Shown: piece by piece, positions 1 through 64,000 of the stretch | Numbering within the stretch: position 1 is the stretch's first letter | Layout of the letters: each line of letters begins with the position of its first letter | Origin: Acidimicrobiaceae bacterium | GTDB taxonomy: Bacteria; Actinomycetota; Acidimicrobiia; Acidimicrobiales; Aldehydirespiratoraceae | Assembly: GCA_028819005.1 (NCBI GenBank) | Contig: JAPPMP010000002.1 | Span: 117,033-181,032, forward strand | DNA: 64,000 nucleotides | Direction: 5' to 3' | Made by a program: the position numbers and the translations under genes | The notes under the pieces: model-generated | Told to the model about the DNA's origin: nothing | What the model saw: only the letters and a program-made list of their open reading frames with translations | Database searches by the model: none

Positions 1-92
1 AGCAACTTGGGCAACAGCACGTTGGCGTACGCACCTTCGAATTCGATGCGGACTACAGCATCGACGGCGATCCGGCGGGCATCTGCGCGCAC
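1..92 (-). CDS. rsmB: 16S rRNA m5C methyltransferase RsmB, N-terminal fragment
   Basis: Only about 30 codons lie inside the window; the rest runs off the left edge. The reading frame opens with GTG at 92-90, three bases after the fmt stop, and that stop is in the same frame, so GTG is the first possible start. The visible peptide contains ARRIAVDAVVRIE followed by GAYANVLLPKL, which matches the start of the NusB-like RNA-binding domain of RsmB/Sun proteins. The order def-fmt-rsmB is a standard translation-related operon. RsmB methylates C967 of 16S rRNA using SAM. The catalytic domain cannot be checked here. Confidence 0.75.
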   Translation of the reverse strand, partial: MRADARRIAVDAVVRIEFEGAYANVLLPKL

Positions 93-95
93 GTC

Positions 96-1007
96 TCAGA
101 CGAACCGATCTTCGGGTCTCAGGCGGGCGCCGTTGCGCCAGGCGGACGCAACCTGCCTCGTCCGGCCCTGAGCTTGAACTTCGAGCAGATCGATTCGCCC
201 CTCACCTGTAGCTGCCGACAAACCGCTGATCGCTCCGGGCAACTCGGCGCGCTGCCTGTCAGCATCGGGCGCAACGGGAGAATCATCCACCGCGGTGCGC
301 CAGATCTTGAACTGCTGGTCGCGAAAGGTCGTCCAGGCGCCTCCGACTCGAACCTGTCGGTGAATCTGCACCGCAGGCTGTGTCCAGTCGATATGACGGT
401 CCTCGGTGGTGATCTTCTCGGCGTAGACCGGCTCACCAGTCTGCGGTTCAGGTTCGCCCAATCCTTCGGCGAGCGCATCGATCAACACGTCCGTGCCGAG
501 TGCGACCAGCCGCGCTCGCAAAGCACCGCTGTCTTCGTCAGGCGCGATCGGGATTTCGGCTCGCCGATAGACCGCCCCTGTGTCCAATCCCTCATCGACA
601 GCCATCAAGCTGACCCCGGTCGCCTCATCGCCGGCCAGGATCGCCCGTTCCACCGGCGCCGCTCCCCGCCAACGCGGCAGCAGCGAGAAGTGAAGGTTGA
701 CCATCGGCATCTGTTCGAGGAGCGGCGGAGGGATGATCCCACCGTAGGCGACCACCACGCCGAGGTCAGCGCGGACCACAGCCAAGTCTCCGAGATCGTC
801 GCTGACGTCGAGACCAAGATCAAGGGCAGAAGCCTTCACCGGGCTCGGTTGGAAGGCCGCTCCCCGTCCCCGTCGAGTGTCGGGCTGTGACACGACCAGG
901 GGGATCTCGTATCCGGCTTCGCGAAGAGCACGCAGCGGCGGCACCGCCGTGGCGGGCGTGCCCAGATAGACGATGCTTCGAGTCTCCGCCGGTGGCGGAG
1001 CGGTCAC
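96..1007 (-). CDS. fmt: Methionyl-tRNA formyltransferase
   Basis: Transfers a formyl group from 10-formyl-THF to initiator Met-tRNA in the cytosol. At 303 residues it is close to the family length. The N-terminal catalytic domain shows the loop SLLPRWRGAAP (residues 108-118) and the expected catalytic residues N104, H106 and D142 (in DEGLDTG). A C-terminal OB-like tRNA-binding domain follows, with HIDWTQPA near its start. The start is GTG and overlaps the def stop by four bases (GTGA), so it is probably translationally coupled to def. Def removes the formyl group that Fmt adds, so the pairing makes functional sense. Confidence 0.96.
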   Translation of the reverse strand: MTAPPPAETRSIVYLGTPATAVPPLRALREAGYEIPLVVSQPDTRRGRGAAFQPSPVKASALDLGLDVSDDLGDLAVVRADLGVVVAYGGIIPPPLLEQMPMVNLHFSLLPRWRGAAPVERAILAGDEATGVSLMAVDEGLDTGAVYRRAEIPIAPDEDSGALRARLVALGTDVLIDALAEGLGEPEPQTGEPVYAEKITTEDRHIDWTQPAVQIHRQVRVGGAWTTFRDQQFKIWRTAVDDSPVAPDADRQRAELPGAISGLSAATGEGRIDLLEVQAQGRTRQVASAWRNGARLRPEDRFV

Positions 1008-1561
1008 GGCAGCCTTAGATCTTGGCCGGCACGCGTGTTGGCAGGCCCCGCGCTCGGTGGCACGGGCATGACCTCGGCCAGTTGAAGGTCGCGGATCGCT
1101 TTCAGAGCAGTCTTGCGGGCGTCAGAATCGAGACGCTCGATCAGCAAGGTGCCGTCGAGATGGTCGATTTCGTGCTGAAACAGGCGGGCTTCGAGCTCGT
1201 CGACCTCCAGGGACATCTCGTTGCCGTCGAGATCGCGTCCGACGAGGTGGACGGTCTTCGGGCGGATTATCTCCCAGGACAGCCCGGGAACCGAGAGACA
1301 GCCCTCGTCGTAGAGCCATTCGCCGTCCGATTCGACGATTTCGGGGTTGACGATCACCCGAGGCCCTTCGCCCATGTCCCAAACAAACAGACGCTTCTGG
1401 ACTCCGACCTGAGGCGCCGCAAGTCCGATCCCCGGCGCCTCATACATGGTTTCGATCATGTCGTCGACGAGGCGCACCAGCGAGCCGTCGATGTCATTGA
1501 CGCCGCGCGCTTTCTGGCGCAGGACAGGGTCTCCGATGACACGAATGTCGTAACTGGCCAC
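1004..1561 (-). CDS. def: Peptide deformylase
   Basis: Metalloenzyme that removes the N-formyl group from nascent proteins. All three family motifs are present: GIGLAAPQ (44-51), EGCLS (86-90, metal ligand C88) and HEIDH (130-134, ligands H130 and H134, catalytic E131). The length of 185 aa is normal for a bacterial type I enzyme. It is the first gene of def-fmt-rsmB. Its start faces the plus-strand methyltransferase gene across about 62 bp, which should hold both promoters. Confidence 0.96.
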   Translation of the reverse strand: MASYDIRVIGDPVLRQKARGVNDIDGSLVRLVDDMIETMYEAPGIGLAAPQVGVQKRLFVWDMGEGPRVIVNPEIVESDGEWLYDEGCLSVPGLSWEIIRPKTVHLVGRDLDGNEMSLEVDELEARLFQHEIDHLDGTLLIERLDSDARKTALKAIRDLQLAEVMPVPPSAGPANTRAGQDLRLP

Positions 1562-1623
1562 TCGCTCAGGTTAGCGCGAGGTTTCGTCCGCCCGGGCCCA
1601 CAGGCGTCAGCCGACGCGGAACC

Positions 1624-2268
1624 GTGCCGACAACAGTGCTGCGGGGTACGGTCGAAGCCGTGGGGACCGCTCACTATTTCAACGAGGAACCGACGGCGGC
1701 CTCGAAACCGGCACGAGTCGAGGTCAACCTGCCGGACCTGACCGTGACCCTCGCCTCGGACCGCGGAGTGTTCTCCCGGGACCGTCTCGACCCGGGCACC
1801 AAACTGCTGTTGACAGAAATGCCGCCGGTCGACGACGACGCGGTGACGCTCGACCTCGGCTGCGGCTGGGGCCCGATTGCCTGCGTCACGGCGCTGCGAA
1901 CCCGCAGCGGCCGGATCTGGGCCATAGACGTCAACACCCGCGCCCGGACCCTCACCGAGGTCAATGCCCGAGCAATCGGAGCCTCCGATCGGATTTCTGT
2001 GGCGCCACCCTCGGGGGTTCCGGTGGATGTTCGCTTCGATCGCATCCTGTCCAACCCGCCGATTCGAATCGGCAAACCGGCGTTGCATCAACTCCTCGAG
2101 GATTGGCTCAGCCGCCTCAATCCAGGTGGCCAAGCTCATCTGGTCGTGCAGAAGCATCTAGGCAGCGACTCTCTGCACCGCCGGCTCAGCGACCAAGGAT
2201 TCCCGACAATTCGGTTGGCCGGCCGCTCCGGTTATCGCATACTCGAAGTCAACCCGCGGGAGGACTAG
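1624..2268 (+). CDS. RsmC-like class I methyltransferase
   Basis: Predicted SAM-dependent rRNA guanine-N2 methyltransferase of the RsmC/RlmG (MTS domain) type. The SAM-binding motif LDLGCGWGP is at residues 76-84, with the acidic motif II in AIDVNTRA. The catalytic NPPIR (144-148) is the NPP(F/I) signature of N-methyltransferases acting on planar amines. An HYF...P segment near the N-terminus is typical of this group. The length of 214 aa fits the single-domain actinobacterial form; E. coli RsmC has an extra N-terminal domain. The start is GTG. The stop TAG overlaps the GTG of the next gene, so the two are coupled. Confidence 0.82.
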   Translation: MPTTVLRGTVEAVGTAHYFNEEPTAASKPARVEVNLPDLTVTLASDRGVFSRDRLDPGTKLLLTEMPPVDDDAVTLDLGCGWGPIACVTALRTRSGRIWAIDVNTRARTLTEVNARAIGASDRISVAPPSGVPVDVRFDRILSNPPIRIGKPALHQLLEDWLSRLNPGGQAHLVVQKHLGSDSLHRRLSDQGFPTIRLAGRSGYRILEVNPRED

Positions 2269-2801
2269 TGACACAGCTCGATGGCACTGGCATGAAACGG
2301 CTTCACCGGTCATGGCGCCGGCGCACCGCCGGCCGCGTGGCGCTGATTCTCGACGGAGTCGCAAATCCGTTCAACGTGGGCTCGATCGTTCGCACCGCCG
2401 CCGCGCAGCGCGTCGACCACCTGTGGATCGCCGCGGGCACATCTCCGGACCACGACAAGGTCGGCAAGACCGCTCTGGGGAGCGCCCGTTACCTGAGTTG
2501 GACAGAGATCGATTCGGGGCCTGCGGCGGTGACCGCGGCGCGGGCTAACGGTTACCGCGTGGTGGCGGTGGAGCTCACCAGCGATGCTCTGCCGCTGCAT
2601 GACACCGATCTGGCGGGCGACATCGCTTTGGCGATCGGTCATGAGGACCGCGGGATCACCCCGGCCACGCTCGCCGCCTGCGACAGCGTCGCCTTCATTC
2701 CCCAACTCGGCAAGGTCGGCTCACTCAACGTTGCGATCGCCGCCGCGATTGCGCTCTACGAGACCCGTCGCACCAACTGGACTGCGACCCCCGACCACTG
2801 A
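2268..2801 (+). CDS. TrmH/SpoU family RNA 2'-O-methyltransferase
   Basis: SPOUT-fold methyltransferase acting on tRNA or rRNA ribose. Motif 1 is in LDGVANPFNVGSIVRTA near the N-terminus, motif 2 is IGHEDRGI and motif 3 is GSLNVAIAAAIALYE; together they form the knotted SAM site. I chose the GTG at 2268, which overlaps the previous stop (TAGTG) and gives 177 aa. The frame stays open upstream to 2103 but that part only shadows the neighbouring gene. It lacks the N-terminal substrate-recognition domain of RlmB proteins. The exact RNA target cannot be told from sequence. Confidence 0.85.
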   Translation: MTQLDGTGMKRLHRSWRRRTAGRVALILDGVANPFNVGSIVRTAAAQRVDHLWIAAGTSPDHDKVGKTALGSARYLSWTEIDSGPAAVTAARANGYRVVAVELTSDALPLHDTDLAGDIALAIGHEDRGITPATLAACDSVAFIPQLGKVGSLNVAIAAAIALYETRRTNWTATPDH

Positions 2802-2816
2802 ACCGGACTGTCAGCA

Positions 2817-2830
2817 GTTGCGGCCGCAAC
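2817..2830. terminator. Short palindrome between convergent genes
   Basis: A perfect 14-bp palindrome (gttgcggccgcaac) lies in the 41-bp gap between the convergent trmH-like and priA genes. The position suits a bidirectional terminator, but there is no T-run on either side, so this is weak. Confidence 0.3.
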
Positions 2831-2842
2831 AAGCCCGCAGCT

Positions 2843-4621
2843 TCAGACGCGGAGGGGGTCGACCTCGATTCGCAGGCGGCTGTCGGGGCGCGGGGCGTCT
2901 TCAAGGGCATCGAGGATCGGCTCATGGGTGTCGGCCTGCAGCAGCCAGCGATTGTTTGAAGGACCCAGGATTCGAACCCCGAACGGCTGACCGAGCGCTG
3001 TGACGAACTCCTGCGCACCCGCACCGGAGACCAAGACCTGTGCGCCATAAGGCGCGATCCCCGCGGCTCTGCGACGATCGCGTTCTGCCACCGCGACGAT
3101 CGAGGGGTCGCCGCGCAGCACAGCTTGCACCACCTCGTGTGCCGGCTGGCGGGTCTGCAGCACGAGACGCCCGCCGGAGTCTCGTCGTCCCAACAGGCGA
3201 GCCGCTCGTGCCAGCAGCGCCATCGCCTGTTCCACAGCTCTCTGGCGAGGCGCCAGCAGTTCCTGGTCGAGGTCCAGGAAAATAACGGCGTCGGCCGCCT
3301 CGACACGATGCAGGACCGCTTCGGTCCCGATCACCACGCGGGTCGCCGGTTGCGCCACCGACGATGCGGTGACCTCATCGACTGCCTCCCCGACGAGAGC
3401 CTCCAGTTCTTCTTTGGCTCTGGCGACGCCTGCGCGGAGGTTCTTCAAACGGGTGTGGCCGCAGTGCGCGCAGACCGGCGGGCGGACCTCGGCGCCGTCG
3501 GGCGAACGAAGCTCGTCGTCATCGAGAACCATGGGCAGCACACCGTCGAGGGAGCGAACCAGTTCACCGCAGGAAGCGCATGCCATGAGCCGCGAGCGCC
3601 CCTTGCGATTCAACACACAGACCACACGACTCCCACCGCGCAGCACGCGGGCAATGCCTTCAGCGAACAGACCCGCTTTTGCGGGATCGTCAGCGCGGCG
3701 GTCGAATACTTCAACCAGCGGCCAGCCGGTTCGCTGCGCGGTCCTCTCAGGTCGCAGCAACGGACCCGCGCGCAGGGCTTCCAGTGACGGGACCGGGGAG
3801 CTCAGGACCGCCGGCACGCCACTTCGGCGAGCTCTTTCCAACCCGACTTCACGCGCATGCCATGTTGGGGACAGCTCCGCGCCGTGCGATTCGTCGTGCT
3901 CGTCGAAGACAACCACCGCAGACAGCCGCGGCATGGGCATCCACGCTGCGGGACGAGTCCCCACCACGGTGGCGCCACTCGCAGCCACAGGCCATTCGCG
4001 GGTCCCCAGAGCGACCCTCACGCCGGCACGGCGCAAGGCGATCCCAAGGCGGCTGGCCCGAACAGGATCAGCCGACAACAACAACGCGTCGCCCCTCCGG
4101 CAGGCTTCAAGCGCCAAGGGCACGTCATCGTCGCTCGGCGGGGTCCTGACCACCGCAACACCGCTCTGCTGGGCGACCTCGAATGCCTGCGAAAACACGT
4201 CTGCCGGTCCAGACGGCACCGCTGCGGGACTTGACGCCTGCGGCACCCCGGCCAACATCGATGGCGGCGAAGCAGCGCGCAGGAACCTCACTCGGCTGCC
4301 CGCCCAGCGCCACGCCGCCCACTCGGCCAGCTCCATCATCTCGGCGCTGGGACCGACGCCGCTCAGGGTCTTCAACGGAGCCAGCTCGACGTCAACAGGA
4401 GGCTCGACATCGACAGCGCTCACCCACGCAGCCACCCGGCGCCCCGCCAGAGACACGCGCACCATCGACCCTATGGCCAGTCGCTGCGAGCGTCCGTCGG
4501 CCTTCCATGCTTCAGGAACGAGATAGTCGAACTCCCGATTGATCCCCAAGACGTCGGGAATGACCCGCACGACCCTTCCTTCACCCCTCGGGGCCATTCG
4601 CTGGGATGTGCCCAAGCCCAT
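2843..4621 (-). CDS. priA: Primosomal protein N' (PriA), helicase-deficient actinobacterial type
   Basis: Replication-restart protein. The N-terminal 3'-DNA-binding domain is seen as RVIPDVLGINREFDYLVP. Two CxxC pairs (CASC and CAHC) stand where the zinc-binding insert belongs. The C-terminal part keeps the family pattern RVVIGTEAVL...FLDLDQELLAPRQRA and LVLQTRQPAHEVV. No Walker A (GxxxxGKT) is visible, and the DEAH position reads DEHD, so helicase activity is unlikely; actinobacterial PriA proteins are known for this. The frame opens at 4696, overlapping metK by 52 bp; ATG 4621 (592 aa) or ATG 4597 is more reasonable. It follows metK in the operon. Confidence 0.88.
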   Translation of the reverse strand: MGLGTSQRMAPRGEGRVVRVIPDVLGINREFDYLVPEAWKADGRSQRLAIGSMVRVSLAGRRVAAWVSAVDVEPPVDVELAPLKTLSGVGPSAEMMELAEWAAWRWAGSRVRFLRAASPPSMLAGVPQASSPAAVPSGPADVFSQAFEVAQQSGVAVVRTPPSDDDVPLALEACRRGDALLLSADPVRASRLGIALRRAGVRVALGTREWPVAASGATVVGTRPAAWMPMPRLSAVVVFDEHDESHGAELSPTWHAREVGLERARRSGVPAVLSSPVPSLEALRAGPLLRPERTAQRTGWPLVEVFDRRADDPAKAGLFAEGIARVLRGGSRVVCVLNRKGRSRLMACASCGELVRSLDGVLPMVLDDDELRSPDGAEVRPPVCAHCGHTRLKNLRAGVARAKEELEALVGEAVDEVTASSVAQPATRVVIGTEAVLHRVEAADAVIFLDLDQELLAPRQRAVEQAMALLARAARLLGRRDSGGRLVLQTRQPAHEVVQAVLRGDPSIVAVAERDRRRAAGIAPYGAQVLVSGAGAQEFVTALGQPFGVRILGPSNNRWLLQADTHEPILDALEDAPRPDSRLRIEVDPLRV

Positions 4622-4644
4622 CTTCCACGCTCGACGCTTGGACC

Positions 4645-5847
4645 TCAGAGTCCCAACGCCGATTGTATTTCGTTGACCCTGTCGGTTTTCTCCCACGGGA
4701 ACAGGCCGTATTCGCTGGAGCGGCCGAAATGCCCGTACGAGGCCGTCTTGGCGTAGATCGGCCGCCTCAGGTCGAGATCACGGAGGATCGCCGCTGGGCG
4801 CAGATCGAAGATCTCGTCGATCGCGGCGTCGACCGCAGCCTTGTCGACGGTTTCTGTGCCGAAAGTCTCGATGAGGACCGACACGGGCCGCGCCATGCCG
4901 ATGGCATAGGCGACCTGAACCTCACAACGGCCGGCCGCTCCTGCTGCCACCAGGTTCTTGGCCACCCAGCGCGCCGCGTAGGCGGCGGAGCGGTCGACTT
5001 TGGAGGGGTCCTTGCCCGAGAATGCGCCTCCACCGTGACGGGCCATGCCGCCATAGGTGTCGACGATGATCTTGCGTCCGGTCAGGCCGCAGTCCCCCAC
5101 CGGTCCACCGATCACGAATCGGCCGGTCGGATTGACGTAGACGTCGTAGTCGTCGTCGGCGAACTCCGCGGGGATGACCGGAGCGATGACGTGTTCGATC
5201 AAGTCGGGCCTGATCATGGTGTCGCGGTCTATGCCGTCGTTGTGCTGTGTCGAGACCAGGACCGTCTTGAGCCGGACGGGTCGGCTGTCCTCGTATTCGA
5301 AAGTCACCTGGGTCTTCGCATCGGGACGGATGTAGGGGATGGTGCCCGCCCTGCGGACCTCTGCGTGGCGCTCGGCCATTCGATGGGCGAGATGGATCGG
5401 CAGCGGCATCAATTCCTCAGTCTCATCGCAGGCGTAGCCGAACATCATTCCCTGATCGCCGGCGCCCTGCAGGTCAAGCACGTCCTGCTCCCCCGCGATC
5501 CCTGAGCGGACCTCCTCAGATGCGCGCAGACCCAGATCTATGTCGGACGACTGTTCGTCGATGGTGACCATCACCCCGCAGGTGTTGCCGTCGTAACCGA
5601 AAGCCTCGCGGTCGTAGCCGATTCCTTTGATCGTCTCGCGCACCGTGCCAGCGATGTCGACGTACGCCTCGGTGGTTATCTCTCCGGCGACAATGGCGAG
5701 GCCGGTCGTGACCATGGTCTCACACGCCACTCGACTCATCGGATCCTGAGCCAGCATGGCATCCAGAATCGAGTCTGAAATCTGGTCGGCCATCTTGTCG
5801 GGATGACCCTCCGTCACGCTTTCAGAGGTAAAGGTCCAGCGGCTCAC
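4645..5847 (-). CDS. metK: S-adenosylmethionine synthetase
   Basis: Makes SAM from ATP and methionine, the donor for the several methyltransferases nearby. The protein has 400 aa, the standard length. Visible signatures are GHPDK (14-18, N-terminal ATP/metal site), [16 protein letters not shown] (SAM synthase signature 1) and [19 protein letters not shown] (signature 2, P-loop-like). It starts with ATG 17 bp after coaBC. There is no room for a SAM riboswitch between the two genes. Confidence 0.97.
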
Positions 5848-5864
5848 TCTTGCTCCTGTCGTCG

Positions 5865-7088
5865 TCAGTCAACGGCTCGGCCGTTACGGGTGCGGCGGTT
5901 CAGTGCTTCGACTGCGGCGTCGAGCACGGCTCGTGCCACTTCGTCCTTGCTGCACAGCGGAGTCTGGTGCCGACCGCCATCGGCGCTCAGCACCACAACC
6001 TCGTTGGTCTCGTGCTCGAATCCCACACCCGGTTTGGAAACATCGTTGGCCACGATGACGTCGAGGTTCTTCCTGTCGAGTTTTGCCGCCGCGTTGTGTT
6101 CTACGTCGTCGGTCTCAGCAGCGAATCCGACAAGTACCTGACCATCGGGCTTGGCCGCACCGAGTCCGGCGAGGACGTCGACGGTGGGCTCGAATTCGAC
6201 GCTGAGCGTGCCCTGGTCCTTCTTGAGCTTGCGGTCCGCGATCTGCCGGGGTCGGAAGTCCGCAACCGCGGCGGCCATGACGACCACGTCGGCTCGTGGC
6301 GCTTCTTCGCGACAGGCCCGGTGCATTTCGTCTGCGGTGCAGACGCCCACAACCCGAACGCCGCCGGGCGCACTGCGCGGATCGGTGGTCACCAGCACGA
6401 CGTCGGCACCGCGTTCAGCAGCGTTGCGAGCCAGTGCATGCCCCTGTCTGCCCGATGAGCGGTTGCCGACGAAGCGAACTGCATCGATCGGTTCACGGGT
6501 GCCTCCTGCGGTGACCAACACCCGTTTGCCGGCGAGGTCGCCGGCGGCGAACACGTTCTGGACAGCGGTCACAATCGTGGCCGGCTCGGCGAGGCGCCCC
6601 ATGCCGATATCCCCTCCTGCGAGTCGACCGCTCTCGGGATCCACAACATGCACTCCCCGACAACGCAACACTTCGAGGTTCTCCTGCACGGACGCCTGTT
6701 CCCACATTTCGGTGTGCATTGCCGGGCAGACCATCAGCGGCGCCCGGGTGGCGAGAATCGTGGCCGTCAGCAGGTCGGCGGAGCGACCGGTGCGAATGTC
6801 GGAAATGATCCGGGCGGTCGCAGGGGCCACGAGGACCATGTCCGCGTTCTGCCCCATCACTGTGTGGGGAATCGGCGTCGAGGGATCGTTGAACAACGAT
6901 GTGCGTGCGCGTTCGCCGGCCAACGCCGAGAAGGTGGCCTCACCCACCATCTCGAGCGCACCGCTGGTCAACACCGGCGTGACGTGTGCCCCGGCGTCGA
7001 CGAGACGACGACACAGGTCGACCGCTTTATAGGCGGCGATCCCGCCGGTGACACCAAGAATGATGCGTCGACCCGAGAGCGTGGTCAT
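5865..7088 (-). CDS. coaBC: Bifunctional phosphopantothenoylcysteine decarboxylase/phosphopantothenate-cysteine ligase
   Basis: Catalyses two coenzyme A steps. The N-terminal flavin-dependent CoaC domain begins [19 protein letters not shown] and carries PAMHTEMW, where most bacteria have PxMNxxMW; the His variant is, to my knowledge, usual in actinobacterial CoaBC. The C-terminal CTP-dependent CoaB domain begins [13 protein letters not shown] and contains [16 protein letters not shown] and AAAVADFRP. The length of 407 aa is normal. It lies between rpoZ and metK, a position conserved in actinobacteria. Confidence 0.96.
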
Positions 7089-7114
7089 GCCGCAGACACT
7101 GTCAGCTGACTGGG

Positions 7115-7429
7115 TCAGGCACCCACGTAGTCCAAAGCGTTTTCAGCTTCGGTCTCGGCTTCGAGCCCCAGTTCGGCTTCGGGATCGACCTCCATCGCGA
7201 CGATCTTGTCCGCGGCGATTTCCTCAAAGGCGATCGACAGGGGCTTGCTGGCCGTCGATGCGACCTGAGGAGGTATGGACGCGCCCATGCCTCGGCTGAG
7301 TTGCCCCACATAGTTGGTGATCTCGCGACTCCGCATGGCCGAGAGCGTCACAAGACGGAACTTGGAACCGACGTCCCCGAGCAGGCCCTCAATCGAGGGA
7401 TTCATCATCGTGTCGTAGCCGTGAGCCAT
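7115..7429 (-). CDS. rpoZ: RNA polymerase omega subunit
   Basis: Small RNA polymerase subunit that helps fold and hold the beta' subunit. The 104-aa protein has the family core: MNPSIEGLLGDVGSKFRLVTLSAMRSREI followed by a PLSIAFEEIAADKI segment. In the omega family the first helix is followed by an (A)xRAR/SRE-like element, seen here as SAMRSREI. An acidic tail (EAELGLEAETEAE) follows. Placement between gmk and coaBC confirms the call. Confidence 0.93.
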   Translation of the reverse strand: MAHGYDTMMNPSIEGLLGDVGSKFRLVTLSAMRSREITNYVGQLSRGMGASIPPQVASTASKPLSIAFEEIAADKIVAMEVDPEAELGLEAETEAENALDYVGA

Positions 7430-7508
7430 TGTGCCTTCTCCCGAGACGTCGACGAACCTTGCCGTCTACCGCATGATCTGCAACCGGCTTACAAGCGTAT
7501 CAGTGCCG

Positions 7509-8069
7509 CTAACTCCCGCGACGCTCGCGAATCAAGCGTTCCAACTCGACCAGCGCCCGACCGAAGTCATCATTGATCAGGATCTCCGCTCCGAGTTCGC
7601 GGGCCATCGCCAACTCGTCCGCTGCCTTCGCGAGTCGAGCTTCAATGGCCTCGGGAGGGTCGCCACGGCCTTCGAGCCTCCTCCGCTGAGCTTCACGGGA
7701 TGGCGCATCCACAAAGACGATCAGCGCATCGGGAAAATGCTGCCGGATCTGTTGAGCGCCGTACACGTCTATCTCATAGACGAGATCATGCCCGGGCGGT
7801 GGTTCCACCACCGGCGTGCCCTGGCGATAATCGAGAAAATCCACCCACTCGAGGAAGCCCCCCGCTTCCATGTGCCTGTCGAAGTACTCCCGGTTGGTGA
7901 AGTGGTAGGCCTCCATCGACTCGCCGGGACGACGCGCCCTGGTGGTCCAGGAGCGCGACAACCAGAGCCGCTGGTCCCGGTCCAACAACCGGGCGACAAG
8001 CGTGCCTTTCCCGACCCCGCCGGGGCCCGAGACGACGATGACCAACTGGCCTGAGGCTGCAATCACCAT
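7509..8069 (-). CDS. gmk: Guanylate kinase
   Basis: Phosphorylates GMP to GDP. The P-loop GPGGVGKGT is at residues 15-23. The GMP-binding part SRSWTTRARRPGE follows, then YHFTNREYF and the LIFVDAPS region. The length of 186 aa is typical. It stands between mihF and rpoZ, exactly as in Streptomyces and Mycobacterium. The start is ATG 8069, overlapping no neighbour. Confidence 0.95.
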   Translation of the reverse strand: MVIAASGQLVIVVSGPGGVGKGTLVARLLDRDQRLWLSRSWTTRARRPGESMEAYHFTNREYFDRHMEAGGFLEWVDFLDYRQGTPVVEPPPGHDLVYEIDVYGAQQIRQHFPDALIVFVDAPSREAQRRRLEGRGDPPEAIEARLAKAADELAMARELGAEILINDDFGRALVELERLIRERRGS

Positions 8070-8100
8070 TGATCAACCAGCCTCGCTTGAGACCTTCGGG

Positions 8101-8415
8101 TCAGCCGAACCTTTCCAGAAGCTCAGCTCTCTGTTTCTGGCCGAGGCCGCGAAGACGACGGTTTTCAGCGATACCGATGTCTTCCATGGCACGCCGGGCC
8201 TTGACTTTTCCCACTCCGGGAAGCGACTCGATCACCGCCAGCGTCTTCGTATTGGCGACGATTTCGTCACTGTCGGCTTTTTCGAGAACCTCAGCGAGAG
8301 TCAACGATCGCATCTTCAACAGATGCTTCAACTCTCTACGGGCCTTTCGCGCTTCGGTTGCCTTTGCAAGTGCTGCGGCTCGCGCTTCGTCTGACAACTT
8401 TGGAGGGTTAGACAT
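8101..8415 (-). CDS. mihF: Actinobacterial integration host factor (mIHF)
   Basis: Nucleoid-associated DNA-binding protein unrelated to the alpha/beta IHF of proteobacteria. The C-terminal half, with SLPGVGKVKARRAME and RRLRGLGQKQRAELLERF, is the helix-two-turn-helix DNA-binding core; the N-terminal half is a charged helix (LAKATEARKARRELKHLLK). I chose ATG 8415 (MSNPPKLSDEAR, 104 aa), the family length; the frame runs 12 codons further up without similarity. It sits between pyrD and gmk. In other actinobacteria pyrF usually precedes it. Confidence 0.92.
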   Translation of the reverse strand: MSNPPKLSDEARAAALAKATEARKARRELKHLLKMRSLTLAEVLEKADSDEIVANTKTLAVIESLPGVGKVKARRAMEDIGIAENRRLRGLGQKQRAELLERFG

Positions 8416-8467
8416 GGCAGAAACACTAGAGGCCAAGACAAACGAAGGCAATTACATGCGTCGATAG

Positions 8468-9382
8468 TCAGCCATGGGCCGAGCCGATGAGGTCGCTGAG
8501 TCGCCCCACCTCGTTGCGGTCGCACCATTGTTCGAACTCACTCTGTATCCGGATCGGTGCTCGAGGGTCAGCGAACGTGGCGGTGCCGACCTGAACCGCG
8601 CTGGCGCCTGCGAGCAGGTATTCCACCACGTCGATTCCACAGGCGACGCCGCCGACTCCGATGATCGGCAATCCCGAGACCGCCTCGTGGACGTCGTACA
8701 CAGCCCGCACCGCGACCGGGCGCATGGCAGCTCCCGACAGCCCGCCCCGCTTCGCTCCCAATACCGGAAGGCGGGTCTTGGGATCTATCACCATCGCCAG
8801 AAGCGTGTTGGTCAGAACCACGGCCTCGGCGCCGCCCGAGCGGGCGGCCGCGGCGATTTCTGCGATCTCGGGGGCGTTGGGGCTGAGTTTGGCCCAGCGG
8901 GGCCGACCGCAACCGGTTGTGGCCTCAATCGCGTCGGAAGTGGCGCCGGCACTGTGGGCGAACATGCGGCTGCGGTCTTCGAGGTTGGGGCACGACACGT
9001 TGACTTCAACCGCCACCACTGCCGGTGGTGCGTCTTTGAGCGCATCGGCGGCCTTGGAGTATTCGTCCACGGTGTTGCCCCAGATGCTGGCCACGATCGT
9101 GGCGCCCGTCGCCTCCAGGTCGGGCAGTTCATGCTCGAGCCAGTGGTGCACTCCCGAGCCCTGGAGCCCGACGCTGTTGATCATGCCGGCGGGAGTCGGA
9201 TGCACCCGAGGTGCGGGATTGCCCTCCCACGGCGTTGCCTTCATCGACTTGACCACCACTGCACCCAGTTCGGCCGGACGCAGGTAACGGGCGAACTCCG
9301 CCCCGTAGCCCACCGTGCCCGAAGCGGTCATTACCGGGGCTTTGAGCTTCACCGAGCCCACGGAGGTCGACAGGTCTGTCAC
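8468..9382 (-). CDS. pyrD: Dihydroorotate dehydrogenase, class 1B-like
   Basis: Oxidises dihydroorotate to orotate on an FMN (beta/alpha)8 barrel. The motif NVSCPN contains the catalytic Cys of class 1 enzymes (class 2 uses Ser), and GGLSGAAMRPVA and GVGGVACGIDVVEYLLAGA form the FMN-phosphate region. There is no N-terminal membrane helix. The frame starts at 9424 inside carB; I prefer the GTG at 9382 (304 aa), 7 bp after the carB stop. Class 1B enzymes normally pair with the Fe-S/FAD subunit PyrK, and no pyrK is next to it. Confidence 0.9.
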   Translation of the reverse strand: MTDLSTSVGSVKLKAPVMTASGTVGYGAEFARYLRPAELGAVVVKSMKATPWEGNPAPRVHPTPAGMINSVGLQGSGVHHWLEHELPDLEATGATIVASIWGNTVDEYSKAADALKDAPPAVVAVEVNVSCPNLEDRSRMFAHSAGATSDAIEATTGCGRPRWAKLSPNAPEIAEIAAAARSGGAEAVVLTNTLLAMVIDPKTRLPVLGAKRGGLSGAAMRPVAVRAVYDVHEAVSGLPIIGVGGVACGIDVVEYLLAGASAVQVGTATFADPRAPIRIQSEFEQWCDRNEVGRLSDLIGSAHG

Positions 9383-9389
9383 TGCGGGT

Positions 9390-12727
<3,338 letters not shown>

Positions 12728-12728
<1 letters not shown>

Positions 12729-13828
12729 TAGGCAACCGAGCCTGTCGTGTCCATGAGCCGCGCGAAATCCTCGAAGAGGTAGCGGCTGTCGTGGGGCCCT
12801 GGTCCCGCTTCAGGGTGGTACTGCACGCCGAACACCGGAAGGTCTTTGTGGAACATCCCTTCCAGAGCACCATCGTTGAGGCACAGATGCGTCTCAACGA
12901 CATCGGGAACAGAGCCGATCTCCACCGCGAAGTTGTGGTTCTGGCTGGTGATCTCAACCTTGCCGCTGCGCACATCCTTCACGGGCACGTTGCCGCCGTG
13001 GTGACCGAACTTCATCTTGAAGGTGGTCCCGCCCAGGGCCAGTGACAACACCTGATGCCCGAGGCAGATCCCGAAGATAGGCACGCGTCCGAGCAGTTTG
13101 GGGAGTTCGGTCACTATCGATCCGGCCATTTGCGGGTCACCGGGACCATTGGACAGGAAGACGCCGTCGGGCGAGGAGGCCAGCACGTCGGAAGCGGGCG
13201 TGTCTGCAGGCACGACCGTGACCGTTGCCAACTCTGAGAGATGACGCAGCATTGTGGACTTGACCCCGAGGTCATAGGCGACAACTCGGCGCGTGCCGCT
13301 GCCGATCGTGTAGGGCTCTCGGGTCGACACCACCGACACCAGGTCGACCCCGCTGGTCGTGGGGTCTGCGATTGCCGCCGCCTGCAGTTCATCGACGTCG
13401 GCCGAACCGAACGCTCCGGGCATGGCTCCGAAGTCGCGGATGTGACGGGTGAGACGGCGCGTGTCCACGCCTGCGATGCCGGCCAGGCCATGGCTGCGCA
13501 GGAAGCTGTCGAGATCCCCTTCTGAGCGCCAGTTGCTGTGTCGACGGGCCAGGTCGCGGATGATGACGCCGCGGCAGAACGGCCTGCGGGCTTCGTCGTC
13601 TGTGGGGTTCACCCCGTAGTTGCCGATGTGCGGGTAGGTGAACGTGATGACCTGTCCCGCATACGAAGGATCGGTGATCACCTCCTGATAGCCGGACAGG
13701 ACCGTGTTGAACACGACCTCGCCCGACACGATCCCGTCGGCCGAATCGGCTCCGATTCCTTCCCCTTCAAAGACTTCGCCGTCTGCCAACACCAGCCGAT
13801 AGGCGCGTGGCTGCCGAGATGCGCTCAT
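12728..13828 (-). CDS. carA: Carbamoyl-phosphate synthase small subunit
   Basis: Glutamine amidotransferase subunit that feeds ammonia to CarB. The N-terminal half holds the small-subunit domain ([14 protein letters not shown]...GEVVFNT). The class I amidotransferase domain has nucleophile C255 in FGICLGHQ and the His/Glu pair in [10 protein letters not shown] (H338, E340). The length of 366 aa is typical. The stop touches the carB start and the start overlaps the pyrC stop by four bases, so the pyr genes are tightly coupled. Confidence 0.97.
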
Positions 13829-15123
13829 CGTTGCGCGACTCCGTCGATCACCACGGCCTCTCCCTGGTAGATGGTGTGGCGCACTCTCCCCCGCAACGCC
13901 ATGCCCTCATAGGGCGTGTTGGAACTGCGGCTAGCCAATTCAGCTGCCGAGACTGTCCAAGCCGCGTCGGGGTCGATCACCGCGAGGTTCGCCATGGAAC
14001 CTTCCTCTATGGGCCCACCGTGGGCGCCGTTCAGGCCTGCTATGGCCGCTGGTCGCCAGGACATCGCCCCGAGCAGGGAATCGACAGGCATGTCAAGATA
14101 CGTGTTGGCCACCGCGAAGGCGGTCTCAAGCCCGAGCATCCCGGGAGGCGCGTCAGCGAAAGTCTGCTGCTTCGACTTGGAGGTGTGGGGCGCATGGTCG
14201 GTTGCGATCGCGTCGATCGTGCCGTCCGCAAGGCCCGCTCTCACCGCTTCAACGTCGGCGTCGGTGCGCAGCGGTGGATGAACCTTGTATACGGGGTCGT
14301 AGCTCTGACAGCACGCGTCGGTCAGGGAGAAGTGATGTGTCGCGGCTTCAGCGGTGACCGGCAGGCCGGCGGCTTTGGCCGCACGGATCATGGAGATCGA
14401 ACCGGCGGTCGACATGTGCTGGAAATGGACCCGTGCACCGGTGAGACGGCAGAGAGCGATGTCTCTCATCACCATCAACTCTTCTGCCTCAGACGGTTGT
14501 CCGGGGATTCCCAACCAACTCGACCACGATCCCTCGTGCATGTATCCGCCCTTGCTGAGGGATTCAACCTCGCAGTGCTGGGCCAGCACGATGGTTTCGC
14601 CGGGACACAGGTGTCCCAAGGAACTCGCATAATCCAACGCGGTGCGCATCAGTTTGTCGTCCTGCACTCCTGCGCCGTCGTCTGTGAAGATCCGAACGCC
14701 TGCACGGACGAGTTCAGCCATGGGAGCCAACGCCTCTCCCCTGCGGCCCACAGAGATTGCTGCTGAGGGGACGACATCGCATATCGCCGACTCGCCAAGA
14801 GCCCGCACTTCGCTTATCACCGACACGCTGTCCATGGCTGGGTCGGTGTTGGGCATCGCCACCACCGCGGTGAATCCGCCCAGAGCAGCCGCGCGGGCCC
14901 CGGTGTCGATGGTCTCCGCTTCTTCGTTTCCGGGTTGGCGGAGATGAACGTGAAGATCGACCAGACCGGGAGCGACAATGCAATCGCCGGCGTCGAGTTC
15001 ATGATCCGCGGTGAGTCCCGAACCGACGGCGAGGATCGTGCCCTCATCGCCGACGACCACATCGGCGCGTCGGGAGCCCTGCGCGTCGACCACTGTTCCC
15101 CCGCGAAGAGCCAGCGTGCTCAT
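13825..15123 (-). CDS. pyrC: Dihydroorotase
   Basis: Cyclises carbamoyl-aspartate to dihydroorotate. An amidohydrolase barrel with metal ligands in DLHVHLRQPG (H58, H60) and a later ATDHAPH motif containing the catalytic Asp. GGFTAVVAMPNTDP follows the usual pattern of class I dihydroorotases. The length of 432 aa is normal. It overlaps pyrB and carA by four bases on each side. Confidence 0.96.
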   Translation of the reverse strand: MSTLALRGGTVVDAQGSRRADVVVGDEGTILAVGSGLTADHELDAGDCIVAPGLVDLHVHLRQPGNEEAETIDTGARAAALGGFTAVVAMPNTDPAMDSVSVISEVRALGESAICDVVPSAAISVGRRGEALAPMAELVRAGVRIFTDDGAGVQDDKLMRTALDYASSLGHLCPGETIVLAQHCEVESLSKGGYMHEGSWSSWLGIPGQPSEAEELMVMRDIALCRLTGARVHFQHMSTAGSISMIRAAKAAGLPVTAEAATHHFSLTDACCQSYDPVYKVHPPLRTDADVEAVRAGLADGTIDAIATDHAPHTSKSKQQTFADAPPGMLGLETAFAVANTYLDMPVDSLLGAMSWRPAAIAGLNGAHGGPIEEGSMANLAVIDPDAAWTVSAAELASRSSNTPYEGMALRGRVRHTIYQGEAVVIDGVAQR

Positions 15124-16088
15124 GCCACCGCACTCTCTTGGTCGGCAAGACTGCCTTCTTCGACCAGATCGAGCCTCGAGCCGATCAGCACGAACAGTAC
15201 TGCCATGCGCACGGCAACACCGTTCGCGACCTGCTCGGTTATGACCGCATTGGGCCGGTCGGCAACTTCGCCGGCGATCTCGACGTCTCGGTTCATGGGG
15301 CCGGGATGCATGATCAGCGCACCGTCTTTGAGCCGGTCAGCGCGCGCCGCGGTCAGCCCGAACTCATGGTGGAACTCTCTCAGCGTGGGCACGGGAGCAT
15401 CATGTTGTCGCTCGAGTTGCATGCGCAGCAGATAACAGACGTCAATCTCTTCCACGACTTCGTCGAGGTTGTGGGTGGCGCTGACTGGCCAGCCTTCAAG
15501 ACTCGCCGGCAGCAGCGTCTGCGGGGCGACGAAGACGACCTCTGCACCCATTTTGGCGAACCCGATGGCGTTGGATCGCGCAACTCGCGAGTTCTTGACG
15601 TCGCCCACGATGGCAACACGCTTGCCGTCCAACTCTCCGAGATGTCGACGCGCGGTGAACAGGTCGGCCAGTGACTGGGTGGGGTGCTGGTTGCGTCCGT
15701 CCCCTCCGTTTATCACCGAGGCGTCGGTCCATTCGCGCACGCGCCAAGGGGCGCCTGCGCCGAAGTGACGCAGCACGATGCCATGGATGCCCATCGCAGA
15801 GATGGTCTCGATCGTGTCGCGCAAAGACTCGCCCTTGTTGGCCGAAGAACGTTTGACATCGAACCCCAAGGCGTCGGCGGATAGCCGACTGGCTGCGGTT
15901 GCGAAGCTGATTCGGGTGCGCGTGGAGTCCTCGTAGAAGACCAGGGCGACGGTCTTGCCTCTCAGAGCCGGGATTCTCGGGATTTTTCGTTCGCTCACCT
16001 CCACGTAGCGTTGGGTGAGGTCCAGCAGATAGTCGATGTCGTCGCGGTCGAGGTCGTCCATCGACAGCAGGTGCCGCAGGGCTTTCAT
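15120..16088 (-). CDS. pyrB: Aspartate carbamoyltransferase catalytic chain
   Basis: Joins carbamoyl phosphate and aspartate, the first committed pyrimidine step. The carbamoyl-phosphate loop FYEDSTRTRISF is at residues 51-62, and the chain contains LADLFTARRHLGELDGKRVAIVGD and MHPGPMNRDVEI. The length of 322 aa fits. No pyrI regulatory chain is adjacent, so control is probably by PyrR attenuation. It overlaps pyrR by four bases. Confidence 0.97.
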   Translation of the reverse strand: MKALRHLLSMDDLDRDDIDYLLDLTQRYVEVSERKIPRIPALRGKTVALVFYEDSTRTRISFATAASRLSADALGFDVKRSSANKGESLRDTIETISAMGIHGIVLRHFGAGAPWRVREWTDASVINGGDGRNQHPTQSLADLFTARRHLGELDGKRVAIVGDVKNSRVARSNAIGFAKMGAEVVFVAPQTLLPASLEGWPVSATHNLDEVVEEIDVCYLLRMQLERQHDAPVPTLREFHHEFGLTAARADRLKDGALIMHPGPMNRDVEIAGEVADRPNAVITEQVANGVAVRMAVLFVLIGSRLDLVEEGSLADQESAVA

Positions 16089-16582
16089 GAGATCTCCCCA
16101 AGGTCGACGCCGTCGCTGTTGACATCGACCATTTCAGCTCGGCGAGTCGGCAGGTTCTTGCCGACGAAGTCTGGGCGAATCGGAAGCTCGCGGTGGCCGC
16201 GGTCGACCATCACCGCCAGTTGAATCGCTTTCGGTCGCCCATAGCTGTGAATCGCGTCCAACGCAGCGCGTACGGTGCGACCCGTGTACAGAACGTCGTC
16301 GACCAACACGATGATCTTGCCCGTTGGATCGACCGGGATCACAGTAGCTGCTTCGGACATGATCGGTCGGAGATCAAAGTCATCGCGGTGCATGGTTGCA
16401 TCGAGGCTCCCAACGGGGACGTCGGCTCCTTCAATCTCACTGATGTCGCTCACCAAACGCTCGGCAAGACTCACGCCGCCTGTCTGCAGGCCAACAATCA
16501 CGACGTCTTCGCAGCCAGAGTTGCGTTCAAGGATCTCGTGGGCCATGCGCCGGATCGCTCGGGTTACATCGGGCGCTGTCAT
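16085..16582 (-). CDS. pyrR: Pyrimidine operon regulator PyrR (uracil phosphoribosyltransferase fold)
   Basis: RNA-binding attenuation protein that senses UMP; many members also have uracil phosphoribosyltransferase activity. The PRPP-binding motif is IIVLVDDVLYTGRTVRAAL, and DRGHRELPIRPDFVGKNLPT is the C-terminal signature. I chose ATG 16582 (165 aa; TAPDVTRAIRRMAHEI), which lies about 20 bp after the leader hairpin. An in-frame ATG at 16693 would add 37 residues but reads through the PyrR site and hairpin. It heads pyrR-pyrB-pyrC-carA-carB-pyrD. Confidence 0.93.
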   Translation of the reverse strand: MTAPDVTRAIRRMAHEILERNSGCEDVVIVGLQTGGVSLAERLVSDISEIEGADVPVGSLDATMHRDDFDLRPIMSEAATVIPVDPTGKIIVLVDDVLYTGRTVRAALDAIHSYGRPKAIQLAVMVDRGHRELPIRPDFVGKNLPTRRAEMVDVNSDGVDLGEIS

Positions 16583-16601
16583 TACCTGCGTCCTGGCTTG
16601 G

Positions 16602-16621
16602 AAAACACCCCCCGAGGGTGT
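16602..16621 (-). terminator. Attenuator hairpin in pyr leader
   Basis: On the minus strand, stem ACACCC / GGGTGT with a 5-base loop is followed by a short T-run (TTTC). It lies between the PyrR loop and the pyrR ATG, as expected for the terminator of a PyrR-controlled attenuator. The 6-bp stem and short T-run make it a modest terminator; the hairpin might instead hinder ribosome loading. Confidence 0.55.
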
Positions 16622-16669
16622 GCCGGCCAATCGCCGTTCTCGCTCTGCCACTGAGTTCTCCCGTCCATT

Positions 16670-16687
16670 CGAGCCTCGCTGGACTCG
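16670..16687 (-). promoter_or_regulatory. PyrR RNA-binding loop in pyr leader
   Basis: The minus strand reads AGTCCAGCGAGGCT (16685-16672) closed by a CGAG/CTCG stem. This matches at every position the PyrR-binding consensus I know (ARUCCNGNGAGGYU). It lies about 90 bp upstream of the pyrR start I chose and ahead of the hairpin at 16602-16621, the order seen in PyrR-regulated operons. Confidence 0.8.
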
Positions 16688-16711
16688 TTTCATGGTCGAG
16701 ACCTGAAGGTA

Positions 16712-17422
16712 TCACGCGTGCTCGGCTGCTCCACGGCACTCGCCTGTGGATTTCTCGAATTCGTCGCGCTGTGTCGGGCCGGCACTCCCGCTCTCGCCCG
16801 CTCCGCTCGCCCGGCCGCTCGGACCGGCACTCCCGCTCTCGCCCGCTCCGCTCGCCCGGCCGCTCGGACCGGGGGCGCGGCGCACAAAGACCGCTGGGTT
16901 CGAATCGTCGGCGGGGCGCAGGAGATCGAAACCGCAACGAGCGGCCAATTCCATCGACTTGACGTTGCTCGTCTTGATTTCAGCTAGAACCGCTGTCAGG
17001 CGACCATCAAGAGCCCAGGCGGCCAACAGGTTCACAGCTCGTGTGGCGAGACCTCGGCCCCGCGCCTCAGCGGCCAGCCACCAGCTCATCTCAGCCGCCC
17101 GCCGTGCTTTGTCGAGTCGGTACAGGCCCACCTCGCCGAGCAGCGCATCGCTGCCGGCGTCCGCAATGACCAGATCCAGCGCCAACCCCGCTCGACGGCG
17201 GACGTCGGTTCTTGATATCCACTTGCGGGCGTCTCGCAGAGAACGGTTTTCGGGGGCAACCGAATCGCTCAAGATCGCCGGGTCCATCCAGGCCTTCTCC
17301 AACTCGGGTGCGTCTGCGGTCTGCCACCGACGCAGGCGAATCAACTCGCACCCGAGGTCCGGCGCCTCCAACACGATCGCCCGACCGCTCAACTCAACCG
17401 TCCTCCGCTCCCCGGGTTTCAT
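16712..17422 (-). CDS. GNAT family N-acetyltransferase with repeat-derived C-terminal tail
   Basis: Predicted acyl-CoA-dependent acetyltransferase, RimJ-like subgroup. The N-terminal part CELIRLRRWQTADAPEL opens the fold, and EARGRGLATRAVNLLA is the acetyl-CoA pyrophosphate loop (R/QxxGxG/A type). Beyond about residue 180 the chain is low complexity, with two identical 15-residue blocks (PSGRASGAGESGSAG) from a 45-bp tandem DNA repeat. The frame starts at ATG 17422, overlapping nusB by 29 bp; a TTG ten codons later follows a good GGAGGA and is an alternative start. The substrate is unknown. Confidence 0.75.
   Translation of the reverse strand: MKPGERRTVELSGRAIVLEAPDLGCELIRLRRWQTADAPELEKAWMDPAILSDSVAPENRSLRDARKWISRTDVRRRAGLALDLVIADAGSDALLGEVGLYRLDKARRAAEMSWWLAAEARGRGLATRAVNLLAAWALDGRLTAVLAEIKTSNVKSMELAARCGFDLLRPADDSNPAVFVRRAPGPSGRASGAGESGSAGPSGRASGAGESGSAGPTQRDEFEKSTGECRGAAEHA
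16779..16868. repeat. Perfect 45-bp tandem duplication
   Basis: Two identical 45-bp copies at 16779-16823 and 16824-16868, plus the first bases of a third. They encode two 15-residue blocks at the end of the GNAT gene. The CCCGCTCTCGCCCGCTCCGC core resembles the dispersed repeats at 28661 and 50267. Confidence 0.9.
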
Positions 17423-17816
17423 TTGCGACCGCGCGCAGCACCCCGTTCAAGAAGCGGGGTGATTCGGATCCCGAATACTGCGAAGCGAGCTCCACTGCCT
17501 CGCTCAACACCACACCCGTCGGCACATCTTTGCGTTCACACAGCTCCCAGGTCGCCATGCGGGCGAGCACCCGGTCAACCACGGCCAGCCGATCAACGGT
17601 CCAGTCCATGAGGTGGGCGCCAATACGCTTGTCGTAGGCGGTGACCTGCCCAGCGACGCCCTCGATCATCTCCAGGGCATAGTCTTTCGGCGGCAGAGGT
17701 TTGGCTTTCAGGGCCGCCTGCAGCGAATCACCTGTGACCTCCATCTCATAGAGGAATCCCAGAGCTTCTTCTCGGGCCTCCCTACGGCTGCCGATGCTTG
17801 AGGGTCCCTCGTTCAC
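17394..17816 (-). CDS. nusB: Transcription antitermination factor NusB
   Basis: RNA-binding all-helical protein that, with NusE (S10), prevents early termination in rRNA operons. The 140-aa chain shows the N-terminal RREAREEALGFLYEMEVTG, then DWTVDRLAVVDRVLARMATWEL and VVLSEAVELASQYSGSESPRFLNGVL, all typical NusB segments. It follows efp with a four-base overlap, as in other actinobacteria. Confidence 0.93.
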   Translation of the reverse strand: MNEGPSSIGSRREAREEALGFLYEMEVTGDSLQAALKAKPLPPKDYALEMIEGVAGQVTAYDKRIGAHLMDWTVDRLAVVDRVLARMATWELCERKDVPTGVVLSEAVELASQYSGSESPRFLNGVLRAVANETRGAEDG

Positions 17817-18376
17817 GCGCGGCTGAGGTATTGACCTGAACGCGTGTCGATCTTGACCCGTTCGCCGGTCTCTATGAATAGCGGGACTTGGATCACGAGG
17901 CCGGTCTCGAGGGTGGCAGGCTTGGTGCCTCCCGAGGATCGATCCCCCTGCAGTCCAGGCTCAGTCGCGGCCACGGTCAACTCGACGGCCGCGGACATGT
18001 CAGTACCGATGATCTCAGATCCGAACATCAACAGGATGGCGGTGGAGCCATCGACGATGAAGTTGGCGGCGTCGCCGAGCGTGGCAGGGGCGACGCTGAT
18101 CTGCTCGTAGGACTCATTGTCCATGAACACGTAATTTTCGCCGTCACGGTAGAGAAACTGCATCTCGCGTTTGTCGATGTTGGCTCGTTCGACCTTCTCC
18201 CCGGCCCTGAACGTGCGTTCGACGGTCCCTCCGGCGCGCAGGTTCTTGAGGTTCGTGCGAACGAAGGCATGGCCTTTGCCGGGCTTGACATGTTGAAAGT
18301 CGACGATCTGGAAGAGTCCGTCATCGAGGTTTAGGGTCATCCCGTTCTTCAGATCGTTGGTTGTGATGACAGGCAC
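17813..18376 (-). CDS. efp: Elongation factor P
   Basis: Relieves ribosome stalling at proline stretches. Starting at GTG 18376 gives 187 aa, the exact family length, with AAGGAG just upstream; the longer frame from 18412 adds 12 residues without similarity. Domain I contains VKPGKGHAF with the lysine at the usual modification site, and the C-terminal end VKIDTRSGQYLSRA is the EF-P domain III signature. The start lies inside the end of pepP (28-bp overlap). Confidence 0.96.
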   Translation of the reverse strand: MPVITTNDLKNGMTLNLDDGLFQIVDFQHVKPGKGHAFVRTNLKNLRAGGTVERTFRAGEKVERANIDKREMQFLYRDGENYVFMDNESYEQISVAPATLGDAANFIVDGSTAILLMFGSEIIGTDMSAAVELTVAATEPGLQGDRSSGGTKPATLETGLVIQVPLFIETGERVKIDTRSGQYLSRA

Positions 18377-19575
18377 ACGAACTCCTTGGGATACTTTGTC
18401 AGCGGGCGGCACCCGTCTGTGGTGACGACCACCGTGTCTTCGACTCGCACACCTCCGTAACCGGGGAGATAGATCCCCGGTTCGACGGTGATTACCTGGC
18501 CGGGCGAAAGGATAGCGGTGTTGCCGCGACGCACCGCCGGCAATTCGTGAATGTCGAGACCGACGCCATGGCCAGTCCCGTGCACGAAGGCGTCTCCGTA
18601 TCCCCCGCGCGCGATGAAATCCCGGCAGACCCTGTCGATTTCTCCCGCTTCGACGCCGGCGCGCACAGTCGCGACTCCCTCCGCTTGAGCTCGGGTCACG
18701 ATGTCGTGGATCTCCACTGCCCGATCGTCGGGTGAACCGACGACGAACGTGCGGGTCATGTCGCTGCGATAGCCCTCGACCAGCGCCCCCGCGTCGACCA
18801 CCACCAGATCACCGTTCGCGAGCCGTCGCGAGCCCGCACAGGCATGGGGCAGCGCGGCGTTGGGGCCAGAGGCCACAATCGTGTCGTATGCAGGGCCATC
18901 GGCGCCTGCGGCACGCATGCCGTCATCGAGGATCTGCGCCAGCTCGCGTTCGCTCATGCCCGCAACGAACCGGTCCTGACTCTCTTCGAGCACCGAGTCG
19001 ACGATGTCGGCCGCGGTCTGGATGCGGATCAGTTCTGCCTCGTCTTTCACGCTGCGCAGTTCCGCGATCAAACCGACGCTCTCCGCCAGTTCCGCGGCGA
19101 GCGCGTCGGACAGGCGACGTTGATCCGCCCACACAATCCGGTCGGCTTCGAGTGCGACCCTCGCCGGGTCCGCGCCGTTGAGATCCTTGAGGATCGTGGC
19201 GACTGCCGCGACCCAGTCCGAGCCGATCAACACCTCTGCTTCGCAGCCCGACGCCTCGAGTTGAGACGGGGCCTGATCGCGATATCGACTGTCGGTGATC
19301 AACACATGGCGGTCCCTGCTGATGACAAGCACCCCGGCCGAACCTGTGAACCCGGTACACCAGCGGATATTGGTCAGGTCCGTGACGACCAACGCGTCAG
19401 CACCCTTCGCTTCGACCGCGGCTCGTACCCGTTCGCTGCGACCATGTGCGAGCAACGGCGGCAGGGGACTGTGCTTTCGCCGGGCGTAGCGTTGCTTTCG
19501 CCGGGCGTAGCCGGAGCCGCGTGGTCGTGTCATCGGAGTCTTGTCATCGGGAGTCGGGGCATCGGAGCCGTGCAT
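18349..19575 (-). CDS. Xaa-Pro aminopeptidase/dipeptidase (M24B)
   Basis: Metallopeptidase of the PepP/PepQ type that cleaves before proline. A creatinase-like N-terminal domain (residues about 50-170) is followed by the pita-bread domain with metal ligands in VDAGALVEGYRSDMTRTF, HGTGHGVGLDIHELP and VEPGIYLPGYGGVRVEDT. Linkage to efp is conserved in actinobacteria. The start is uncertain: the first 40 residues, including a repeated YARRK, come from tandem DNA repeats. ATG 19575 and ATG 19533 are both possible. Confidence 0.9.
   Translation of the reverse strand: MHGSDAPTPDDKTPMTRPRGSGYARRKQRYARRKHSPLPPLLAHGRSERVRAAVEAKGADALVVTDLTNIRWCTGFTGSAGVLVISRDRHVLITDSRYRDQAPSQLEASGCEAEVLIGSDWVAAVATILKDLNGADPARVALEADRIVWADQRRLSDALAAELAESVGLIAELRSVKDEAELIRIQTAADIVDSVLEESQDRFVAGMSERELAQILDDGMRAAGADGPAYDTIVASGPNAALPHACAGSRRLANGDLVVVDAGALVEGYRSDMTRTFVVGSPDDRAVEIHDIVTRAQAEGVATVRAGVEAGEIDRVCRDFIARGGYGDAFVHGTGHGVGLDIHELPAVRRGNTAILSPGQVITVEPGIYLPGYGGVRVEDTVVVTTDGCRPLTKYPKEFVCLSSQPTI
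19473..19511. repeat. 21-bp tandem duplication at pepP 5' end
   Basis: Two near-complete copies of gctttcgccgggcgtagcgtt (second copy 18 bp) lie within the first codons of the M24 peptidase gene and give the repeated YARRK peptide. Confidence 0.85.
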
Positions 19576-19683
19576 CGGAGCCGCGTGGTCGTGTCATCGG
19601 AGTCTTGTCATCGGGAGTCGTGACATCGGGAGTCGTGACATCGGGAGTCGGGGCATCGGGAGTCGTGACATCGGGAGTCGGGG
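19512..19683. repeat. Minisatellite block upstream of pepP
   Basis: Two levels of repetition. A 45-bp sequence occurs identically at 19512-19556 and 19576-19620 (period 64). Then five 15-bp units (catcgggagtcg plus tga or ggg) run from 19609 to 19683. The block fills the space between the aroQ stop and the body of the pepP gene. Confidence 0.92.
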
Positions 19684-19686
19684 CAT
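19594..19686 (-). other. Repeat-encoded upstream ORF (30 codons)
   Basis: The 15-bp units contain ATG in one frame, so an ORF of 30 codons runs from ATG 19686 to TGA 19594, encoding about five M-(S/P)-R-L-P units. It is in the same frame as the pepP start but ends 19 bp before ATG 19575. No good ribosome-binding site is visible. It may be chance or a leader ORF affecting pepP translation. Confidence 0.25.
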
Positions 19687-19712
19687 CGGAGCCGTGCGCG
19701 GGAGCCCGAATA

Positions 19713-20153
19713 TCATGAAGCGAGTTGTGCTGCGACGGCTTCTATCGCGAGGCGATAGCCGTCACCGCCGAAACCGACGATCGACCCGGTGGCCACCGGA
19801 GCAACGACCGAAACATGGCGCCACGATTCGCGAGCCTTGGGGTTGGACAGATGGAGTTCGACTATGACTCCTGAGAACGCGGCCAGTGCATCGTGAATGG
19901 CCCACGAAGAGTGAGTCAGAGCGCCCGGATTGATCACGATGGCAGCCGCCCGATCTCTAGCGCCCTGGATCGCCTCGATCAGTTCCCCTTCGTGGTTGGA
20001 CTGAAAGTGCTCGATCTCCAGATCGTGGTCGGCGGCGGTCGCGCTTGCGGTGGCGACGTGGTCCGCGAGGGTCTCGGCGCCGTATACGTCGGGTTCTCGG
20101 CTGCCCAACAGATTGAGATTGGGTCCTGACAGAAGCAGAACAACAGAACTCAT
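19713..20153 (-). CDS. aroQ: 3-dehydroquinate dehydratase, type II
   Basis: Third step of the shikimate pathway. The 146-aa protein has the type II signature: LLLSGPNLNLLGSREPDVYG with the catalytic Arg and Tyr, then NPGALTHSSWAIHDAL, and ELHLSNPKARESWRH with the catalytic His. It follows aroB in the gene order aroK-aroB-aroQ. Confidence 0.96.
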   Translation of the reverse strand: MSSVVLLLSGPNLNLLGSREPDVYGAETLADHVATASATAADHDLEIEHFQSNHEGELIEAIQGARDRAAAIVINPGALTHSSWAIHDALAAFSGVIVELHLSNPKARESWRHVSVVAPVATGSIVGFGGDGYRLAIEAVAAQLAS

Positions 20154-20202
20154 GAACGGTCTCCAGTCGCTACGCCCAACTCGAGTGCTGAATCAGAGGC
20201 GG

Positions 20203-21222
20203 TCATCGCAGCGTACCCAGTGCGTCGCGCAGGACCTGCGGGTCGATCCCGGTGACGGGTTCGACCCCGTTGGGTCCGTCCAGCACCAATGTGACGCCTT
20301 CGATCGCCTTCTTGTCGCGCTTGAAAAGGTCGAGCAGTCTGTCGGCATCCAGTCCTTCGGGCAGCGCGCAGGGCAGGTCATAGGCGCCGAGCACGCGGCG
20401 ATGTTCCATCACTCGCGCTTCGCTGATGCGTCCAAGGAGCCGAGCCACCTCAGCTGCGTATGCGATCCCGACCGCTACGGCTTCACCGTGACGCAAGTCG
20501 TATTCGCCGGCCGTTTCGATGGCATGGGCGAGCGTATGGCCATAGTTGAGAATCGCCCGTCTGCCTCCTTCCCGCTCGTCGGCAGCTACCACATCGGCTT
20601 TGATCTGCACACAGGCCGAAACCACATCGGCATTCACTTTCCCCTCGGGTGAGCCTGCGGGTGCGTCGGGAACCGAGCCGAGGAAGTGGTACTTGGCAAC
20701 CTCGCCCAAGCCGCTGCGGTATTCGCGGACCGGCAGCGTCGCCAACATCTCCGTGTCGCAGACCACCGCTGTCGGTTGCCAGAAAGCTCCCACGAGGTTC
20801 TTGCCTTCAAGCAGGTTGACCCCTGTTTTTCCGCCGATCGCGGCGTCGACTTGGGCCAACAGCGTGGTTGCCACGTTGATGAAACGAACACCGCGGTGAT
20901 AGACCGCGGCCGCGAACCCTCCAACGTCGGTGACGACGCCGCCGCCAACTGCCACGACCACATCAGCGCGGGTGAACCCGGCGACCGTCATTTTGCGACA
21001 GATGTCTTCGACAAGGCTCATCGACTTCGCTGATTCTCCGTCTGGAACTGTGATTGTCAGTTGCGCCAGGCCGGGATCGACGTTCCACGGAATCGACTCC
21101 TGGGTGACGACGGCAACCCGCTTGGCGTCGGTGGGGATCAGCTCGCCCAGAAGTTCCCGCACCCCCGGCCCAACGTGAACCTGGTAGCCGCGATCGCGCA
21201 GTTCAACGTCGATTACCGGCAT
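20203..21222 (-). CDS. aroB: 3-dehydroquinate synthase
   Basis: Converts DAHP to 3-dehydroquinate using NAD and a divalent metal. The 339-aa chain contains VPDGESAKSM, the NAD-binding VAVGGGVVTDVGGFAA, QVDAAIGGKTGVN and the metal-ligand region NYGHTLAHAIE. The start overlaps the end of aroK by 10 bp. Confidence 0.96.
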   Translation of the reverse strand: MPVIDVELRDRGYQVHVGPGVRELLGELIPTDAKRVAVVTQESIPWNVDPGLAQLTITVPDGESAKSMSLVEDICRKMTVAGFTRADVVVAVGGGVVTDVGGFAAAVYHRGVRFINVATTLLAQVDAAIGGKTGVNLLEGKNLVGAFWQPTAVVCDTEMLATLPVREYRSGLGEVAKYHFLGSVPDAPAGSPEGKVNADVVSACVQIKADVVAADEREGGRRAILNYGHTLAHAIETAGEYDLRHGEAVAVGIAYAAEVARLLGRISEARVMEHRRVLGAYDLPCALPEGLDADRLLDLFKRDKKAIEGVTLVLDGPNGVEPVTGIDPQVLRDALGTLR

Positions 21223-21755
21223 TGGGCTGCCCCTTCAACGTTGCGGGCACGCGCTGCGACAATCAGCTCGACGCACTCCGCGACCGACCTGTCGGACGTG
21301 TCGATTCGGAGGTCCGCGACCTCGTTGTATCCCTCGGCGCGTTCGGCGACTTTGGTTCGCAGCGCGCCTGTCACATCATCACCAGCCAGCAGGGGTCTGC
21401 CCTCGCCACGGCCAACCCTGCAGGCCAACACCTCCACGGCGGCATCCAACCACACCACCCATGCATCGGCTTGACGCAGCAGATCCCTGTTGGACTCGCT
21501 GACAACCACACCGCCTCCAGCGGAGATCACCGCCGGGTGACCCGCAACCGCCTGCGACAGAGCCTCGTGTTCAAGCGCCCTAAAACCAGATTCGCCCTCT
21601 GTCGCGAATATCTCTGGGATCGTGAGGCCGCGAGTCTGCGCGATCATCTCGTCGACATCGACATGATCCAAGCGCTCCCTTTTTGCCAGAGCGCGGCCGA
21701 CTGCCGTCTTCCCTGAGCCCATCGGACCTACCAGAATGACCGAAGCCAACGACAT
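21213..21755 (-). CDS. aroK: Shikimate kinase
   Basis: Phosphorylates shikimate at the 3-position. The Walker A is GPMGSGKTAV (residues 11-20), followed by DHVDVDEMIA with the substrate-binding Asp, and AGGGVVVSESNRDLL with the shikimate-binding Gly-Gly. The 180-aa length fits. In related genomes aroC lies just upstream, between this gene and the prepilin peptidase; here only 72 bp separate the two. Confidence 0.95.
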   Translation of the reverse strand: MSLASVILVGPMGSGKTAVGRALAKRERLDHVDVDEMIAQTRGLTIPEIFATEGESGFRALEHEALSQAVAGHPAVISAGGGVVVSESNRDLLRQADAWVVWLDAAVEVLACRVGRGEGRPLLAGDDVTGALRTKVAERAEGYNEVADLRIDTSDRSVAECVELIVAARARNVEGAAQCR

Positions 21756-21827
21756 GACAAGAGGTTACCTGACCCATTCCCGGACACCGGAAGGTTTATA
21801 CCCGGGAGCGCTACGCCCTGCGCGTGT

Positions 21828-22670
21828 TTAAAACGCTGGGATTGAGTCGGCGAGGAGGACCACAGTCATGGTGGCGCAGGCCAGTGCGGGGCCGAAGGGG
21901 AAGCTCTGGGCCAGGATCCTCACCGGCTGGTCAGCTACCGCTTGCGGATCCGGTAGCACGTCTCGTTTGAGCCTTCGCCTCAGAACACTGATCGAGATTC
22001 CGCCCACCAGACCGATGAGGCTGGCCAGAAGCTGTGCCCAGAACACATAGCGGACCACGTCAACCCAGTCTCCATTGCTGGACCCGGTGACCCAACCCAA
22101 GTTCAATCCAAGGAGCAGAGAAAACTTCACGTCGCCGAACCCCAGACCTCTCGGCGAAATCAGATGAACCACCAACAAGAAGCTGAAATAGACGCACATA
22201 CCCAAGACCGCATACCCGAGAACGCGACGATCACCGCTGCCTATCGCCCCGGCCACCATCACCAGCGACGACAATCCCAGCGCTGAAAAAACGAACCGAT
22301 CAGGAAGCCGATAGCTGTACAAGTCGACCAACGAAAGCGCCATCAATGAGACCACCAGCACAAGCGGCGGAAACAGCTGCCACCCCCAACCGAACCGCAG
22401 GGTTGCCGCAACCCACAACGCTGAGGTCGTCAACTCGATGGTCGGATACATGAGGCCGATCCGAACCAAGCAGTGCCGGCAACGGCCTCGCAGCACCAGC
22501 CACGACACCAGCGGAATGGTCTCGGACCAGGCCAGGCGCGCCTTGCAGGCACCACACCGAGAACGAAACGAGAGGGCCTCGCCGCCGACGACCCGGTCTG
22601 CCGGAATCGTCACCAGGCCGCCGACGACCAAGCCGACGGCAGACACAGCAACGATCAGCGCCGTGTTCAC
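21828..22670 (-). CDS. Prepilin peptidase (A24 family)
   Basis: Integral membrane aspartyl protease that cleaves, and may N-methylate, type IV prepilin-like leader peptides. The cytoplasmic CxxC pairs appear as CGACKARLAW and CRHC around IPLVSWLVLRGR, the signature of bifunctional PilD-type enzymes. The two active-site Asp residues are in SLVDLYSYRLPD and GLGFGDVKF. Several hydrophobic segments are visible over 280 aa. The start is GTG with GAGAGG upstream. No pilin genes are nearby; its place in the aro cluster is conserved in mycobacteria. Confidence 0.92.
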   Translation of the reverse strand: MNTALIVAVSAVGLVVGGLVTIPADRVVGGEALSFRSRCGACKARLAWSETIPLVSWLVLRGRCRHCLVRIGLMYPTIELTTSALWVAATLRFGWGWQLFPPLVLVVSLMALSLVDLYSYRLPDRFVFSALGLSSLVMVAGAIGSGDRRVLGYAVLGMCVYFSFLLVVHLISPRGLGFGDVKFSLLLGLNLGWVTGSSNGDWVDVVRYVFWAQLLASLIGLVGGISISVLRRRLKRDVLPDPQAVADQPVRILAQSFPFGPALACATMTVVLLADSIPAF

Positions 22671-23215
22671 GTGCCCGCCTCTCTTTCGATCCCGTCCGCG
22701 GCGCTGTTTTCATCCAAACACGCCGCGCTGGAGGAACCGATCCTAACCTCTTCTCCGTGGGTACACAATCAGCCTGCGCAATACCCAGGGTGAATCAGTG
22801 TGCTGACCGGAAGTCGCTGTGAGAGCTGCGCTGAGTCGGTGTAGCGCTCCTCAGCCGAGCTTGAGAGCCTATCGACCGGCCCCACCCGCATCCACGCGCT
22901 AACAACCTCACGCGAACCGACAACTAGATACTTTGGATCGCTCGGACAATCACGACGGCAAAGAACAGTGGCACTGTCCAGCGGTTGAGCGTCTTGACGC
23001 TCCGACTGAGGAGACCACAACAAGATTTCTTGAGCGCGGCACGGTCTCCGACACGGTGTAGCGGCCCGTCTGTACTTGAGGAATTGGCTTTTCTGCTGGA
23101 ATCGACCCCCAGACACCACCTATGTAGTAACGGTAAGACTTGATGGGGGTTGGCGAAGCAACCGGTGCGTTCCAAAAACCTGCCGACAACGCGCGTGTTT
23201 GTTTGCAAGGGCGGC
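22671..23215. other. 545-bp gap without a recognisable gene
   Basis: Short frames exist on both strands but none shows a family motif, a good start site or codon bias like the neighbours. I see no tRNA or known structured RNA. It lies between aroE and the prepilin peptidase and may be eroded coding sequence. Confidence 0.5.
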
Positions 23216-24046
23216 TCAGCTCAGGTGCGCTCGCAGTGCCGACCTCATGGCGTCGACGGGGGCGGTGCGGCCGGTCCAGTGGGCGATGGCGACAGCGGCC
23301 TGGTGGACCAGCATCGACCCGCCGTTGTACGAGCGGATCCCCGCGGCACGCGCGGCCGCCAGCCAAACCGTCTCAGACGGGTTGTAGACGATATCCACCA
23401 CGATTTGACCGCGGTGCAACAACGCTGGATCGCACGGCATGGCGCTGTCGGGCGCCATGCCGACCGTTGTGGCATTGACCACGATGTCGGCGCCGGCTAT
23501 GTCCGCGTGTCGGGCCACCGTGCCGACCGAACCGGCCAACCCTGCACAGACTTCAGCACGCTGCGCGGTGCGGTTGACGATCAACACGCCCGCCGCGCCC
23601 GCATCAGCGCAAGCCCGCGAGATCGCCCGGGCCGCTCCGCCGGCGCCGAGCACCGCTACCGTTTTTTCTTGGACGGTTGTGTCGGCATCCTCGAGCAAGG
23701 CCCCAAGGAAGCCGTCTCCGTCTGTGTTCTCGGCACGAACCCGTCCGTCTGCTGATGCTACGAGACAGTTCGCCGCACCGAGAGCCGCTACCGCGTCTGA
23801 AACCTCGTCCGCGGCTTGGGCCACCGCGTCCTTGTGCGGAGTTGTGACCGACAAGCCGGCCAATCCAACGGTTCGCATCGCCTCAACTGCTTGGGCGCCC
23901 CTGCCCGCGCTGACTGGAAAGGGAACCGAGACCCAGTCAATTCCGAGCGCCGCGAACGCCGCATTGTGCAACGCAGGCGAGAGCGAATGGGTCACGGGAT
24001 CGCCGATGACTCCCGTCACTCTGGTGGCGCCGGACACGCTAATCAT
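23216..24046 (-). CDS. aroE: Shikimate dehydrogenase
   Basis: Reduces 3-dehydroshikimate with NADPH. The substrate site is in GDPVTHSLSPALHNAAF; the catalytic Lys is in VTTPHKDAV. The nucleotide-binding loop is VLGAGGAARAI, followed by VNRTAQRAE, and the C-terminal end has GGSMLVHQAAVAIAHWTG. The length of 276 aa is normal. It follows mltG by about 15 bp. Confidence 0.95.
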   Translation of the reverse strand: MISVSGATRVTGVIGDPVTHSLSPALHNAAFAALGIDWVSVPFPVSAGRGAQAVEAMRTVGLAGLSVTTPHKDAVAQAADEVSDAVAALGAANCLVASADGRVRAENTDGDGFLGALLEDADTTVQEKTVAVLGAGGAARAISRACADAGAAGVLIVNRTAQRAEVCAGLAGSVGTVARHADIAGADIVVNATTVGMAPDSAMPCDPALLHRGQIVVDIVYNPSETVWLAAARAAGIRSYNGGSMLVHQAAVAIAHWTGRTAPVDAMRSALRAHLS

Positions 24047-24061
24047 CGGCAGAACCAGAAC

Positions 24062-25597
24062 TCATCGGCAGTACCCCAGTTCTCGACAGACGACCACGGC
24101 CGCGTTGTGGTCGTCGAGGTTGGTGGTGAACGTGTGGGCGCCGTCGACTCCGCCGTGGTCAGTCCGAGCCCAGAACAGCAGTTCTGGGTCGGGGTCTGGT
24201 TGCAGTGCCGCGCGCAGAGCCGCCTCGCCCGGAGCGGCGATCGGGGTCGGCGGAATCCCCGTGTTGAGCCGAGTGTTGTACGGCGAGTCGACAAGCAGGT
24301 CCGTCGCGGTCAAACCCTGTGTGAACGACTTGTTGAGCGCGTAGTAGACGCTGGCGTCGACGCCGAGCGGTTCGCCCCGCAACAGGCGGTTGTACATGAC
24401 TCTGGCCATCTGGGGGCGATCGACGTCGACTCTCGCCTCTTCCTCGATCAACGACGCGATGGTGATGATCTGGTAGTCCGTCAGACCGAGCTGCTCGATC
24501 ACCGGATCTCTTCCAACCTCATCAATCAGGGCTCCGAAACGCTGGTCGAACGTGTTGCTCATTCGCTGGACAAACCTAGCTTCGTCGCGCAGGCCGTCTT
24601 CGGGAACATCGTAGGTGGCCGGAAAGAGCAGGCCTTCGAACCACGAGAACTGACCGATGTCGGTGGGCAGATAGTTCGATACGTAGGCTGGATTGTTGAG
24701 CGCTTCGACGATCTGGGCACGATCGAACTGCGGGTTCACCTCGACCATACGGTCGATGATCTCGACGACTCTCAGACCCTCAGGAATCGTGAAGCTCTCA
24801 TAGACCACAGGAATCGGGCCGCTGACCAGGGTGTTGTTGACGTCTGCGTAGGGCATATTCTCGAACAGCGCGTATTCGCCGACCTCGAACGAAGTGTCGA
24901 GGTCGCATCGCAGAAAGCCCCAAATGGTGATTTCTCCCCCGTTGGGGCCGTCGCACCGAAGCCAATAGCGAAAGACTGTGGCGTTGCCGATCACCCCGGC
25001 GTTGTCGAGGTTGGTGGCTATCTGATTGACCGCTTCACCGTTTCTGATCGTGAAGATCACCGGTTCGCCCAACGGTCCCGACGGAACGATCTGGCCGTCG
25101 ATCCAATCGTAGATCCGCCCGCGGATCGTTGTGACCAACAAGAAGATGATCACAGCGACGCCGAGCAGGCGCAGGAACCCGCCCCAGTGGCTTCGGTAGC
25201 GGACCCAGTTCCGATCCTCGGCGTCGTAGCGGGGGTCCACGAGCGGATCGGCGTCGGGTTCGTCTTCGAAGACATACTCGATGCCGTCTGCGTCGAATCC
25301 TGCTGACAGTTCGACCGCCGGCGGCGCCTCGTAGTCCGGGAGTGCGAACGGGATTTCTCTGCCCTGGGGGTCCGCATGCCATTCGTCGGCTCGGCTGTCG
25401 GGCCCCGTGCCGGGCGATGCGACGCCGGCGCCGACCAAGGCCCGATCTTCTGACCGGGCAAGTTCTGTATCCAGCGATAGAGCGGACGGCTCCGGTCGCG
25501 CCTCGACGGGAATGGCGGAGATCCAGCCGAGCAGGAACGCACGATAGTCGGTGCGGACTCGACGAGGGTCCTTCTCAGCCACGGGGCATTCCGGCAT
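24062..25597 (-). CDS. mltG: Endolytic murein transglycosylase MltG
   Basis: Membrane-anchored enzyme that cuts nascent peptidoglycan strands. An N-terminal cytoplasmic acidic region of about 140 residues precedes a single membrane segment (LLGVAVIIFLLVTTI). The YceG domain carries the catalytic Glu in ASLIEEEARVDVDRPQMARVMYNRL and the later PTPIAAPGEAAL motif. The long acidic cytoplasmic N-terminus is common in actinobacterial MltG. The start is ambiguous: ATG 25597 or GTG 25582; both overlap or touch the ruvX end. Confidence 0.93.
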   Translation of the reverse strand: MPECPVAEKDPRRVRTDYRAFLLGWISAIPVEARPEPSALSLDTELARSEDRALVGAGVASPGTGPDSRADEWHADPQGREIPFALPDYEAPPAVELSAGFDADGIEYVFEDEPDADPLVDPRYDAEDRNWVRYRSHWGGFLRLLGVAVIIFLLVTTIRGRIYDWIDGQIVPSGPLGEPVIFTIRNGEAVNQIATNLDNAGVIGNATVFRYWLRCDGPNGGEITIWGFLRCDLDTSFEVGEYALFENMPYADVNNTLVSGPIPVVYESFTIPEGLRVVEIIDRMVEVNPQFDRAQIVEALNNPAYVSNYLPTDIGQFSWFEGLLFPATYDVPEDGLRDEARFVQRMSNTFDQRFGALIDEVGRDPVIEQLGLTDYQIITIASLIEEEARVDVDRPQMARVMYNRLLRGEPLGVDASVYYALNKSFTQGLTATDLLVDSPYNTRLNTGIPPTPIAAPGEAALRAALQPDPDPELLFWARTDHGGVDGAHTFTTNLDDHNAAVVVCRELGYCR

Positions 25598-25997
25598 CAA
25601 GCCACGACTGCAACATCACTGCCGCAGCAACCTTGTCGACCACGCGACGACGGGCGTCGGCTTTCATCTCTTGTCGCATGAGGAAACGCTCCGCGGAAAC
25701 CGTGGTCAGACGTTCATCGTAGGCAACGACCTCAATGTCGAGCGTTTCGCCCAATGCCGTCGCCTCACGCAGGTACTTCTTGGCCGCAGGCCCGAGCGAC
25801 CCGTTCATATTGTAGGGGACGCCCACCACCACGATCTCCGCTTCCCAGTCGTTCGCCAGAGCAGCAAGCTCGCGATGCTCGCTCTGTCGATCCCCCTGGC
25901 GTTTTACGACTTCGATCGGGGTGGCTATCGAACCCCGCGAGTCGCTCACGGCTACGCCGATTCTTTTTGAGCCGAGATCGATCCCTAGGGCTCGCAT
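25575..25997 (-). CDS. ruvX: RuvX/YqgF family Holliday junction resolvase-like protein
   Basis: RNase H-fold nuclease implicated in rRNA processing and recombination. From ATG 25997 the protein has 140 aa and begins MRALGIDLGSKRIGVAVSD, the first catalytic Asp motif; VVGVPYNMNGSLGP and VAYDERLTTVSAERFL are the other two. The frame extends to 26105 but that part lies inside alaS. The start falls one base after the alaS stop. Confidence 0.93.
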   Translation of the reverse strand: MRALGIDLGSKRIGVAVSDSRGSIATPIEVVKRQGDRQSEHRELAALANDWEAEIVVVGVPYNMNGSLGPAAKKYLREATALGETLDIEVVAYDERLTTVSAERFLMRQEMKADARRRVVDKVAAAVMLQSWLDAGMPRG

Positions 25998-25998
25998 G

Positions 25999-28599
25999 TC
26001 AGTCGCGGCCGGACGCGGCGCGGACCTCGTCGAGTGCGTCATCAAGCGCCTCGGCTTTGGATCCTCCGGCGACTGCGAACTCGTCGGCCGACTTGCCTCC
26101 CCCACCTACAATCTTCTTGGCGTCTTCGATCAGGACACCAGCGTTGAACCGGCTGTCAGCGGTGACAGCCGACACCAGTGCCACGCCCCCGCTGTCCAGC
26201 GCCGCTCCGAGGACCACAGCGTCGACTCCGTCGTGATCGCGCACCGACAGGGCCAGATCGCGGAGTCCGTTTCGGTCCAGCCCATCGACCCGTGCCACCA
26301 CCACGCCTCCCACGGCTTGGGCGGCCAGTGTCGGCGCTTGAGCGATCGCCATCTTCTGTTTCAGCGCGGTGACTTCATGGCGCAGGGACTTCGCTTCGGT
26401 CGCGAGCCGCTCGACGCCCACTAGGAGGTCGTTGGCCGGAACGTTCAGAGTCTTCGCAGCAGCGCTCGCACTGGAGTCGACCGAACGGAAGTAGTCGATC
26501 GTGGCCTGACCGGTGAGCGCCTCGACACGACGAATGTTGCTTCCGATCGAACCTTCCGAGACGATGCGCAACGGTCCGATGTCACCCAGCGCGCGCACAT
26601 GGGTCCCGCCACAGAGTTCCGTTGAATGCGGACCGGCCTGCAGGACCCGCACGACATCGCCGTACTTGTCGCCGAAGAATGCGATCGCGCCGAGACGCTT
26701 AGCTTCGTCCATCGTCGTTTCGAAATGCTCACAGGCGGGGTTGGCGAGCACTTCGGCATTGACGAAGTCCTCGATTTCAGTGATCTCGCCGGGAGTCAAC
26801 GCCTGGTAGTGGCTGAAGTCGAAGCGCAGCCGATCGGGGCCGACATAGGACCCTTGCTGTTTGACATGGTCGCCGACGATCAGGCGCAGGGCTGCGTGCA
26901 GCAGGTGAGTGGCGGTGTGGTTGCGCCGAATCAACTCGCGGCGCTCGTTGTCTATTGCCGCCTTTGCTGTCTGGCCCACTGCCACCTCGCCCGCGACCGA
27001 CTCGATGGCATGGACGACCAGTCCCGGCACTCCATAGCGGGCGTCGGCGACTGAGACCTCTCCCGTGTCGGTCCGGATGGTCCCCGTATCGCCGATCTGA
27101 CCGCCGGACTCGGCATAGAACGGCGTGCGGTCGAGGACCACAACCTCGTCGTCGATATGGATGATCTCCGCGACCGTTTCTGTCTCGGTGCGGCCGGTGA
27201 ACTCGGTCTCGCCGTACGTGTCGACCAACTCGACGAGGGGGCCGGCATCGCCGGCGGCGACTTCTCCGCGGGCGTCTTTGGCCCGTTTCTGCTGCTCCGC
27301 CATGGCGACGCGGAAACCATCGACGTCGACGGCGATACCCCGCTCCTTGGTGATCTCCTCGGTGAGTTCCAGCGGGAAACCGTAGGTGTCATGCAGCAGG
27401 AACGCAGTGGCTCCGGGCAGCGACCTGCCTGTGTCGACGCTGTCGAGGGGGTCCAGCTTGGCAAGCTCAGCATCGAGGATGAGCTGACCAGTGCGCAGCG
27501 TCTCTCTGAATCGCCGCTCCTCGCGGTCGATCACGTCACGCACGAACTGGTGGTTCTTGACCAGATCCGGGTAATCGGCGCCCATCACATCCACCACACG
27601 GTCGACCATTCGGCCCATCACGGTGTCGCTGTCGCCGTTGGACTCTTCGACGCCGAGCAGGTAGGAGTGGCGGACCGCGCGGCGCAGGATGCGACGCAGC
27701 ACATAGCCTCGGGCCTCGTTGGACGGAAAGACGCCGTCGCTGACCAGCATCGATGTGCTGCGGGCATGGTCGGCCAGAATCCGCAGCGAAACCGACTGCT
27801 GTTCCGAGGCGCTCGCGGCGTCCACACCGGTGAGCTCCGCCGCTGTGCCCAGCAGTTTCTGGAGTTCATCGGTCTCCCACACCGAATCAACACCCTGGAG
27901 CACCGAGACCGTGCGTTCCAAGCCCATCCCCGTGTCTATCGAAGGCTTGGGCAGGGGGGTCTTGGAGCCGTCGGGGCGTTGATCGAACTGCATGAAGACG
28001 AGGTTCCAGATCTCGATGTAGCGATCCTCGCCTCCGTGTTCGGGACCGCCACCAGCTCCGAAGGCGGGACCCTTGTCCCAGAAGATCTCCGAACACGGCC
28101 CGCACGGTCCCGAGGCGCCCATCTTCCAATAGTTGTCCTCGTCGAGGCGCTGGAGGCGCTCGGCGGGAATCCCCACCTCGTTCAGCCAAATGGCGGCGGC
28201 CTCGTCGTCGCTGAGATGCACGGTGACCCACAGACGCTCCGGGTCGAGGCCCAGAACATCGACCACGAACTCCCACGCCCAGGCGATCGCCTCAGATTTG
28301 AAGTAGTCGCCGAAACTGAAATTGCCCATCATCTCGAAGAAGGTGAAATGACGGCTGGTCCGCCCTATTTCGTCGAGGTCGTTGTGTTTGCCGCCTGCTC
28401 TCACACACTTTTGGATGGTCACTGCCTTCTCGAAGGGTGGGGCCTGCTCTCCGGTGAAGTAGGTCTTGAACGGGACCATTCCCGCGACGGTGAACAGCAG
28501 GGTCGGGTCGTGGGGAATGAGGCTCGCTGAGGGCTGGTGGCTGTGGCCGCGCTCAGCGAAGAACGACGTGAAAGCGCGGCGAACTTCGTTGGCTTGCAT
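25999..28599 (-). CDS. alaS: Alanyl-tRNA synthetase
   Basis: Charges tRNA-Ala and edits Ser/Gly. The 866-aa protein has the class II catalytic core (RAGGKHNDLDEIG, HHTFFEMMGNFSFGDYFK-like segment at about 85-105), the editing domain with HTATHLLH and CGGTHVRALGDIG (zinc ligands), and a C-terminal C-Ala domain (GGGGKSADEFAVAGG). No T-box leader is evident upstream. Confidence 0.96.
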   Translation of the reverse strand: MQANEVRRAFTSFFAERGHSHQPSASLIPHDPTLLFTVAGMVPFKTYFTGEQAPPFEKAVTIQKCVRAGGKHNDLDEIGRTSRHFTFFEMMGNFSFGDYFKSEAIAWAWEFVVDVLGLDPERLWVTVHLSDDEAAAIWLNEVGIPAERLQRLDEDNYWKMGASGPCGPCSEIFWDKGPAFGAGGGPEHGGEDRYIEIWNLVFMQFDQRPDGSKTPLPKPSIDTGMGLERTVSVLQGVDSVWETDELQKLLGTAAELTGVDAASASEQQSVSLRILADHARSTSMLVSDGVFPSNEARGYVLRRILRRAVRHSYLLGVEESNGDSDTVMGRMVDRVVDVMGADYPDLVKNHQFVRDVIDREERRFRETLRTGQLILDAELAKLDPLDSVDTGRSLPGATAFLLHDTYGFPLELTEEITKERGIAVDVDGFRVAMAEQQKRAKDARGEVAAGDAGPLVELVDTYGETEFTGRTETETVAEIIHIDDEVVVLDRTPFYAESGGQIGDTGTIRTDTGEVSVADARYGVPGLVVHAIESVAGEVAVGQTAKAAIDNERRELIRRNHTATHLLHAALRLIVGDHVKQQGSYVGPDRLRFDFSHYQALTPGEITEIEDFVNAEVLANPACEHFETTMDEAKRLGAIAFFGDKYGDVVRVLQAGPHSTELCGGTHVRALGDIGPLRIVSEGSIGSNIRRVEALTGQATIDYFRSVDSSASAAAKTLNVPANDLLVGVERLATEAKSLRHEVTALKQKMAIAQAPTLAAQAVGGVVVARVDGLDRNGLRDLALSVRDHDGVDAVVLGAALDSGGVALVSAVTADSRFNAGVLIEDAKKIVGGGGKSADEFAVAGGSKAEALDDALDEVRAASGRD

Positions 28600-28660
28600 G
28601 AACGGCGAAGTCTATCGCCGCCAATACGCCACCTAGAACGGGACAAGCATGCGCTGACGC

Positions 28661-28730
28661 CTCCCGCTCTTTGTTCGCTGCGCTCACCGGGCTGCTCAAA
28701 CCGCGGCGGGCCGCTCAGGCCGCGGCCTCG
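28661..28730. repeat. Dispersed GC-rich repeat, copy 2
   Basis: The sequence from cccgctctttgttcgctgcg onward matches the copy at 50267-50321, with about 15 extra bases in the middle, and partly the tandem copies at 16779-16868. It lies between the alaS start and the 3' end of the DUF6167-like gene. Confidence 0.65.
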
Positions 28731-28784
28731 CAACCGGAACCCGAATTCGAGTCCCAGAATGTCTGTGCCGGTCCGCTCAACCTC

Positions 28785-29078
28785 TCAGTGGCGGATACGC
28801 GCGGGGCGGTGGCGGTGCGCTTGGCTGTCCTCAGCGAACTCAGCGCGCAGGTCGTGCTCAGTTCGGCGCATCGTTTCGCCGCCCTGCTGTGCCGCATCGC
28901 GCAGGTCCGCCAACAGATCGCGGGTTTTCGCCGCGACGCGTTTGCCGGCACCCGCCACGTCCTGCCGGACCTGCTCGGGGGTGTAGCGCTCGACCGCGCG
29001 CCGGAGCCGCTTCTGAACGTAGACGGAACTGCCGACACCGAGAGCAAATCCGGTCGTAGCCCAGAATGTGCGCTTCAT
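28785..29078 (-). CDS. DUF6167-like small membrane-associated protein
   Basis: A 97-aa protein of unknown function. It has one N-terminal hydrophobic stretch (TFWATTGFALGVGSSVYVQ) followed by a charged helical region (RRAVERYTPEQVRQDVAGAGKRV). Position (between a DUF948 gene and alaS) and shape match the DUF6167 proteins of actinobacteria. It overlaps the DUF948 gene by four bases. Confidence 0.65.
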   Translation of the reverse strand: MKRTFWATTGFALGVGSSVYVQKRLRRAVERYTPEQVRQDVAGAGKRVAAKTRDLLADLRDAAQQGGETMRRTEHDLRAEFAEDSQAHRHRPARIRH

Positions 29079-29515
29079 CGAACCTTGGACTTTCTCGACC
29101 GTCTGGCAACCCTCGAGCTGTGGCTGGTGCCTGCCTTGCGAGCGGGGAGAGCTTTTTGAGAACGTCCTCTCCGAAGAGTCAGGGCGGCTCTGCCTGCCCC
29201 TTTCATCATGGCCGCCGTCTTGATCAGTGGAGGGGTGAAGACTCTCTGCGTCAGCCGCGAGGCGACATCGGCTGTTGCGACGACCCTCTCGGCTCGACCG
29301 ATCACGTCATCGACTCGTTCGAGTTCGTCCCCCGCCTTGGCAACCGTGGTGCGCAGGTCGTCGAACATCGGGAGGCTCTCGCCTCGCAGTTCGTCGATCG
29401 TCTCGCGAAGCTGACGCAACGTCGCAACGAGGGCCTGCACGGCCAGCACCAGGATGACCACGACCACCAGACAGACAACCGTGACAACAACCGCCGCGAG
29501 GTCGACCGCGCTCAT
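29075..29515 (-). CDS. DUF948 family membrane protein
   Basis: A 146-aa protein with one N-terminal transmembrane helix (VVVTVVCLVVVVILVLAVQA) followed by a predicted coiled coil (LRQLRETIDELRGESLPMFDDL) and a basic tail. This is the layout of DUF948 proteins, which sit upstream of alaS in many actinobacteria. The function is unknown. I chose ATG 29515 (MSAVDLA); the frame extends to 29563 without similarity. Confidence 0.75.
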   Translation of the reverse strand: MSAVDLAAVVVTVVCLVVVVILVLAVQALVATLRQLRETIDELRGESLPMFDDLRTTVAKAGDELERVDDVIGRAERVVATADVASRLTQRVFTPPLIKTAAMMKGAGRAALTLRRGRSQKALPARKAGTSHSSRVARRSRKSKVR

Positions 29516-29667
29516 AGCTCGCCCAGCTTGCCCTGCTGGAAATCTCCGGTGACCGCGCCCCACACACCCGACACCTTAGCCTGGATCCACCGGTGGGCTG
29601 GGCTGGGGGTTGGGGACTGTCAGTTTTTTGTGTGACCGGTGGTGTGGCTCTATGAGCCGCCGCAGCG

Positions 29668-30960
<1,293 letters not shown>

Positions 30961-31309
30961 CATAAACCCCCACAGAAAACCAGCAGACCGAAAAACCTTC
31001 CCAAACATACCATTTGCGTACCCGAACACAACAACACCGCCCCATGCGCCGTGGCGCTGCTCATGACCAACGGGGGTTCGATTGTCGCGCTCGACTTCGA
31101 CGCAACCGTCACTTGGACGGCCTACAACGTAAACCCCAACCCGAGTCGACCCTGGTCCGCTTATCTGCTCGACAGAAGGCGGGGCACGAGTCTGCAGTTC
31201 TCGGTTTCACCACAACAACCAACACAGACGACGACAACCGACGTTCCAGTACATCTCGCTGCACGTGGTTTGACCCTTGGTTGCCGAGTCGTCGTTAACC
31301 GAAGCCGGC
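30961..31309. other. 349-bp intergenic region
   Basis: It lies between two minus-strand genes and should hold the promoter of the secreted-protein gene. A plus-strand frame (31051-31395) overlaps the next gene and shows no motif or start signal, so I do not call it. Confidence 0.5.
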
Positions 31310-31936
31310 CTATGGACCGCGATCGCGGTGGTGAGCTGGACTCTGCGCTGAATCGCAGAGCGGTGGCAGCGAGAACGCCCATGAGGCCGTTCTGAAATCG
31401 GGATACACGGGTCCTTCCGGCACCACCTCGGGCCACCATATCACCGGCACCACCATGTACAGAATCGAGCACCGCTGCGCAAGCTCCGAAATATTCACCG
31501 CTAGGTAAGTGTCTTTGCTGTCCATAACGCACTCTGAAAGCTTGATCGGCCCCAAAACTGTGTCGGGATCGTGCTCATAAAGCCGATGAGGGGAAGATTC
31601 GAAAGTGCTACACGTTGCCTCAGCCAGCCTCGGGGCAGTCTCTGAGGGCCGCTGGTCAAAGACCCAGAAATCGACCGTGCGGAATGTGTCTATGCCGTCG
31701 ATAAGGCTGATCCGCACGATGTCGGCGGCTGACAGCATCATGATGTCACCCAAGTCTGGGTCACCGTCAGGCGGGTTCCACTCTGTGTAGAAAGGTGCCA
31801 GAGTGTGCCCGTTGACCTGCAGTACAGGTTCAAAAACCGGGGGTTCCAATGTTGTCACCTCACCCGTAGAGCAAGCCAGCATAGACAATCCGGCGATCAC
31901 CGAGAAAGACATTGCGGCAACCGCGTGGACATGCAC
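31310..31936 (-). CDS. Putative lipoprotein of unknown function
   Basis: A 208-aa protein with a hydrophobic N-terminus ending LSMLACS, a slightly atypical lipobox with the lipid-bearing Cys at about residue 22. The mature part has four or five Cys residues and no family I recognise. AT content is higher than in the housekeeping genes. It stands alone between the secreted protein and the CNNM pair. The last 15 residues (QSPAHHRDRGP) look poorly constrained. Confidence 0.55.
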   Translation of the reverse strand: MHVHAVAAMSFSVIAGLSMLACSTGEVTTLEPPVFEPVLQVNGHTLAPFYTEWNPPDGDPDLGDIMMLSAADIVRISLIDGIDTFRTVDFWVFDQRPSETAPRLAEATCSTFESSPHRLYEHDPDTVLGPIKLSECVMDSKDTYLAVNISELAQRCSILYMVVPVIWWPEVVPEGPVYPDFRTASWAFSLPPLCDSAQSPAHHRDRGP

Positions 31937-32053
31937 CGCTGATCACAGGTTGCGGCAGTGGGACTCCATCAGGCACATGCGAACAGTACTTCGAGGGTGA
32001 GACACTCATTCGCTCAAACGTCCGACTGCGGATTCGTGACTCAGGCCCACAAG

Positions 32054-33118
32054 CTAGTCCTCCCGGTCGGTTTCGTCGCGGATGTCGCCTACCAGGGCCT
32101 CCAGAACATCTTCAAGGGTGACCATGCCGAGCAGGAGGCCTTGTGGTGTCTGCACCAGGGCTGCGTGGCAACGATGCAGGCGCATCGACCACATGAGGTC
32201 GCGAACCGGCTGATCAGGGCCGACAATGAGCATCCGGCGGATCATCTCCAACGGAACCTGATCCAGATGCGAAGCGTCGTCGCCGTTGAGGTCACCGAGG
32301 CGCAGCAGGTCCTTCGAGTGGACGAATCCAACGATGTTGTCGGGTCGGGTGCCCTCCATGGGAATCCGACTGTGACCAGAGGCTGCGACGATCTCCTCGA
32401 TCTCATGGACCGACGTGGAGCGCGGCGCTGACACCATCTCAGAGGCCGGCACCATGATCGACCCGGCCGTGCGGTCTCTGAACGCGAGCGCTCCGGCCAG
32501 CAGATCATGCTCGGCGTCCTCGATCTTGCCCTCCTCGAGGACGCCGTCGAACAGGGTGTGGAACTCGTTGACCGTGAGCGCAGTGTTGATCTCATCCACC
32601 GGCTCGGTGCCCAGCATCCGCACGATCCCGTTGGAGACGGCGTTGAGGGTCCACACCACCGGCCTCAACACCAACAGATAGAAGGCATGGATCGGGGCGA
32701 GCACCCGAGCAACACGCTCGGGGTTGGAGATCGCCAGATTCTTGGGGAGCATCTCGCCGACGACCATGTGTGCAGTGACCACGAGCCCCATCGACGCCAC
32801 GAACGAGATCGTGTGGAGCACCCCGCCGGGCAGCTCTGCGAACGACTCGACCGCCGACTCGATCAACGAGGCCACCACGGGTTCGGCCACAAATCCAAGA
32901 CCCAACGACGCCATGGTGATTCCGAGCTGCGCGCCGACGAGCTGCGGCTGCAGGTCCTGGACGGCTTCGAGAGCCGCGGAGGCGCCGGCGTCATCTCCGC
33001 CCTCCGCCATCGGTTCCAGCCTGGTGACCCGACTCGCCAGCAGGGCGAATTCGGCGGCGACGAAGAAGCCGTTGACGGCGATCAGCAAGACAGAGACTGC
33101 CAGGAGGCCAACAGTCAT
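32054..33118 (-). CDS. CNNM/DUF21-CBS domain membrane protein (short form)
   Basis: Member of the CNNM/CorC (TlyC, hemolysin-like) family linked to Mg2+ or Co2+ transport. The N-terminal DUF21 domain has about four membrane segments (TVGLLAVSVLLIAVNGFFVAAEFALLASRV and LGITMASLGLGFVAEPVV areas). A CBS pair follows, with GSIMVPASEMV and RIPMEGTRPDNIVGFVHSKDLL. It ends after GDIRDETDRED, so the C-terminal CorC_HlyC domain of its partner is missing. ATG 33118 overlaps the upstream gene's stop (ATGA). Confidence 0.85.
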   Translation of the reverse strand: MTVGLLAVSVLLIAVNGFFVAAEFALLASRVTRLEPMAEGGDDAGASAALEAVQDLQPQLVGAQLGITMASLGLGFVAEPVVASLIESAVESFAELPGGVLHTISFVASMGLVVTAHMVVGEMLPKNLAISNPERVARVLAPIHAFYLLVLRPVVWTLNAVSNGIVRMLGTEPVDEINTALTVNEFHTLFDGVLEEGKIEDAEHDLLAGALAFRDRTAGSIMVPASEMVSAPRSTSVHEIEEIVAASGHSRIPMEGTRPDNIVGFVHSKDLLRLGDLNGDDASHLDQVPLEMIRRMLIVGPDQPVRDLMWSMRLHRCHAALVQTPQGLLLGMVTLEDVLEALVGDIRDETDRED

Positions 33119-34419
33119 GACGCGCCCTTCACCGGTGCCACCACCCGTACCGAGGCGACGCGCAGGCGCTCCATCGCCACCACTTCGAGGCGCCAACCGT
33201 CCACGGTGCACATCTCGCCCGGGTCGGGAATGTGCCCAAGGCGGTCAAGCACCAGCCCCGCGAGCGTTTCGTACTCCCCTTCGGGCATCACGAAACCGGT
33301 AGCGTCGCGGACTTCGTCGGGGTGCAGCGAGGCCGGGACGACCGTCGAGCCGATCGCCTCCACCTTGGTCAGAGCGGCGGAGCGGTGGTCGTATTCGTCG
33401 TCGATCTCACCGACGATCTCTTCCAGCACGTCTTCCAAGGTGATGATCCCAGCGGTGCCGCCGTGTTCATCGATGACCACCGCCAACTGTTGGCCGCCTT
33501 CGCGCAGGTCAACGAGCAGGTCGTCGAGCGCACGGGCTTCGGGCACCGCAAGAACCGGGGCCATCAACGCCACGACCTGGGTTTTGCCGCGATCCTTCAA
33601 GGCGACGGTGTGAACCGACTTCACATGGACGACGCCGACAACATCATCGAGGCCGTCCCCCATCACCGGAAATCGCGAGTGTCCCGTTTCGATCGCCAGC
33701 GAGACCAGCGAATCGATGGTTGCGGTCTTGTCGATCGTCACCATGCGAACTCTCGGAACCATGGCATCGTCCGCGGATTTCCCCGCCAAACGGATCGACC
33801 GTGTCAACAGCTCGACCTCACCCGCGTCGAGCGTGCCCTTCTCGCCCGACGAGCGGATTATCGACTCGATCTCTTCGCGGTCGCGAATCGGTTCGAGTTC
33901 ATCGGTCGGTTCTACCCCCAGCGCGCGAGTCAGGCGGACGGCCAGCCCGTCGAGCAGCGCCACAACGGGTCGGGCCAGGATGCCGTACACCGCCGTCGGC
34001 CGGGCCAGCAACGACGAAGCTGCGAGCGGATGACTCGTCGCCAGCGACTTGGGAACCAACTCGCCCAGCACCATCTGCACGACCGTGGCTATCAGCAACG
34101 CCAACGCGATCGACCAGGCCTGCGAATCCACCCCCGACACCTGTTCAAGCGCGGGTTCGATCGCAGAAGCGACCGCCGGTTCTGCCACTGCCCCCAACAA
34201 CAGCGATGTCACGGTGATGCCTAGTTGCGCGCCCGAAAGGTGATAGGAGAGCCGGCTCAACAGGCGTTGAACATGGCGGGCGGAACCACTGCCGTGCTTG
34301 GCGCGCTCGTCGACCTTGGTGCGGTCGACAGAGACCAGCGCGAATTCGACGGCTACGAAGCCGGCGTTGGCGACAATCAAGCCCAGCGCAGCGAGCAGCC
34401 GTAGGGCGGTGGGGATCAC
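33115..34419 (-). CDS. CNNM/DUF21-CBS-CorC_HlyC membrane protein (full form)
   Basis: The 434-aa partner of the previous gene. DUF21 spans roughly residues 1-200 (LIVANAGFVAVEFALVSVDRTKV; SGAQLGITVTSLLLGAVAEPAV). The CBS pair spans about 200-330, with DDAMVPRVRMV, RFPVMGDGLDDVVGVVHVKSV and DEHGGTAGIITLEDVLEEIVGEIDDEYD. A C-terminal CorC_HlyC domain ends the chain with VDGWRLEVVAMERLRV. Two adjacent CNNM genes of this kind are common in actinobacteria and may form heterodimers. Confidence 0.88.
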   Translation of the reverse strand: MIPTALRLLAALGLIVANAGFVAVEFALVSVDRTKVDERAKHGSGSARHVQRLLSRLSYHLSGAQLGITVTSLLLGAVAEPAVASAIEPALEQVSGVDSQAWSIALALLIATVVQMVLGELVPKSLATSHPLAASSLLARPTAVYGILARPVVALLDGLAVRLTRALGVEPTDELEPIRDREEIESIIRSSGEKGTLDAGEVELLTRSIRLAGKSADDAMVPRVRMVTIDKTATIDSLVSLAIETGHSRFPVMGDGLDDVVGVVHVKSVHTVALKDRGKTQVVALMAPVLAVPEARALDDLLVDLREGGQQLAVVIDEHGGTAGIITLEDVLEEIVGEIDDEYDHRSAALTKVEAIGSTVVPASLHPDEVRDATGFVMPEGEYETLAGLVLDRLGHIPDPGEMCTVDGWRLEVVAMERLRVASVRVVAPVKGAS

Positions 34420-34443
34420 AATCTCAGAATGTAGCCGTAGGTT

Positions 34444-36333
34444 GTGACGATGCCTGCCGTGCGTTCCGCCTCTGAGTCTGTGGGGCTCTCCGCGATTGCG
34501 TCACGACCCACACGGCCGCCGCTCAAGAGTCGATACCCCGAACCGTCCTGCAGCGTTGACCCTGACGACTCCAAGGGCTGGCTTCGCCGCGTATGGCCCG
34601 TGGTGTGGACACAGAAGTTCATTTTCGTCCGTGGCATCGTCTTCGGGTTGCTGGCCACGGTCGCCACCGTGCTGGTGCCGCTGGCGGTGGGGCGCGGCAT
34701 AGACGCCATCGCCGACGGCGACACTCCGACCCCGTTCGTCATCGCTCTCGTAGCCCTCGCGGTAATGCGATTCGTGTTCGGGTTCGGGTATCGGTTCAGT
34801 TTGTTCAGGGCCGCTCATCGGATCGAGAACGATCTGCGGAATCTGATCTTCGCGCGGCTCACCGAGCTGTCGTTCAGCTATTGGGACCGGGTACAGAGCG
34901 GCCAGATAATCAGTCGGGCGAACACCGATATCAGGTCGATTCAACTGCTTTTCGCCTTCGGGCCGCTGATCGCCATGCAGTTGGTGCTGCTGACAATGGC
35001 CCTGGTCGTGATGCTCGTAACCGATGTGGCGCTCACGGTGGTGGCCCTGGCCGGCCTGCCTATGGTGTTCGTGCTCGGCGTGAGCCTGCGAAAGCGCATA
35101 TTCCCTCTCTCCTGGGTGGCGCAGGCACGACAGGCCGAGGTGGCCACGATCGTCGACGAGAACATTCAGGGCGCTCGTGTCGTCAAAGCCTTCGCTCAGG
35201 AGGAGGCTCAGCTTCAGGTCCTGGCCGAAGCTTCGCACCGCCTGCGTTGGGTCGGCGCCGCGGTGGCCGACACACGGGCTCGCTTCGCTCCCGCCATGGA
35301 GGCTTTCCCGCGGATGGGGCTGGCGCTGGTGCTCTGGTACGGCGGCGTTCAGACGATCAGCGGCGACATCCAAATCGGCGACCTCGTCGCCTTCAGCACA
35401 TACGTCGTGCTGCTCGCGACCCCCTTCCGGATGGTCGGATTCATGCTGTTGCAGTGGCAGCGTGCCGCGGCTGCCGCTCTGCGCGTCTATGAGATTCTCG
35501 ATGAACAGCCTGACATCATCGAGCCCGAAAACCCGCTCCGCCTCATCGAGCCTGTGGGCCGGATCGAATTCGCGGATGTCGGGTTCTCCTATCCGAGCTC
35601 CGATGCTTCGGCAGTGCTCGACCGGGTCAGCTTCACGATCGAACCGGGCGAGACGGTCGCCATTGTGGGCCCTACAGGAAGCGGCAAATCAACCATCGCC
35701 CGCTTGCTGCCCCGTTTCTACGATCCCGATTCGGGAGCGGTCCGCATCGACGGCTGCGACGTCGGCTCGTTGTCGTTGAGTGACCTGCGCAACGCGGTCA
35801 GCGTGGTGACCGACGATCCCTTCCTGTTCGACACCAGCGTGTACGACAACGTCGCCTTTGCCCGTCCGGCCGCTGAACCCCACGAGGTCGACGCCGCCAT
35901 TGCCGACGCTGCCGCGGTCGATTTCGTGGTCGATCTTCCCCAGGGAGTGCTGACCGAGATTGGCGAGCGCGGCGCCACGCTCTCGGGTGGCCAACGCCAG
36001 CGCCTCGCCCTGGCAAGAGGGCTGCTCGCTGATCCGACAGTGCTGGTGCTAGACGACGCCACCAGTGCTATCGACGTGAGCGTGGAACAGCGAATCCACG
36101 ATGCAGTCACGCGGCGCCGCTCGAACCGCACCACGATTCTGATCGCTCATCGGCTGTCGACCATCGCCCTGGCCGATCGTGTGCTGCTGTTGGACGAAGG
36201 GCAGATCGTGGCCGCGGGCGATCACTACGAGCTGTTGGAGAACAACCCGCGCTACGCCTCGATTCTCGCCGACACCACATCAGACTTCGCCTCGGCTGCT
36301 GAGAGCAGCCCTGATACCGGCGGGGTTCGCTGA
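34444..36333 (+). CDS. ABC exporter half-transporter with degenerate ATP site
   Basis: Fused membrane and ATPase domains of the MDR exporter type, 629 aa. Six membrane helices lie in about 58-345 and the nucleotide domain in 370-625. Walker A GPTGSGKST is at 409-417 and the signature LSGGQ at 513-517. The Walker B reads VLVLDD, with Asp538 where the catalytic Glu should be, and the Q-loop reads VVTDDPF with Asp in place of Gln. This makes its own ATP site degenerate. The stop overlaps the next gene's ATG (36333), its partner subunit. Confidence 0.93.
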   Translation: MTMPAVRSASESVGLSAIASRPTRPPLKSRYPEPSCSVDPDDSKGWLRRVWPVVWTQKFIFVRGIVFGLLATVATVLVPLAVGRGIDAIADGDTPTPFVIALVALAVMRFVFGFGYRFSLFRAAHRIENDLRNLIFARLTELSFSYWDRVQSGQIISRANTDIRSIQLLFAFGPLIAMQLVLLTMALVVMLVTDVALTVVALAGLPMVFVLGVSLRKRIFPLSWVAQARQAEVATIVDENIQGARVVKAFAQEEAQLQVLAEASHRLRWVGAAVADTRARFAPAMEAFPRMGLALVLWYGGVQTISGDIQIGDLVAFSTYVVLLATPFRMVGFMLLQWQRAAAAALRVYEILDEQPDIIEPENPLRLIEPVGRIEFADVGFSYPSSDASAVLDRVSFTIEPGETVAIVGPTGSGKSTIARLLPRFYDPDSGAVRIDGCDVGSLSLSDLRNAVSVVTDDPFLFDTSVYDNVAFARPAAEPHEVDAAIADAAAVDFVVDLPQGVLTEIGERGATLSGGQRQRLALARGLLADPTVLVLDDATSAIDVSVEQRIHDAVTRRRSNRTTILIAHRLSTIALADRVLLLDEGQIVAAGDHYELLENNPRYASILADTTSDFASAAESSPDTGGVR

Positions 36334-38249
36334 TGTTCGCTCTCGGTGGCGGATTCAGTCCGCGCGGCGGTGGCCCGACGTCGCTGGAGGCCAACGCGGC
36401 GGCAGGTCTGCCCCATGCTGAGGTGCCAGGGGATCTGCGCGAGAAAGTCGTCAAGGTCCTCGAACACGAGCCCGAGCACGCATACCCCCAGGTTCATTGG
36501 CGCCGCGACCAGTGGGACCGACGCCCGTTCACCCTCTTGCGATTCTTGTGGCCCCATCGATTCCGTCTGCTTGCCGCGGTCTCGCTGGTGCTCATCGAGA
36601 CGATCTCCCTGCAGATGGGGCCAATCCTCACCCAGATCGGCATCGACGACGGGGTGCGCGCCGGCCAACGAGACGTACTGGTCACGGCCGCGGTGGTCTA
36701 CGTCGCAACGGTGGTCCTCGCGGGTGTGCTCAGCAAAGCCCGCGTGTCCTACACGGGGCGTTTGGGAGAGCACCTCAATGACAGTCTGCGGATTCGGGTC
36801 TTCGGCCACATGCAACGCCAGAGCATCGCCTACTACAACGAGCAGAAGGCCGGCGTTCTGATCACCCGAATGACCTCAGACATCGAGGCCCTGGCCGTTC
36901 TGTTCCAGGAGGGCATCGTGAACTTGCTCGTGCAGGTCTTCACCTTGCTGGTGATCACCGCGGCGCTGTTCTTCTATGACCCTCTGCTGGCCGTGATCAC
37001 GCTGGCGGTGGCGGTGCCGCCGACGTTGATCACCTCGCTGTGGTTCCGGGATGTCTCGGCGCGTTCTTATCTGGTCGTGCGTGAGCGCATCGCCGCGTTG
37101 CTCTCCAATCTTTCGGAGTCGCTCGCCGGCATCCGCGTGATCGCCGCTCACAACCGCAGGTCGACCAACATGGCGATGCACAGCGATCTGGTCGGGGAGC
37201 ACCGCGATGCAGCTGTGTCGGCAGCGAAGGCCAACTCGATCTACGCGCCGGCCACTGAATTCGTCGGCATATGCACTCAGGCCGCGCTGCTCGGAGTCGG
37301 CGGCGCCATGGTTGTCAACGGACGCATCAGCATCGGCGAAATGACCGCCTTCCTGCTGTTCCTTACCTCTTTCTTCGCCCCGATCCAGACTCTCGTCCAG
37401 TTGTACAACTCCTATCAGCAGGGCGGTGCGGCCATCGTAAAGCTGCGTGAGCTGCTCGGCACCGAGCCGTCGGTGGCTCAAGCGCCTGATGCGTATCGGT
37501 TGCCCCCGATCGAGGGTGAGATCGAGCTTCGCAACGTGACGTTCGGGTATGCCGACGAGCGTCCGGTCCTTCACAACGTCTCGCTTCGCATCGCGCCTGG
37601 AGAAACGGTGGCTTTCGTGGGGGAGACCGGAGCGGGCAAGTCGACGGTCGCGCAACTGTTGATGCGGTTCTACGACCCGCAACAGGGATCTATCCTGATC
37701 GACGGTCATGATCTGCACTCAGCCGAGATCACCAGCCTGCGGTCCCAACTCGGGGTGGTTCCTCAGGAGCCGTTCCTGTTCGCCGGCGTGGTGCGTGACA
37801 ACCTCGCCTTCGCTCAGCGCGATGCGAGCGACCTCACGCTTTGGGCGGCGTTGCAGGCTGTCGGCATCGACGACCTGGTGGAACGACTGGGTGGATTGGA
37901 CGCGGTGGTCCATGAGCGGGGTGCGTCGTTGTCGGCCGGCGAGCGACAACTCTTGGCACTGGCACGCGCCCTGGTTGCGCGGCCCCGGGTGCTGATTCTC
38001 GATGAGGCCACCAGCAACCTCGACCTCGTCTCGGAGTCGCGCGTTGAGGTGGCCCTTGACGTCGTGCTCGAGAGCCGTACGGCGGTGATCATCGCCCATC
38101 GTTTGGCCACTGCTCGTCGGGCCGACCGGATCGCGGTGGTTCACGACGGTGAAATCGTCGAGTTGGGTTCACATGACGAGTTGGTGGCCCTGGGGGGTCG
38201 GTACGCCGAGATGTATGCCACCTGGATCGCCCACGGCGGGGCAGAATGA
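36333..38249 (+). CDS. ABC exporter half-transporter with canonical ATP site
   Basis: A 638-aa partner of the previous protein. The membrane domain spans about 70-355. The nucleotide domain has Walker A GETGAGKST (430-438), intact Q-loop VVPQEPF, and Walker B VLILDE with Glu558. Its signature is LSAGE (533-537) rather than LSGGQ, which would complete the degenerate site of the partner. Together they look like an asymmetric heterodimeric exporter such as BmrCD, TM287/288 or TmrAB. The substrate is unknown. Confidence 0.93.
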   Translation: MFALGGGFSPRGGGPTSLEANAAAGLPHAEVPGDLREKVVKVLEHEPEHAYPQVHWRRDQWDRRPFTLLRFLWPHRFRLLAAVSLVLIETISLQMGPILTQIGIDDGVRAGQRDVLVTAAVVYVATVVLAGVLSKARVSYTGRLGEHLNDSLRIRVFGHMQRQSIAYYNEQKAGVLITRMTSDIEALAVLFQEGIVNLLVQVFTLLVITAALFFYDPLLAVITLAVAVPPTLITSLWFRDVSARSYLVVRERIAALLSNLSESLAGIRVIAAHNRRSTNMAMHSDLVGEHRDAAVSAAKANSIYAPATEFVGICTQAALLGVGGAMVVNGRISIGEMTAFLLFLTSFFAPIQTLVQLYNSYQQGGAAIVKLRELLGTEPSVAQAPDAYRLPPIEGEIELRNVTFGYADERPVLHNVSLRIAPGETVAFVGETGAGKSTVAQLLMRFYDPQQGSILIDGHDLHSAEITSLRSQLGVVPQEPFLFAGVVRDNLAFAQRDASDLTLWAALQAVGIDDLVERLGGLDAVVHERGASLSAGERQLLALARALVARPRVLILDEATSNLDLVSESRVEVALDVVLESRTAVIIAHRLATARRADRIAVVHDGEIVELGSHDELVALGGRYAEMYATWIAHGGAE

Positions 38250-38291
38250 GGTCCAACCAATGAACCGCGAGATGAACCGCGAGATCAAGCC

Positions 38292-39014
38292 ATGAACGTC
38301 GAACCCGAGATCATTGTCGCCGCCGTGGTGATCATGGCCGTGGCTTCATGTGTGCAGGCTTCGATCGGTTTCGGCTGCGGGTTGCTGGCCATCCCCCTGT
38401 TCGCCCTGCTCGACCCCGACTTGGTTCCAGGACCGATCTTCGTGGGCAACGCAGTGCTCGCGACGTCCACGGCGCTGCGCGAACGCCAAGACATCGACTG
38501 GTCGGCGGTCCGCTGGGGAACCGCGGGCCGGCTTCCCGGAACCATCGCCGGTTCGCTGGTGCTGGCCAGAGTGACTGACACGAGCCTCCAGTTGCTGGTG
38601 GCGGTGATCATCCTGTTGGCGGTGGCTCTGTCGGCAGGCCCGATCAAGGTGCCGACCAACGCCTCGACCCTGCTGGGAGCGGGTGGTTTCTCCGGGTTCA
38701 GTTCCACGTCTGTGGGTTTCGGGGGGCCGCCGATGGCGTTGGTTTTGCAGCATCGTCCCGGGCCTGCGTTCCGGTCGACGATGGGCATGTACTTCACCGT
38801 CGGCCTGTTCATGGTGTTTCCCGGAATCGCCCTCGCCGGCCGCCTCGGGATCGATGAGTTGCTGGTAGGGGCAGCGCTCGTCCCAGGCGCGATCGCTGGA
38901 TTCGCGGCGTCCGGGCCGCTGCGAAAGCATGTCGATGCCCGCAGCCTGGTCCCGATTGTGCTCATAGGGGCGACCGCGGCCGCCGTCGCTCTGCTGGCGA
39001 AGGTGTTCACCTGA
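38292..39014 (+). CDS. TauE/SafE (TSUP) family permease
   Basis: A 240-aa membrane protein with about eight hydrophobic segments in two repeats. The N-terminal repeat shows VASCVQASIGFGCGLLAIPLFALLDPDLVPGP, and the second shows GGFSGFSSTSVGFGGPPMAL, both typical TSUP signatures. Members move sulfite, sulfonates or other sulfur or C2 organic anions. It overlaps the next ABC ATPase gene by one base. The substrate cannot be told from sequence. Confidence 0.88.
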   Translation: MNVEPEIIVAAVVIMAVASCVQASIGFGCGLLAIPLFALLDPDLVPGPIFVGNAVLATSTALRERQDIDWSAVRWGTAGRLPGTIAGSLVLARVTDTSLQLLVAVIILLAVALSAGPIKVPTNASTLLGAGGFSGFSSTSVGFGGPPMALVLQHRPGPAFRSTMGMYFTVGLFMVFPGIALAGRLGIDELLVGAALVPGAIAGFAASGPLRKHVDARSLVPIVLIGATAAAVALLAKVFT

Positions 39015-39838
39015 TGTGCTTTCGTCCGAAGGGCAGGGCACAGGCAGGCTCGACTGTGGGCGCGGTACTGAATCTGCGCGGAGTGCAACGCACGATCGAC
39101 GGTGTGGAGGTTCTGCGTGACATCAATTGGCGCATCGAGCCGCAGCAGCACTGGGTCGTTCTGGGTCCCAACGGTTCAGGGAAGACGACGCTGATGCAGA
39201 TCGCCTCGATGTGGCTTCATCCCTCATCAGGCGAAGTGGCCGTGCTCGGACAGCGACTCGGGCACACCGACGTCCGAACGCTGCGCTCCCGCATCGGGTT
39301 CACGAGCGCTGCTCTGGCCAAGATGTTGCGTCCGCATATACAGGTGTCCGATGTGGTGATGACCGCGTTGAACGCCGCTCTGGAACCTTGGTGGCACGAA
39401 TACCGCGACGAGGACCGCGCGAACGCCCGGCGAGTCCTGGAGCGGGTCGGAGCGGGCCACCTCGCCCAGAGACGGTTCGGCACGTGCTCGGACGGCGAAC
39501 GACAGCGGGTGTTGGTGGCTCGTTCGTTGATGACCGACCCCGGGCTCATCTTGTTGGACGAACCGACGGCTGCTCTTGACCTCACCGGCCGTGAACAGTT
39601 CATCTCGATGCTCAACGACCTGGCCTCAGATCCCGCCAACCCTCCGATGGTGCTGGTAACCCATCACGTTGAGGAGATTCCAGATCGTTTCACCCACTGC
39701 CTGCTGCTTCGTGACGGGCGAACCCTCGCTCAGGGTCCGCTCAGCGAAGTGCTCTCCGACGAACTGCTCAGCTCCTGTTTCGGCCTTCCCCTCACTATCG
39801 AGCAACGTAACGGGCGCTGGACCGCTAGGACGAACTGA
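39014..39838 (+). CDS. Stand-alone ABC transporter ATPase
   Basis: A 274-aa nucleotide-binding protein. Walker A is GPNGSGKTTL, Walker B LILLDEPTAALD, and the H-loop is VLVTHHVEEIPD. The signature is CSDGE rather than LSGGQ, a variant I associate with the YlmA-like/ModF-like group. The frame starts at ATG 39014, but GTG 39056 just before the domain is also plausible. No matching permease is adjacent apart from the TSUP protein, which is not an ABC permease. It ends by overlapping the convergent thiamine pyrophosphokinase gene by 14 bp. Confidence 0.85.
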   Translation: MCFRPKGRAQAGSTVGAVLNLRGVQRTIDGVEVLRDINWRIEPQQHWVVLGPNGSGKTTLMQIASMWLHPSSGEVAVLGQRLGHTDVRTLRSRIGFTSAALAKMLRPHIQVSDVVMTALNAALEPWWHEYRDEDRANARRVLERVGAGHLAQRRFGTCSDGERQRVLVARSLMTDPGLILLDEPTAALDLTGREQFISMLNDLASDPANPPMVLVTHHVEEIPDRFTHCLLLRDGRTLAQGPLSEVLSDELLSSCFGLPLTIEQRNGRWTARTN

Positions 39839-40460
39839 TCGCTATCACTACTCCCGTTTCGATCCTGACCGTCGGCGAAGCGGCCACGACCGAATTGGAG
39901 ATTCCCAGAGCCACCAGGCCAGGCAGCTCCGCATCAACGAGGGGGTGCTTCAATTTCGTGGTGGTCACTCCCGTAGCTGTTCCGCCGACGGCGTGAAGCG
40001 CCAGCGGTTCGCCCGCAACCAACGGAATCGTTCGTTCACCGTGCACAACCCAGACCCGATGCTCGCCCACAACCGCGTCGATCTCGGCGGATCGCCAACG
40101 CGTCGACGCCAGCACCAGCAGATTCGCCAGTTGATGATCGAGGCGACCTCCGTCGCGCAACACTGCATGGATCCGTTGAACCCCGCTGTCGATCGCGGCA
40201 GACAAGGCGAGCTCAAGATCCGACTCGTCCTTGTCGCGCGGATGTCGCGTGATCTCCGCACCAGCCGCAGCAGCCGCCAAAAGTGCATCCGCGGAGACAG
40301 AGTCGAGGTCGCCGACCACCAGGTCGACAGGTCGGCGCGCGACCAACAGAGCTTCCAAGCCTGCGTCGGCCGCGATCACGAGGTCGGACTGCGGGGCGCG
40401 CTCAACTGCGTGTTGAGGCGCGCCCGAGGCGACAATCAGGGCACTGTCAGCGGAGCGCAT
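39825..40460 (-). CDS. thiN: Thiamine pyrophosphokinase
   Basis: Pyrophosphorylates thiamine to thiamine diphosphate using ATP. The 211-aa chain has the family motifs DLVVGDLDS (46-54), RDKDESDLELAL (75-86) and GGRLDHQLANLL (104-115), with a C-terminal beta-barrel thiamine-binding domain ending in ISNSVVAASPTVRIETG. No TPP riboswitch is visible. It shares one base with the membrane-protein gene upstream, so the two are probably cotranscribed. Confidence 0.9.
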   Translation of the reverse strand: MRSADSALIVASGAPQHAVERAPQSDLVIAADAGLEALLVARRPVDLVVGDLDSVSADALLAAAAAGAEITRHPRDKDESDLELALSAAIDSGVQRIHAVLRDGGRLDHQLANLLVLASTRWRSAEIDAVVGEHRVWVVHGERTIPLVAGEPLALHAVGGTATGVTTTKLKHPLVDAELPGLVALGISNSVVAASPTVRIETGVVIAISSS

Positions 40461-41860
40461 CAGGTTCCGAGCAACAGGAGCAGTCCGATGACGGTGTAGG
40501 CGACCATCACCAGCAGCATCGGATACTGGGAGCGCAACGCAGTTTCACGCGGATACCGGTCGATTGCCCGGTCGTGTGCTGCGATCACCGCAAGCACATG
40601 GCCAATGGCGATCGCAACGGCCTGAACCCAGGCTATCTCAGAGGGACTGACCAGGGTCCAGTTGATCGCATAGTCACGGGTACCGAACAGGTCCCAGCCG
40701 TGACCGAAGGGGTCCGACAGCAGGTTGATCAACAACTGCCCGTCGAGCATGAGGGCACTGAAATAGTGCGCTGCCGCATAGGCCACCACGATGGGCACGA
40801 GCGTCGGGGCGAATTCAATGGCCAGTTCTCGGGTTGAGTCGCCAGTGACGACAGCCATCACTTTGACAGCCAGCGTGTAGAGCAGTGCGACGAAAGCGAC
40901 GATCACGCCCAGACCCAGGGTGTTTGCGAACGTGGCTTCCCAGCCGGTGAGGTCACCGGCCAGATCGAGCCAGATCGAACTGCGCGTGAACCCGTCGAAC
41001 GTCGTGGACCCCAGCACCGTCAAGATGAAAGCGACCGTGTAAACGCCGCCACGCAAGGTTGTGAGTCCCGATAGCGGGGTCCTCAATCGAAGATCTCGGG
41101 CTTGGTCGCGATACAGCGGAGCGATCAGAGAGATCTTTGTGAACAACACGGCAAAACCATCGGCAGAACGGGCCCAACCAAGGCCGAACACAGCCGCGCC
41201 CCCGAGCATCACCGCCGAGTACGCGGTCAAGAAGACTGCGACAGACCGGGGCGAGTCGGTGCTGTGGTAGGCGAGTTCATACCACAGATAGGCGGCGATC
41301 AACCCGACCGCGACCCAGCCGCCGGTCCCGTCTCTGCTCTCATCGCCTGCCGGTGACGGTGGGATCCTGCGGATTCTGGCCTTCATCGACGCGGCGGTGT
41401 CGGCAATCGTCGGGTACGGGTTGAACGCTCGGTACACGTCGCCAACGAGCACCGACACGAGTTGCAGTCCGACCCAGAACCAGATCAGGAACGCGGTCGG
41501 CGCAATGTTCGTCGCCGCGCTGGGCTTCCCCCACCAAGCCGCGAAGATCACCATTCCGAACAGGCCGACTCCGATGATCTTGCAGGCAATCTCCAGGGCC
41601 TTCGCCGGCGATGAGGCCAGCGATACCAGGCGCCGACCCATAGCTGCGGCAACGAGCCGCGGTTTGTCCCAGAAGGTTCCGAGCGCAACGAACGAAACGA
41701 TCACCGAGAACGCGGCGGCCCAGGCCATCTGCCATGCCGGCAACGGCAGATCGGTGCGGCTCCCGGTGCCGTGTGCCGACGCCGGCAGCGCCGCGCCCAA
41801 CACCGACACACCCACGATCACCGGTGCGACTATCAACGGTGGGAGCCATCGTCGGTTCAT
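40460..41860 (-). CDS. Polytopic membrane protein of unknown function
   Basis: A 466-aa protein with a cleavable-looking N-terminal segment (VGVSVLGAALPASAHG) and about eleven further hydrophobic segments. It resembles actinobacterial proteins that databases label fenitrothion hydrolase, but I see no hydrolase motif and would not use that name as a function. A conserved-looking segment is VGDVYRAFNPYPTIADTAA. I chose ATG 41860 (MNRRWLPPL). It faces the APH-like gene divergently, with about 56 bp between the starts. Confidence 0.6.
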   Translation of the reverse strand: MNRRWLPPLIVAPVIVGVSVLGAALPASAHGTGSRTDLPLPAWQMAWAAAFSVIVSFVALGTFWDKPRLVAAAMGRRLVSLASSPAKALEIACKIIGVGLFGMVIFAAWWGKPSAATNIAPTAFLIWFWVGLQLVSVLVGDVYRAFNPYPTIADTAASMKARIRRIPPSPAGDESRDGTGGWVAVGLIAAYLWYELAYHSTDSPRSVAVFLTAYSAVMLGGAAVFGLGWARSADGFAVLFTKISLIAPLYRDQARDLRLRTPLSGLTTLRGGVYTVAFILTVLGSTTFDGFTRSSIWLDLAGDLTGWEATFANTLGLGVIVAFVALLYTLAVKVMAVVTGDSTRELAIEFAPTLVPIVVAYAAAHYFSALMLDGQLLINLLSDPFGHGWDLFGTRDYAINWTLVSPSEIAWVQAVAIAIGHVLAVIAAHDRAIDRYPRETALRSQYPMLLVMVAYTVIGLLLLLGT

Positions 41861-41916
41861 GAAGTGGCAGGGTAGTCCGGTTCGACAGCCGCTCACGACG
41901 CGGCGAATCTATCGGT

Positions 41917-42987
41917 GTGACCGAATCCGCGAACGACGAGTACAGCGACATGGCGGCACCGCTCGCAGCGTGGTTGACCGAGCGACTTGATGATGTGAAC
42001 CACGTCGAGGTCGGCGCATTCGACCGGCCGAGCGGCGGGTACTCCGCGGAGACCCTGATCGTGCCGATAACGGTGACGACGCCTGCTTCAACCGAAGATC
42101 GAACGGTTGTGCTGCGCCGGGAGATGCCCGAACCCCCCGTCTACCCGGTCCAGGTTCCCGTCGACAACGAGATAGAGATCCAGTGGCGGGTCATGTCAGC
42201 GCTGGCCACCCACGCCGACGTCCCGATCGCCCCGCTGCTCGGATACGAGACTGACCCCGACGTGCTCGGCTCACCGTTTTTCGTGATGGACTTCATCGGC
42301 GGGGACATTCCCCGCGAGGACCCCGCCTACGTGCTCTCGGGCTTCTATGCGGAAGCTGATTCCGCCGCGCGCGAACTCATGGCCACCAGGTGCATCGACG
42401 TCATGGCTGGAGTGCATGCAGTCGACATAGAGACGGCTGATCTGGGCTGGCTGTCGGACAGCGACGTCAACGACGGACATCGCCAGCTCGAGATCTGGCG
42501 GGACTACGCGGAGCGGGAACTCGATGGGCGACCTCACGACTTGATGATGGCGGCATTCGACCGTGTCGCCGATGAACTGCCCAAGACCGACACGACCGTA
42601 CTTGCCTGGGGAGACGCGCGACTCGGCAACGTGATCTGGCAGGACTTCCGACCTGCGTGTCTGACCGACTTCGAAGCCGCTGCTCTGGCGCCGCCCGAGA
42701 TGGACCTCGGTTGGTGTCTGATGTTTGAACAGTGGTCCCACGCGCTAGCCGGCATCGACCTGCTTCCGGGCATTCCGAGCACAGAACTCCAGGTTGAGCA
42801 CTACGTGGCGGTGAGCAACCATGAGGTCGCCGACATCGGTCCCTGGGTCTTGTTCGCGGCCGCGCGCTACGCGGCGATAGTCGTGCGGATCATGAACCGC
42901 TGGGTCGACCGAGGCCTGCTCGACGCAGACCAAACCGTCTACCTCGACCCGATCGCTCCAGTCCTGCGCCCGCTACTGGACGCCTGA
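41917..42987 (+). CDS. Aminoglycoside-phosphotransferase-like kinase
   Basis: A 356-aa protein of the APH/choline-kinase fold. The catalytic and metal motif is LAWGDARLGNVIW followed by LTDFEAAALAPPEMDLGW, the Brenner-like HxD and DxD equivalents (Asp in GDARLGN and DFE). An ATP-lid like segment (TVVLRREMP) lies near residue 65. Actinobacterial members of this branch often sit by acyl-CoA dehydrogenases and probably phosphorylate small hydroxylated metabolites; antibiotic resistance is not implied. The start is at 41917. Confidence 0.8.
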   Translation: MTESANDEYSDMAAPLAAWLTERLDDVNHVEVGAFDRPSGGYSAETLIVPITVTTPASTEDRTVVLRREMPEPPVYPVQVPVDNEIEIQWRVMSALATHADVPIAPLLGYETDPDVLGSPFFVMDFIGGDIPREDPAYVLSGFYAEADSAARELMATRCIDVMAGVHAVDIETADLGWLSDSDVNDGHRQLEIWRDYAERELDGRPHDLMMAAFDRVADELPKTDTTVLAWGDARLGNVIWQDFRPACLTDFEAAALAPPEMDLGWCLMFEQWSHALAGIDLLPGIPSTELQVEHYVAVSNHEVADIGPWVLFAAARYAAIVVRIMNRWVDRGLLDADQTVYLDPIAPVLRPLLDA

Positions 42988-43065
42988 GTCCTCCGGGCGC
43001 CCGACGCAGCGAGAAGGCTTGACAGAACCGTTGCTCAGAGTTATCTTGCGCGAGTCCAAAGCGAG

Positions 43066-43098
43066 ACTGTTTCTTGAGAACGAACTATTTCTTGAGAA
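43066..43098. repeat. Pair of 15-bp direct repeats upstream of a secreted-protein gene
   Basis: ACTGTTTCTTGAGAA (43066-43080) and ACTATTTCTTGAGAA (43084-43098) differ by one base and are spaced 18 bp apart, ending just before the AAGGA ribosome-binding site. They may be an operator or a small duplication. Confidence 0.6.
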
Positions 43099-43110
43099 AA
43101 GGAACTGATG

Positions 43111-43427
43111 ATGATCAAGAAGTTGAAGCGTCGCAGTGTTGCGTTTGTTGCCTTGGTCTTCTTGTTGCTGGTCAATTTCGCCGGTCCAGCGCAGCAGGTT
43201 ACAGGGAGGACAGGATCAGCTGTCAGAGCGGCTGGGTTGTGTCCACGGAGTCCTACTCGGGGCAGGGCAACGATACTATCCACGAACACTGCCTAGAGTC
43301 TTATCCGACGCGGTACGCATATACGTATTTCGCGTTCACAATCTGGACAGGACCTAGGAACTACGGCTCATGGTCAGTGAGAGCCATGCCACTGCTCTCG
43401 GGTAGCGCGGGATGCACGCCGCGATAA
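43111..43427 (+). pseudogene. Frameshifted small secreted protein
   Basis: A strong AAGGA lies seven bases before ATG 43111. The first frame encodes a clear signal peptide (RRSVAFVALVFLLLVNFAG) and then runs into unconvincing sequence with a stop at about 43296. A second frame, shifted by -1, is open through the same area to 43427 and carries a plausible mature part with Cys residues (CQSGWVVSTESYSGQG, HEHCLESYPTRYAY). The simplest reading is one secreted protein of about 105 aa broken by a single indel near 43195-43215. A sequencing error is equally possible. No family is recognised. Confidence 0.55.
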
Positions 43428-43430
43428 TTG

Positions 43431-43946
43431 ATGGGAAGCCTAGGAACGAAGCTTCTTGTCGTTGCGGTCATACCGCTTCTCGTGGTGGCCGGCAGTTGCT
43501 CATCTGACGGGGACCAGACCGTTGACCAGAGTCGGCGAGGCGGCAACGCGGCTGAGGGCTATCCCTTGGAGCGGGCCTTGGTCGCGTGCATTCAAGACCA
43601 GGGCATCGACGCAGAGTTGTTGCCAAACGGGGTTGTTGAAAGCGACAAGAACGGCACGCTGTCGCGTGAGGAATCGCGTGCATTGAGTGATCTGTGCTAC
43701 CAGCGTCTTGAAGACGAGGGATTCATCCTCTACGAGGAACCGAGCGCCGAGTCGATCGAGCGCTCCTACAACGCCTGGGTGGTTTCCCGTGAGTGCCTCA
43801 TCGAAGAGGGAATCCCGATAGGAGAGCTGGTCAGCTTCGAGTCGTACGTTGCGAATCCGGAGTCTGTGGCCAATCTCCTCAGAGCTGCCATTCGTGAACA
43901 CGGCACGGCGTTCGCAGAGGCCTATGAGAAGTGCCCTTGGCGGTGA
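43431..43946 (+). CDS. Putative lipoprotein preceding MacB-like exporter
   Basis: A 171-aa protein with a signal peptide ending VVAGSCSS; the Cys at about residue 23 is a likely lipidation site. The mature part is acidic, with four spaced Cys residues (ALVACIQDQG, LSDLCYQRL, SRECLIEEG, YEKCPWR), suggesting disulfides. It is not a family I recognise. It ends 19 bp before the adaptor gene of an exporter and is probably cotranscribed with it, so it may be an accessory subunit or a substrate-binding component. Confidence 0.65.
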   Translation: MGSLGTKLLVVAVIPLLVVAGSCSSDGDQTVDQSRRGGNAAEGYPLERALVACIQDQGIDAELLPNGVVESDKNGTLSREESRALSDLCYQRLEDEGFILYEEPSAESIERSYNAWVVSRECLIEEGIPIGELVSFESYVANPESVANLLRAAIREHGTAFAEAYEKCPWR

Positions 43947-43965
43947 ACGAGCAGGCTCGATCAGC

Positions 43966-45027
43966 ATGGTAGGAAGATCTCCTATCCGAGTGCTGTTGTT
44001 GGCGCTCGCCGTAGCGGCGGCGGGTGGAGCGGGGTACTGGGCGGGCCAACAGTTCGGCAGCGAAGTCGACAATGCCGGAAGCGAGACTCCCGAGCCGGTG
44101 ACGGCCACGGCGCGAACGGGCACATTGGGGGAGGAGTACCCCGTACCGATCAGCCTGGAATGGACCCAGGACCTGTCGCTGCCGTTCCTGGGAGACACTG
44201 GGGTGGTCACGGCCCTGAAAGCCGAAGCCGGTGGTTTCGCCAGTGTCGACTCAGGGGCAGTGATCGGCACGGTCGACGGCCAGCCGGTCGTCGTCCTGGA
44301 AGGCGAGCATCCCGCGTATCGCCTCATGGCGCTCGGCGTTTCCGGAGACGACATCGCGCAGCTTCAGGATCATCTGGTCGCCGCGGGCCACCTGGCCGTT
44401 GCCGACGCCAACGGATTCTTCGGGCCGACAACGGCGCAAGCCGTACGAGAATGGTGGGAGACAACCGTGGGCTGGGACCGCGACACCGTGCCGGTCGGAA
44501 GCGTCATATTCGCAGGCGATCTGCCGAGACTGCTTTCCACGGACCCGTCCGTTCGGCTCGGCGAACTCATTTCGACAGGCGCTCCCTTCCTCGTGGGGGT
44601 GTCCTCGAATCCGGTTGCGACCGTGACGCTCACCGAAATCCAAGAACAGCGCTACCGAGCCGAAACAGCGACGTTCACCGTCAACGACCCGACCGGCGCG
44701 GACGTCGAGATGACCGTGCTCGGGACTCGGATTCGGGACCGTGCCACGGAGATTGAACTTGCGCCGGCGTCCGGCCGGTTCGACGAATGGCCGGGGTTGA
44801 CGTTGTCGGAGGGGAATCCGACGCGGCTCAGCGGACGAATGGTCGTGACGCCGCCCACGGAGGGGACGATCGTGCCTTTGGCGGCACTCAACGACCTAGT
44901 AGAGTCCGGTGCGACACTTCGGCTCGCCGACGGCACGGCGGCAGAGGTCGAGGTCCTCGCCATTGTCGGCGGCCTGGCCATAGTCGATCCGCTTGCGCCC
45001 GGCGCCGCGGTAGTCGTAGACCAGTGA
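43966..45027 (+). CDS. Periplasmic adaptor (HlyD-like) with peptidoglycan-binding domain
   Basis: A 353-aa membrane-anchored protein. It has an N-terminal membrane segment (VLLLALAVAAAGGAGYWAG), a beta-rich adaptor region, and a peptidoglycan-binding type 1 segment (IAQLQDHLVAAGHLAVADANGFFGP and TTAQAVREWW) at about 130-165. The C-terminal part (VPLAALNDLVESGATLRLADG, then VEVLAIVGGLAIVDPLAPG) is the membrane-proximal adaptor domain. This architecture is typical of actinobacterial MacA-like partners. GTGA overlap with the ATPase gene couples the two. Confidence 0.82.
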   Translation: MVGRSPIRVLLLALAVAAAGGAGYWAGQQFGSEVDNAGSETPEPVTATARTGTLGEEYPVPISLEWTQDLSLPFLGDTGVVTALKAEAGGFASVDSGAVIGTVDGQPVVVLEGEHPAYRLMALGVSGDDIAQLQDHLVAAGHLAVADANGFFGPTTAQAVREWWETTVGWDRDTVPVGSVIFAGDLPRLLSTDPSVRLGELISTGAPFLVGVSSNPVATVTLTEIQEQRYRAETATFTVNDPTGADVEMTVLGTRIRDRATEIELAPASGRFDEWPGLTLSEGNPTRLSGRMVVTPPTEGTIVPLAALNDLVESGATLRLADGTAAEVEVLAIVGGLAIVDPLAPGAAVVVDQ

Positions 45028-45689
45028 GTCCGTCCGTCGGGCCGACCGCCGAAGCCCGAGGTCTCCGCTTCCGATTTGATCCGGCCGGCGATTGGCTGTT
45101 CCACGACCTCGATATCGAGTTCCCCGCCCGATCCGTCTCGGCGGTCACAGGGCGATCGGGATCGGGCAAGTCGACCCTGTTGAACCTCTTCGGTCTCTTG
45201 TTGTCGCCCAACGACGGGCAGATCAAGATCGCCGGTCGAACGACGGAGACGATGTCGGATTTTTCCAGGTCGATGCTGCGGGCAACCCACATCGGCTTCT
45301 TGTTCCAAGACGCTCTTCTCGATCCGACGCGGACAGTGTTCGACAACATCGCCGAGGGGGCGCTCTTCGCCGGGCTGTCAACTCGCCGGTTCAGGGCACG
45401 AGCTCGAGACCTGTTGCGAGAGGTGGACCTTGACACCGACCTTCTGTCGGGGCGCCTGCCCGCGACCATCTCGGGCGGTCAAGCCCAACGGGTCGCGCTG
45501 TGCCGGGCTTTGATCAAACAACCCTCAATCGTGCTCGCCGACGAACCCACCGGGAATCTCGACGCTGAGAGTTCGGGCATCGTGATGGAACTGCTCAGCA
45601 ACGCTGCTCGGTCCGGTGCCGCGGTGATCATCGCAACCCACGACGACGCGGTGATCCAATACGCCGACCGCGTGGTGTCACTCGACTGA
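45024..45689 (+). CDS. MacB/LolD-type ABC transporter ATPase
   Basis: A 221-aa ATPase. Walker A is GRSGSGKSTLL, the signature ISGGQAQRVALCRAL, Walker B IVLADEPTGNLD, and the H-loop IIATHDD. The Q-loop is IGFLFQDALLDP. The GNLD after Walker B is usual for the MacB/LolD/FtsE group. The start is the GTG at 45024, overlapping the adaptor stop. The permease follows 4 bp after its stop. Confidence 0.92.
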   Translation: MSPSVGPTAEARGLRFRFDPAGDWLFHDLDIEFPARSVSAVTGRSGSGKSTLLNLFGLLLSPNDGQIKIAGRTTETMSDFSRSMLRATHIGFLFQDALLDPTRTVFDNIAEGALFAGLSTRRFRARARDLLREVDLDTDLLSGRLPATISGGQAQRVALCRALIKQPSIVLADEPTGNLDAESSGIVMELLSNAARSGAAVIIATHDDAVIQYADRVVSLD

Positions 45690-45693
45690 CAAC

Positions 45694-46773
45694 ATGGCTA
45701 ACACGCAGCACCATCGCCGGACAAGCCTGGTCAGGCTAACCCGTGAGGCGCTGGCGATCCTGGCAGCTCGACGCACGGTTACCGCGATCGTGATGCTGAT
45801 CGCCGCTGTCGGAGCGTTCATTCCGCTCGCCATCAGCGCCGGGGCCCAGAATGCACGATCCGATGCGTTGACCGCTCTAGACCGCCCGGAGCAGCGAATC
45901 GTCAGGATCACGGACAACGAGTTCGATCAGCCGAGCGCGACCCTCGACCCCGCGACGGTCTCACAACTGCGCGAGCTGTCGATCGTGGACAACCTGATCG
46001 CGCTCGGGACAGTCCAGGACACCAGACCCGCTGCGGGTTGGCCGACCAGCGAGCGAATCCCGATGGTCGACGTCCTGTCAGTCGACGGGGGGCAAGACGA
46101 CCCGTGCGGATCAGTTAGGCTGCCGCAAACCCATCGCGGCTCGACCAGAACGCTGCATCTCGCGCTTGAACCCGCGTTCATCGCAGTAGTCGGCCAACGA
46201 CAAACCGAGGCGCACCCGTTCGCCGACCCAGGTTTGGCAACCCGCAGCATATGTGACTGGACCTCTGCCCGACGGATCCTAGCACTGGTCGACGAACCCG
46301 CCTCTGTGCAACGGCTGGTCGGTCTCGTTGGTTCCTTCGGCGGCCTCAACCTCAGCGTCTCAGTGCCAGATGATCTCGAGGAACTCCGCCAGGACGTCGC
46401 CACCGGACTCAGTGACTCCGCCCGGCAACTCAGGAATCTCGCGATGCTCGGTGCAGGATTCCTGGTCGGAGCGACCACCTTCGCAACCAACACGGCCCAA
46501 ACCCGTCACATGGCACGACGACGGGCCCTCGGCGCCACCCGCTCAGACGTCGCCATCCTCATCCTTGCCCAGGTCGGGGCATCGGTGGTGGCCGGAGTTC
46601 TCATCGCCGTCAGCGCTTTCACCGCCGGCGATGCAATCCTGCACTACCCCATCGCCTGGTCGCTGGTCATGGCCGTCGCCGTCAACATCGGTCTGACAAG
46701 CCTGCTGGCGTCCCTTCCTGTGGCGTTGATCGCAGCCAACCGCGACCCCGCCCGAGTTCTCAGAGTCCCCTGA
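45694..46773 (+). CDS. MacB/FtsX-like permease
   Basis: A 359-aa permease with one N-terminal helix (TVTAIVMLIAAVGAFIPLAIS), an extracytoplasmic domain of about 190 residues, and three C-terminal helices starting at LAMLGAGFLVGATTFATN. The cytoplasmic segment ARRRALGATRSDVAILI between helices 2 and 3 is the characteristic coupling motif of FtsX/MacB permeases. With the adaptor and ATPase it would form a tripartite-like or mechanotransmitting exporter in a single-membrane cell. Confidence 0.85.
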   Translation: MANTQHHRRTSLVRLTREALAILAARRTVTAIVMLIAAVGAFIPLAISAGAQNARSDALTALDRPEQRIVRITDNEFDQPSATLDPATVSQLRELSIVDNLIALGTVQDTRPAAGWPTSERIPMVDVLSVDGGQDDPCGSVRLPQTHRGSTRTLHLALEPAFIAVVGQRQTEAHPFADPGLATRSICDWTSARRILALVDEPASVQRLVGLVGSFGGLNLSVSVPDDLEELRQDVATGLSDSARQLRNLAMLGAGFLVGATTFATNTAQTRHMARRRALGATRSDVAILILAQVGASVVAGVLIAVSAFTAGDAILHYPIAWSLVMAVAVNIGLTSLLASLPVALIAANRDPARVLRVP

Positions 46774-46828
46774 ACCCGAACCGACCTGCCTTGTCGCCGG
46801 CGGTCTCTGAGCGATCTGCGTACCGTCG

Positions 46829-46981
46829 TCACAAATCGAACACTGGCAGTACTTCGATGCCGAACTCGTGGCCAGATGAGATGGTCTCGGCGGGAATCTC
46901 CAAGGGGTCCGACCATGAGACCGAGGCATTATCCGTGTCGCCCAACGCGGGCGGACCGAAGAGAGCGACAGCAGGACACAG
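46829..46981 (-). pseudogene. Possible gene remnant cut by IS630
   Basis: A minus-strand frame of about 50 codons ends at a stop at 46831-46829 and runs upstream right to the IS630 left end. The peptide (FGPPALGDTDNASVSWSD, then GHEFGIEVLPVFDL) has good composition but matches no family I know. I read it as the C-terminal end of a gene interrupted by the insertion. Confidence 0.3.
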
Positions 46982-46982
46982 C

Positions 46983-47594
46983 TAGTGGTGTGTCTTTGGT
47001 TGTTTTGCGGGGTAGTGTGTGGGGATGAGTTTGGCTGCGGTTGCGTTGGAGGTGTCTGAGGGGGATCGGGGGGTGTTGGAGCGTTTGGCGCGTTCGGGGA
47101 GCGTGTCGGCTCGGTCGTCCCGTCAGGCGCGGGTGCTGTTGTTGGCGTCTGATGGTGTGGCCAACGAGGAGATCGCGCGGCGCTGCGGGGTGGCTCCGAA
47201 CACGGTGAGGGCGTGGCGGCGCGGGTTTGACGTTGGGGGTGTGGGGTGGCTGGGCACCGCGGTGGGCGGCCGCGGCCCGGCCCGGTCGCTGGACGCGGGG
47301 CGGGTGTCGGCGATAGTGGCCGATACTTTGTTCGAGGAGCCCCCCGACGGGTCGGCTTGCTGGTCGACGCGGCTGATGGGCGAGCGCCACGGCGTCGGCA
47401 AGGACATCGTGGCGCGCGTGTGGCGCGAGCACGGGCTGCGCCCCTGGCGCCAAGACGTCTACAAGCTGTCCCGGGACCCGGACTTCGAGGCCGAGCTCGT
47501 TGATGTCGTCGGCCTGTATTTGGACCCGCCCGAGGCCGCAGCGGTGTTCGCGTTCGACGAGAAGACCCAGGTCCAGGCCCTGGACCAGTTCGCT
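46983..47594 (+). mobile_element. Truncated IS630-family element
   Basis: The left end probably starts at the TA at 46983-46984, the usual IS630 target, followed by gtggtgtgtctttggttg as the likely terminal repeat. The element holds the transposase 5' part and stops abruptly near 47590, where a metalloprotease fragment begins. No right end is visible. Confidence 0.7.
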
Positions 47595-47597
47595 TGA
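47025..47597 (+). pseudogene. IS630 family transposase, 3'-truncated
   Basis: About 190 codons remain. The N-terminal helix-turn-helix is clear (ANEEIARRCGVAPNTVRAWRRG), followed by GTAVGGRGPARSLD and the winged-helix part WSTRLMGERHGVGKDIVARVW. The first catalytic Asp is in FAFDEKTQVQALD. The chain then ends after three foreign residues, so the second Asp and the Glu of the DDE triad are missing and the protein cannot be active. The start is ATG 47025 after a GGGG. Confidence 0.85.
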
Positions 47598-48006
47598 CTT
47601 TCAATGGTCCGGGAATGAGAATGCCCACGTATTTTGGCAAGGCGACGCTTGCGATACGGCCCCCAACGACAGTCTTTGGATCATGACGGACGACATTCCT
47701 GTTTTGGGGCGCGAGAACACATGCTTTGAAGACGGCGCAATTATCAAGTCGACGATACGGTTCGACACTGATGGACCGTCGTGGTACACGGGAGTCTCGA
47801 CATCTGTACCTTCTGGAAAGTCAGATGCGCGATCGGTGGCAATCCACGAATTCGGCCATGCCGCGGGTTTCAAGGGTCACTTCGAGGGCACGTCCCTTTG
47901 CAGTGGTTCGATCCGCCAGACCATGTGTCCGACACTACCGAGCGGAACCTCCTACATGAGAACCCTGGAATCTCATGACAAACACACCATCGTGTCGGCA
48001 TATTAG
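47590..48006 (+). pseudogene. Matrixin-like zinc metalloprotease, C-terminal remnant
   Basis: An open frame continues from the IS junction to TAG 48006 and encodes about 135 residues. It contains the full zincin motif HEFGHAAGFKGH (bases 47845-47880), which fits HExxHxxGxxxH, and a later Met in RQTMCPTL that suits the Met-turn. Upstream residues (VFWQGDACDT, DSLWIMTDD) look like the N-terminal part of a matrixin-like domain. The start, signal peptide and propeptide are gone, displaced by the truncated IS630. Confidence 0.72.
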
Positions 48007-48063
48007 GCAACCGGTTCGCGTTCAACCCCAAGCTGTCCGTTCTAAGTCGGTTGGATTCGGGTC

Positions 48064-48531
48064 GTGAGCGAAATACAGGACGCGGTTGTTCGACATCTGT
48101 CTGTCCGGTTGCTTCTGGGCAGCATCGTTTTGGCTGTGTTCTGTTTGAGCGCATGTGGCGGTCAGACCGATTCTGGTATTCCCGAAATCGCCGGGACTGA
48201 TCCCGGTGTTCTCGAAGTCGCTGATGATGCATACTTGGTGCCTGCCGAGTTTCCGGAGTGTCGGTGGCAAGGAGACGTTGACTCAATTTTGGCGGAGGGG
48301 TACGGGTTCCCGACAGCTCACGAGGCTCTCCTCGAAGAAAAGGAACTCTACTATGACAACTTTGTGGTTATCGATCAGACCGACGACACTGTGATCTGGG
48401 AAATGAGCGATGCGCGGGGCACCCGCGCGGGCACGGTAACCGCAAGCAAATCCAGTTCGGGACTGTGGGCGGTGCATACTGCTGTGTTTTGTATACCAAG
48501 CCGAAAAGCAGCAAAGCTGGACCGCGAGTAG
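48064..48531 (+). CDS. Putative lipoprotein of unknown function
   Basis: A 155-aa protein with a signal peptide (LLLGSIVLAVFCLSACGG) ending in a perfect lipobox LSAC. The mature part is acidic and ends in a basic tail (CIPSRKAAKLDRE). No family is recognised. GTG 48064 is the longest start; a later start nearer the hydrophobic core is possible. It may be an independent gene that survived the decay around it. Confidence 0.6.
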   Translation: MSEIQDAVVRHLSVRLLLGSIVLAVFCLSACGGQTDSGIPEIAGTDPGVLEVADDAYLVPAEFPECRWQGDVDSILAEGYGFPTAHEALLEEKELYYDNFVVIDQTDDTVIWEMSDARGTRAGTVTASKSSSGLWAVHTAVFCIPSRKAAKLDRE

Positions 48532-48584
48532 TGCCTGGTTAACCCTGCCGGGGTCGGACGACGATTCACCACTTGCAGCCTCCT

Positions 48585-48713
48585 TTATCTCGGGGCAACC
48601 TTGTTGATCCAGCTGGCGAGGAGGTTCTCCCAGCGGGTTTGGTTGAATCGGGCGAAGTCGGAGTCGGCGCTCAGGATCGTGAGGCCGCTCTCGATCGCCA
48701 GCGCGGCCAACAT
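48585..48713 (-). pseudogene. VapC-type PIN toxin, C-terminal fragment
   Basis: The minus strand from ATG 48713 to TAA 48585 encodes 42 residues with ALAIESGLTILSADSDFARF and RWENLL, the end of a PIN domain with the late acidic residues (SADSDF). The N-terminal half with the first active-site Asp is absent, and no VapB gene is nearby. It is a remnant. Confidence 0.65.
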
Positions 48714-48800
48714 CGCATATCCGGATCTGGAAGAATAAGAGAGCGGCAGGCTAACTCTCCAACCCCGATACGGATCCGATTGTTCCGGTTCTCGCCCCCT

Positions 48801-49181
48801 CTATTGGAAGCCTGAATCGGCTCTGTAGGAGGGGTTGGCGACCGCGAGCTTGTCGAGCGTGGTCTCCCAAAGTGCTTCTGCGAGTTGACCTTGGCGATCG
48901 TCGAACGCGCCGCTGCGGATCGCCTCGGCCAGCTGCGACTCGCTGTCGGCGCCGAGCGACGCGAGTCTCGCGGTGTGAGCAGCGCGGTCTGTGGCGCCCG
49001 AGCGCATTTCTCTGGCCACGATGCTGAGAGCGTTGGCGGCTATCCGCAACAGCCACTTGTCGCGGCCTTCGGCTCGCGGACCCAGATCGTCGGCCAGATA
49101 TGCGCGCACAACCTCGAGCAGTTCCTCCGCATCGGGCAGATCGTGGGGCCAGTTCCTCGCAAGTTCTTGGTCGGTGCTCAT
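48801..49181 (-). CDS. DUF6285 domain protein
   Basis: A 126-aa helical protein with LPDAEELLEVVRAYLADD and LRIAANALSIVAREMRSG, the pattern of DUF6285. These proteins usually follow an APH-like kinase gene, as here, with a four-base overlap. The function is unknown; the conserved pairing suggests they work together, perhaps on a CoA-linked or acyl substrate. Confidence 0.72.
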   Translation of the reverse strand: MSTDQELARNWPHDLPDAEELLEVVRAYLADDLGPRAEGRDKWLLRIAANALSIVAREMRSGATDRAAHTARLASLGADSESQLAEAIRSGAFDDRQGQLAEALWETTLDKLAVANPSYRADSGFQ

Positions 49182-50200
49182 GCCGATGCCTCGCCGAGCA
49201 GCTCCGGCCTCACTAGCTCCGGCCGCACTAGCTCTGGCATCAACAGGAGCATCACGTCGTATTCAGTCTCCACGACTCGACGCCCGATCACAGCCTGCTC
49301 CATGGAGCTGCTACGACCCTGACGATGATCGGCAACCATCGCCATGGTCACCACGCCCCAACGAAGGCAGGCCAGCATCTCCCACCAACGCAGCTCTTCG
49401 AGGGTGACGGCTACGCCTCCGTTCGACTGATACGCGTCGAGCAGTTCGGTTCTGGCGCCGACTCCACCAACCTCTCCGACTTCGCCGAAACGCCAGGCTC
49501 GCGCCACGAGCCACCCGAGATCGAAGGCCGGATCGCCGATGTATGCGAGTTCCCAGTCCAGAACCGCAGCGAGTCCCCCGCTATCGACCAAAATGTTGCC
49601 CATTCGAAAATCGCCGTGAACGACACATGGCCGCCTGGGGCGCGGACGACACTGGTCGAGCCAACGAAAAGCCAGGTCGAAGACCGGGTGCGGGTCATCA
49701 AAAGCCTCGTACAGCGTTCGTTGCACCGCCAGCGGATCGTCCATGGCCGGGATTCGGCCGCTGGAGTCCATCTCCAGACGGTGAATCGCAGCCAACTCCC
49801 GCCCGAAGTCAGCGACCAGACCTTTGCGTGCCGCAGCGAAGGAATCGTCACGCAGAATCTTGCGGGGAATCGACTCTCCCCGGATTCGTCGACTGATCGT
49901 GAACGGCGCGCCGATCGAGTTCTCGCCACTCGTGTCTGCCGCCACTATTTCCGGCACCCTCACACCGCCGGCACGGGCACATCGAAGCAGCCTCGGTTCG
50001 TCGAGTCCATCTCGGGGCCCCGGAATCCCGGATCGGTGGCGCTGTAGGATCAACTGGTGGGATTCGTTCGAAGCTACCGCATCGAACGACCACGTTTCGC
50101 GGCTCGCGCCGGCGGACAAACGCTTCAGATCCTGGATCTTGACGTTGCCGAGCGCATCGGAGAGCGAGCCGACAAGTGCGTTCTCCAACTCAGCGCTCAT
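49178..50200 (-). CDS. Phosphotransferase family protein (APH fold)
   Basis: A 340-aa kinase-fold protein. The ATP site starts at IQDLKRLSAGASRETWSFDA, LILQRHRSG has the Lys/Arg region, and the catalytic part is VVHGDFRMGNILVDSGGLAAVLDWELAYIGDPAFDLGW, with the HGD and DWE metal motifs. It is coupled with DUF6285, a linkage seen in many actinobacteria and proteobacteria. I chose ATG 50200 (MSAELENAL); the frame extends to 50341 but overlaps a repeat. Confidence 0.85.
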   Translation of the reverse strand: MSAELENALVGSLSDALGNVKIQDLKRLSAGASRETWSFDAVASNESHQLILQRHRSGIPGPRDGLDEPRLLRCARAGGVRVPEIVAADTSGENSIGAPFTISRRIRGESIPRKILRDDSFAAARKGLVADFGRELAAIHRLEMDSSGRIPAMDDPLAVQRTLYEAFDDPHPVFDLAFRWLDQCRPRPRRPCVVHGDFRMGNILVDSGGLAAVLDWELAYIGDPAFDLGWLVARAWRFGEVGEVGGVGARTELLDAYQSNGGVAVTLEELRWWEMLACLRWGVVTMAMVADHRQGRSSSMEQAVIGRRVVETEYDVMLLLMPELVRPELVRPELLGEASA

Positions 50201-50266
50201 CAGCGCCTGATACCTCTCATATGAACATGCTCGGGCTGGACAGGACGTTGCGCCGATACCGGTTGT

Positions 50267-50321
50267 TTCCCGCTCTTGTTCGCTGCGCTCACGGGCCGCT
50301 CGGGCCACGGCCTCGTTGCGC
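50267..50321. repeat. Dispersed GC-rich repeat, copy 3
   Basis: Begins cccgctcttgttcgctgcgc and continues with cgggccgctcgggccacggc. It matches the copy at 28661-28730 closely and resembles the tandem copies at 16779. It covers the last codons of the DUF7065-like gene and the spacer after it. Confidence 0.7.
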
Positions 50322-51380
50322 GGCAGCCATATTGAGGTCAATCCGCTCGGCCTCTAGGCTCATGTCGGCGCCGATGGGAAGCCCATCGACGATCTGATCG
50401 AGGTATTCGCTCATCCCCATCCCGACGCGGCCGTTGCACTCGTAGCGGGTCATCGCCTCAGTAATGCGGGTGTGCAGTTGTTGCCCATCGTCGGTGGTGC
50501 GACGGTTGCGCAGAGGAATCATCGACAGCACCCGGCCGACTATCTCATACTCGTTGTCGTCTGTGGCGGCCCAGCAGCGCATCGAGGTCTGGTAATGCTC
50601 GGAGTCCCACTCGGATTCGATCCTGCAGTCGCGGATCAGCGAATATTCGCCGTCGGTTAGCACCATCCCGCTGCGGGCGGGGGTGCCGTCGCGGTCGACT
50701 ATCGACAGCATCATGGCGAAGTCGGGGCCGAAGATCATCGGCAACCAGCGATACCAGCGCAGCGCTTGCCAATAGCGGGGACCCCATGACTTGTCTCGCA
50801 ATCCCAAACCGTCGAGCGAGATCGTCTCAGTGTCGACCTGGATCGTTCCGACAACCGCGGTGTGCTGTTCGTAGTGCGCCTTGGCAAAGCTCTTGGTGGA
50901 ATCGGTCTTGAGCGGACTGCCGTCTTCGTATTGGGGCAGCCCCCCGTACATCGGCGATATGCCGGTCACATCAAGACGCACCGAGCAGTCGACGAAGGGA
51001 TTGTCGCGGAACGCCACCCGAGGATCCGCCATCTGGCGGGGTTCGTCGAGCAGGCACACCTTGCCGTCGTAGTGCACCGTCAGATGCTCGAACGGCTTTT
51101 CGACCCTGATCTCCAACCCGCCCGCTCGCATCTCGACGTTGTCAGTGATTTCGGGCCGGCCGTAGATGAACCCGACCCGGCCGTCGGGAAGATAGATGCA
51201 CACCGTCATCTCGGCGTAACCCTCGTTGACCCGGTTGCCGATCCTGAACCATGCGCCCAATTCCGCTTCGAGGTCGAAGCCGTTGAGATACATCGACTCG
51301 TTGTAGTTCGAAACCGGATCAGGTTCGTGGGTGTATTCGTCTTCGGGTTCTAGGACGGTGACGATCTTGGGGTCAGCCAT
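50289..51380 (-). CDS. DUF7065/hydroxyneurosporene-synthase-like protein
   Basis: A 363-aa, predicted beta-rich protein with the motif LRDKSWGPRYWQ (194-205), the (R)DxSWGPR element of CrtC-like and DUF7064/7065 proteins. No signal peptide or membrane helix is evident. The last codons (QRGRGPSGP) fall within a dispersed DNA repeat. Related genes occur among acyl-CoA or hydrophobic-compound catabolism genes. The reaction is unknown. Confidence 0.65.
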   Translation of the reverse strand: MADPKIVTVLEPEDEYTHEPDPVSNYNESMYLNGFDLEAELGAWFRIGNRVNEGYAEMTVCIYLPDGRVGFIYGRPEITDNVEMRAGGLEIRVEKPFEHLTVHYDGKVCLLDEPRQMADPRVAFRDNPFVDCSVRLDVTGISPMYGGLPQYEDGSPLKTDSTKSFAKAHYEQHTAVVGTIQVDTETISLDGLGLRDKSWGPRYWQALRWYRWLPMIFGPDFAMMLSIVDRDGTPARSGMVLTDGEYSLIRDCRIESEWDSEHYQTSMRCWAATDDNEYEIVGRVLSMIPLRNRRTTDDGQQLHTRITEAMTRYECNGRVGMGMSEYLDQIVDGLPIGADMSLEAERIDLNMAAAQRGRGPSGP

Positions 51381-51385
51381 CTCGC

Positions 51386-51946
51386 TTACTCCTCCGGACT
51401 CTGATCACCCTCAGAACGCTGCGCGCCTTTGGAGCTCTGCTTGCCTTCAGAGAAGGCTGCTCGCAGGTCTTCAAGTCCGGCGGGAAGTTCGATCGGAGGG
51501 TCGGGCAACTGTTCCACGCCGCGATCGGTGAGCAGGCGCGCCATGGAATCCACATCGTCGCTCCAGGAACGCGGGTCGCCCATCATCACCTCGTACAGCT
51601 CCACGCCTTCGGGACCCGCGACGAACGGCCCGAACGAGGCCCCCAGCGGCAGTTCAATATGGCCGCCCGGACCGAGTTCCACATCGCCGCAGGTGAACGA
51701 CCCGGACAGGACAGTGAGCGTGTGCGGGCTGTAGTGCCCGTGATGGCGCACGATCATGCCCGGATCCCAGCGAGCGAACAATGCCAGGTATAGGGGATCT
51801 ACTGAGAAAGCCACCCATTTCTCCCAGACATGGGACTCCGAACCATCGGCGTTGCGCTGGCTGCGCACCGCGATGAACGGAATGTCACCATCGTCGATGT
51901 TGGTGAAAGTGGGTTCCAGTCCCGCTATGCGCGGTGTGTCGCTCAT
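51386..51946 (-). CDS. Cupin-domain protein
   Basis: A 186-aa protein with one cupin barrel at about 60-125: metal ligands are likely in RHHGHYSPHTLTVLSGSF (His residues) and the second motif is PGGHIELPLGASFGPF. The C-terminus is low-complexity and charged (EGKQSSKGAQRSEGDQ). It lies 5 bp from the DUF7065-like gene and is probably in one operon with it. The substrate is unknown. Confidence 0.75.
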   Translation of the reverse strand: MSDTPRIAGLEPTFTNIDDGDIPFIAVRSQRNADGSESHVWEKWVAFSVDPLYLALFARWDPGMIVRHHGHYSPHTLTVLSGSFTCGDVELGPGGHIELPLGASFGPFVAGPEGVELYEVMMGDPRSWSDDVDSMARLLTDRGVEQLPDPPIELPAGLEDLRAAFSEGKQSSKGAQRSEGDQSPEE

Positions 51947-51966
51947 CCGCGGTCTGGGCCGCGAAC

Positions 51967-52878
51967 CTAGGCGAGTGCGGCTTCGAGCGCTTCTACAGAA
52001 GGAGCGAAGTAGAACGAACCAGAGGCCGGCGTCGAGTAGTCGGTGATGGCGTCGAGCGCCTGGCCATTGATCCCATACATGGCCTCCATGCGCTCGCGCA
52101 TCGGCGCCTGGGTCTTGCAGAAGCCCATGAAATAGAGTCCGACGGTGCCCTCGTGGAACGCGTAGGGCGTGGACCGGCGCACCATCTCGCCCCGCTTGGG
52201 GGTCGACTCATCGGCAGTCGCGCCTTCGCGGAGCTCGACGTGGGACAGATGCGAAGTCGGGACCTGGGCGTCGAGCTTGACCGAGTCGGCCTTGGTGCGA
52301 CCGAAGGTGTTCTCCTCCTCTTCGAGCGAGAGCGTGGCCCAGTAGTCCATGTCGTGCACCCAGCGCTGGGCGATGCAGTAGCTGCCGCCCTCACCCGGCC
52401 GACCGTCGTCGACGATGCCGCGGCCTTTCTGGTCCTCGGGCTCCGGATTGCCGGTGCCGTCGATATGGCCGGTCAGGTCGAGACTGTTCTTGTAGATGAA
52501 CGTCGGAGTCTCACGGGCCACCTCGAGGTGCCCGGCCACCGCCTTGCGGAAAGTGTGCTGCACCTCCCAGATCAGATCCTTGTCGGCGTGATGGAGCCAC
52601 ATGAGAAGCTCCTCCTGGGTTCCCTTGGCGACGCGAGAGCCGTCGGGCGATTCGTATCCGGGGTATGGCTGAAAATCGTCGGTTTCGATCCCGAGGTCGT
52701 CAGCGAGGGTCGGACCGAAGAGGACGCAAAGGTTGACCCCCTGTGCCGCAGCGTCGGCAAGACTGTCCTGTATTGCGCTCTTGATGAGACCGAGATCGGC
52801 GTTTTCGGTACGGCTCATGTGTACGTACCACTGGTACTTCTGAAGATCCATGAGGATCGCGGGCTGCGAAGTTGCCAT
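51967..52878 (-). CDS. DyP-type heme peroxidase (YfeX-like)
   Basis: Heme peroxidase of the dye-decolorizing family. With ATG 52878 it has 303 aa. The distal motif GxxDG is GHIDG at 137-141 with Asp140, and the proximal heme His is likely H210 in TSHLSHVEL, which aligns with the E. coli YfeX segment. The C-terminal end is SGSFYFAPSVEAL, also as in YfeX. No twin-arginine signal is seen and there is no extra C-terminal peptide, so encapsulin loading is unlikely. Confidence 0.88.
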   Translation of the reverse strand: MATSQPAILMDLQKYQWYVHMSRTENADLGLIKSAIQDSLADAAAQGVNLCVLFGPTLADDLGIETDDFQPYPGYESPDGSRVAKGTQEELLMWLHHADKDLIWEVQHTFRKAVAGHLEVARETPTFIYKNSLDLTGHIDGTGNPEPEDQKGRGIVDDGRPGEGGSYCIAQRWVHDMDYWATLSLEEEENTFGRTKADSVKLDAQVPTSHLSHVELREGATADESTPKRGEMVRRSTPYAFHEGTVGLYFMGFCKTQAPMRERMEAMYGINGQALDAITDYSTPASGSFYFAPSVEALEAALA

Positions 52879-52991
52879 TGGATGATTCCTCTGTCGATTA
52901 GTGGTGGATGACGACTCCGAGGCTAGAGGATTGATGCCGCCACGAGACACGGCAAGTCCCGTATTTTGTCCAAACTCCGCGGTTCAAACGT

Positions 52992-53723
52992 CTAGGTCAC
53001 AGCGCCGACGACGGTGAAACCCTCTTCGCCGAAACCGACTTCGACGCCGCGGTTGATCGAAACCCAGTCGCGGGCCTCGAGATAGGGGCGGAAAGTGGCG
53101 GCGATGGCCTGTTCGTCGGCCTTGGTCTTGGGGCGTTGGATCTCATAGAGATGGGGGAACTCGAGCCAGCCGCAGACCGTGTCCCAGAGCCGCAGCGCCG
53201 CGTCGTCGAGGGGCGGATCCACCAGCACCGGACCGAAGATCGTCTGCTCGCTGCCGGCGCCGTCGGAGAAGAACAGGGTCGGCACTCCATAACCCGACGC
53301 CGCGACAACCTTGTCGTGCTCGGCTTTCACCTCGTCGTGGGTGGTCGGGTCGGCGATCGCCGCGTCGACAAGGCCGGGATCAAGTCCGATCTGGGACAAC
53401 AGGCGCCTGGCCACATCGGGTTCGTGCGGTTTGTTGCCGTCTTCGTGCAACGCCTTGCCCGCCGCCGCGTACCAATCGTCAAGATGGGCCATGTCGATGC
53501 GGCGCAGTGCCGCACCAATGCGCATCATCGACCAGCCGTAGGACCATTCACGTTCCCAAGGGTGCTTCTTGCCCTCCACCCTGTTGATCTCCTCGAGGCT
53601 GAAGAAACGCCAGTTGATCGCGAGTTCGGTCTGCTCGCGTACCGCTCGAATCCAGCGTGAAGTCTGGTAGGCGTACGGGCACATGACGTCGAAGTGGAAG
53701 TCCACACGAGTAGGTCGATCCAT
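52992..53723 (-). CDS. DsbA family oxidoreductase
   Basis: A 243-aa thioredoxin-fold protein with the active-site CPYA (C15-A18) in [10 protein letters not shown] near the N-terminus, lacking the second Cys. In mycobacteria and other actinobacteria such DsbA-like proteins (Rv2466c type has CPWC) act with mycothiol. The cis-Pro loop is GYGVPTLFF. No signal peptide, so it is cytosolic. It is divergent from trpB2. Confidence 0.8.
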
Positions 53724-53759
53724 GACATGACCTTATTGCGTTCAACCGAGCGAGACACC

Positions 53760-53843
53760 GCGCCCCTGTCGCCGCGGGTGGAACCGCCGCGTCGATGACC
53801 GTCCTAGTCGACCTGACTGCGCCCCTGTCGCCGCGGGTGGAAC
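53760..53843. repeat. 25-bp direct repeat pair between divergent genes
   Basis: The 25-bp sequence starting gcgcccctgtcgccgcgg occurs identically at 53760-53784 and 53819-53843, spaced 59 bp, in the 191-bp space between the dsbA-like and trpB2 starts. Operator sites or a small duplication. Confidence 0.85.
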
Positions 53844-53914
53844 TCGCCGTGTGATCACCTCTTGGGCTATTGTCCCGCGCTGACCATCGATGATCGCCAC
53901 GAAAGGAACCAGCC

Positions 53915-55279
53915 ATGGCAGACGACTATTACAGGGTGAACTTGCCGGAATCGGAACTCCCGACCCAGTGGTACAACGTGATCCCGGATCTGCCCGCACC
54001 TCCGCCGCCGCCGCTGCATCCCGGCACTCTGGAGCCCGCCGGGCCCGAAGATCTCGCGCCGTTGTTCCCCATGGCGCTGATACTCCAGGAGGTCAGCAGC
54101 GACTCCTACATCGACATACCAGGCGGGGTGCTCGACGTGCTGCGACTCTGGCGGCCCAGTCCGCTGTTCCGGGCGCGGCGCCTTGAAAAAGCGCTCGACA
54201 CGCCCGCAAAGATCTTCTACAAGTACGAAGGGGTCAGCCCTGCTGGTTCCCACAAGCCCAACACCGCGGTCCCTCAGGCCTACTACAACAGCGCTGAGGG
54301 CGTTACCAAGCTCACAACCGAGACCGGGGCAGGACAATGGGGCAGCGCCTTGGCTTTCGCCTGCTCTCAATACGGCATGGAATGCGAAGTGTGGCAGGTG
54401 GCTGCCTCCTACCGCCAGAAGCCGTACCGCAAGACCATGATGGAACTTTGGGGCGCGAAGGTGCACTCCAGCCCCTCGCCGGTGACCGAATTCGGTCGAG
54501 AGTTGTTGGCGGCGGACCCCGACCACCCCGGTTCGCTCGGCATCGCGATTTCTGAGGCTGTGTCGGTGGCGGCCGCTGACCCTGCGGTGCGCTACTCGCT
54601 CGGCAGCGTCTTGAACCATGTGCTGATGCACCAGACTGTCATCGGCGAGGAGGCCCTCCGGCAGTTGGCCATGGTGGACGAGACCCCGGACTTGCTTGTG
54701 GGCTGCACCGGCGGGGGTTCCAACTTCGGCGGATTGGCGCTGCCGTTCCTGCGCGAGAAGCTGGCAGGCAACATGGCGCCCACGATCCGCTGTGTCGAGC
54801 CTGCTTCGTGCCCGACTTTGACGAAAGGCGAATACCGCTACGACTTCGGCGACACTGCGTGCTCCACTCCCCTGTTCAAGATGCACACCTTGGGTCACGG
54901 GTTCATTCCCGCAGCCATCCACGCAGGAGGTTTGAGATACCACGGCATGTCGCCTCTGGTGTCGCACATTCACGACCTGGGCCTCACCGAGGCGGTCGCC
55001 ATTCCCCAGAGCGAGTGCTTCGCTGCCGGGTTGCAGTTCGCTCGCACCGAGGGCATCGTGCCCGCTCCTGAACCCACACACGCCCTCGCCGCGACCATCC
55101 GCGAGGCCCTCGCGTGCAAGGAGTCTGGCGAGTCCAGGACGATCCTCACCGCGATGTGCGGCCACGGGCACCTCGACCTATCGGCCTATGAGTCCTACAT
55201 CTCTGGCGCCGTGAGCGATTTCGACCTCTCCGATGAGGCCATTGCGGCTTCGTTGAGCAGCGTTCCTGTTCTCAGCTGA
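53915..55279 (+). CDS. Tryptophan synthase beta chain 2 (TrpB2-like)
   Basis: PLP enzyme that joins indole and serine, or a related reaction. The PLP lysine is K114 in GSHKPNTAVPQ, TETGAGQWG holds the catalytic Glu, and GCTGGGSNFGG binds the phosphate. The 454-aa length and extended N-terminus mark the TrpB2 type, which usually works without TrpA; no trpA is adjacent. ATG 53915 follows a good GAAAGGA. Confidence 0.92.
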   Translation: MADDYYRVNLPESELPTQWYNVIPDLPAPPPPPLHPGTLEPAGPEDLAPLFPMALILQEVSSDSYIDIPGGVLDVLRLWRPSPLFRARRLEKALDTPAKIFYKYEGVSPAGSHKPNTAVPQAYYNSAEGVTKLTTETGAGQWGSALAFACSQYGMECEVWQVAASYRQKPYRKTMMELWGAKVHSSPSPVTEFGRELLAADPDHPGSLGIAISEAVSVAAADPAVRYSLGSVLNHVLMHQTVIGEEALRQLAMVDETPDLLVGCTGGGSNFGGLALPFLREKLAGNMAPTIRCVEPASCPTLTKGEYRYDFGDTACSTPLFKMHTLGHGFIPAAIHAGGLRYHGMSPLVSHIHDLGLTEAVAIPQSECFAAGLQFARTEGIVPAPEPTHALAATIREALACKESGESRTILTAMCGHGHLDLSAYESYISGAVSDFDLSDEAIAASLSSVPVLS

Positions 55280-55343
55280 GGCCTTTGTAGAGCCCGGTCG
55301 ACATGAACCGTAGCGAAGCAGATGGTGTTCGCGTAGGTTTGAG

Positions 55344-55577
55344 ATGGTTCGGGGCAACTTGATGGCGCCGCCTGTCGTGCTGATCCGCGGGTTCGCGACT
55401 TCGACCGAGCGGACCTGGCGGGAGCCCGGTTGGTTCGACCTGCTCAAAGATGCTCGTCGCCATGCCATCGGCATCGACCTGTTGGGTCACGGTGACGCGC
55501 CCAAACCCACCGACCCTGAGGCCTACGACGATCTGGTGACGGGGCCTGCACGCCTCGCTTTGGTCCCGATTCGGTGA
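55344..55577 (+). pseudogene. Alpha/beta hydrolase, N-terminal fragment
   Basis: A 77-codon frame with VVLIRGFATSTERTWRE and IDLLGHGDAPKPTDPEAY, the beta-strand and oxyanion part of an alpha/beta hydrolase. The chain breaks off soon after DPEAYDDL, before the Ser nucleophile elbow, and the GH3 gene's 3' end follows. Normal family length is about 250 aa. Confidence 0.7.
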
Positions 55578-55589
55578 GGACGACCGGGC

Positions 55590-57578
55590 CTACAGAACCA
55601 CGTTCAGCTTGAAGCGGGGATTGGCCGCGGACGCGGCCAGAATGATCGAATAGCACCCCGGGTCGATCACCCAGTCGTGCACCTCCGGATCCCAACGGGC
55701 AAAGGAACGATCCCTCAACTTGATGCAAGCCGCCTTGGTCTCGCCTGGAGCCAATGCCAGCTTCGCAAAACCGGCGAGTTCTTTGATGGGCCGAGCCACA
55801 ACAGCATGAACGGGAGCGACATAGGCCTGTACAACCTCGCTGCCCAGCCGTTGTCCGGTGTTCGTGATCGGTATCTCGACGGTCAAGTCGGCGCCTGCGC
55901 CATGAACGGACGGCCGGCCCCAATCGAATGTGGTGTAGGACCCGCCATGGCCGAAGGGGATCATCGGTTTGACGCCGCGGGCGTCATAGAAGCGGTAGCC
56001 GACGAATATCCCCTCGCCGTAACGCACCACTCCCGCCTCTCCCGGATAGTTCAAGAACGCCGGCGTGTCGCGCTCGTCGCTAGCCCAGGTGGTGGGCATG
56101 CGTCCTGCCGGCTCAGCATCGCCCACCAGCACGTCCGTGATCGCGTTGCCTGCTTCCTGCCCTGGGTACCAGGCCAAAAGGGCCGCTGAGACATCCTCGA
56201 GCCACGGTAGCGACATGGGCGCGCCGCAATTGAGGACCACAACAGTGTTCGGGTTGGCCGCAATGACCCGCCGAACGAGTTCGTCCTGCTGGTTGGGCAG
56301 ATCAATCGAGCCGCGATCGCCCCCCTCCGATTCCCACTCAGAACTCGACCCCACCACGACCACGGCGGTATCGGCTTGAGCGGCGAGGGATGCAGCCTCG
56401 TCGAGGCCGACACCGCGGTCGAGGTCGCCGGCAAGATCACGGCGGCGCATGTCGATTCCCGTTGCAACGCCGATCACGCGGTCGCCCAGCCGCGCCTGCA
56501 TCGCTTCTGCAACCGTGGATGCGCGGTGCGGTTCCAGGCTGGCCGACCCTCCGCCGAGCAGAGAGGTGTGAGCAACGCCGGGGCCGATGAGCGCGATCGT
56601 GCCGTCTCCGGCGAGCGGCAGAAGGTCTCGGTCGTTGCGTAGCAGAACCATCGACTCGGTCGCTGCTCGCCGCGCCAGCTCACGATGCTCGGGCCGTTCG
56701 ATGTGCTGTTCGGTGTGGTCGGTCGGGGTCCCGATCCGGCCGGCCCAGTCGAGGAATCTGATGATCCGCCGTACCTTGTCGTCGATCAGGTGCTCGTCGA
56801 CCTCGCCCGATTCCACCGCAGCCTGAAGTCGGCCTTCACCCCAGAAGTCGCCGGGTCCTGGCATTTCAAGGTCGAGGCCGTGGCGGGCAGGCGCCGCGGT
56901 CTCTTTTACGGCTTCCCAGTCCGACACCACGAAACCGTCGAATCCCCACTCGTTCTTCAGGAGTTCGACCAAGAATTCCGGGTGCGCGCAGGCGTGGTGG
57001 CCGTTCACGAAGTTGTAGGCACCCATCACGCTGCGCACACCGGCTTCTTTCACGGCCGCTTCGAAGGGGGGCAGGTAGATCTCGCGGAGGCTTCGCTCAT
57101 CGACCTCCACGTTGATCGTGTAACGCTCGAACTCCTGGTCATTGGCGACAAGATGTTTGACGCAGGCGCCCACGCCCTGGCTCTGGACGCCACGAATGTA
57201 AGCGACCGCGATTTCTGAACTGAGCTCCGGGTCCTCGCTGTAGGACTCGAAATGGCGCCCGCCGCGAGGCGACCGGTGAAGATTCACGGTCGGGGCCAGC
57301 AGCACATCCACCTTGCGGTCCTTGGCTTCCACGCCAAGCGCTGCACCTATCTCCTCCACAAGGCTGGGGTCCCAGGTCGCCGCGACCGCAGATGGGCTCG
57401 GAATCAACAGGCCTGGACCGGTGGCTCTGCCTCGGACGCCGACGGGACCGTCGCTGAGGCACCACTCCGGGATTTGAAGACGTTCGCAGCCCTTCACGAC
57501 CCAGCGGGTCTCCCCCACGACCATGGTGCACTTCTCTTCCAGTGTCATCTGCGCAATCAGCGCGTCGATGTCGGCCAT
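55590..57578 (-). CDS. Glycoside hydrolase family 3 beta-glucosidase-like
   Basis: A 662-aa cytosolic-looking enzyme without a signal peptide. The GH3 N-terminal barrel has DGPVGVRG, KHLVANDQEFERYTIN and the nucleophile Asp220 in FVVSDWEAV. The GH3 C-terminal domain follows from about 310 (LLRNDRDLLPLAGDGTIALIGP), and a fibronectin-III-like end domain is at about 540-650 (VEIPITNTGQRLGSEVVQAYV). It probably releases beta-linked sugars from glycosides. It lies between two truncated genes. Confidence 0.92.
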   Translation of the reverse strand: MADIDALIAQMTLEEKCTMVVGETRWVVKGCERLQIPEWCLSDGPVGVRGRATGPGLLIPSPSAVAATWDPSLVEEIGAALGVEAKDRKVDVLLAPTVNLHRSPRGGRHFESYSEDPELSSEIAVAYIRGVQSQGVGACVKHLVANDQEFERYTINVEVDERSLREIYLPPFEAAVKEAGVRSVMGAYNFVNGHHACAHPEFLVELLKNEWGFDGFVVSDWEAVKETAAPARHGLDLEMPGPGDFWGEGRLQAAVESGEVDEHLIDDKVRRIIRFLDWAGRIGTPTDHTEQHIERPEHRELARRAATESMVLLRNDRDLLPLAGDGTIALIGPGVAHTSLLGGGSASLEPHRASTVAEAMQARLGDRVIGVATGIDMRRRDLAGDLDRGVGLDEAASLAAQADTAVVVVGSSSEWESEGGDRGSIDLPNQQDELVRRVIAANPNTVVVLNCGAPMSLPWLEDVSAALLAWYPGQEAGNAITDVLVGDAEPAGRMPTTWASDERDTPAFLNYPGEAGVVRYGEGIFVGYRFYDARGVKPMIPFGHGGSYTTFDWGRPSVHGAGADLTVEIPITNTGQRLGSEVVQAYVAPVHAVVARPIKELAGFAKLALAPGETKAACIKLRDRSFARWDPEVHDWVIDPGCYSIILAASAANPRFKLNVVL

Positions 57579-57592
57579 GGTCCTGCTCCTAT

Positions 57593-57854
57593 CACCCTGC
57601 TAGCTGCGAATGGTCGACGAATCCGACCGCCAGCAGCCGCTCTGACGGACTCTCCTGAACCTGGGTGGCCTGCACAACTCGCCGATCTCAATCGCGCCTA
57701 CCATCTGTTCGACCGTGGCTCCGCACGAAGCCAACAGTTCAATCAGTTCTCGGCGGGTATCCGCGCCTTGCGCTTCGGGGTCATACAATCCCGCAGCCGC
57801 GACCGCGTCCCAGTCCACACTCACCGCTCCAGTGTGCCCCATCTGCCGAGCCAA
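57593..57854 (-). pseudogene. Adenylate cyclase fragment (regulatory domain)
   Basis: The minus strand encodes VDWDAVAAAGLYDP and RRELIELLASCGATVEQMVGAI, the N-terminal regulatory domain found ahead of class III cyclase domains in actinobacteria. The frame then degenerates. In another frame the next bases read SERLLAVGFVDHSQ, which looks like the first strand of a class III cyclase catalytic domain, followed by a stop. So a deletion and a frameshift have removed the rest. Confidence 0.6.
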
Positions 57855-57926
57855 CGCGCCGCGTCCGTTACGCGGCCCGAGTTGTGAGCACAGCTAGGAT
57901 CGCGGCGTGACGAGAGCGACCGTCAG

Positions 57927-58667
57927 ATGCCCGTAGCAACATTTGGGGCCTTGGGACTCATCGCAGAGATCCCCGCCGCTCCCGGGCTGGTTCCGATCAT
58001 CTACCTGCACGGCTGGGGACGCTCACGGAACGACTTCGCTCAGGTCGCGGGCCAGAGGCCCGGAATGCTGCTTGATCTGCCGGGATTCGGTTCATCGGCT
58101 CAACCCCCGGTTGCCATGGGCTCAGCCGAGTACGCAGCCGAGGTGCTTGCGGCAATTTCCGAATGGACCGACTCCGAGAGGGTTCTCCTTGTCGGTCACT
58201 CGTTCGGCGGTCGGATCGCGCTGCAGATCGCGGCGACTGCCCCACAGTCTGTTCGTGGTCTGATCATCGCTGGTACGCCGCTCTTTCGGACCAAGTCGCA
58301 CTCACGACCACCTCTGGCGTATCGAGCGGCAAGGAGGCTTCACAGACTCGGGCTCGCTAGCGGGGCCCGCCTCGAGTCCGCCCGGAAGAAATACGGCTCG
58401 GCCGACTATCTGGCTGCTTCCGGGGTCATGAGGGAGATCTTGGTGAAGGTCGTAAACGAGTCCTACGAGACCGAGTTGGCACAGATCCGTTGCCCGACCG
58501 CGTTTGTGTGGGGTCGAGCCGACAGCGCCGCTCCGGTCGAAGACGCCAGACGAGCCCAGCAGATCGTGGAGGGATCGATCCTCGAGGAGCGGGACTGCGG
58601 CCATGACGTCCACCTTCAACATCCTCTGCTCTTCGTCGAGTTGATCGACCGGCTCGTGCAGCAATGA
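57927..58667 (+). CDS. Alpha/beta hydrolase coupled to Mur ligase-like gene
   Basis: A 246-aa serine hydrolase. The oxyanion region is YLHGWGRSRNDFA, the nucleophile elbow GHSFGG, the acid is likely Asp in VWGRADSAAPV and the His in DCGHDVHLQHP. The stop overlaps the start of the next gene (ATGA), so the two are translationally coupled. The substrate is unknown; the link suggests an ester or amide made or used in the same pathway. Confidence 0.85.
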   Translation: MPVATFGALGLIAEIPAAPGLVPIIYLHGWGRSRNDFAQVAGQRPGMLLDLPGFGSSAQPPVAMGSAEYAAEVLAAISEWTDSERVLLVGHSFGGRIALQIAATAPQSVRGLIIAGTPLFRTKSHSRPPLAYRAARRLHRLGLASGARLESARKKYGSADYLAASGVMREILVKVVNESYETELAQIRCPTAFVWGRADSAAPVEDARRAQQIVEGSILEERDCGHDVHLQHPLLFVELIDRLVQQ

Positions 58668-60202
58668 TTCCAGTCCTGCTTGCTGTGGCCGGCGCGGTGA
58701 TCTGGATGCCCAAGTGGTGGCGGGTCGCTCAACGCGAGCACTACCTGCCCGGCTCGGTGAACACCACGCTTTTTCGCTGGCTTGAGACCGCGCCCCTGCC
58801 AAACATGGGGCTTGCGCCGCTCGGACTCATTTTGGTGGTCGCAACGATTCTGTTGGACGGTTCGGCAAGACTCGGGGCACTTGCTGCTGTTGTTGTGATC
58901 GCCGCGATCACGCCAATCGGACTACCGCTGCGCGGCAGGACTTCCAAACTTCGGTTCACGCGGCGAATGAAGACCACGGCGGTTCTGTCGATTCTCTTTT
59001 GGGCGGCAGCGCTGTGGCTGCTCAGCGTCTTTGCAGCGACTTCGTCCGCCGCGGCGATCTGCTCATTGTTCGGGTGTGTCGCGGTTGACGCCGCTTTAAC
59101 CGTCGCCGTTCCTTTGGAGTCGCGGCTTGCCAAGCGTTTCCAAACAAGCGCCGAAGAGCGGCTCCGCGCGGTTGCCCCACTTGTGATCGCTGTCACCGGC
59201 TCCTACGGCAAGACCTCTACCAAAGAACATTTGGCAGCGCTACTAGGCCCGATTCGTCCCACCGTCGCCTCGCCCGCGTCCTGGAACAATCAAGCGGGTC
59301 TTTCACGGGCAATCAACGAGCATCTGAGTTCATCCACAGAAGTCTTCATCGCCGAGATGGGCACCTATGGCAAAGGCGAGATTCGCAGACTCTGCGGTTG
59401 GATCAAGCCGGAGGTCGTGGCGATCACCGCGATCGGGCCGGTCCATCTGGAGCGCATGGGTTCGATCGACAACATCGTCGAGGCGAAGATGGAGATCGCC
59501 GAGAGCGCCGAAACCGTTGTGCTCAACGTTGACGCTCCCGAGTTGGCCGAGCAGGCCGAACGGATCGCGCACACTCATCGGCTGATCCGCTGTTCCGGCA
59601 AGCGCGACAGCGTTGCCGATGTTCGGGTGTCAACAGACAACTCCGGAGGGGATCTGCGCGTCGACTATTTCACTGAGTCGTATCCGCTCGGCTCGTTGCA
59701 CGATTCGGTGCAAAGCTCAAATGTCGCGGTGGCCGCAGCTCTCGCCGTGGAGGCCGGTTTGGCGCCAGACCGCCTCGGAGCGCTCGTCGAAGGGCTCGAA
59801 ACCGGTGAACACCGGGCAAGTGTTTCGGTAACGGATTCAGGATTGACGGTCATCGACAACACGTTCAACTCGAATCCCGCCGGCGCGAGAGTGGCGCTGG
59901 CCACGCTGCTGGCTCGCAGTCGCGAGGGCAGATCGATTGTCATCACTCCCGGAATGGTCGAACTGGGAGACCAGCAGGAATCCGAGAATGCCGAATTCGC
60001 TCGGTTGGTCGTTGAATCCGGGGGTGAACTCGTCATCGTCGGGCGGACGAACCGCCGGGCGCTTCGCCGTGGCGCGTCGGCGGTTGGCGGTATCGTGATC
60101 GAGGTCTCAAGCCGTGATGCTGCGCGGGAGTGGGTTCGACTGAATCTGAGCGCAGGTGACGGAGTTCTCTGGGAGAACGATCTGCCCGACCACTATCCGT
60201 AG
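58664..60202 (+). CDS. Membrane-anchored MurF-like ligase
   Basis: Mur ligase family protein, 512 aa. The first 155 residues contain several hydrophobic segments (starting IPVLLAVAGAVIWM; then LGLILVVATILL and ILFWAAALWLLSVF), unlike housekeeping MurF. The ATP loop GSYGKTST is at 179-186, the Mg/Glu region EMGTYGKGEI at 231-240, and GPVHLERMGSIDNIVEAK carries the family His and the Lys that is carbamylated in Mur ligases. The substrate-loop equivalent is IDNTFNSNP. The next gene encodes a D-Ala-D-Ala ligase, so it may join that dipeptide to a nucleotide- or lipid-linked acceptor. Confidence 0.85.
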   Translation: MIPVLLAVAGAVIWMPKWWRVAQREHYLPGSVNTTLFRWLETAPLPNMGLAPLGLILVVATILLDGSARLGALAAVVVIAAITPIGLPLRGRTSKLRFTRRMKTTAVLSILFWAAALWLLSVFAATSSAAAICSLFGCVAVDAALTVAVPLESRLAKRFQTSAEERLRAVAPLVIAVTGSYGKTSTKEHLAALLGPIRPTVASPASWNNQAGLSRAINEHLSSSTEVFIAEMGTYGKGEIRRLCGWIKPEVVAITAIGPVHLERMGSIDNIVEAKMEIAESAETVVLNVDAPELAEQAERIAHTHRLIRCSGKRDSVADVRVSTDNSGGDLRVDYFTESYPLGSLHDSVQSSNVAVAAALAVEAGLAPDRLGALVEGLETGEHRASVSVTDSGLTVIDNTFNSNPAGARVALATLLARSREGRSIVITPGMVELGDQQESENAEFARLVVESGGELVIVGRTNRRALRRGASAVGGIVIEVSSRDAAREWVRLNLSAGDGVLWENDLPDHYP

Positions 60203-60217
60203 GACCGAGGAGCCAAG

Positions 60218-61312
60218 TTGAAGGCCGCAGTTGTATTCGGGGGGCCGTCGCCGGAGCACGACATCAGCATTCTGACCGGCCTGCAAGCGGCGCGGGTGCT
60301 GCGCGACGCGGGCACCGACACGAGCCTCGTCTACTGGACCAAGCAGGCGAGATTCGAACGGGCGCCAGTTGATGCGGAGGCCGGCGACTTTGCCGGGCCG
60401 GATCGAGAGGGCTTCACCTGCCTGGACTTTACGATTCCCGGTGGATTCGTCGAACCGGGGCGCCTGCGGAGCCGACCGCTCGACATCTCTGCTGTTTTGA
60501 ACTGCTGCCACGGGGGTCCTGGCGAAGACGGGAGCCTGGATTCGCTGCTTCGCCTAGCCGGCATTCGTGTTACCGGTCCTGGTGCGCAATCGTGCGCGGC
60601 CTCGATGGACAAATTGGCGACAACCGCAATCGCAGACGCGGTTGGTATCGACACGATCCCGAGCGTTCCGTTCGAACCCGGAACCGACTTCGCCGTGCCG
60701 TTCGATCCTCCCTGGGCGGTCAAGCCGAGGTTCGGCGGCTCGTCTATCGGCGTGGAGGTCGGCGTGGCCGATGTTGCGACCGTCGAGTCCTTGTCAAAGG
60801 TGGCTTCCGCACGCTCCGGCCTCGTGGTTCAGCCGTACCTCGACGGCTGGATCGACCTGAACATCGCAGTGCGCAGGTTCCCGGAGTTGCAGCTTTCAGC
60901 AATCGAAAGACCTTTCGCCGACGGCGTCTACGACTACGCCACGAAATACCTGTCGGGCGCAGAGGGCATGGAGTCTGCTCCCCGCGAACTGCCCGCCGAT
61001 CTACCGCCTTCGATCACCGAAACGATCGAAAACGCCGCAAAGACACTCGCCGCTGCTGTGCAGGCAACCGGGGCGCCGCGAATCGATTTTCTGTGGGACG
61101 GCGAGAACACCGTCTTGCTGAACGAAATAAATCCCATCCCCGGGGCGTTCGGAATGTACTTGTGGTCCCCCGTCGGAGTGGACCGAGCGACACTGCTCGC
61201 AGATCTGCTCCATGAAGCCGAGAGCCAGCCGGTGCATCCGGGCTCATGGAACGCGTCAAGCGATGGCGCCGCACTGCGAGCAGCCCGCGGCATAGCCGCC
61301 AAGCTCGCCTAG
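60218..61312 (+). CDS. D-alanine-D-alanine ligase-like ATP-grasp enzyme
   Basis: A 364-aa ligase. GGPSPEHDIS (8-17) is the N-terminal motif with the substrate Glu, CHGGPGEDG the first conserved loop, KPRFGGSSIGV the ATP-binding part and LLNEINPIPG the metal site. The omega-loop reads YDYATKYLS; Lys-Tyr at this place marks D-Ala:D-Ala specificity, not D-lactate. The start is TTG 60218 with GAGGAG upstream, 15 bp after the MurF-like gene. Confidence 0.88.
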   Translation: MKAAVVFGGPSPEHDISILTGLQAARVLRDAGTDTSLVYWTKQARFERAPVDAEAGDFAGPDREGFTCLDFTIPGGFVEPGRLRSRPLDISAVLNCCHGGPGEDGSLDSLLRLAGIRVTGPGAQSCAASMDKLATTAIADAVGIDTIPSVPFEPGTDFAVPFDPPWAVKPRFGGSSIGVEVGVADVATVESLSKVASARSGLVVQPYLDGWIDLNIAVRRFPELQLSAIERPFADGVYDYATKYLSGAEGMESAPRELPADLPPSITETIENAAKTLAAAVQATGAPRIDFLWDGENTVLLNEINPIPGAFGMYLWSPVGVDRATLLADLLHEAESQPVHPGSWNASSDGAALRAARGIAAKLA

Positions 61313-61344
61313 GCGACCAGCGATCAGAAAAGAGGGTCACGCCC

Positions 61345-61941
61345 ATGGGCAGCCGAACAGCTCGTCTTGACAGCGGGCCTTGGAGTATTCGTTTCGCACT
61401 GGGAATGAAGGTCGCTTTGGCGCTCGCTTTCGTCGTTGCGTTGACAGTTCCGCTGGACCATCTCGAAGGCAAGGGGATGGGATTCCGCTTCCCGTTGTTC
61501 ATGCTTTCAGCCGTGGTGGTTCCCGCGGCTTGGCGGCGACGGTTCGATCCTTATCCTGCGACTGCAGACGTGCTGTTGGTGGCACCGTTCCTGCTCGACA
61601 CGCTGGCCAACCTCGTGGGTCTCTACGACACCTTCGCCGCAACCGACGATGTCCTGCACACCCTGAACTGGGTGCTGCTGGTGTCGGCCTTCCACGCTTG
61701 GCGATTCCGCCGAGCCGATTCGACAAGCGAGACGTCGAGAGCCGACGCCTGGCTCTTGGGTGCGGGCATCGGGGCCTTGGCCATCGTGGGTTGGGAGATC
61801 GCCGAGTGGATCGTGGCCGAGACCGGCGCGGGAGGCGGACTCTCGTTGACCTATGAAGACACGATTGGCGACCTTGCCCTGTCGACCGCCGGCGGCATGA
61901 TCGGATCCCTCCTCAGCATCCGCTACCTCAGCGAATGGTGA
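61345..61941 (+). CDS. Integral membrane protein, DUF2238-like
   Basis: A 198-aa protein with about five hydrophobic segments (KVALALAFVVALTVPLDHL; FPLFMLSAVVVPAAW; DVLLVAPFLLDTLANLVGLY; LLGAGIGALAIVGWEIAEW; LALSTAGGMIGSLLSI). Conserved-looking residues DDVLHTLNW and YEDTIGDLALS fit the DUF2238 (YjdF-like) pattern. I chose ATG 61345 with AGAGGG upstream. It overlaps the convergent mcrC by 14 bp. The function is unknown. Confidence 0.55.
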   Translation: MGSRTARLDSGPWSIRFALGMKVALALAFVVALTVPLDHLEGKGMGFRFPLFMLSAVVVPAAWRRRFDPYPATADVLLVAPFLLDTLANLVGLYDTFAATDDVLHTLNWVLLVSAFHAWRFRRADSTSETSRADAWLLGAGIGALAIVGWEIAEWIVAETGAGGGLSLTYEDTIGDLALSTAGGMIGSLLSIRYLSEW

Positions 61942-63130
61942 GACGATTCGCTTGGCTCGCGATCCAGTCGGCGGTTTGACTGATCTCGGCGGTCACGGAG
62001 TCGGGCGGGCCTGAGAGGTTGATAGCGCGGGTGTGGAGGAGCTTGCCGGCGTGGCGGACTGCAACGGTGCTCTCGGGCTCGCCACCGTCAACAAGGCAGT
62101 AGATCAGAACGCCCTCGGGTAGATCGAGAGCGGTGGTGTAAGCGAGAAGCTGGTAGTAATCGCTGTTGCGAGCTTTGGCGTCGGCGGTCAGCTTGTACTT
62201 GATGTCGGCGACATACACCTCACGACCTTGTTTGCGGAAGACAAGGTCAGGACGTATCGGCACTTGCTTGCGCACTCCCAGGTGAGACTTAGCCTGGCTG
62301 CGAACTTCGAGTCGCCCGCGAAGCGCCCGTCGGAGCCGCTGGGTGACGAAGTCCTCGAACAAACGGTTCATGTCGACCAGGAACGAGGACGCGGATCGGT
62401 TGCCGCGTCGGTCGACCAGGCTCAGGTTCTCCAGCAGGAGCCGAGCAAGACGTAGCGCCGGTTCATAGTGGTCGTTCAGACGAGTGAACAGCAACCGGTC
62501 CAGATCGTCAGGCCTAACGGGATCATCGGATACGTCCTCGAGGGCAACGACCTGTTGGAGCAACCGTCGGCGATCCTCGGCTTGGACTCCCGGCACACGC
62601 AGGGCCAGTCGGGCCGCCGCTTTCACGTAACGGTTCTCGAAAATGTCGGGCGTGTACTCGTCATATCGGCAAGCGACTGGCATAGGCACCCCCGCCTGGC
62701 GGAACTGGGACGCCACATCGACTCGGCCGCGCAACGCGACTAGACGTTCTTCTTCGGGTCGGTACGACCGCAACAAACCGCAGGCAAGCGTGTTGGCAAG
62801 CGTTCGGGCGTAGAACCCCACGATCGATGGCAACAGGTCTGCGTTGGTGGTGTACTCGAAGGATTCTTTTCGCCACGCATTGGGTGCGAGGCCCACCTCA
62901 AGCAGCAAGAAAAGGTTCTCGGGTCGAATCTTGGGACGGATCAGGATCCGTATGTCGTCAACGACGAGGGTGCCCACCATGTTTTGCGCTGTCAGCTTGT
63001 AAACGCCGGGATCGTCGGTCAGTTCAACGACAACCGCGCCGCGCCCGACAGCGCTGAGACGGCTCGCTTGACTAACCGAGAGCCGCACCGTCGTCGACTC
63101 GTACTCGCGGAGTTCGATCAGTTCGATCAC
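61928..63130 (-). CDS. mcrC: McrC nuclease subunit of type IV McrBC restriction system
   Basis: A 400-aa protein. The N-terminal part (KLTAQNMVGTLVVDDIRILIRPKI) is the McrC beta domain that contacts McrB; the C-terminal PD-(D/E)xK nuclease core is RPDLVF...EVYVADIKYK, with D, D and K visible. FLVDMNRLFEDFVTQRL is a conserved helix before it. It overlaps the mcrB stop by four bases. McrBC cuts DNA carrying modified cytosines. Confidence 0.9.
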   Translation of the reverse strand: MIELIELREYESTTVRLSVSQASRLSAVGRGAVVVELTDDPGVYKLTAQNMVGTLVVDDIRILIRPKIRPENLFLLLEVGLAPNAWRKESFEYTTNADLLPSIVGFYARTLANTLACGLLRSYRPEEERLVALRGRVDVASQFRQAGVPMPVACRYDEYTPDIFENRYVKAAARLALRVPGVQAEDRRRLLQQVVALEDVSDDPVRPDDLDRLLFTRLNDHYEPALRLARLLLENLSLVDRRGNRSASSFLVDMNRLFEDFVTQRLRRALRGRLEVRSQAKSHLGVRKQVPIRPDLVFRKQGREVYVADIKYKLTADAKARNSDYYQLLAYTTALDLPEGVLIYCLVDGGEPESTVAVRHAGKLLHTRAINLSGPPDSVTAEISQTADWIASQANRLTIR

Positions 63131-64000
63131 TCGCTCGTTGGTGTTTCACTCGGGGAATCGAGTTCGTCGGTCTCATGCTCAACGGCGACCAACTCGGTGG
63201 TCTCTTCGACCCCAGACTCCTCGCGATAGCGCTTCAAGACTTCGTTGAAACGAAACATGTCGATCTGCTCACTGATATCGAAGAACTGATCCTCAATGAA
63301 CGGCTCGATGTTGTACTCCCAGATTCGGCGAACAGCCTCTTCATCAAGGTTTTCTTGCATGAAGTAACTCGGTCCCAACAGAAGATGTGATCCCCCCAAT
63401 TCGTCTTTGAGCTCATCGTTCACCTGCGCGACCAGCTCCGCTACCCAGGTTGGCTCGCCCTTGTCTTCCAACCAGCGTTCTAGAAGGTCCTCAATCGGCC
63501 ACCGGTTCGGGAAGAACGGCACAAAGTGAAACCGGCGGCGGAGCGCAGCGTCGACCAAGGCGATCGAGCGGTCGGCGGTGTTCATCGTCCCGATGAACCA
63601 GAGGTTGCGCGGCAGCACGAACCCCTCGTCTGGTCGGTAGAGGGTCTGCACCGGTTCGTCGCGGTACTCGAACAGATAGAGCAACTCGCCGAGGACCTTC
63701 GGCAGGTTTGCCCGGTTGATCTCGTCGATGATCATGATGTGTCTGCGATCGGGTTTGGAGCGCGCTTTGTCGGCCATGCGCGCCAACGGACCCGGCTTCC
63801 GTCGATAGGTCAACGAACCATCCGCTCCTTCTTCGGGCCGGTAACCCTCGAAGAAGTCTTCATATGAACTAGAGGGATGAAACTGCACAATGGCTCTGCG
63901 GTCCGCATCGGGGATCAAGGCCTCCGCAAACTTTCGGGCCAAATACGTTTTGCCCGTGCCGGGCGGGCCGTAGAGGATCACCTGGCGCTTGTCCTTCAAC
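63127..64000 (-). CDS. mcrB: McrB AAA+ GTPase subunit (partial)
   Basis: The C-terminal 290 codons of McrB; the upstream end, with the DNA-recognition domain, lies outside the window. Walker A is YGPPGTGKTYLA, Walker B IMIIDEINRANLPKVLGE, and the sensor motif GTMNTADRSIALVDAALRRRF is the McrB NTxDRS signature. The domain hydrolyses GTP and moves DNA for McrC. The start is not in view; the TTG at the edge codes Leu in LKDKRQ. Confidence 0.92.
   Translation of the reverse strand, partial: LKDKRQVILYGPPGTGKTYLARKFAEALIPDADRRAIVQFHPSSSYEDFFEGYRPEEGADGSLTYRRKPGPLARMADKARSKPDRRHIMIIDEINRANLPKVLGELLYLFEYRDEPVQTLYRPDEGFVLPRNLWFIGTMNTADRSIALVDAALRRRFHFVPFFPNRWPIEDLLERWLEDKGEPTWVAELVAQVNDELKDELGGSHLLLGPSYFMQENLDEEAVRRIWEYNIEPFIEDQFFDISEQIDMFRFNEVLKRYREESGVEETTELVAVEHETDELDSPSETPTSE

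Follow-up and report, generated by a model that had tools for sequence, protein, structure and literature searches.

The window, i.e. the whole stretch of 64,000 nucleotides that was analysed, contains a cassette of three genes encoding an alpha/beta hydrolase, a membrane-embedded MurF-type ligase and a D-Ala-D-Ala ligase (Ddl) (Table 1). Both MurF and Ddl figure in textbooks as essential enzymes and serve as drug targets, and the question raised by the locus is whether its pair serves the cell wall or, as the original prediction had it, an undescribed pathway. Our analysis indicates that the cassette is probably the sole MurF/Ddl module of the cell, acting at the membrane as a replacement of the canonical pair, with the ligase most likely working on a lipid-linked stem. 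The predicted operon-like arrangement was confirmed in the sequence: the hydrolase stop codon TGA (58665-58667) and the ligase start codon ATG (58664-58666) form an ATGA overlap, and the ligase stop codon TAG (60200-60202) is separated by 15 bases from the TTG start of ddl at 60218.

Table 1. Features of the hydrolase-ligase-Ddl cassette (window coordinates).
Feature	Coordinates	Strand	Details
Alpha/beta hydrolase	57927..58667	+	246 aa; Pfam Abhydrolase_1, E 7e-20
Membrane-embedded MurF-type ligase	58664..60202	+	512 aa; PF08245 and PF02875 only; TIGR01143 positions 58-398; AlphaFold2 mean pLDDT 92.3, pTM 0.90
Ligase N-terminal membrane domain	58664..59173	+	residues 1-170; five predicted membrane helices (models and topology)
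Ligase motif QREHY, cytoplasmic side	58730..58744	+	residues 23-27; Q23 and Y27 invariant, n=68 sequences
Ligase motif T-x-R, cytoplasmic side	58958..58966	+	T99 and R101 invariant, n=68 sequences
Ligase ATP-binding P-loop GSYGKT	59198..59215	+	residues 179-184
Ligase C-terminal signature ENDLPDHYP	60173..60199	+	N505, D506, L507 and P508 invariant, n=68 sequences
Shine-Dalgarno-like GAGGAG, upstream of ddl TTG start	60207..60212	+	seen in sequence
D-Ala-D-Ala ligase (Ddl)	60218..61312	+	364 aa, TTG start; PF01820 and PF07478; K243-Y244

The genome encodes six proteins matching Mur_ligase_M: MurE, MurD and MurC of the dcw cluster, MurT, FolC, and the window ligase. The latter is the only enzyme found for the MurF step in this 98% complete assembly, and genome searches revealed no other MurF or Ddl. 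The dcw cluster, correctly predicted not to lie near the cassette, is located on contig C9 and includes a penicillin-binding protein gene; MraY and MurG are ordinary-looking. Within the cluster, murE runs directly into mraY, and the second murF and ddl that were sought there are both absent. Since the only murF and ddl found are those of the cassette, and murE adjoins mraY in the dcw cluster, ordinary peptidoglycan with D-Ala-D-Ala ends is very probably what the cassette makes. A separate pathway beside peptidoglycan synthesis is thus unsupported in this genome, and an accessory second pathway was rejected here. The original prediction also held that sole copies of murF and ddl would make the module ordinary peptidoglycan synthesis; they are the sole copies found, yet this does not make the module ordinary: it is a replacement of canonical MurF and Ddl that is distinct in kind and occurs widely.

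Among 198 genomes of the class (the class and phylum samples, as selected by the software, consist mostly of drafts or MAGs), the membrane form was found in 91, canonical MurF in 99 and both in none, i.e. the two forms are mutually exclusive in the sample. No membrane-form genome of this survey possesses a Ddl above the TIGR01205 cut-off. The gene murE stands directly ahead of mraY in 15/15 membrane-form genomes; canonical murF lies between them in 10/14 canonical-MurF genomes, and a single genus contains both states (membrane form in G009, canonical murF in the dcw cluster in G166). Hydrolase and ligase occur together in all 48 class genomes with loci examined, which is more than chance. The cassette is retained even in genomes of 0.6-1.1 Mb (10/10 loci examined). 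This retention bears on the idea of a tripeptide wall lacking D-Ala-D-Ala, with the cassette kept for another purpose, e.g., stress or resistance: taken alone, the fact that canonical MurF and Ddl are absent would permit it, and it is most improbable given also the penicillin-binding protein of the dcw cluster and the Lys-Tyr pair and catalytic residues kept in Ddl.

The hydrolase-ligase-Ddl cassette was also found in Bacillota, Bacteroidota, Poribacteria and others. The loci considered there are the best 80 of 584 confirmed stretches, a non-random set, from which 50 genomes were checked for MurF and Ddl. The co-occurrence of the three families extends to these phyla, hydrolase and Ddl both being detected in 66/80 of these best loci, with no constant extra partner among 20 neighbourhoods scanned. 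No full-length canonical MurF was found in 43 of the 50 cassette genomes drawn from the best 80 of 584 stretches; the other seven carry one beside the cassette (there are up to three further weak or split candidates), and 8/50 showed a second match to Ddl scoring roughly 200 bits or higher. A separate role for the cassette is possible in the seven genomes also holding canonical MurF, and both counts favour an undescribed pathway making a membrane D-Ala-D-Ala conjugate other than peptidoglycan. As a general explanation such a pathway is quite unlikely, since the module is the sole MurF and Ddl in this genome, in 91/198 class genomes and in most other cassette genomes, and in a Poribacteria genome it is placed between murE and mraY, where murF would stand in the dcw cluster. 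A 100% complete genome (G325) has the membrane form only, and so do the cultured Gracilibacillus massiliensis, Aquibacillus kalidii and Salinivenus. In the phylogenetic tree, 51/51 membrane forms tested constitute one clade separate from canonical MurF (support 100/97); named loci grouping with the window ligase there suggest that its class is Acidimicrobiia. In many lineages, streamlined ones among them, MurF and Ddl appear to have been replaced as a linked unit by a membrane form that lacks the UDP-binding domain. A plasmid-borne origin was rejected as a lead, since not one of the 57 records from the plasmid search covered 80% of the query.

The ligase contains the central ATPase and C-terminal domains of Mur ligases (Mur_ligase_M and Mur_ligase_C) with the P-loop and lacks the N-terminal Mur_ligase domain. 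Its match to TIGR01143 (murF) spans positions 58-398 of the 418 in the profile and scores 181.2 bits, under the cut-off of 288.6, whereas in canonical MurF of the class the match begins at position 1. The UDP-MurNAc-binding domain that defines canonical MurF (TIGR01143 positions 1 to about 60) is therefore absent from the window ligase, and it is missing from every membrane form tested. PF01225 was detected in 2/4 canonical MurF versus 0/5 membrane forms scanned, and is a weak model alone, as it found just two of the four canonical proteins. The Mur core aligns with MurF structures (PDB 4qf5, 4cvk, 1gg4, 3zl8) and shares with canonical MurF the core His, Lys and Glu and the D-x-x-x-N-x-N-P stretch; in 68 sequences, G179, S180, K183, T184, E231 and H261 are invariant and K275 nearly so. 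In the membrane form, a stretch of some 170 residues with five membrane helices takes the place of the UDP-MurNAc-binding domain. It differs also in ending with ENDLPD, whereas canonical MurF of the class ends KGSR-like. These membrane segments, by which the original prediction had distinguished the ligase from housekeeping MurF, are borne out by the AlphaFold2 model (N-terminal helices 2-24, 31-42, 44-63, 66-82, 100-123, 126-135 and 137-170), hydropathy and positive-inside charge.

The membrane domain is conserved and is without a Pfam or PDB relative found. No Pfam family matched the membrane stretch of the window ligase, none occurred in more than 2 of 43 N-terminal membrane domains scanned, and a PDB fold search with this domain alone yielded nothing convincing among 70 matches (E up to 10, the lowest being 0.53), although a fold need not be new because its matches are weak or missing. 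The domain could be an anchor only; the invariant cytoplasmic-side residues (Table 1) appear to exceed what a mere anchor needs.

The membrane ligase is highly likely to have MurF activity, and the predicted D-Ala-D-Ala transfer at the membrane is judged probable from the combination of a membrane-anchored MurF-like ligase and a Ddl with the D-Ala-D-Ala signature. Ddl would make D-Ala-D-Ala, and the ligase would most likely take the stem on the lipid carrier (lipid I or lipid II-tripeptide), because it has lost the domain that grips the soluble precursor by its UDP end; a lipid-stage substrate is somewhat better supported than a soluble one. MraY, perhaps with MurG, would act beforehand, and we consider the chances about even that tripeptide lipid I/II is made in this way and then extended by the membrane MurF, with the hydrolase proofreading or reversing the step. 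Such addition to a lipid-linked tripeptide would resemble lipid II amidation by MurT/GatD, in which a Mur-type ligase likewise lacks the N-terminal uridine-binding domain; MurT/GatD reportedly takes lipid I and lipid II, not UDP precursors, as substrates for amidation (PMC3266927, PMC6085368). The systems differ in that the window ligase lacks MurT_C (PF08353), which the MurT of this genome has, that the cassette encodes a hydrolase and Ddl as neighbours and not GatD, and that the expected donor is D-Ala-D-Ala, not ammonia. Another study reports that B. subtilis MraY takes a substrate with just a two-residue stem (PMC4987650).

A membrane-anchored, chemically ordinary MurF, which would use soluble UDP-MurNAc-tripeptide and be placed by its helices near MraY for channelling, is rather unlikely. 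It agrees with the MurF-like core, with the ordinary-looking MraY and MurG, and with the comparison of MraY between membrane-form and canonical genomes, where no position separated the two (shuffled labels did equally well in 34/200), so that nothing points to an altered substrate of MraY. It accords poorly with the consistent loss of the uridine-binding domain, with Q23, Y27, T99 and R101, and with the reported lipid-stage action of MurT. Should lipid-linked tripeptide indeed be the substrate of the ligase, wall precursors would not be assembled in one universal order: roughly half of one actinobacterial class, along with scattered members of Bacillota, Bacteroidota and other phyla, would depart from the textbook order; inhibitors of soluble MurF and assays with UDP-MurNAc-tripeptide would miss membrane-form organisms. 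No description of a membrane-embedded MurF was found in the open-access PMC literature; the available portions of a Mur ligase survey (PMC11915815) include no such form, and those of a paper with MurF trees of Erysipelotrichia (PMC12786226) do not mention it.

Ddl exceeds the Pfam gathering scores (PF01820, 56.8 bits versus 34.6; PF07478, 70.0 bits versus 24) and, with 163.3 bits, remains under the TIGR01205 (ddl) cut-off of 245.65, which many cassette Ddl from other phyla exceed. The MurF and Ddl scores of the cassette, being under the NCBIfam curated cut-offs, count against the best explanation. Like canonical Ddl, the protein is an ATP-grasp ligase with R288, D290, E303 and N305 and, as predicted, the Lys-Tyr pair, which we take to be a marker of D-Ala-D-Ala specificity (Lys in 43/44 class and 65/69 other Ddl, Tyr in 43/44 and 66/69); it differs in having HGGPGEDG where HG..GEDG is usual, and in its linkage to the membrane ligase and not to canonical murF. 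A ddl-type gene adjoining a murF-type gene also recalls VanA/VanG-type D-Ala-D-Lac or D-Ala-D-Ser ligase operons, some of which include murF. A van-type resistance module was rejected: there is no vanH or vanX-type neighbour, the Lys-Tyr pair is kept, and no Van equivalog or exception cut-off is reached (best VanG, 88.7 bits versus 495). In one study, no van-like genes are listed for 216 assemblies of Acidimicrobiales and 214 of Actinomarinales (PMC8698665).

In addition to a membrane domain that has no known relative, the cassette draws attention to a hydrolase that is always intact. Its PDB relatives are only generic esterases and other alpha/beta hydrolases. The most likely role of this predicted serine hydrolase, co-inherited with the ligase, would be editing or trimming of the D-Ala-D-Ala end or of misincorporated esters, an assignment made tentatively. 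The enzyme was not found in 6 of the 80 loci (best 80 of 584 confirmed stretches; some end at contig ends), so it may be dispensable. The triad positions are Ser92, Asp199 and His226, with a GSxDY signature at 157-161; across 49 class and 73 other loci, Ser92 and His226 are kept in 122/122 and Asp199 in 121/122 (one Glu), which suggests a catalytically intact partner of the ligase.

The source genome (assembly G000, a 3.06 Mb draft in 52 contigs, 98% complete), in which the window spans 117033-181032 of contig C12, contains a cassette of alpha/beta hydrolase, membrane-embedded MurF-type ligase and D-Ala-D-Ala ligase (Ddl) genes; the ATGA overlap noted for the first two was borne out. According to Pfam, the ligase has the middle and C-terminal Mur domains and no N-terminal Mur domain, while both Ddl domains were matched in the Ddl. 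With the NCBIfam murF model, the ligase match begins only at position 58 and scores 181 bits, under the cut-off; the Ddl, at 163 bits, is likewise below that of the ddl model.

Cassette genes in the window and features near or in related loci
Feature	Location	Strand	Remarks
Alpha/beta hydrolase	57927-58667	+	
Mur-type ligase	58664-60202	+	512 residues; overlaps hydrolase by ATGA
Ddl	60218-61312	+	TTG start after GAGGAG
Small membrane protein	61346-61941		after ddl; frame read from 61246
McrC-like protein	61928-63130	-	by eye
McrB-type AAA ATPase-like protein	63127-63999	-	by eye
Poribacteria dcw cluster	L101:720-11589		includes cassette
Peptidase_M15	L108:7930-8649		Aquibacillus, after cassette
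Small frame	L081:2841-3311	-	f48 genome, between membrane ligase and Ddl

Genome search revealed six Mur_ligase_M places: MurE, MurD and MurC in the dcw cluster on contig C9, MurT (carrying MurT_C) beside a GatD-like frame, FolC, and the window ligase. The dcw cluster, as read from its ORFs, has the order rsmH, pbp, murE, mraY, murD, ftsW, murG, murC, murB, ftsQ, ftsZ; since murE runs directly into mraY, and murC into murB, it lacks murF and ddl. The window gene is the sole Ddl found by Ddl searches of the genome; two weaker matches fall in long frames, 1017 and 596 residues, resembling carB and biotin carboxylase (names inferred from length). The original prediction took the cassette for a candidate undescribed pathway making a D-Ala-D-Ala conjugate, and named as its refutation that these be the only murF and ddl in the genome. 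No others were found, and the inventory, with the cassette holding the only MurF and Ddl candidates, therefore speaks against that reading.

The window ligase and the murF model were used to survey 198 genomes of the class. The ligase query matched either at full length (best E <1e-50) or over the Mur core only, and the murF model either above cut-off from position 1 or at about 150-210 bits from about position 60. The membrane form was found in 91 genomes, canonical MurF in 99, and both in none; eight had neither form complete, one of them (G183) carrying a truncated membrane form. Ddl above the TIGR01205 cut-off was present in 94 of the 198 genomes and in none of the 91. Membrane ligase and Ddl lie within 200 bp in 48 of the 51 genomes having both among the matches listed. 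The hydrolase adjoins the ligase in all 49 class loci read, which come from 48 genomes (two loci from G034; G196 counted once), and Ddl was inside the fetched stretch in 44 of the 48 genomes; all ten loci read from 0.6-1.1 Mb genomes retain the cassette. murE adjoins mraY in 15 of 15 membrane-form genomes, and canonical murF separates them in 10 of 14 canonical genomes, the other four all belonging to the window's order. In G193, G106, G035 and G002, genomes of this order with canonical MurF, murF is already out of the dcw cluster and adjoins ddl, possibly a step before replacement. Both states occur in one genus, g44 (G009 and G166).

By Foldseek (best 3.1e-21) and by VIA-align (Z 36.2, 367 residues at rmsd 5.0), the Mur core in the AlphaFold2 model of the ligase (mean pLDDT 92.3, pTM 0.90) aligns with known structures of MurF, and residues 164-471 align on 1gg4 by sequence profile. 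Residues 1-170 are modeled as helices; hydropathy and charge fit five predicted membrane passes that would put the Mur core, like loops 22-43 and 83-99, on the cytoplasmic side. The 68 ligase sequences compared, from several phyla, all share Q23, Y27, T99 and R101, and ENDLPD stands at the C-terminus. The membrane domain alone had no PDB fold match with E <0.5, and no Pfam family occurred in more than 2 of 43 such domains. A maximum-likelihood tree of Mur cores unites all 51 membrane forms in a single clade (100/97) and sets them apart from the 19 canonical MurF included. The ligase appears to work like MurF, yet lacks the N-terminal domain that defines the canonical enzyme. No description of a membrane-embedded MurF was found in the open PMC literature. 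The name MurF is not new here, because databases may label such proteins so; what does appear new is the absence of the N-terminal domain, the presence of a membrane domain, the grouping of the three genes in a cassette and the mutual exclusion with canonical MurF.

A scan of 296 genomes of the phylum revealed the membrane form again in family f48 as well as in a different family, represented by the 100% complete genome G325. Searches of these membrane-form genomes gave no canonical MurF, while the control, sister genome G276, has it (1 of 20 above cut-off). Among named genomes, the best 80 of 584 confirmed stretches came from Bacillota, Bacteroidota, Balneolaceae, Rhodothermota, Poribacteria, Acidobacteria, Synergistaceae and a few others, with the hydrolase in 74 of these 80 loci, Ddl in 70 and both in 66. 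Full-length canonical MurF was present in 7 of 50 of those genomes (G470, G488, G512, G482, G478, G473, G469), and at most three more (G475, G485, G505) have weak or split candidates; the rest had none among the matches listed. A further Ddl match, scoring roughly 200 bits or higher, occurred in 8 of the 50. In a Bacillota sample canonical MurF was above cut-off in 138 of 149 genomes; the best hits of nine others fell between 3e-65 and 9e-78, the membrane-form range, with coverage among the matches listed for two of the nine. The genes of the Poribacteria locus run pbp, murE, hydrolase, membrane MurF, Ddl, mraY, murD, ftsW, so that the cassette stands where murF would be, after murE and ahead of mraY; nothing else points so strongly to a MurF function of the membrane form. 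A Balneolaceae locus (L105, G474) has the membrane ligase with neither hydrolase nor Ddl nearby, and the genome search gave no convincing Ddl (best E 3.6e-14). The Aquibacillus Peptidase_M15 gene belongs to the D-Ala-D-Ala dipeptidase/carboxypeptidase family. The small frame of the f48 genome resembles an arsenate reductase/low-molecular-weight phosphatase.

In Mur enzymes the uridine end of the precursor, a part absent from lipid II, is bound by the N-terminal domain (PMC6085368). MurT, similarly devoid of this domain, is described as a partner of GatD whose substrates are lipid I and lipid II rather than UDP precursors (PMC3266927). Because the membrane form lacks the domain, is fixed in the membrane and has its invariant residues on the cytoplasmic side, the simplest reading, held with slightly better than even confidence, is that it would act on a lipid-linked tripeptide. 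MraY of one species can take short stems, according to PMC4987650; comparison of MraY between membrane-form and canonical genomes revealed no separating position, which is neutral or mildly against a lipid-stage reaction. The hydrolase triad is kept in at least 121 of 122 sequences, and S158, D160 and Y161 are invariant; our guess is that the enzyme might edit D-Ala-D-Ala ends or their esters.

Neither Pfam nor NCBIfam matched the small membrane protein that follows ddl, and it is not a constant cassette member in the class loci read. The minus-strand gene pair at 61928-63999 probably encodes a modification-dependent restriction system, judging by eye.
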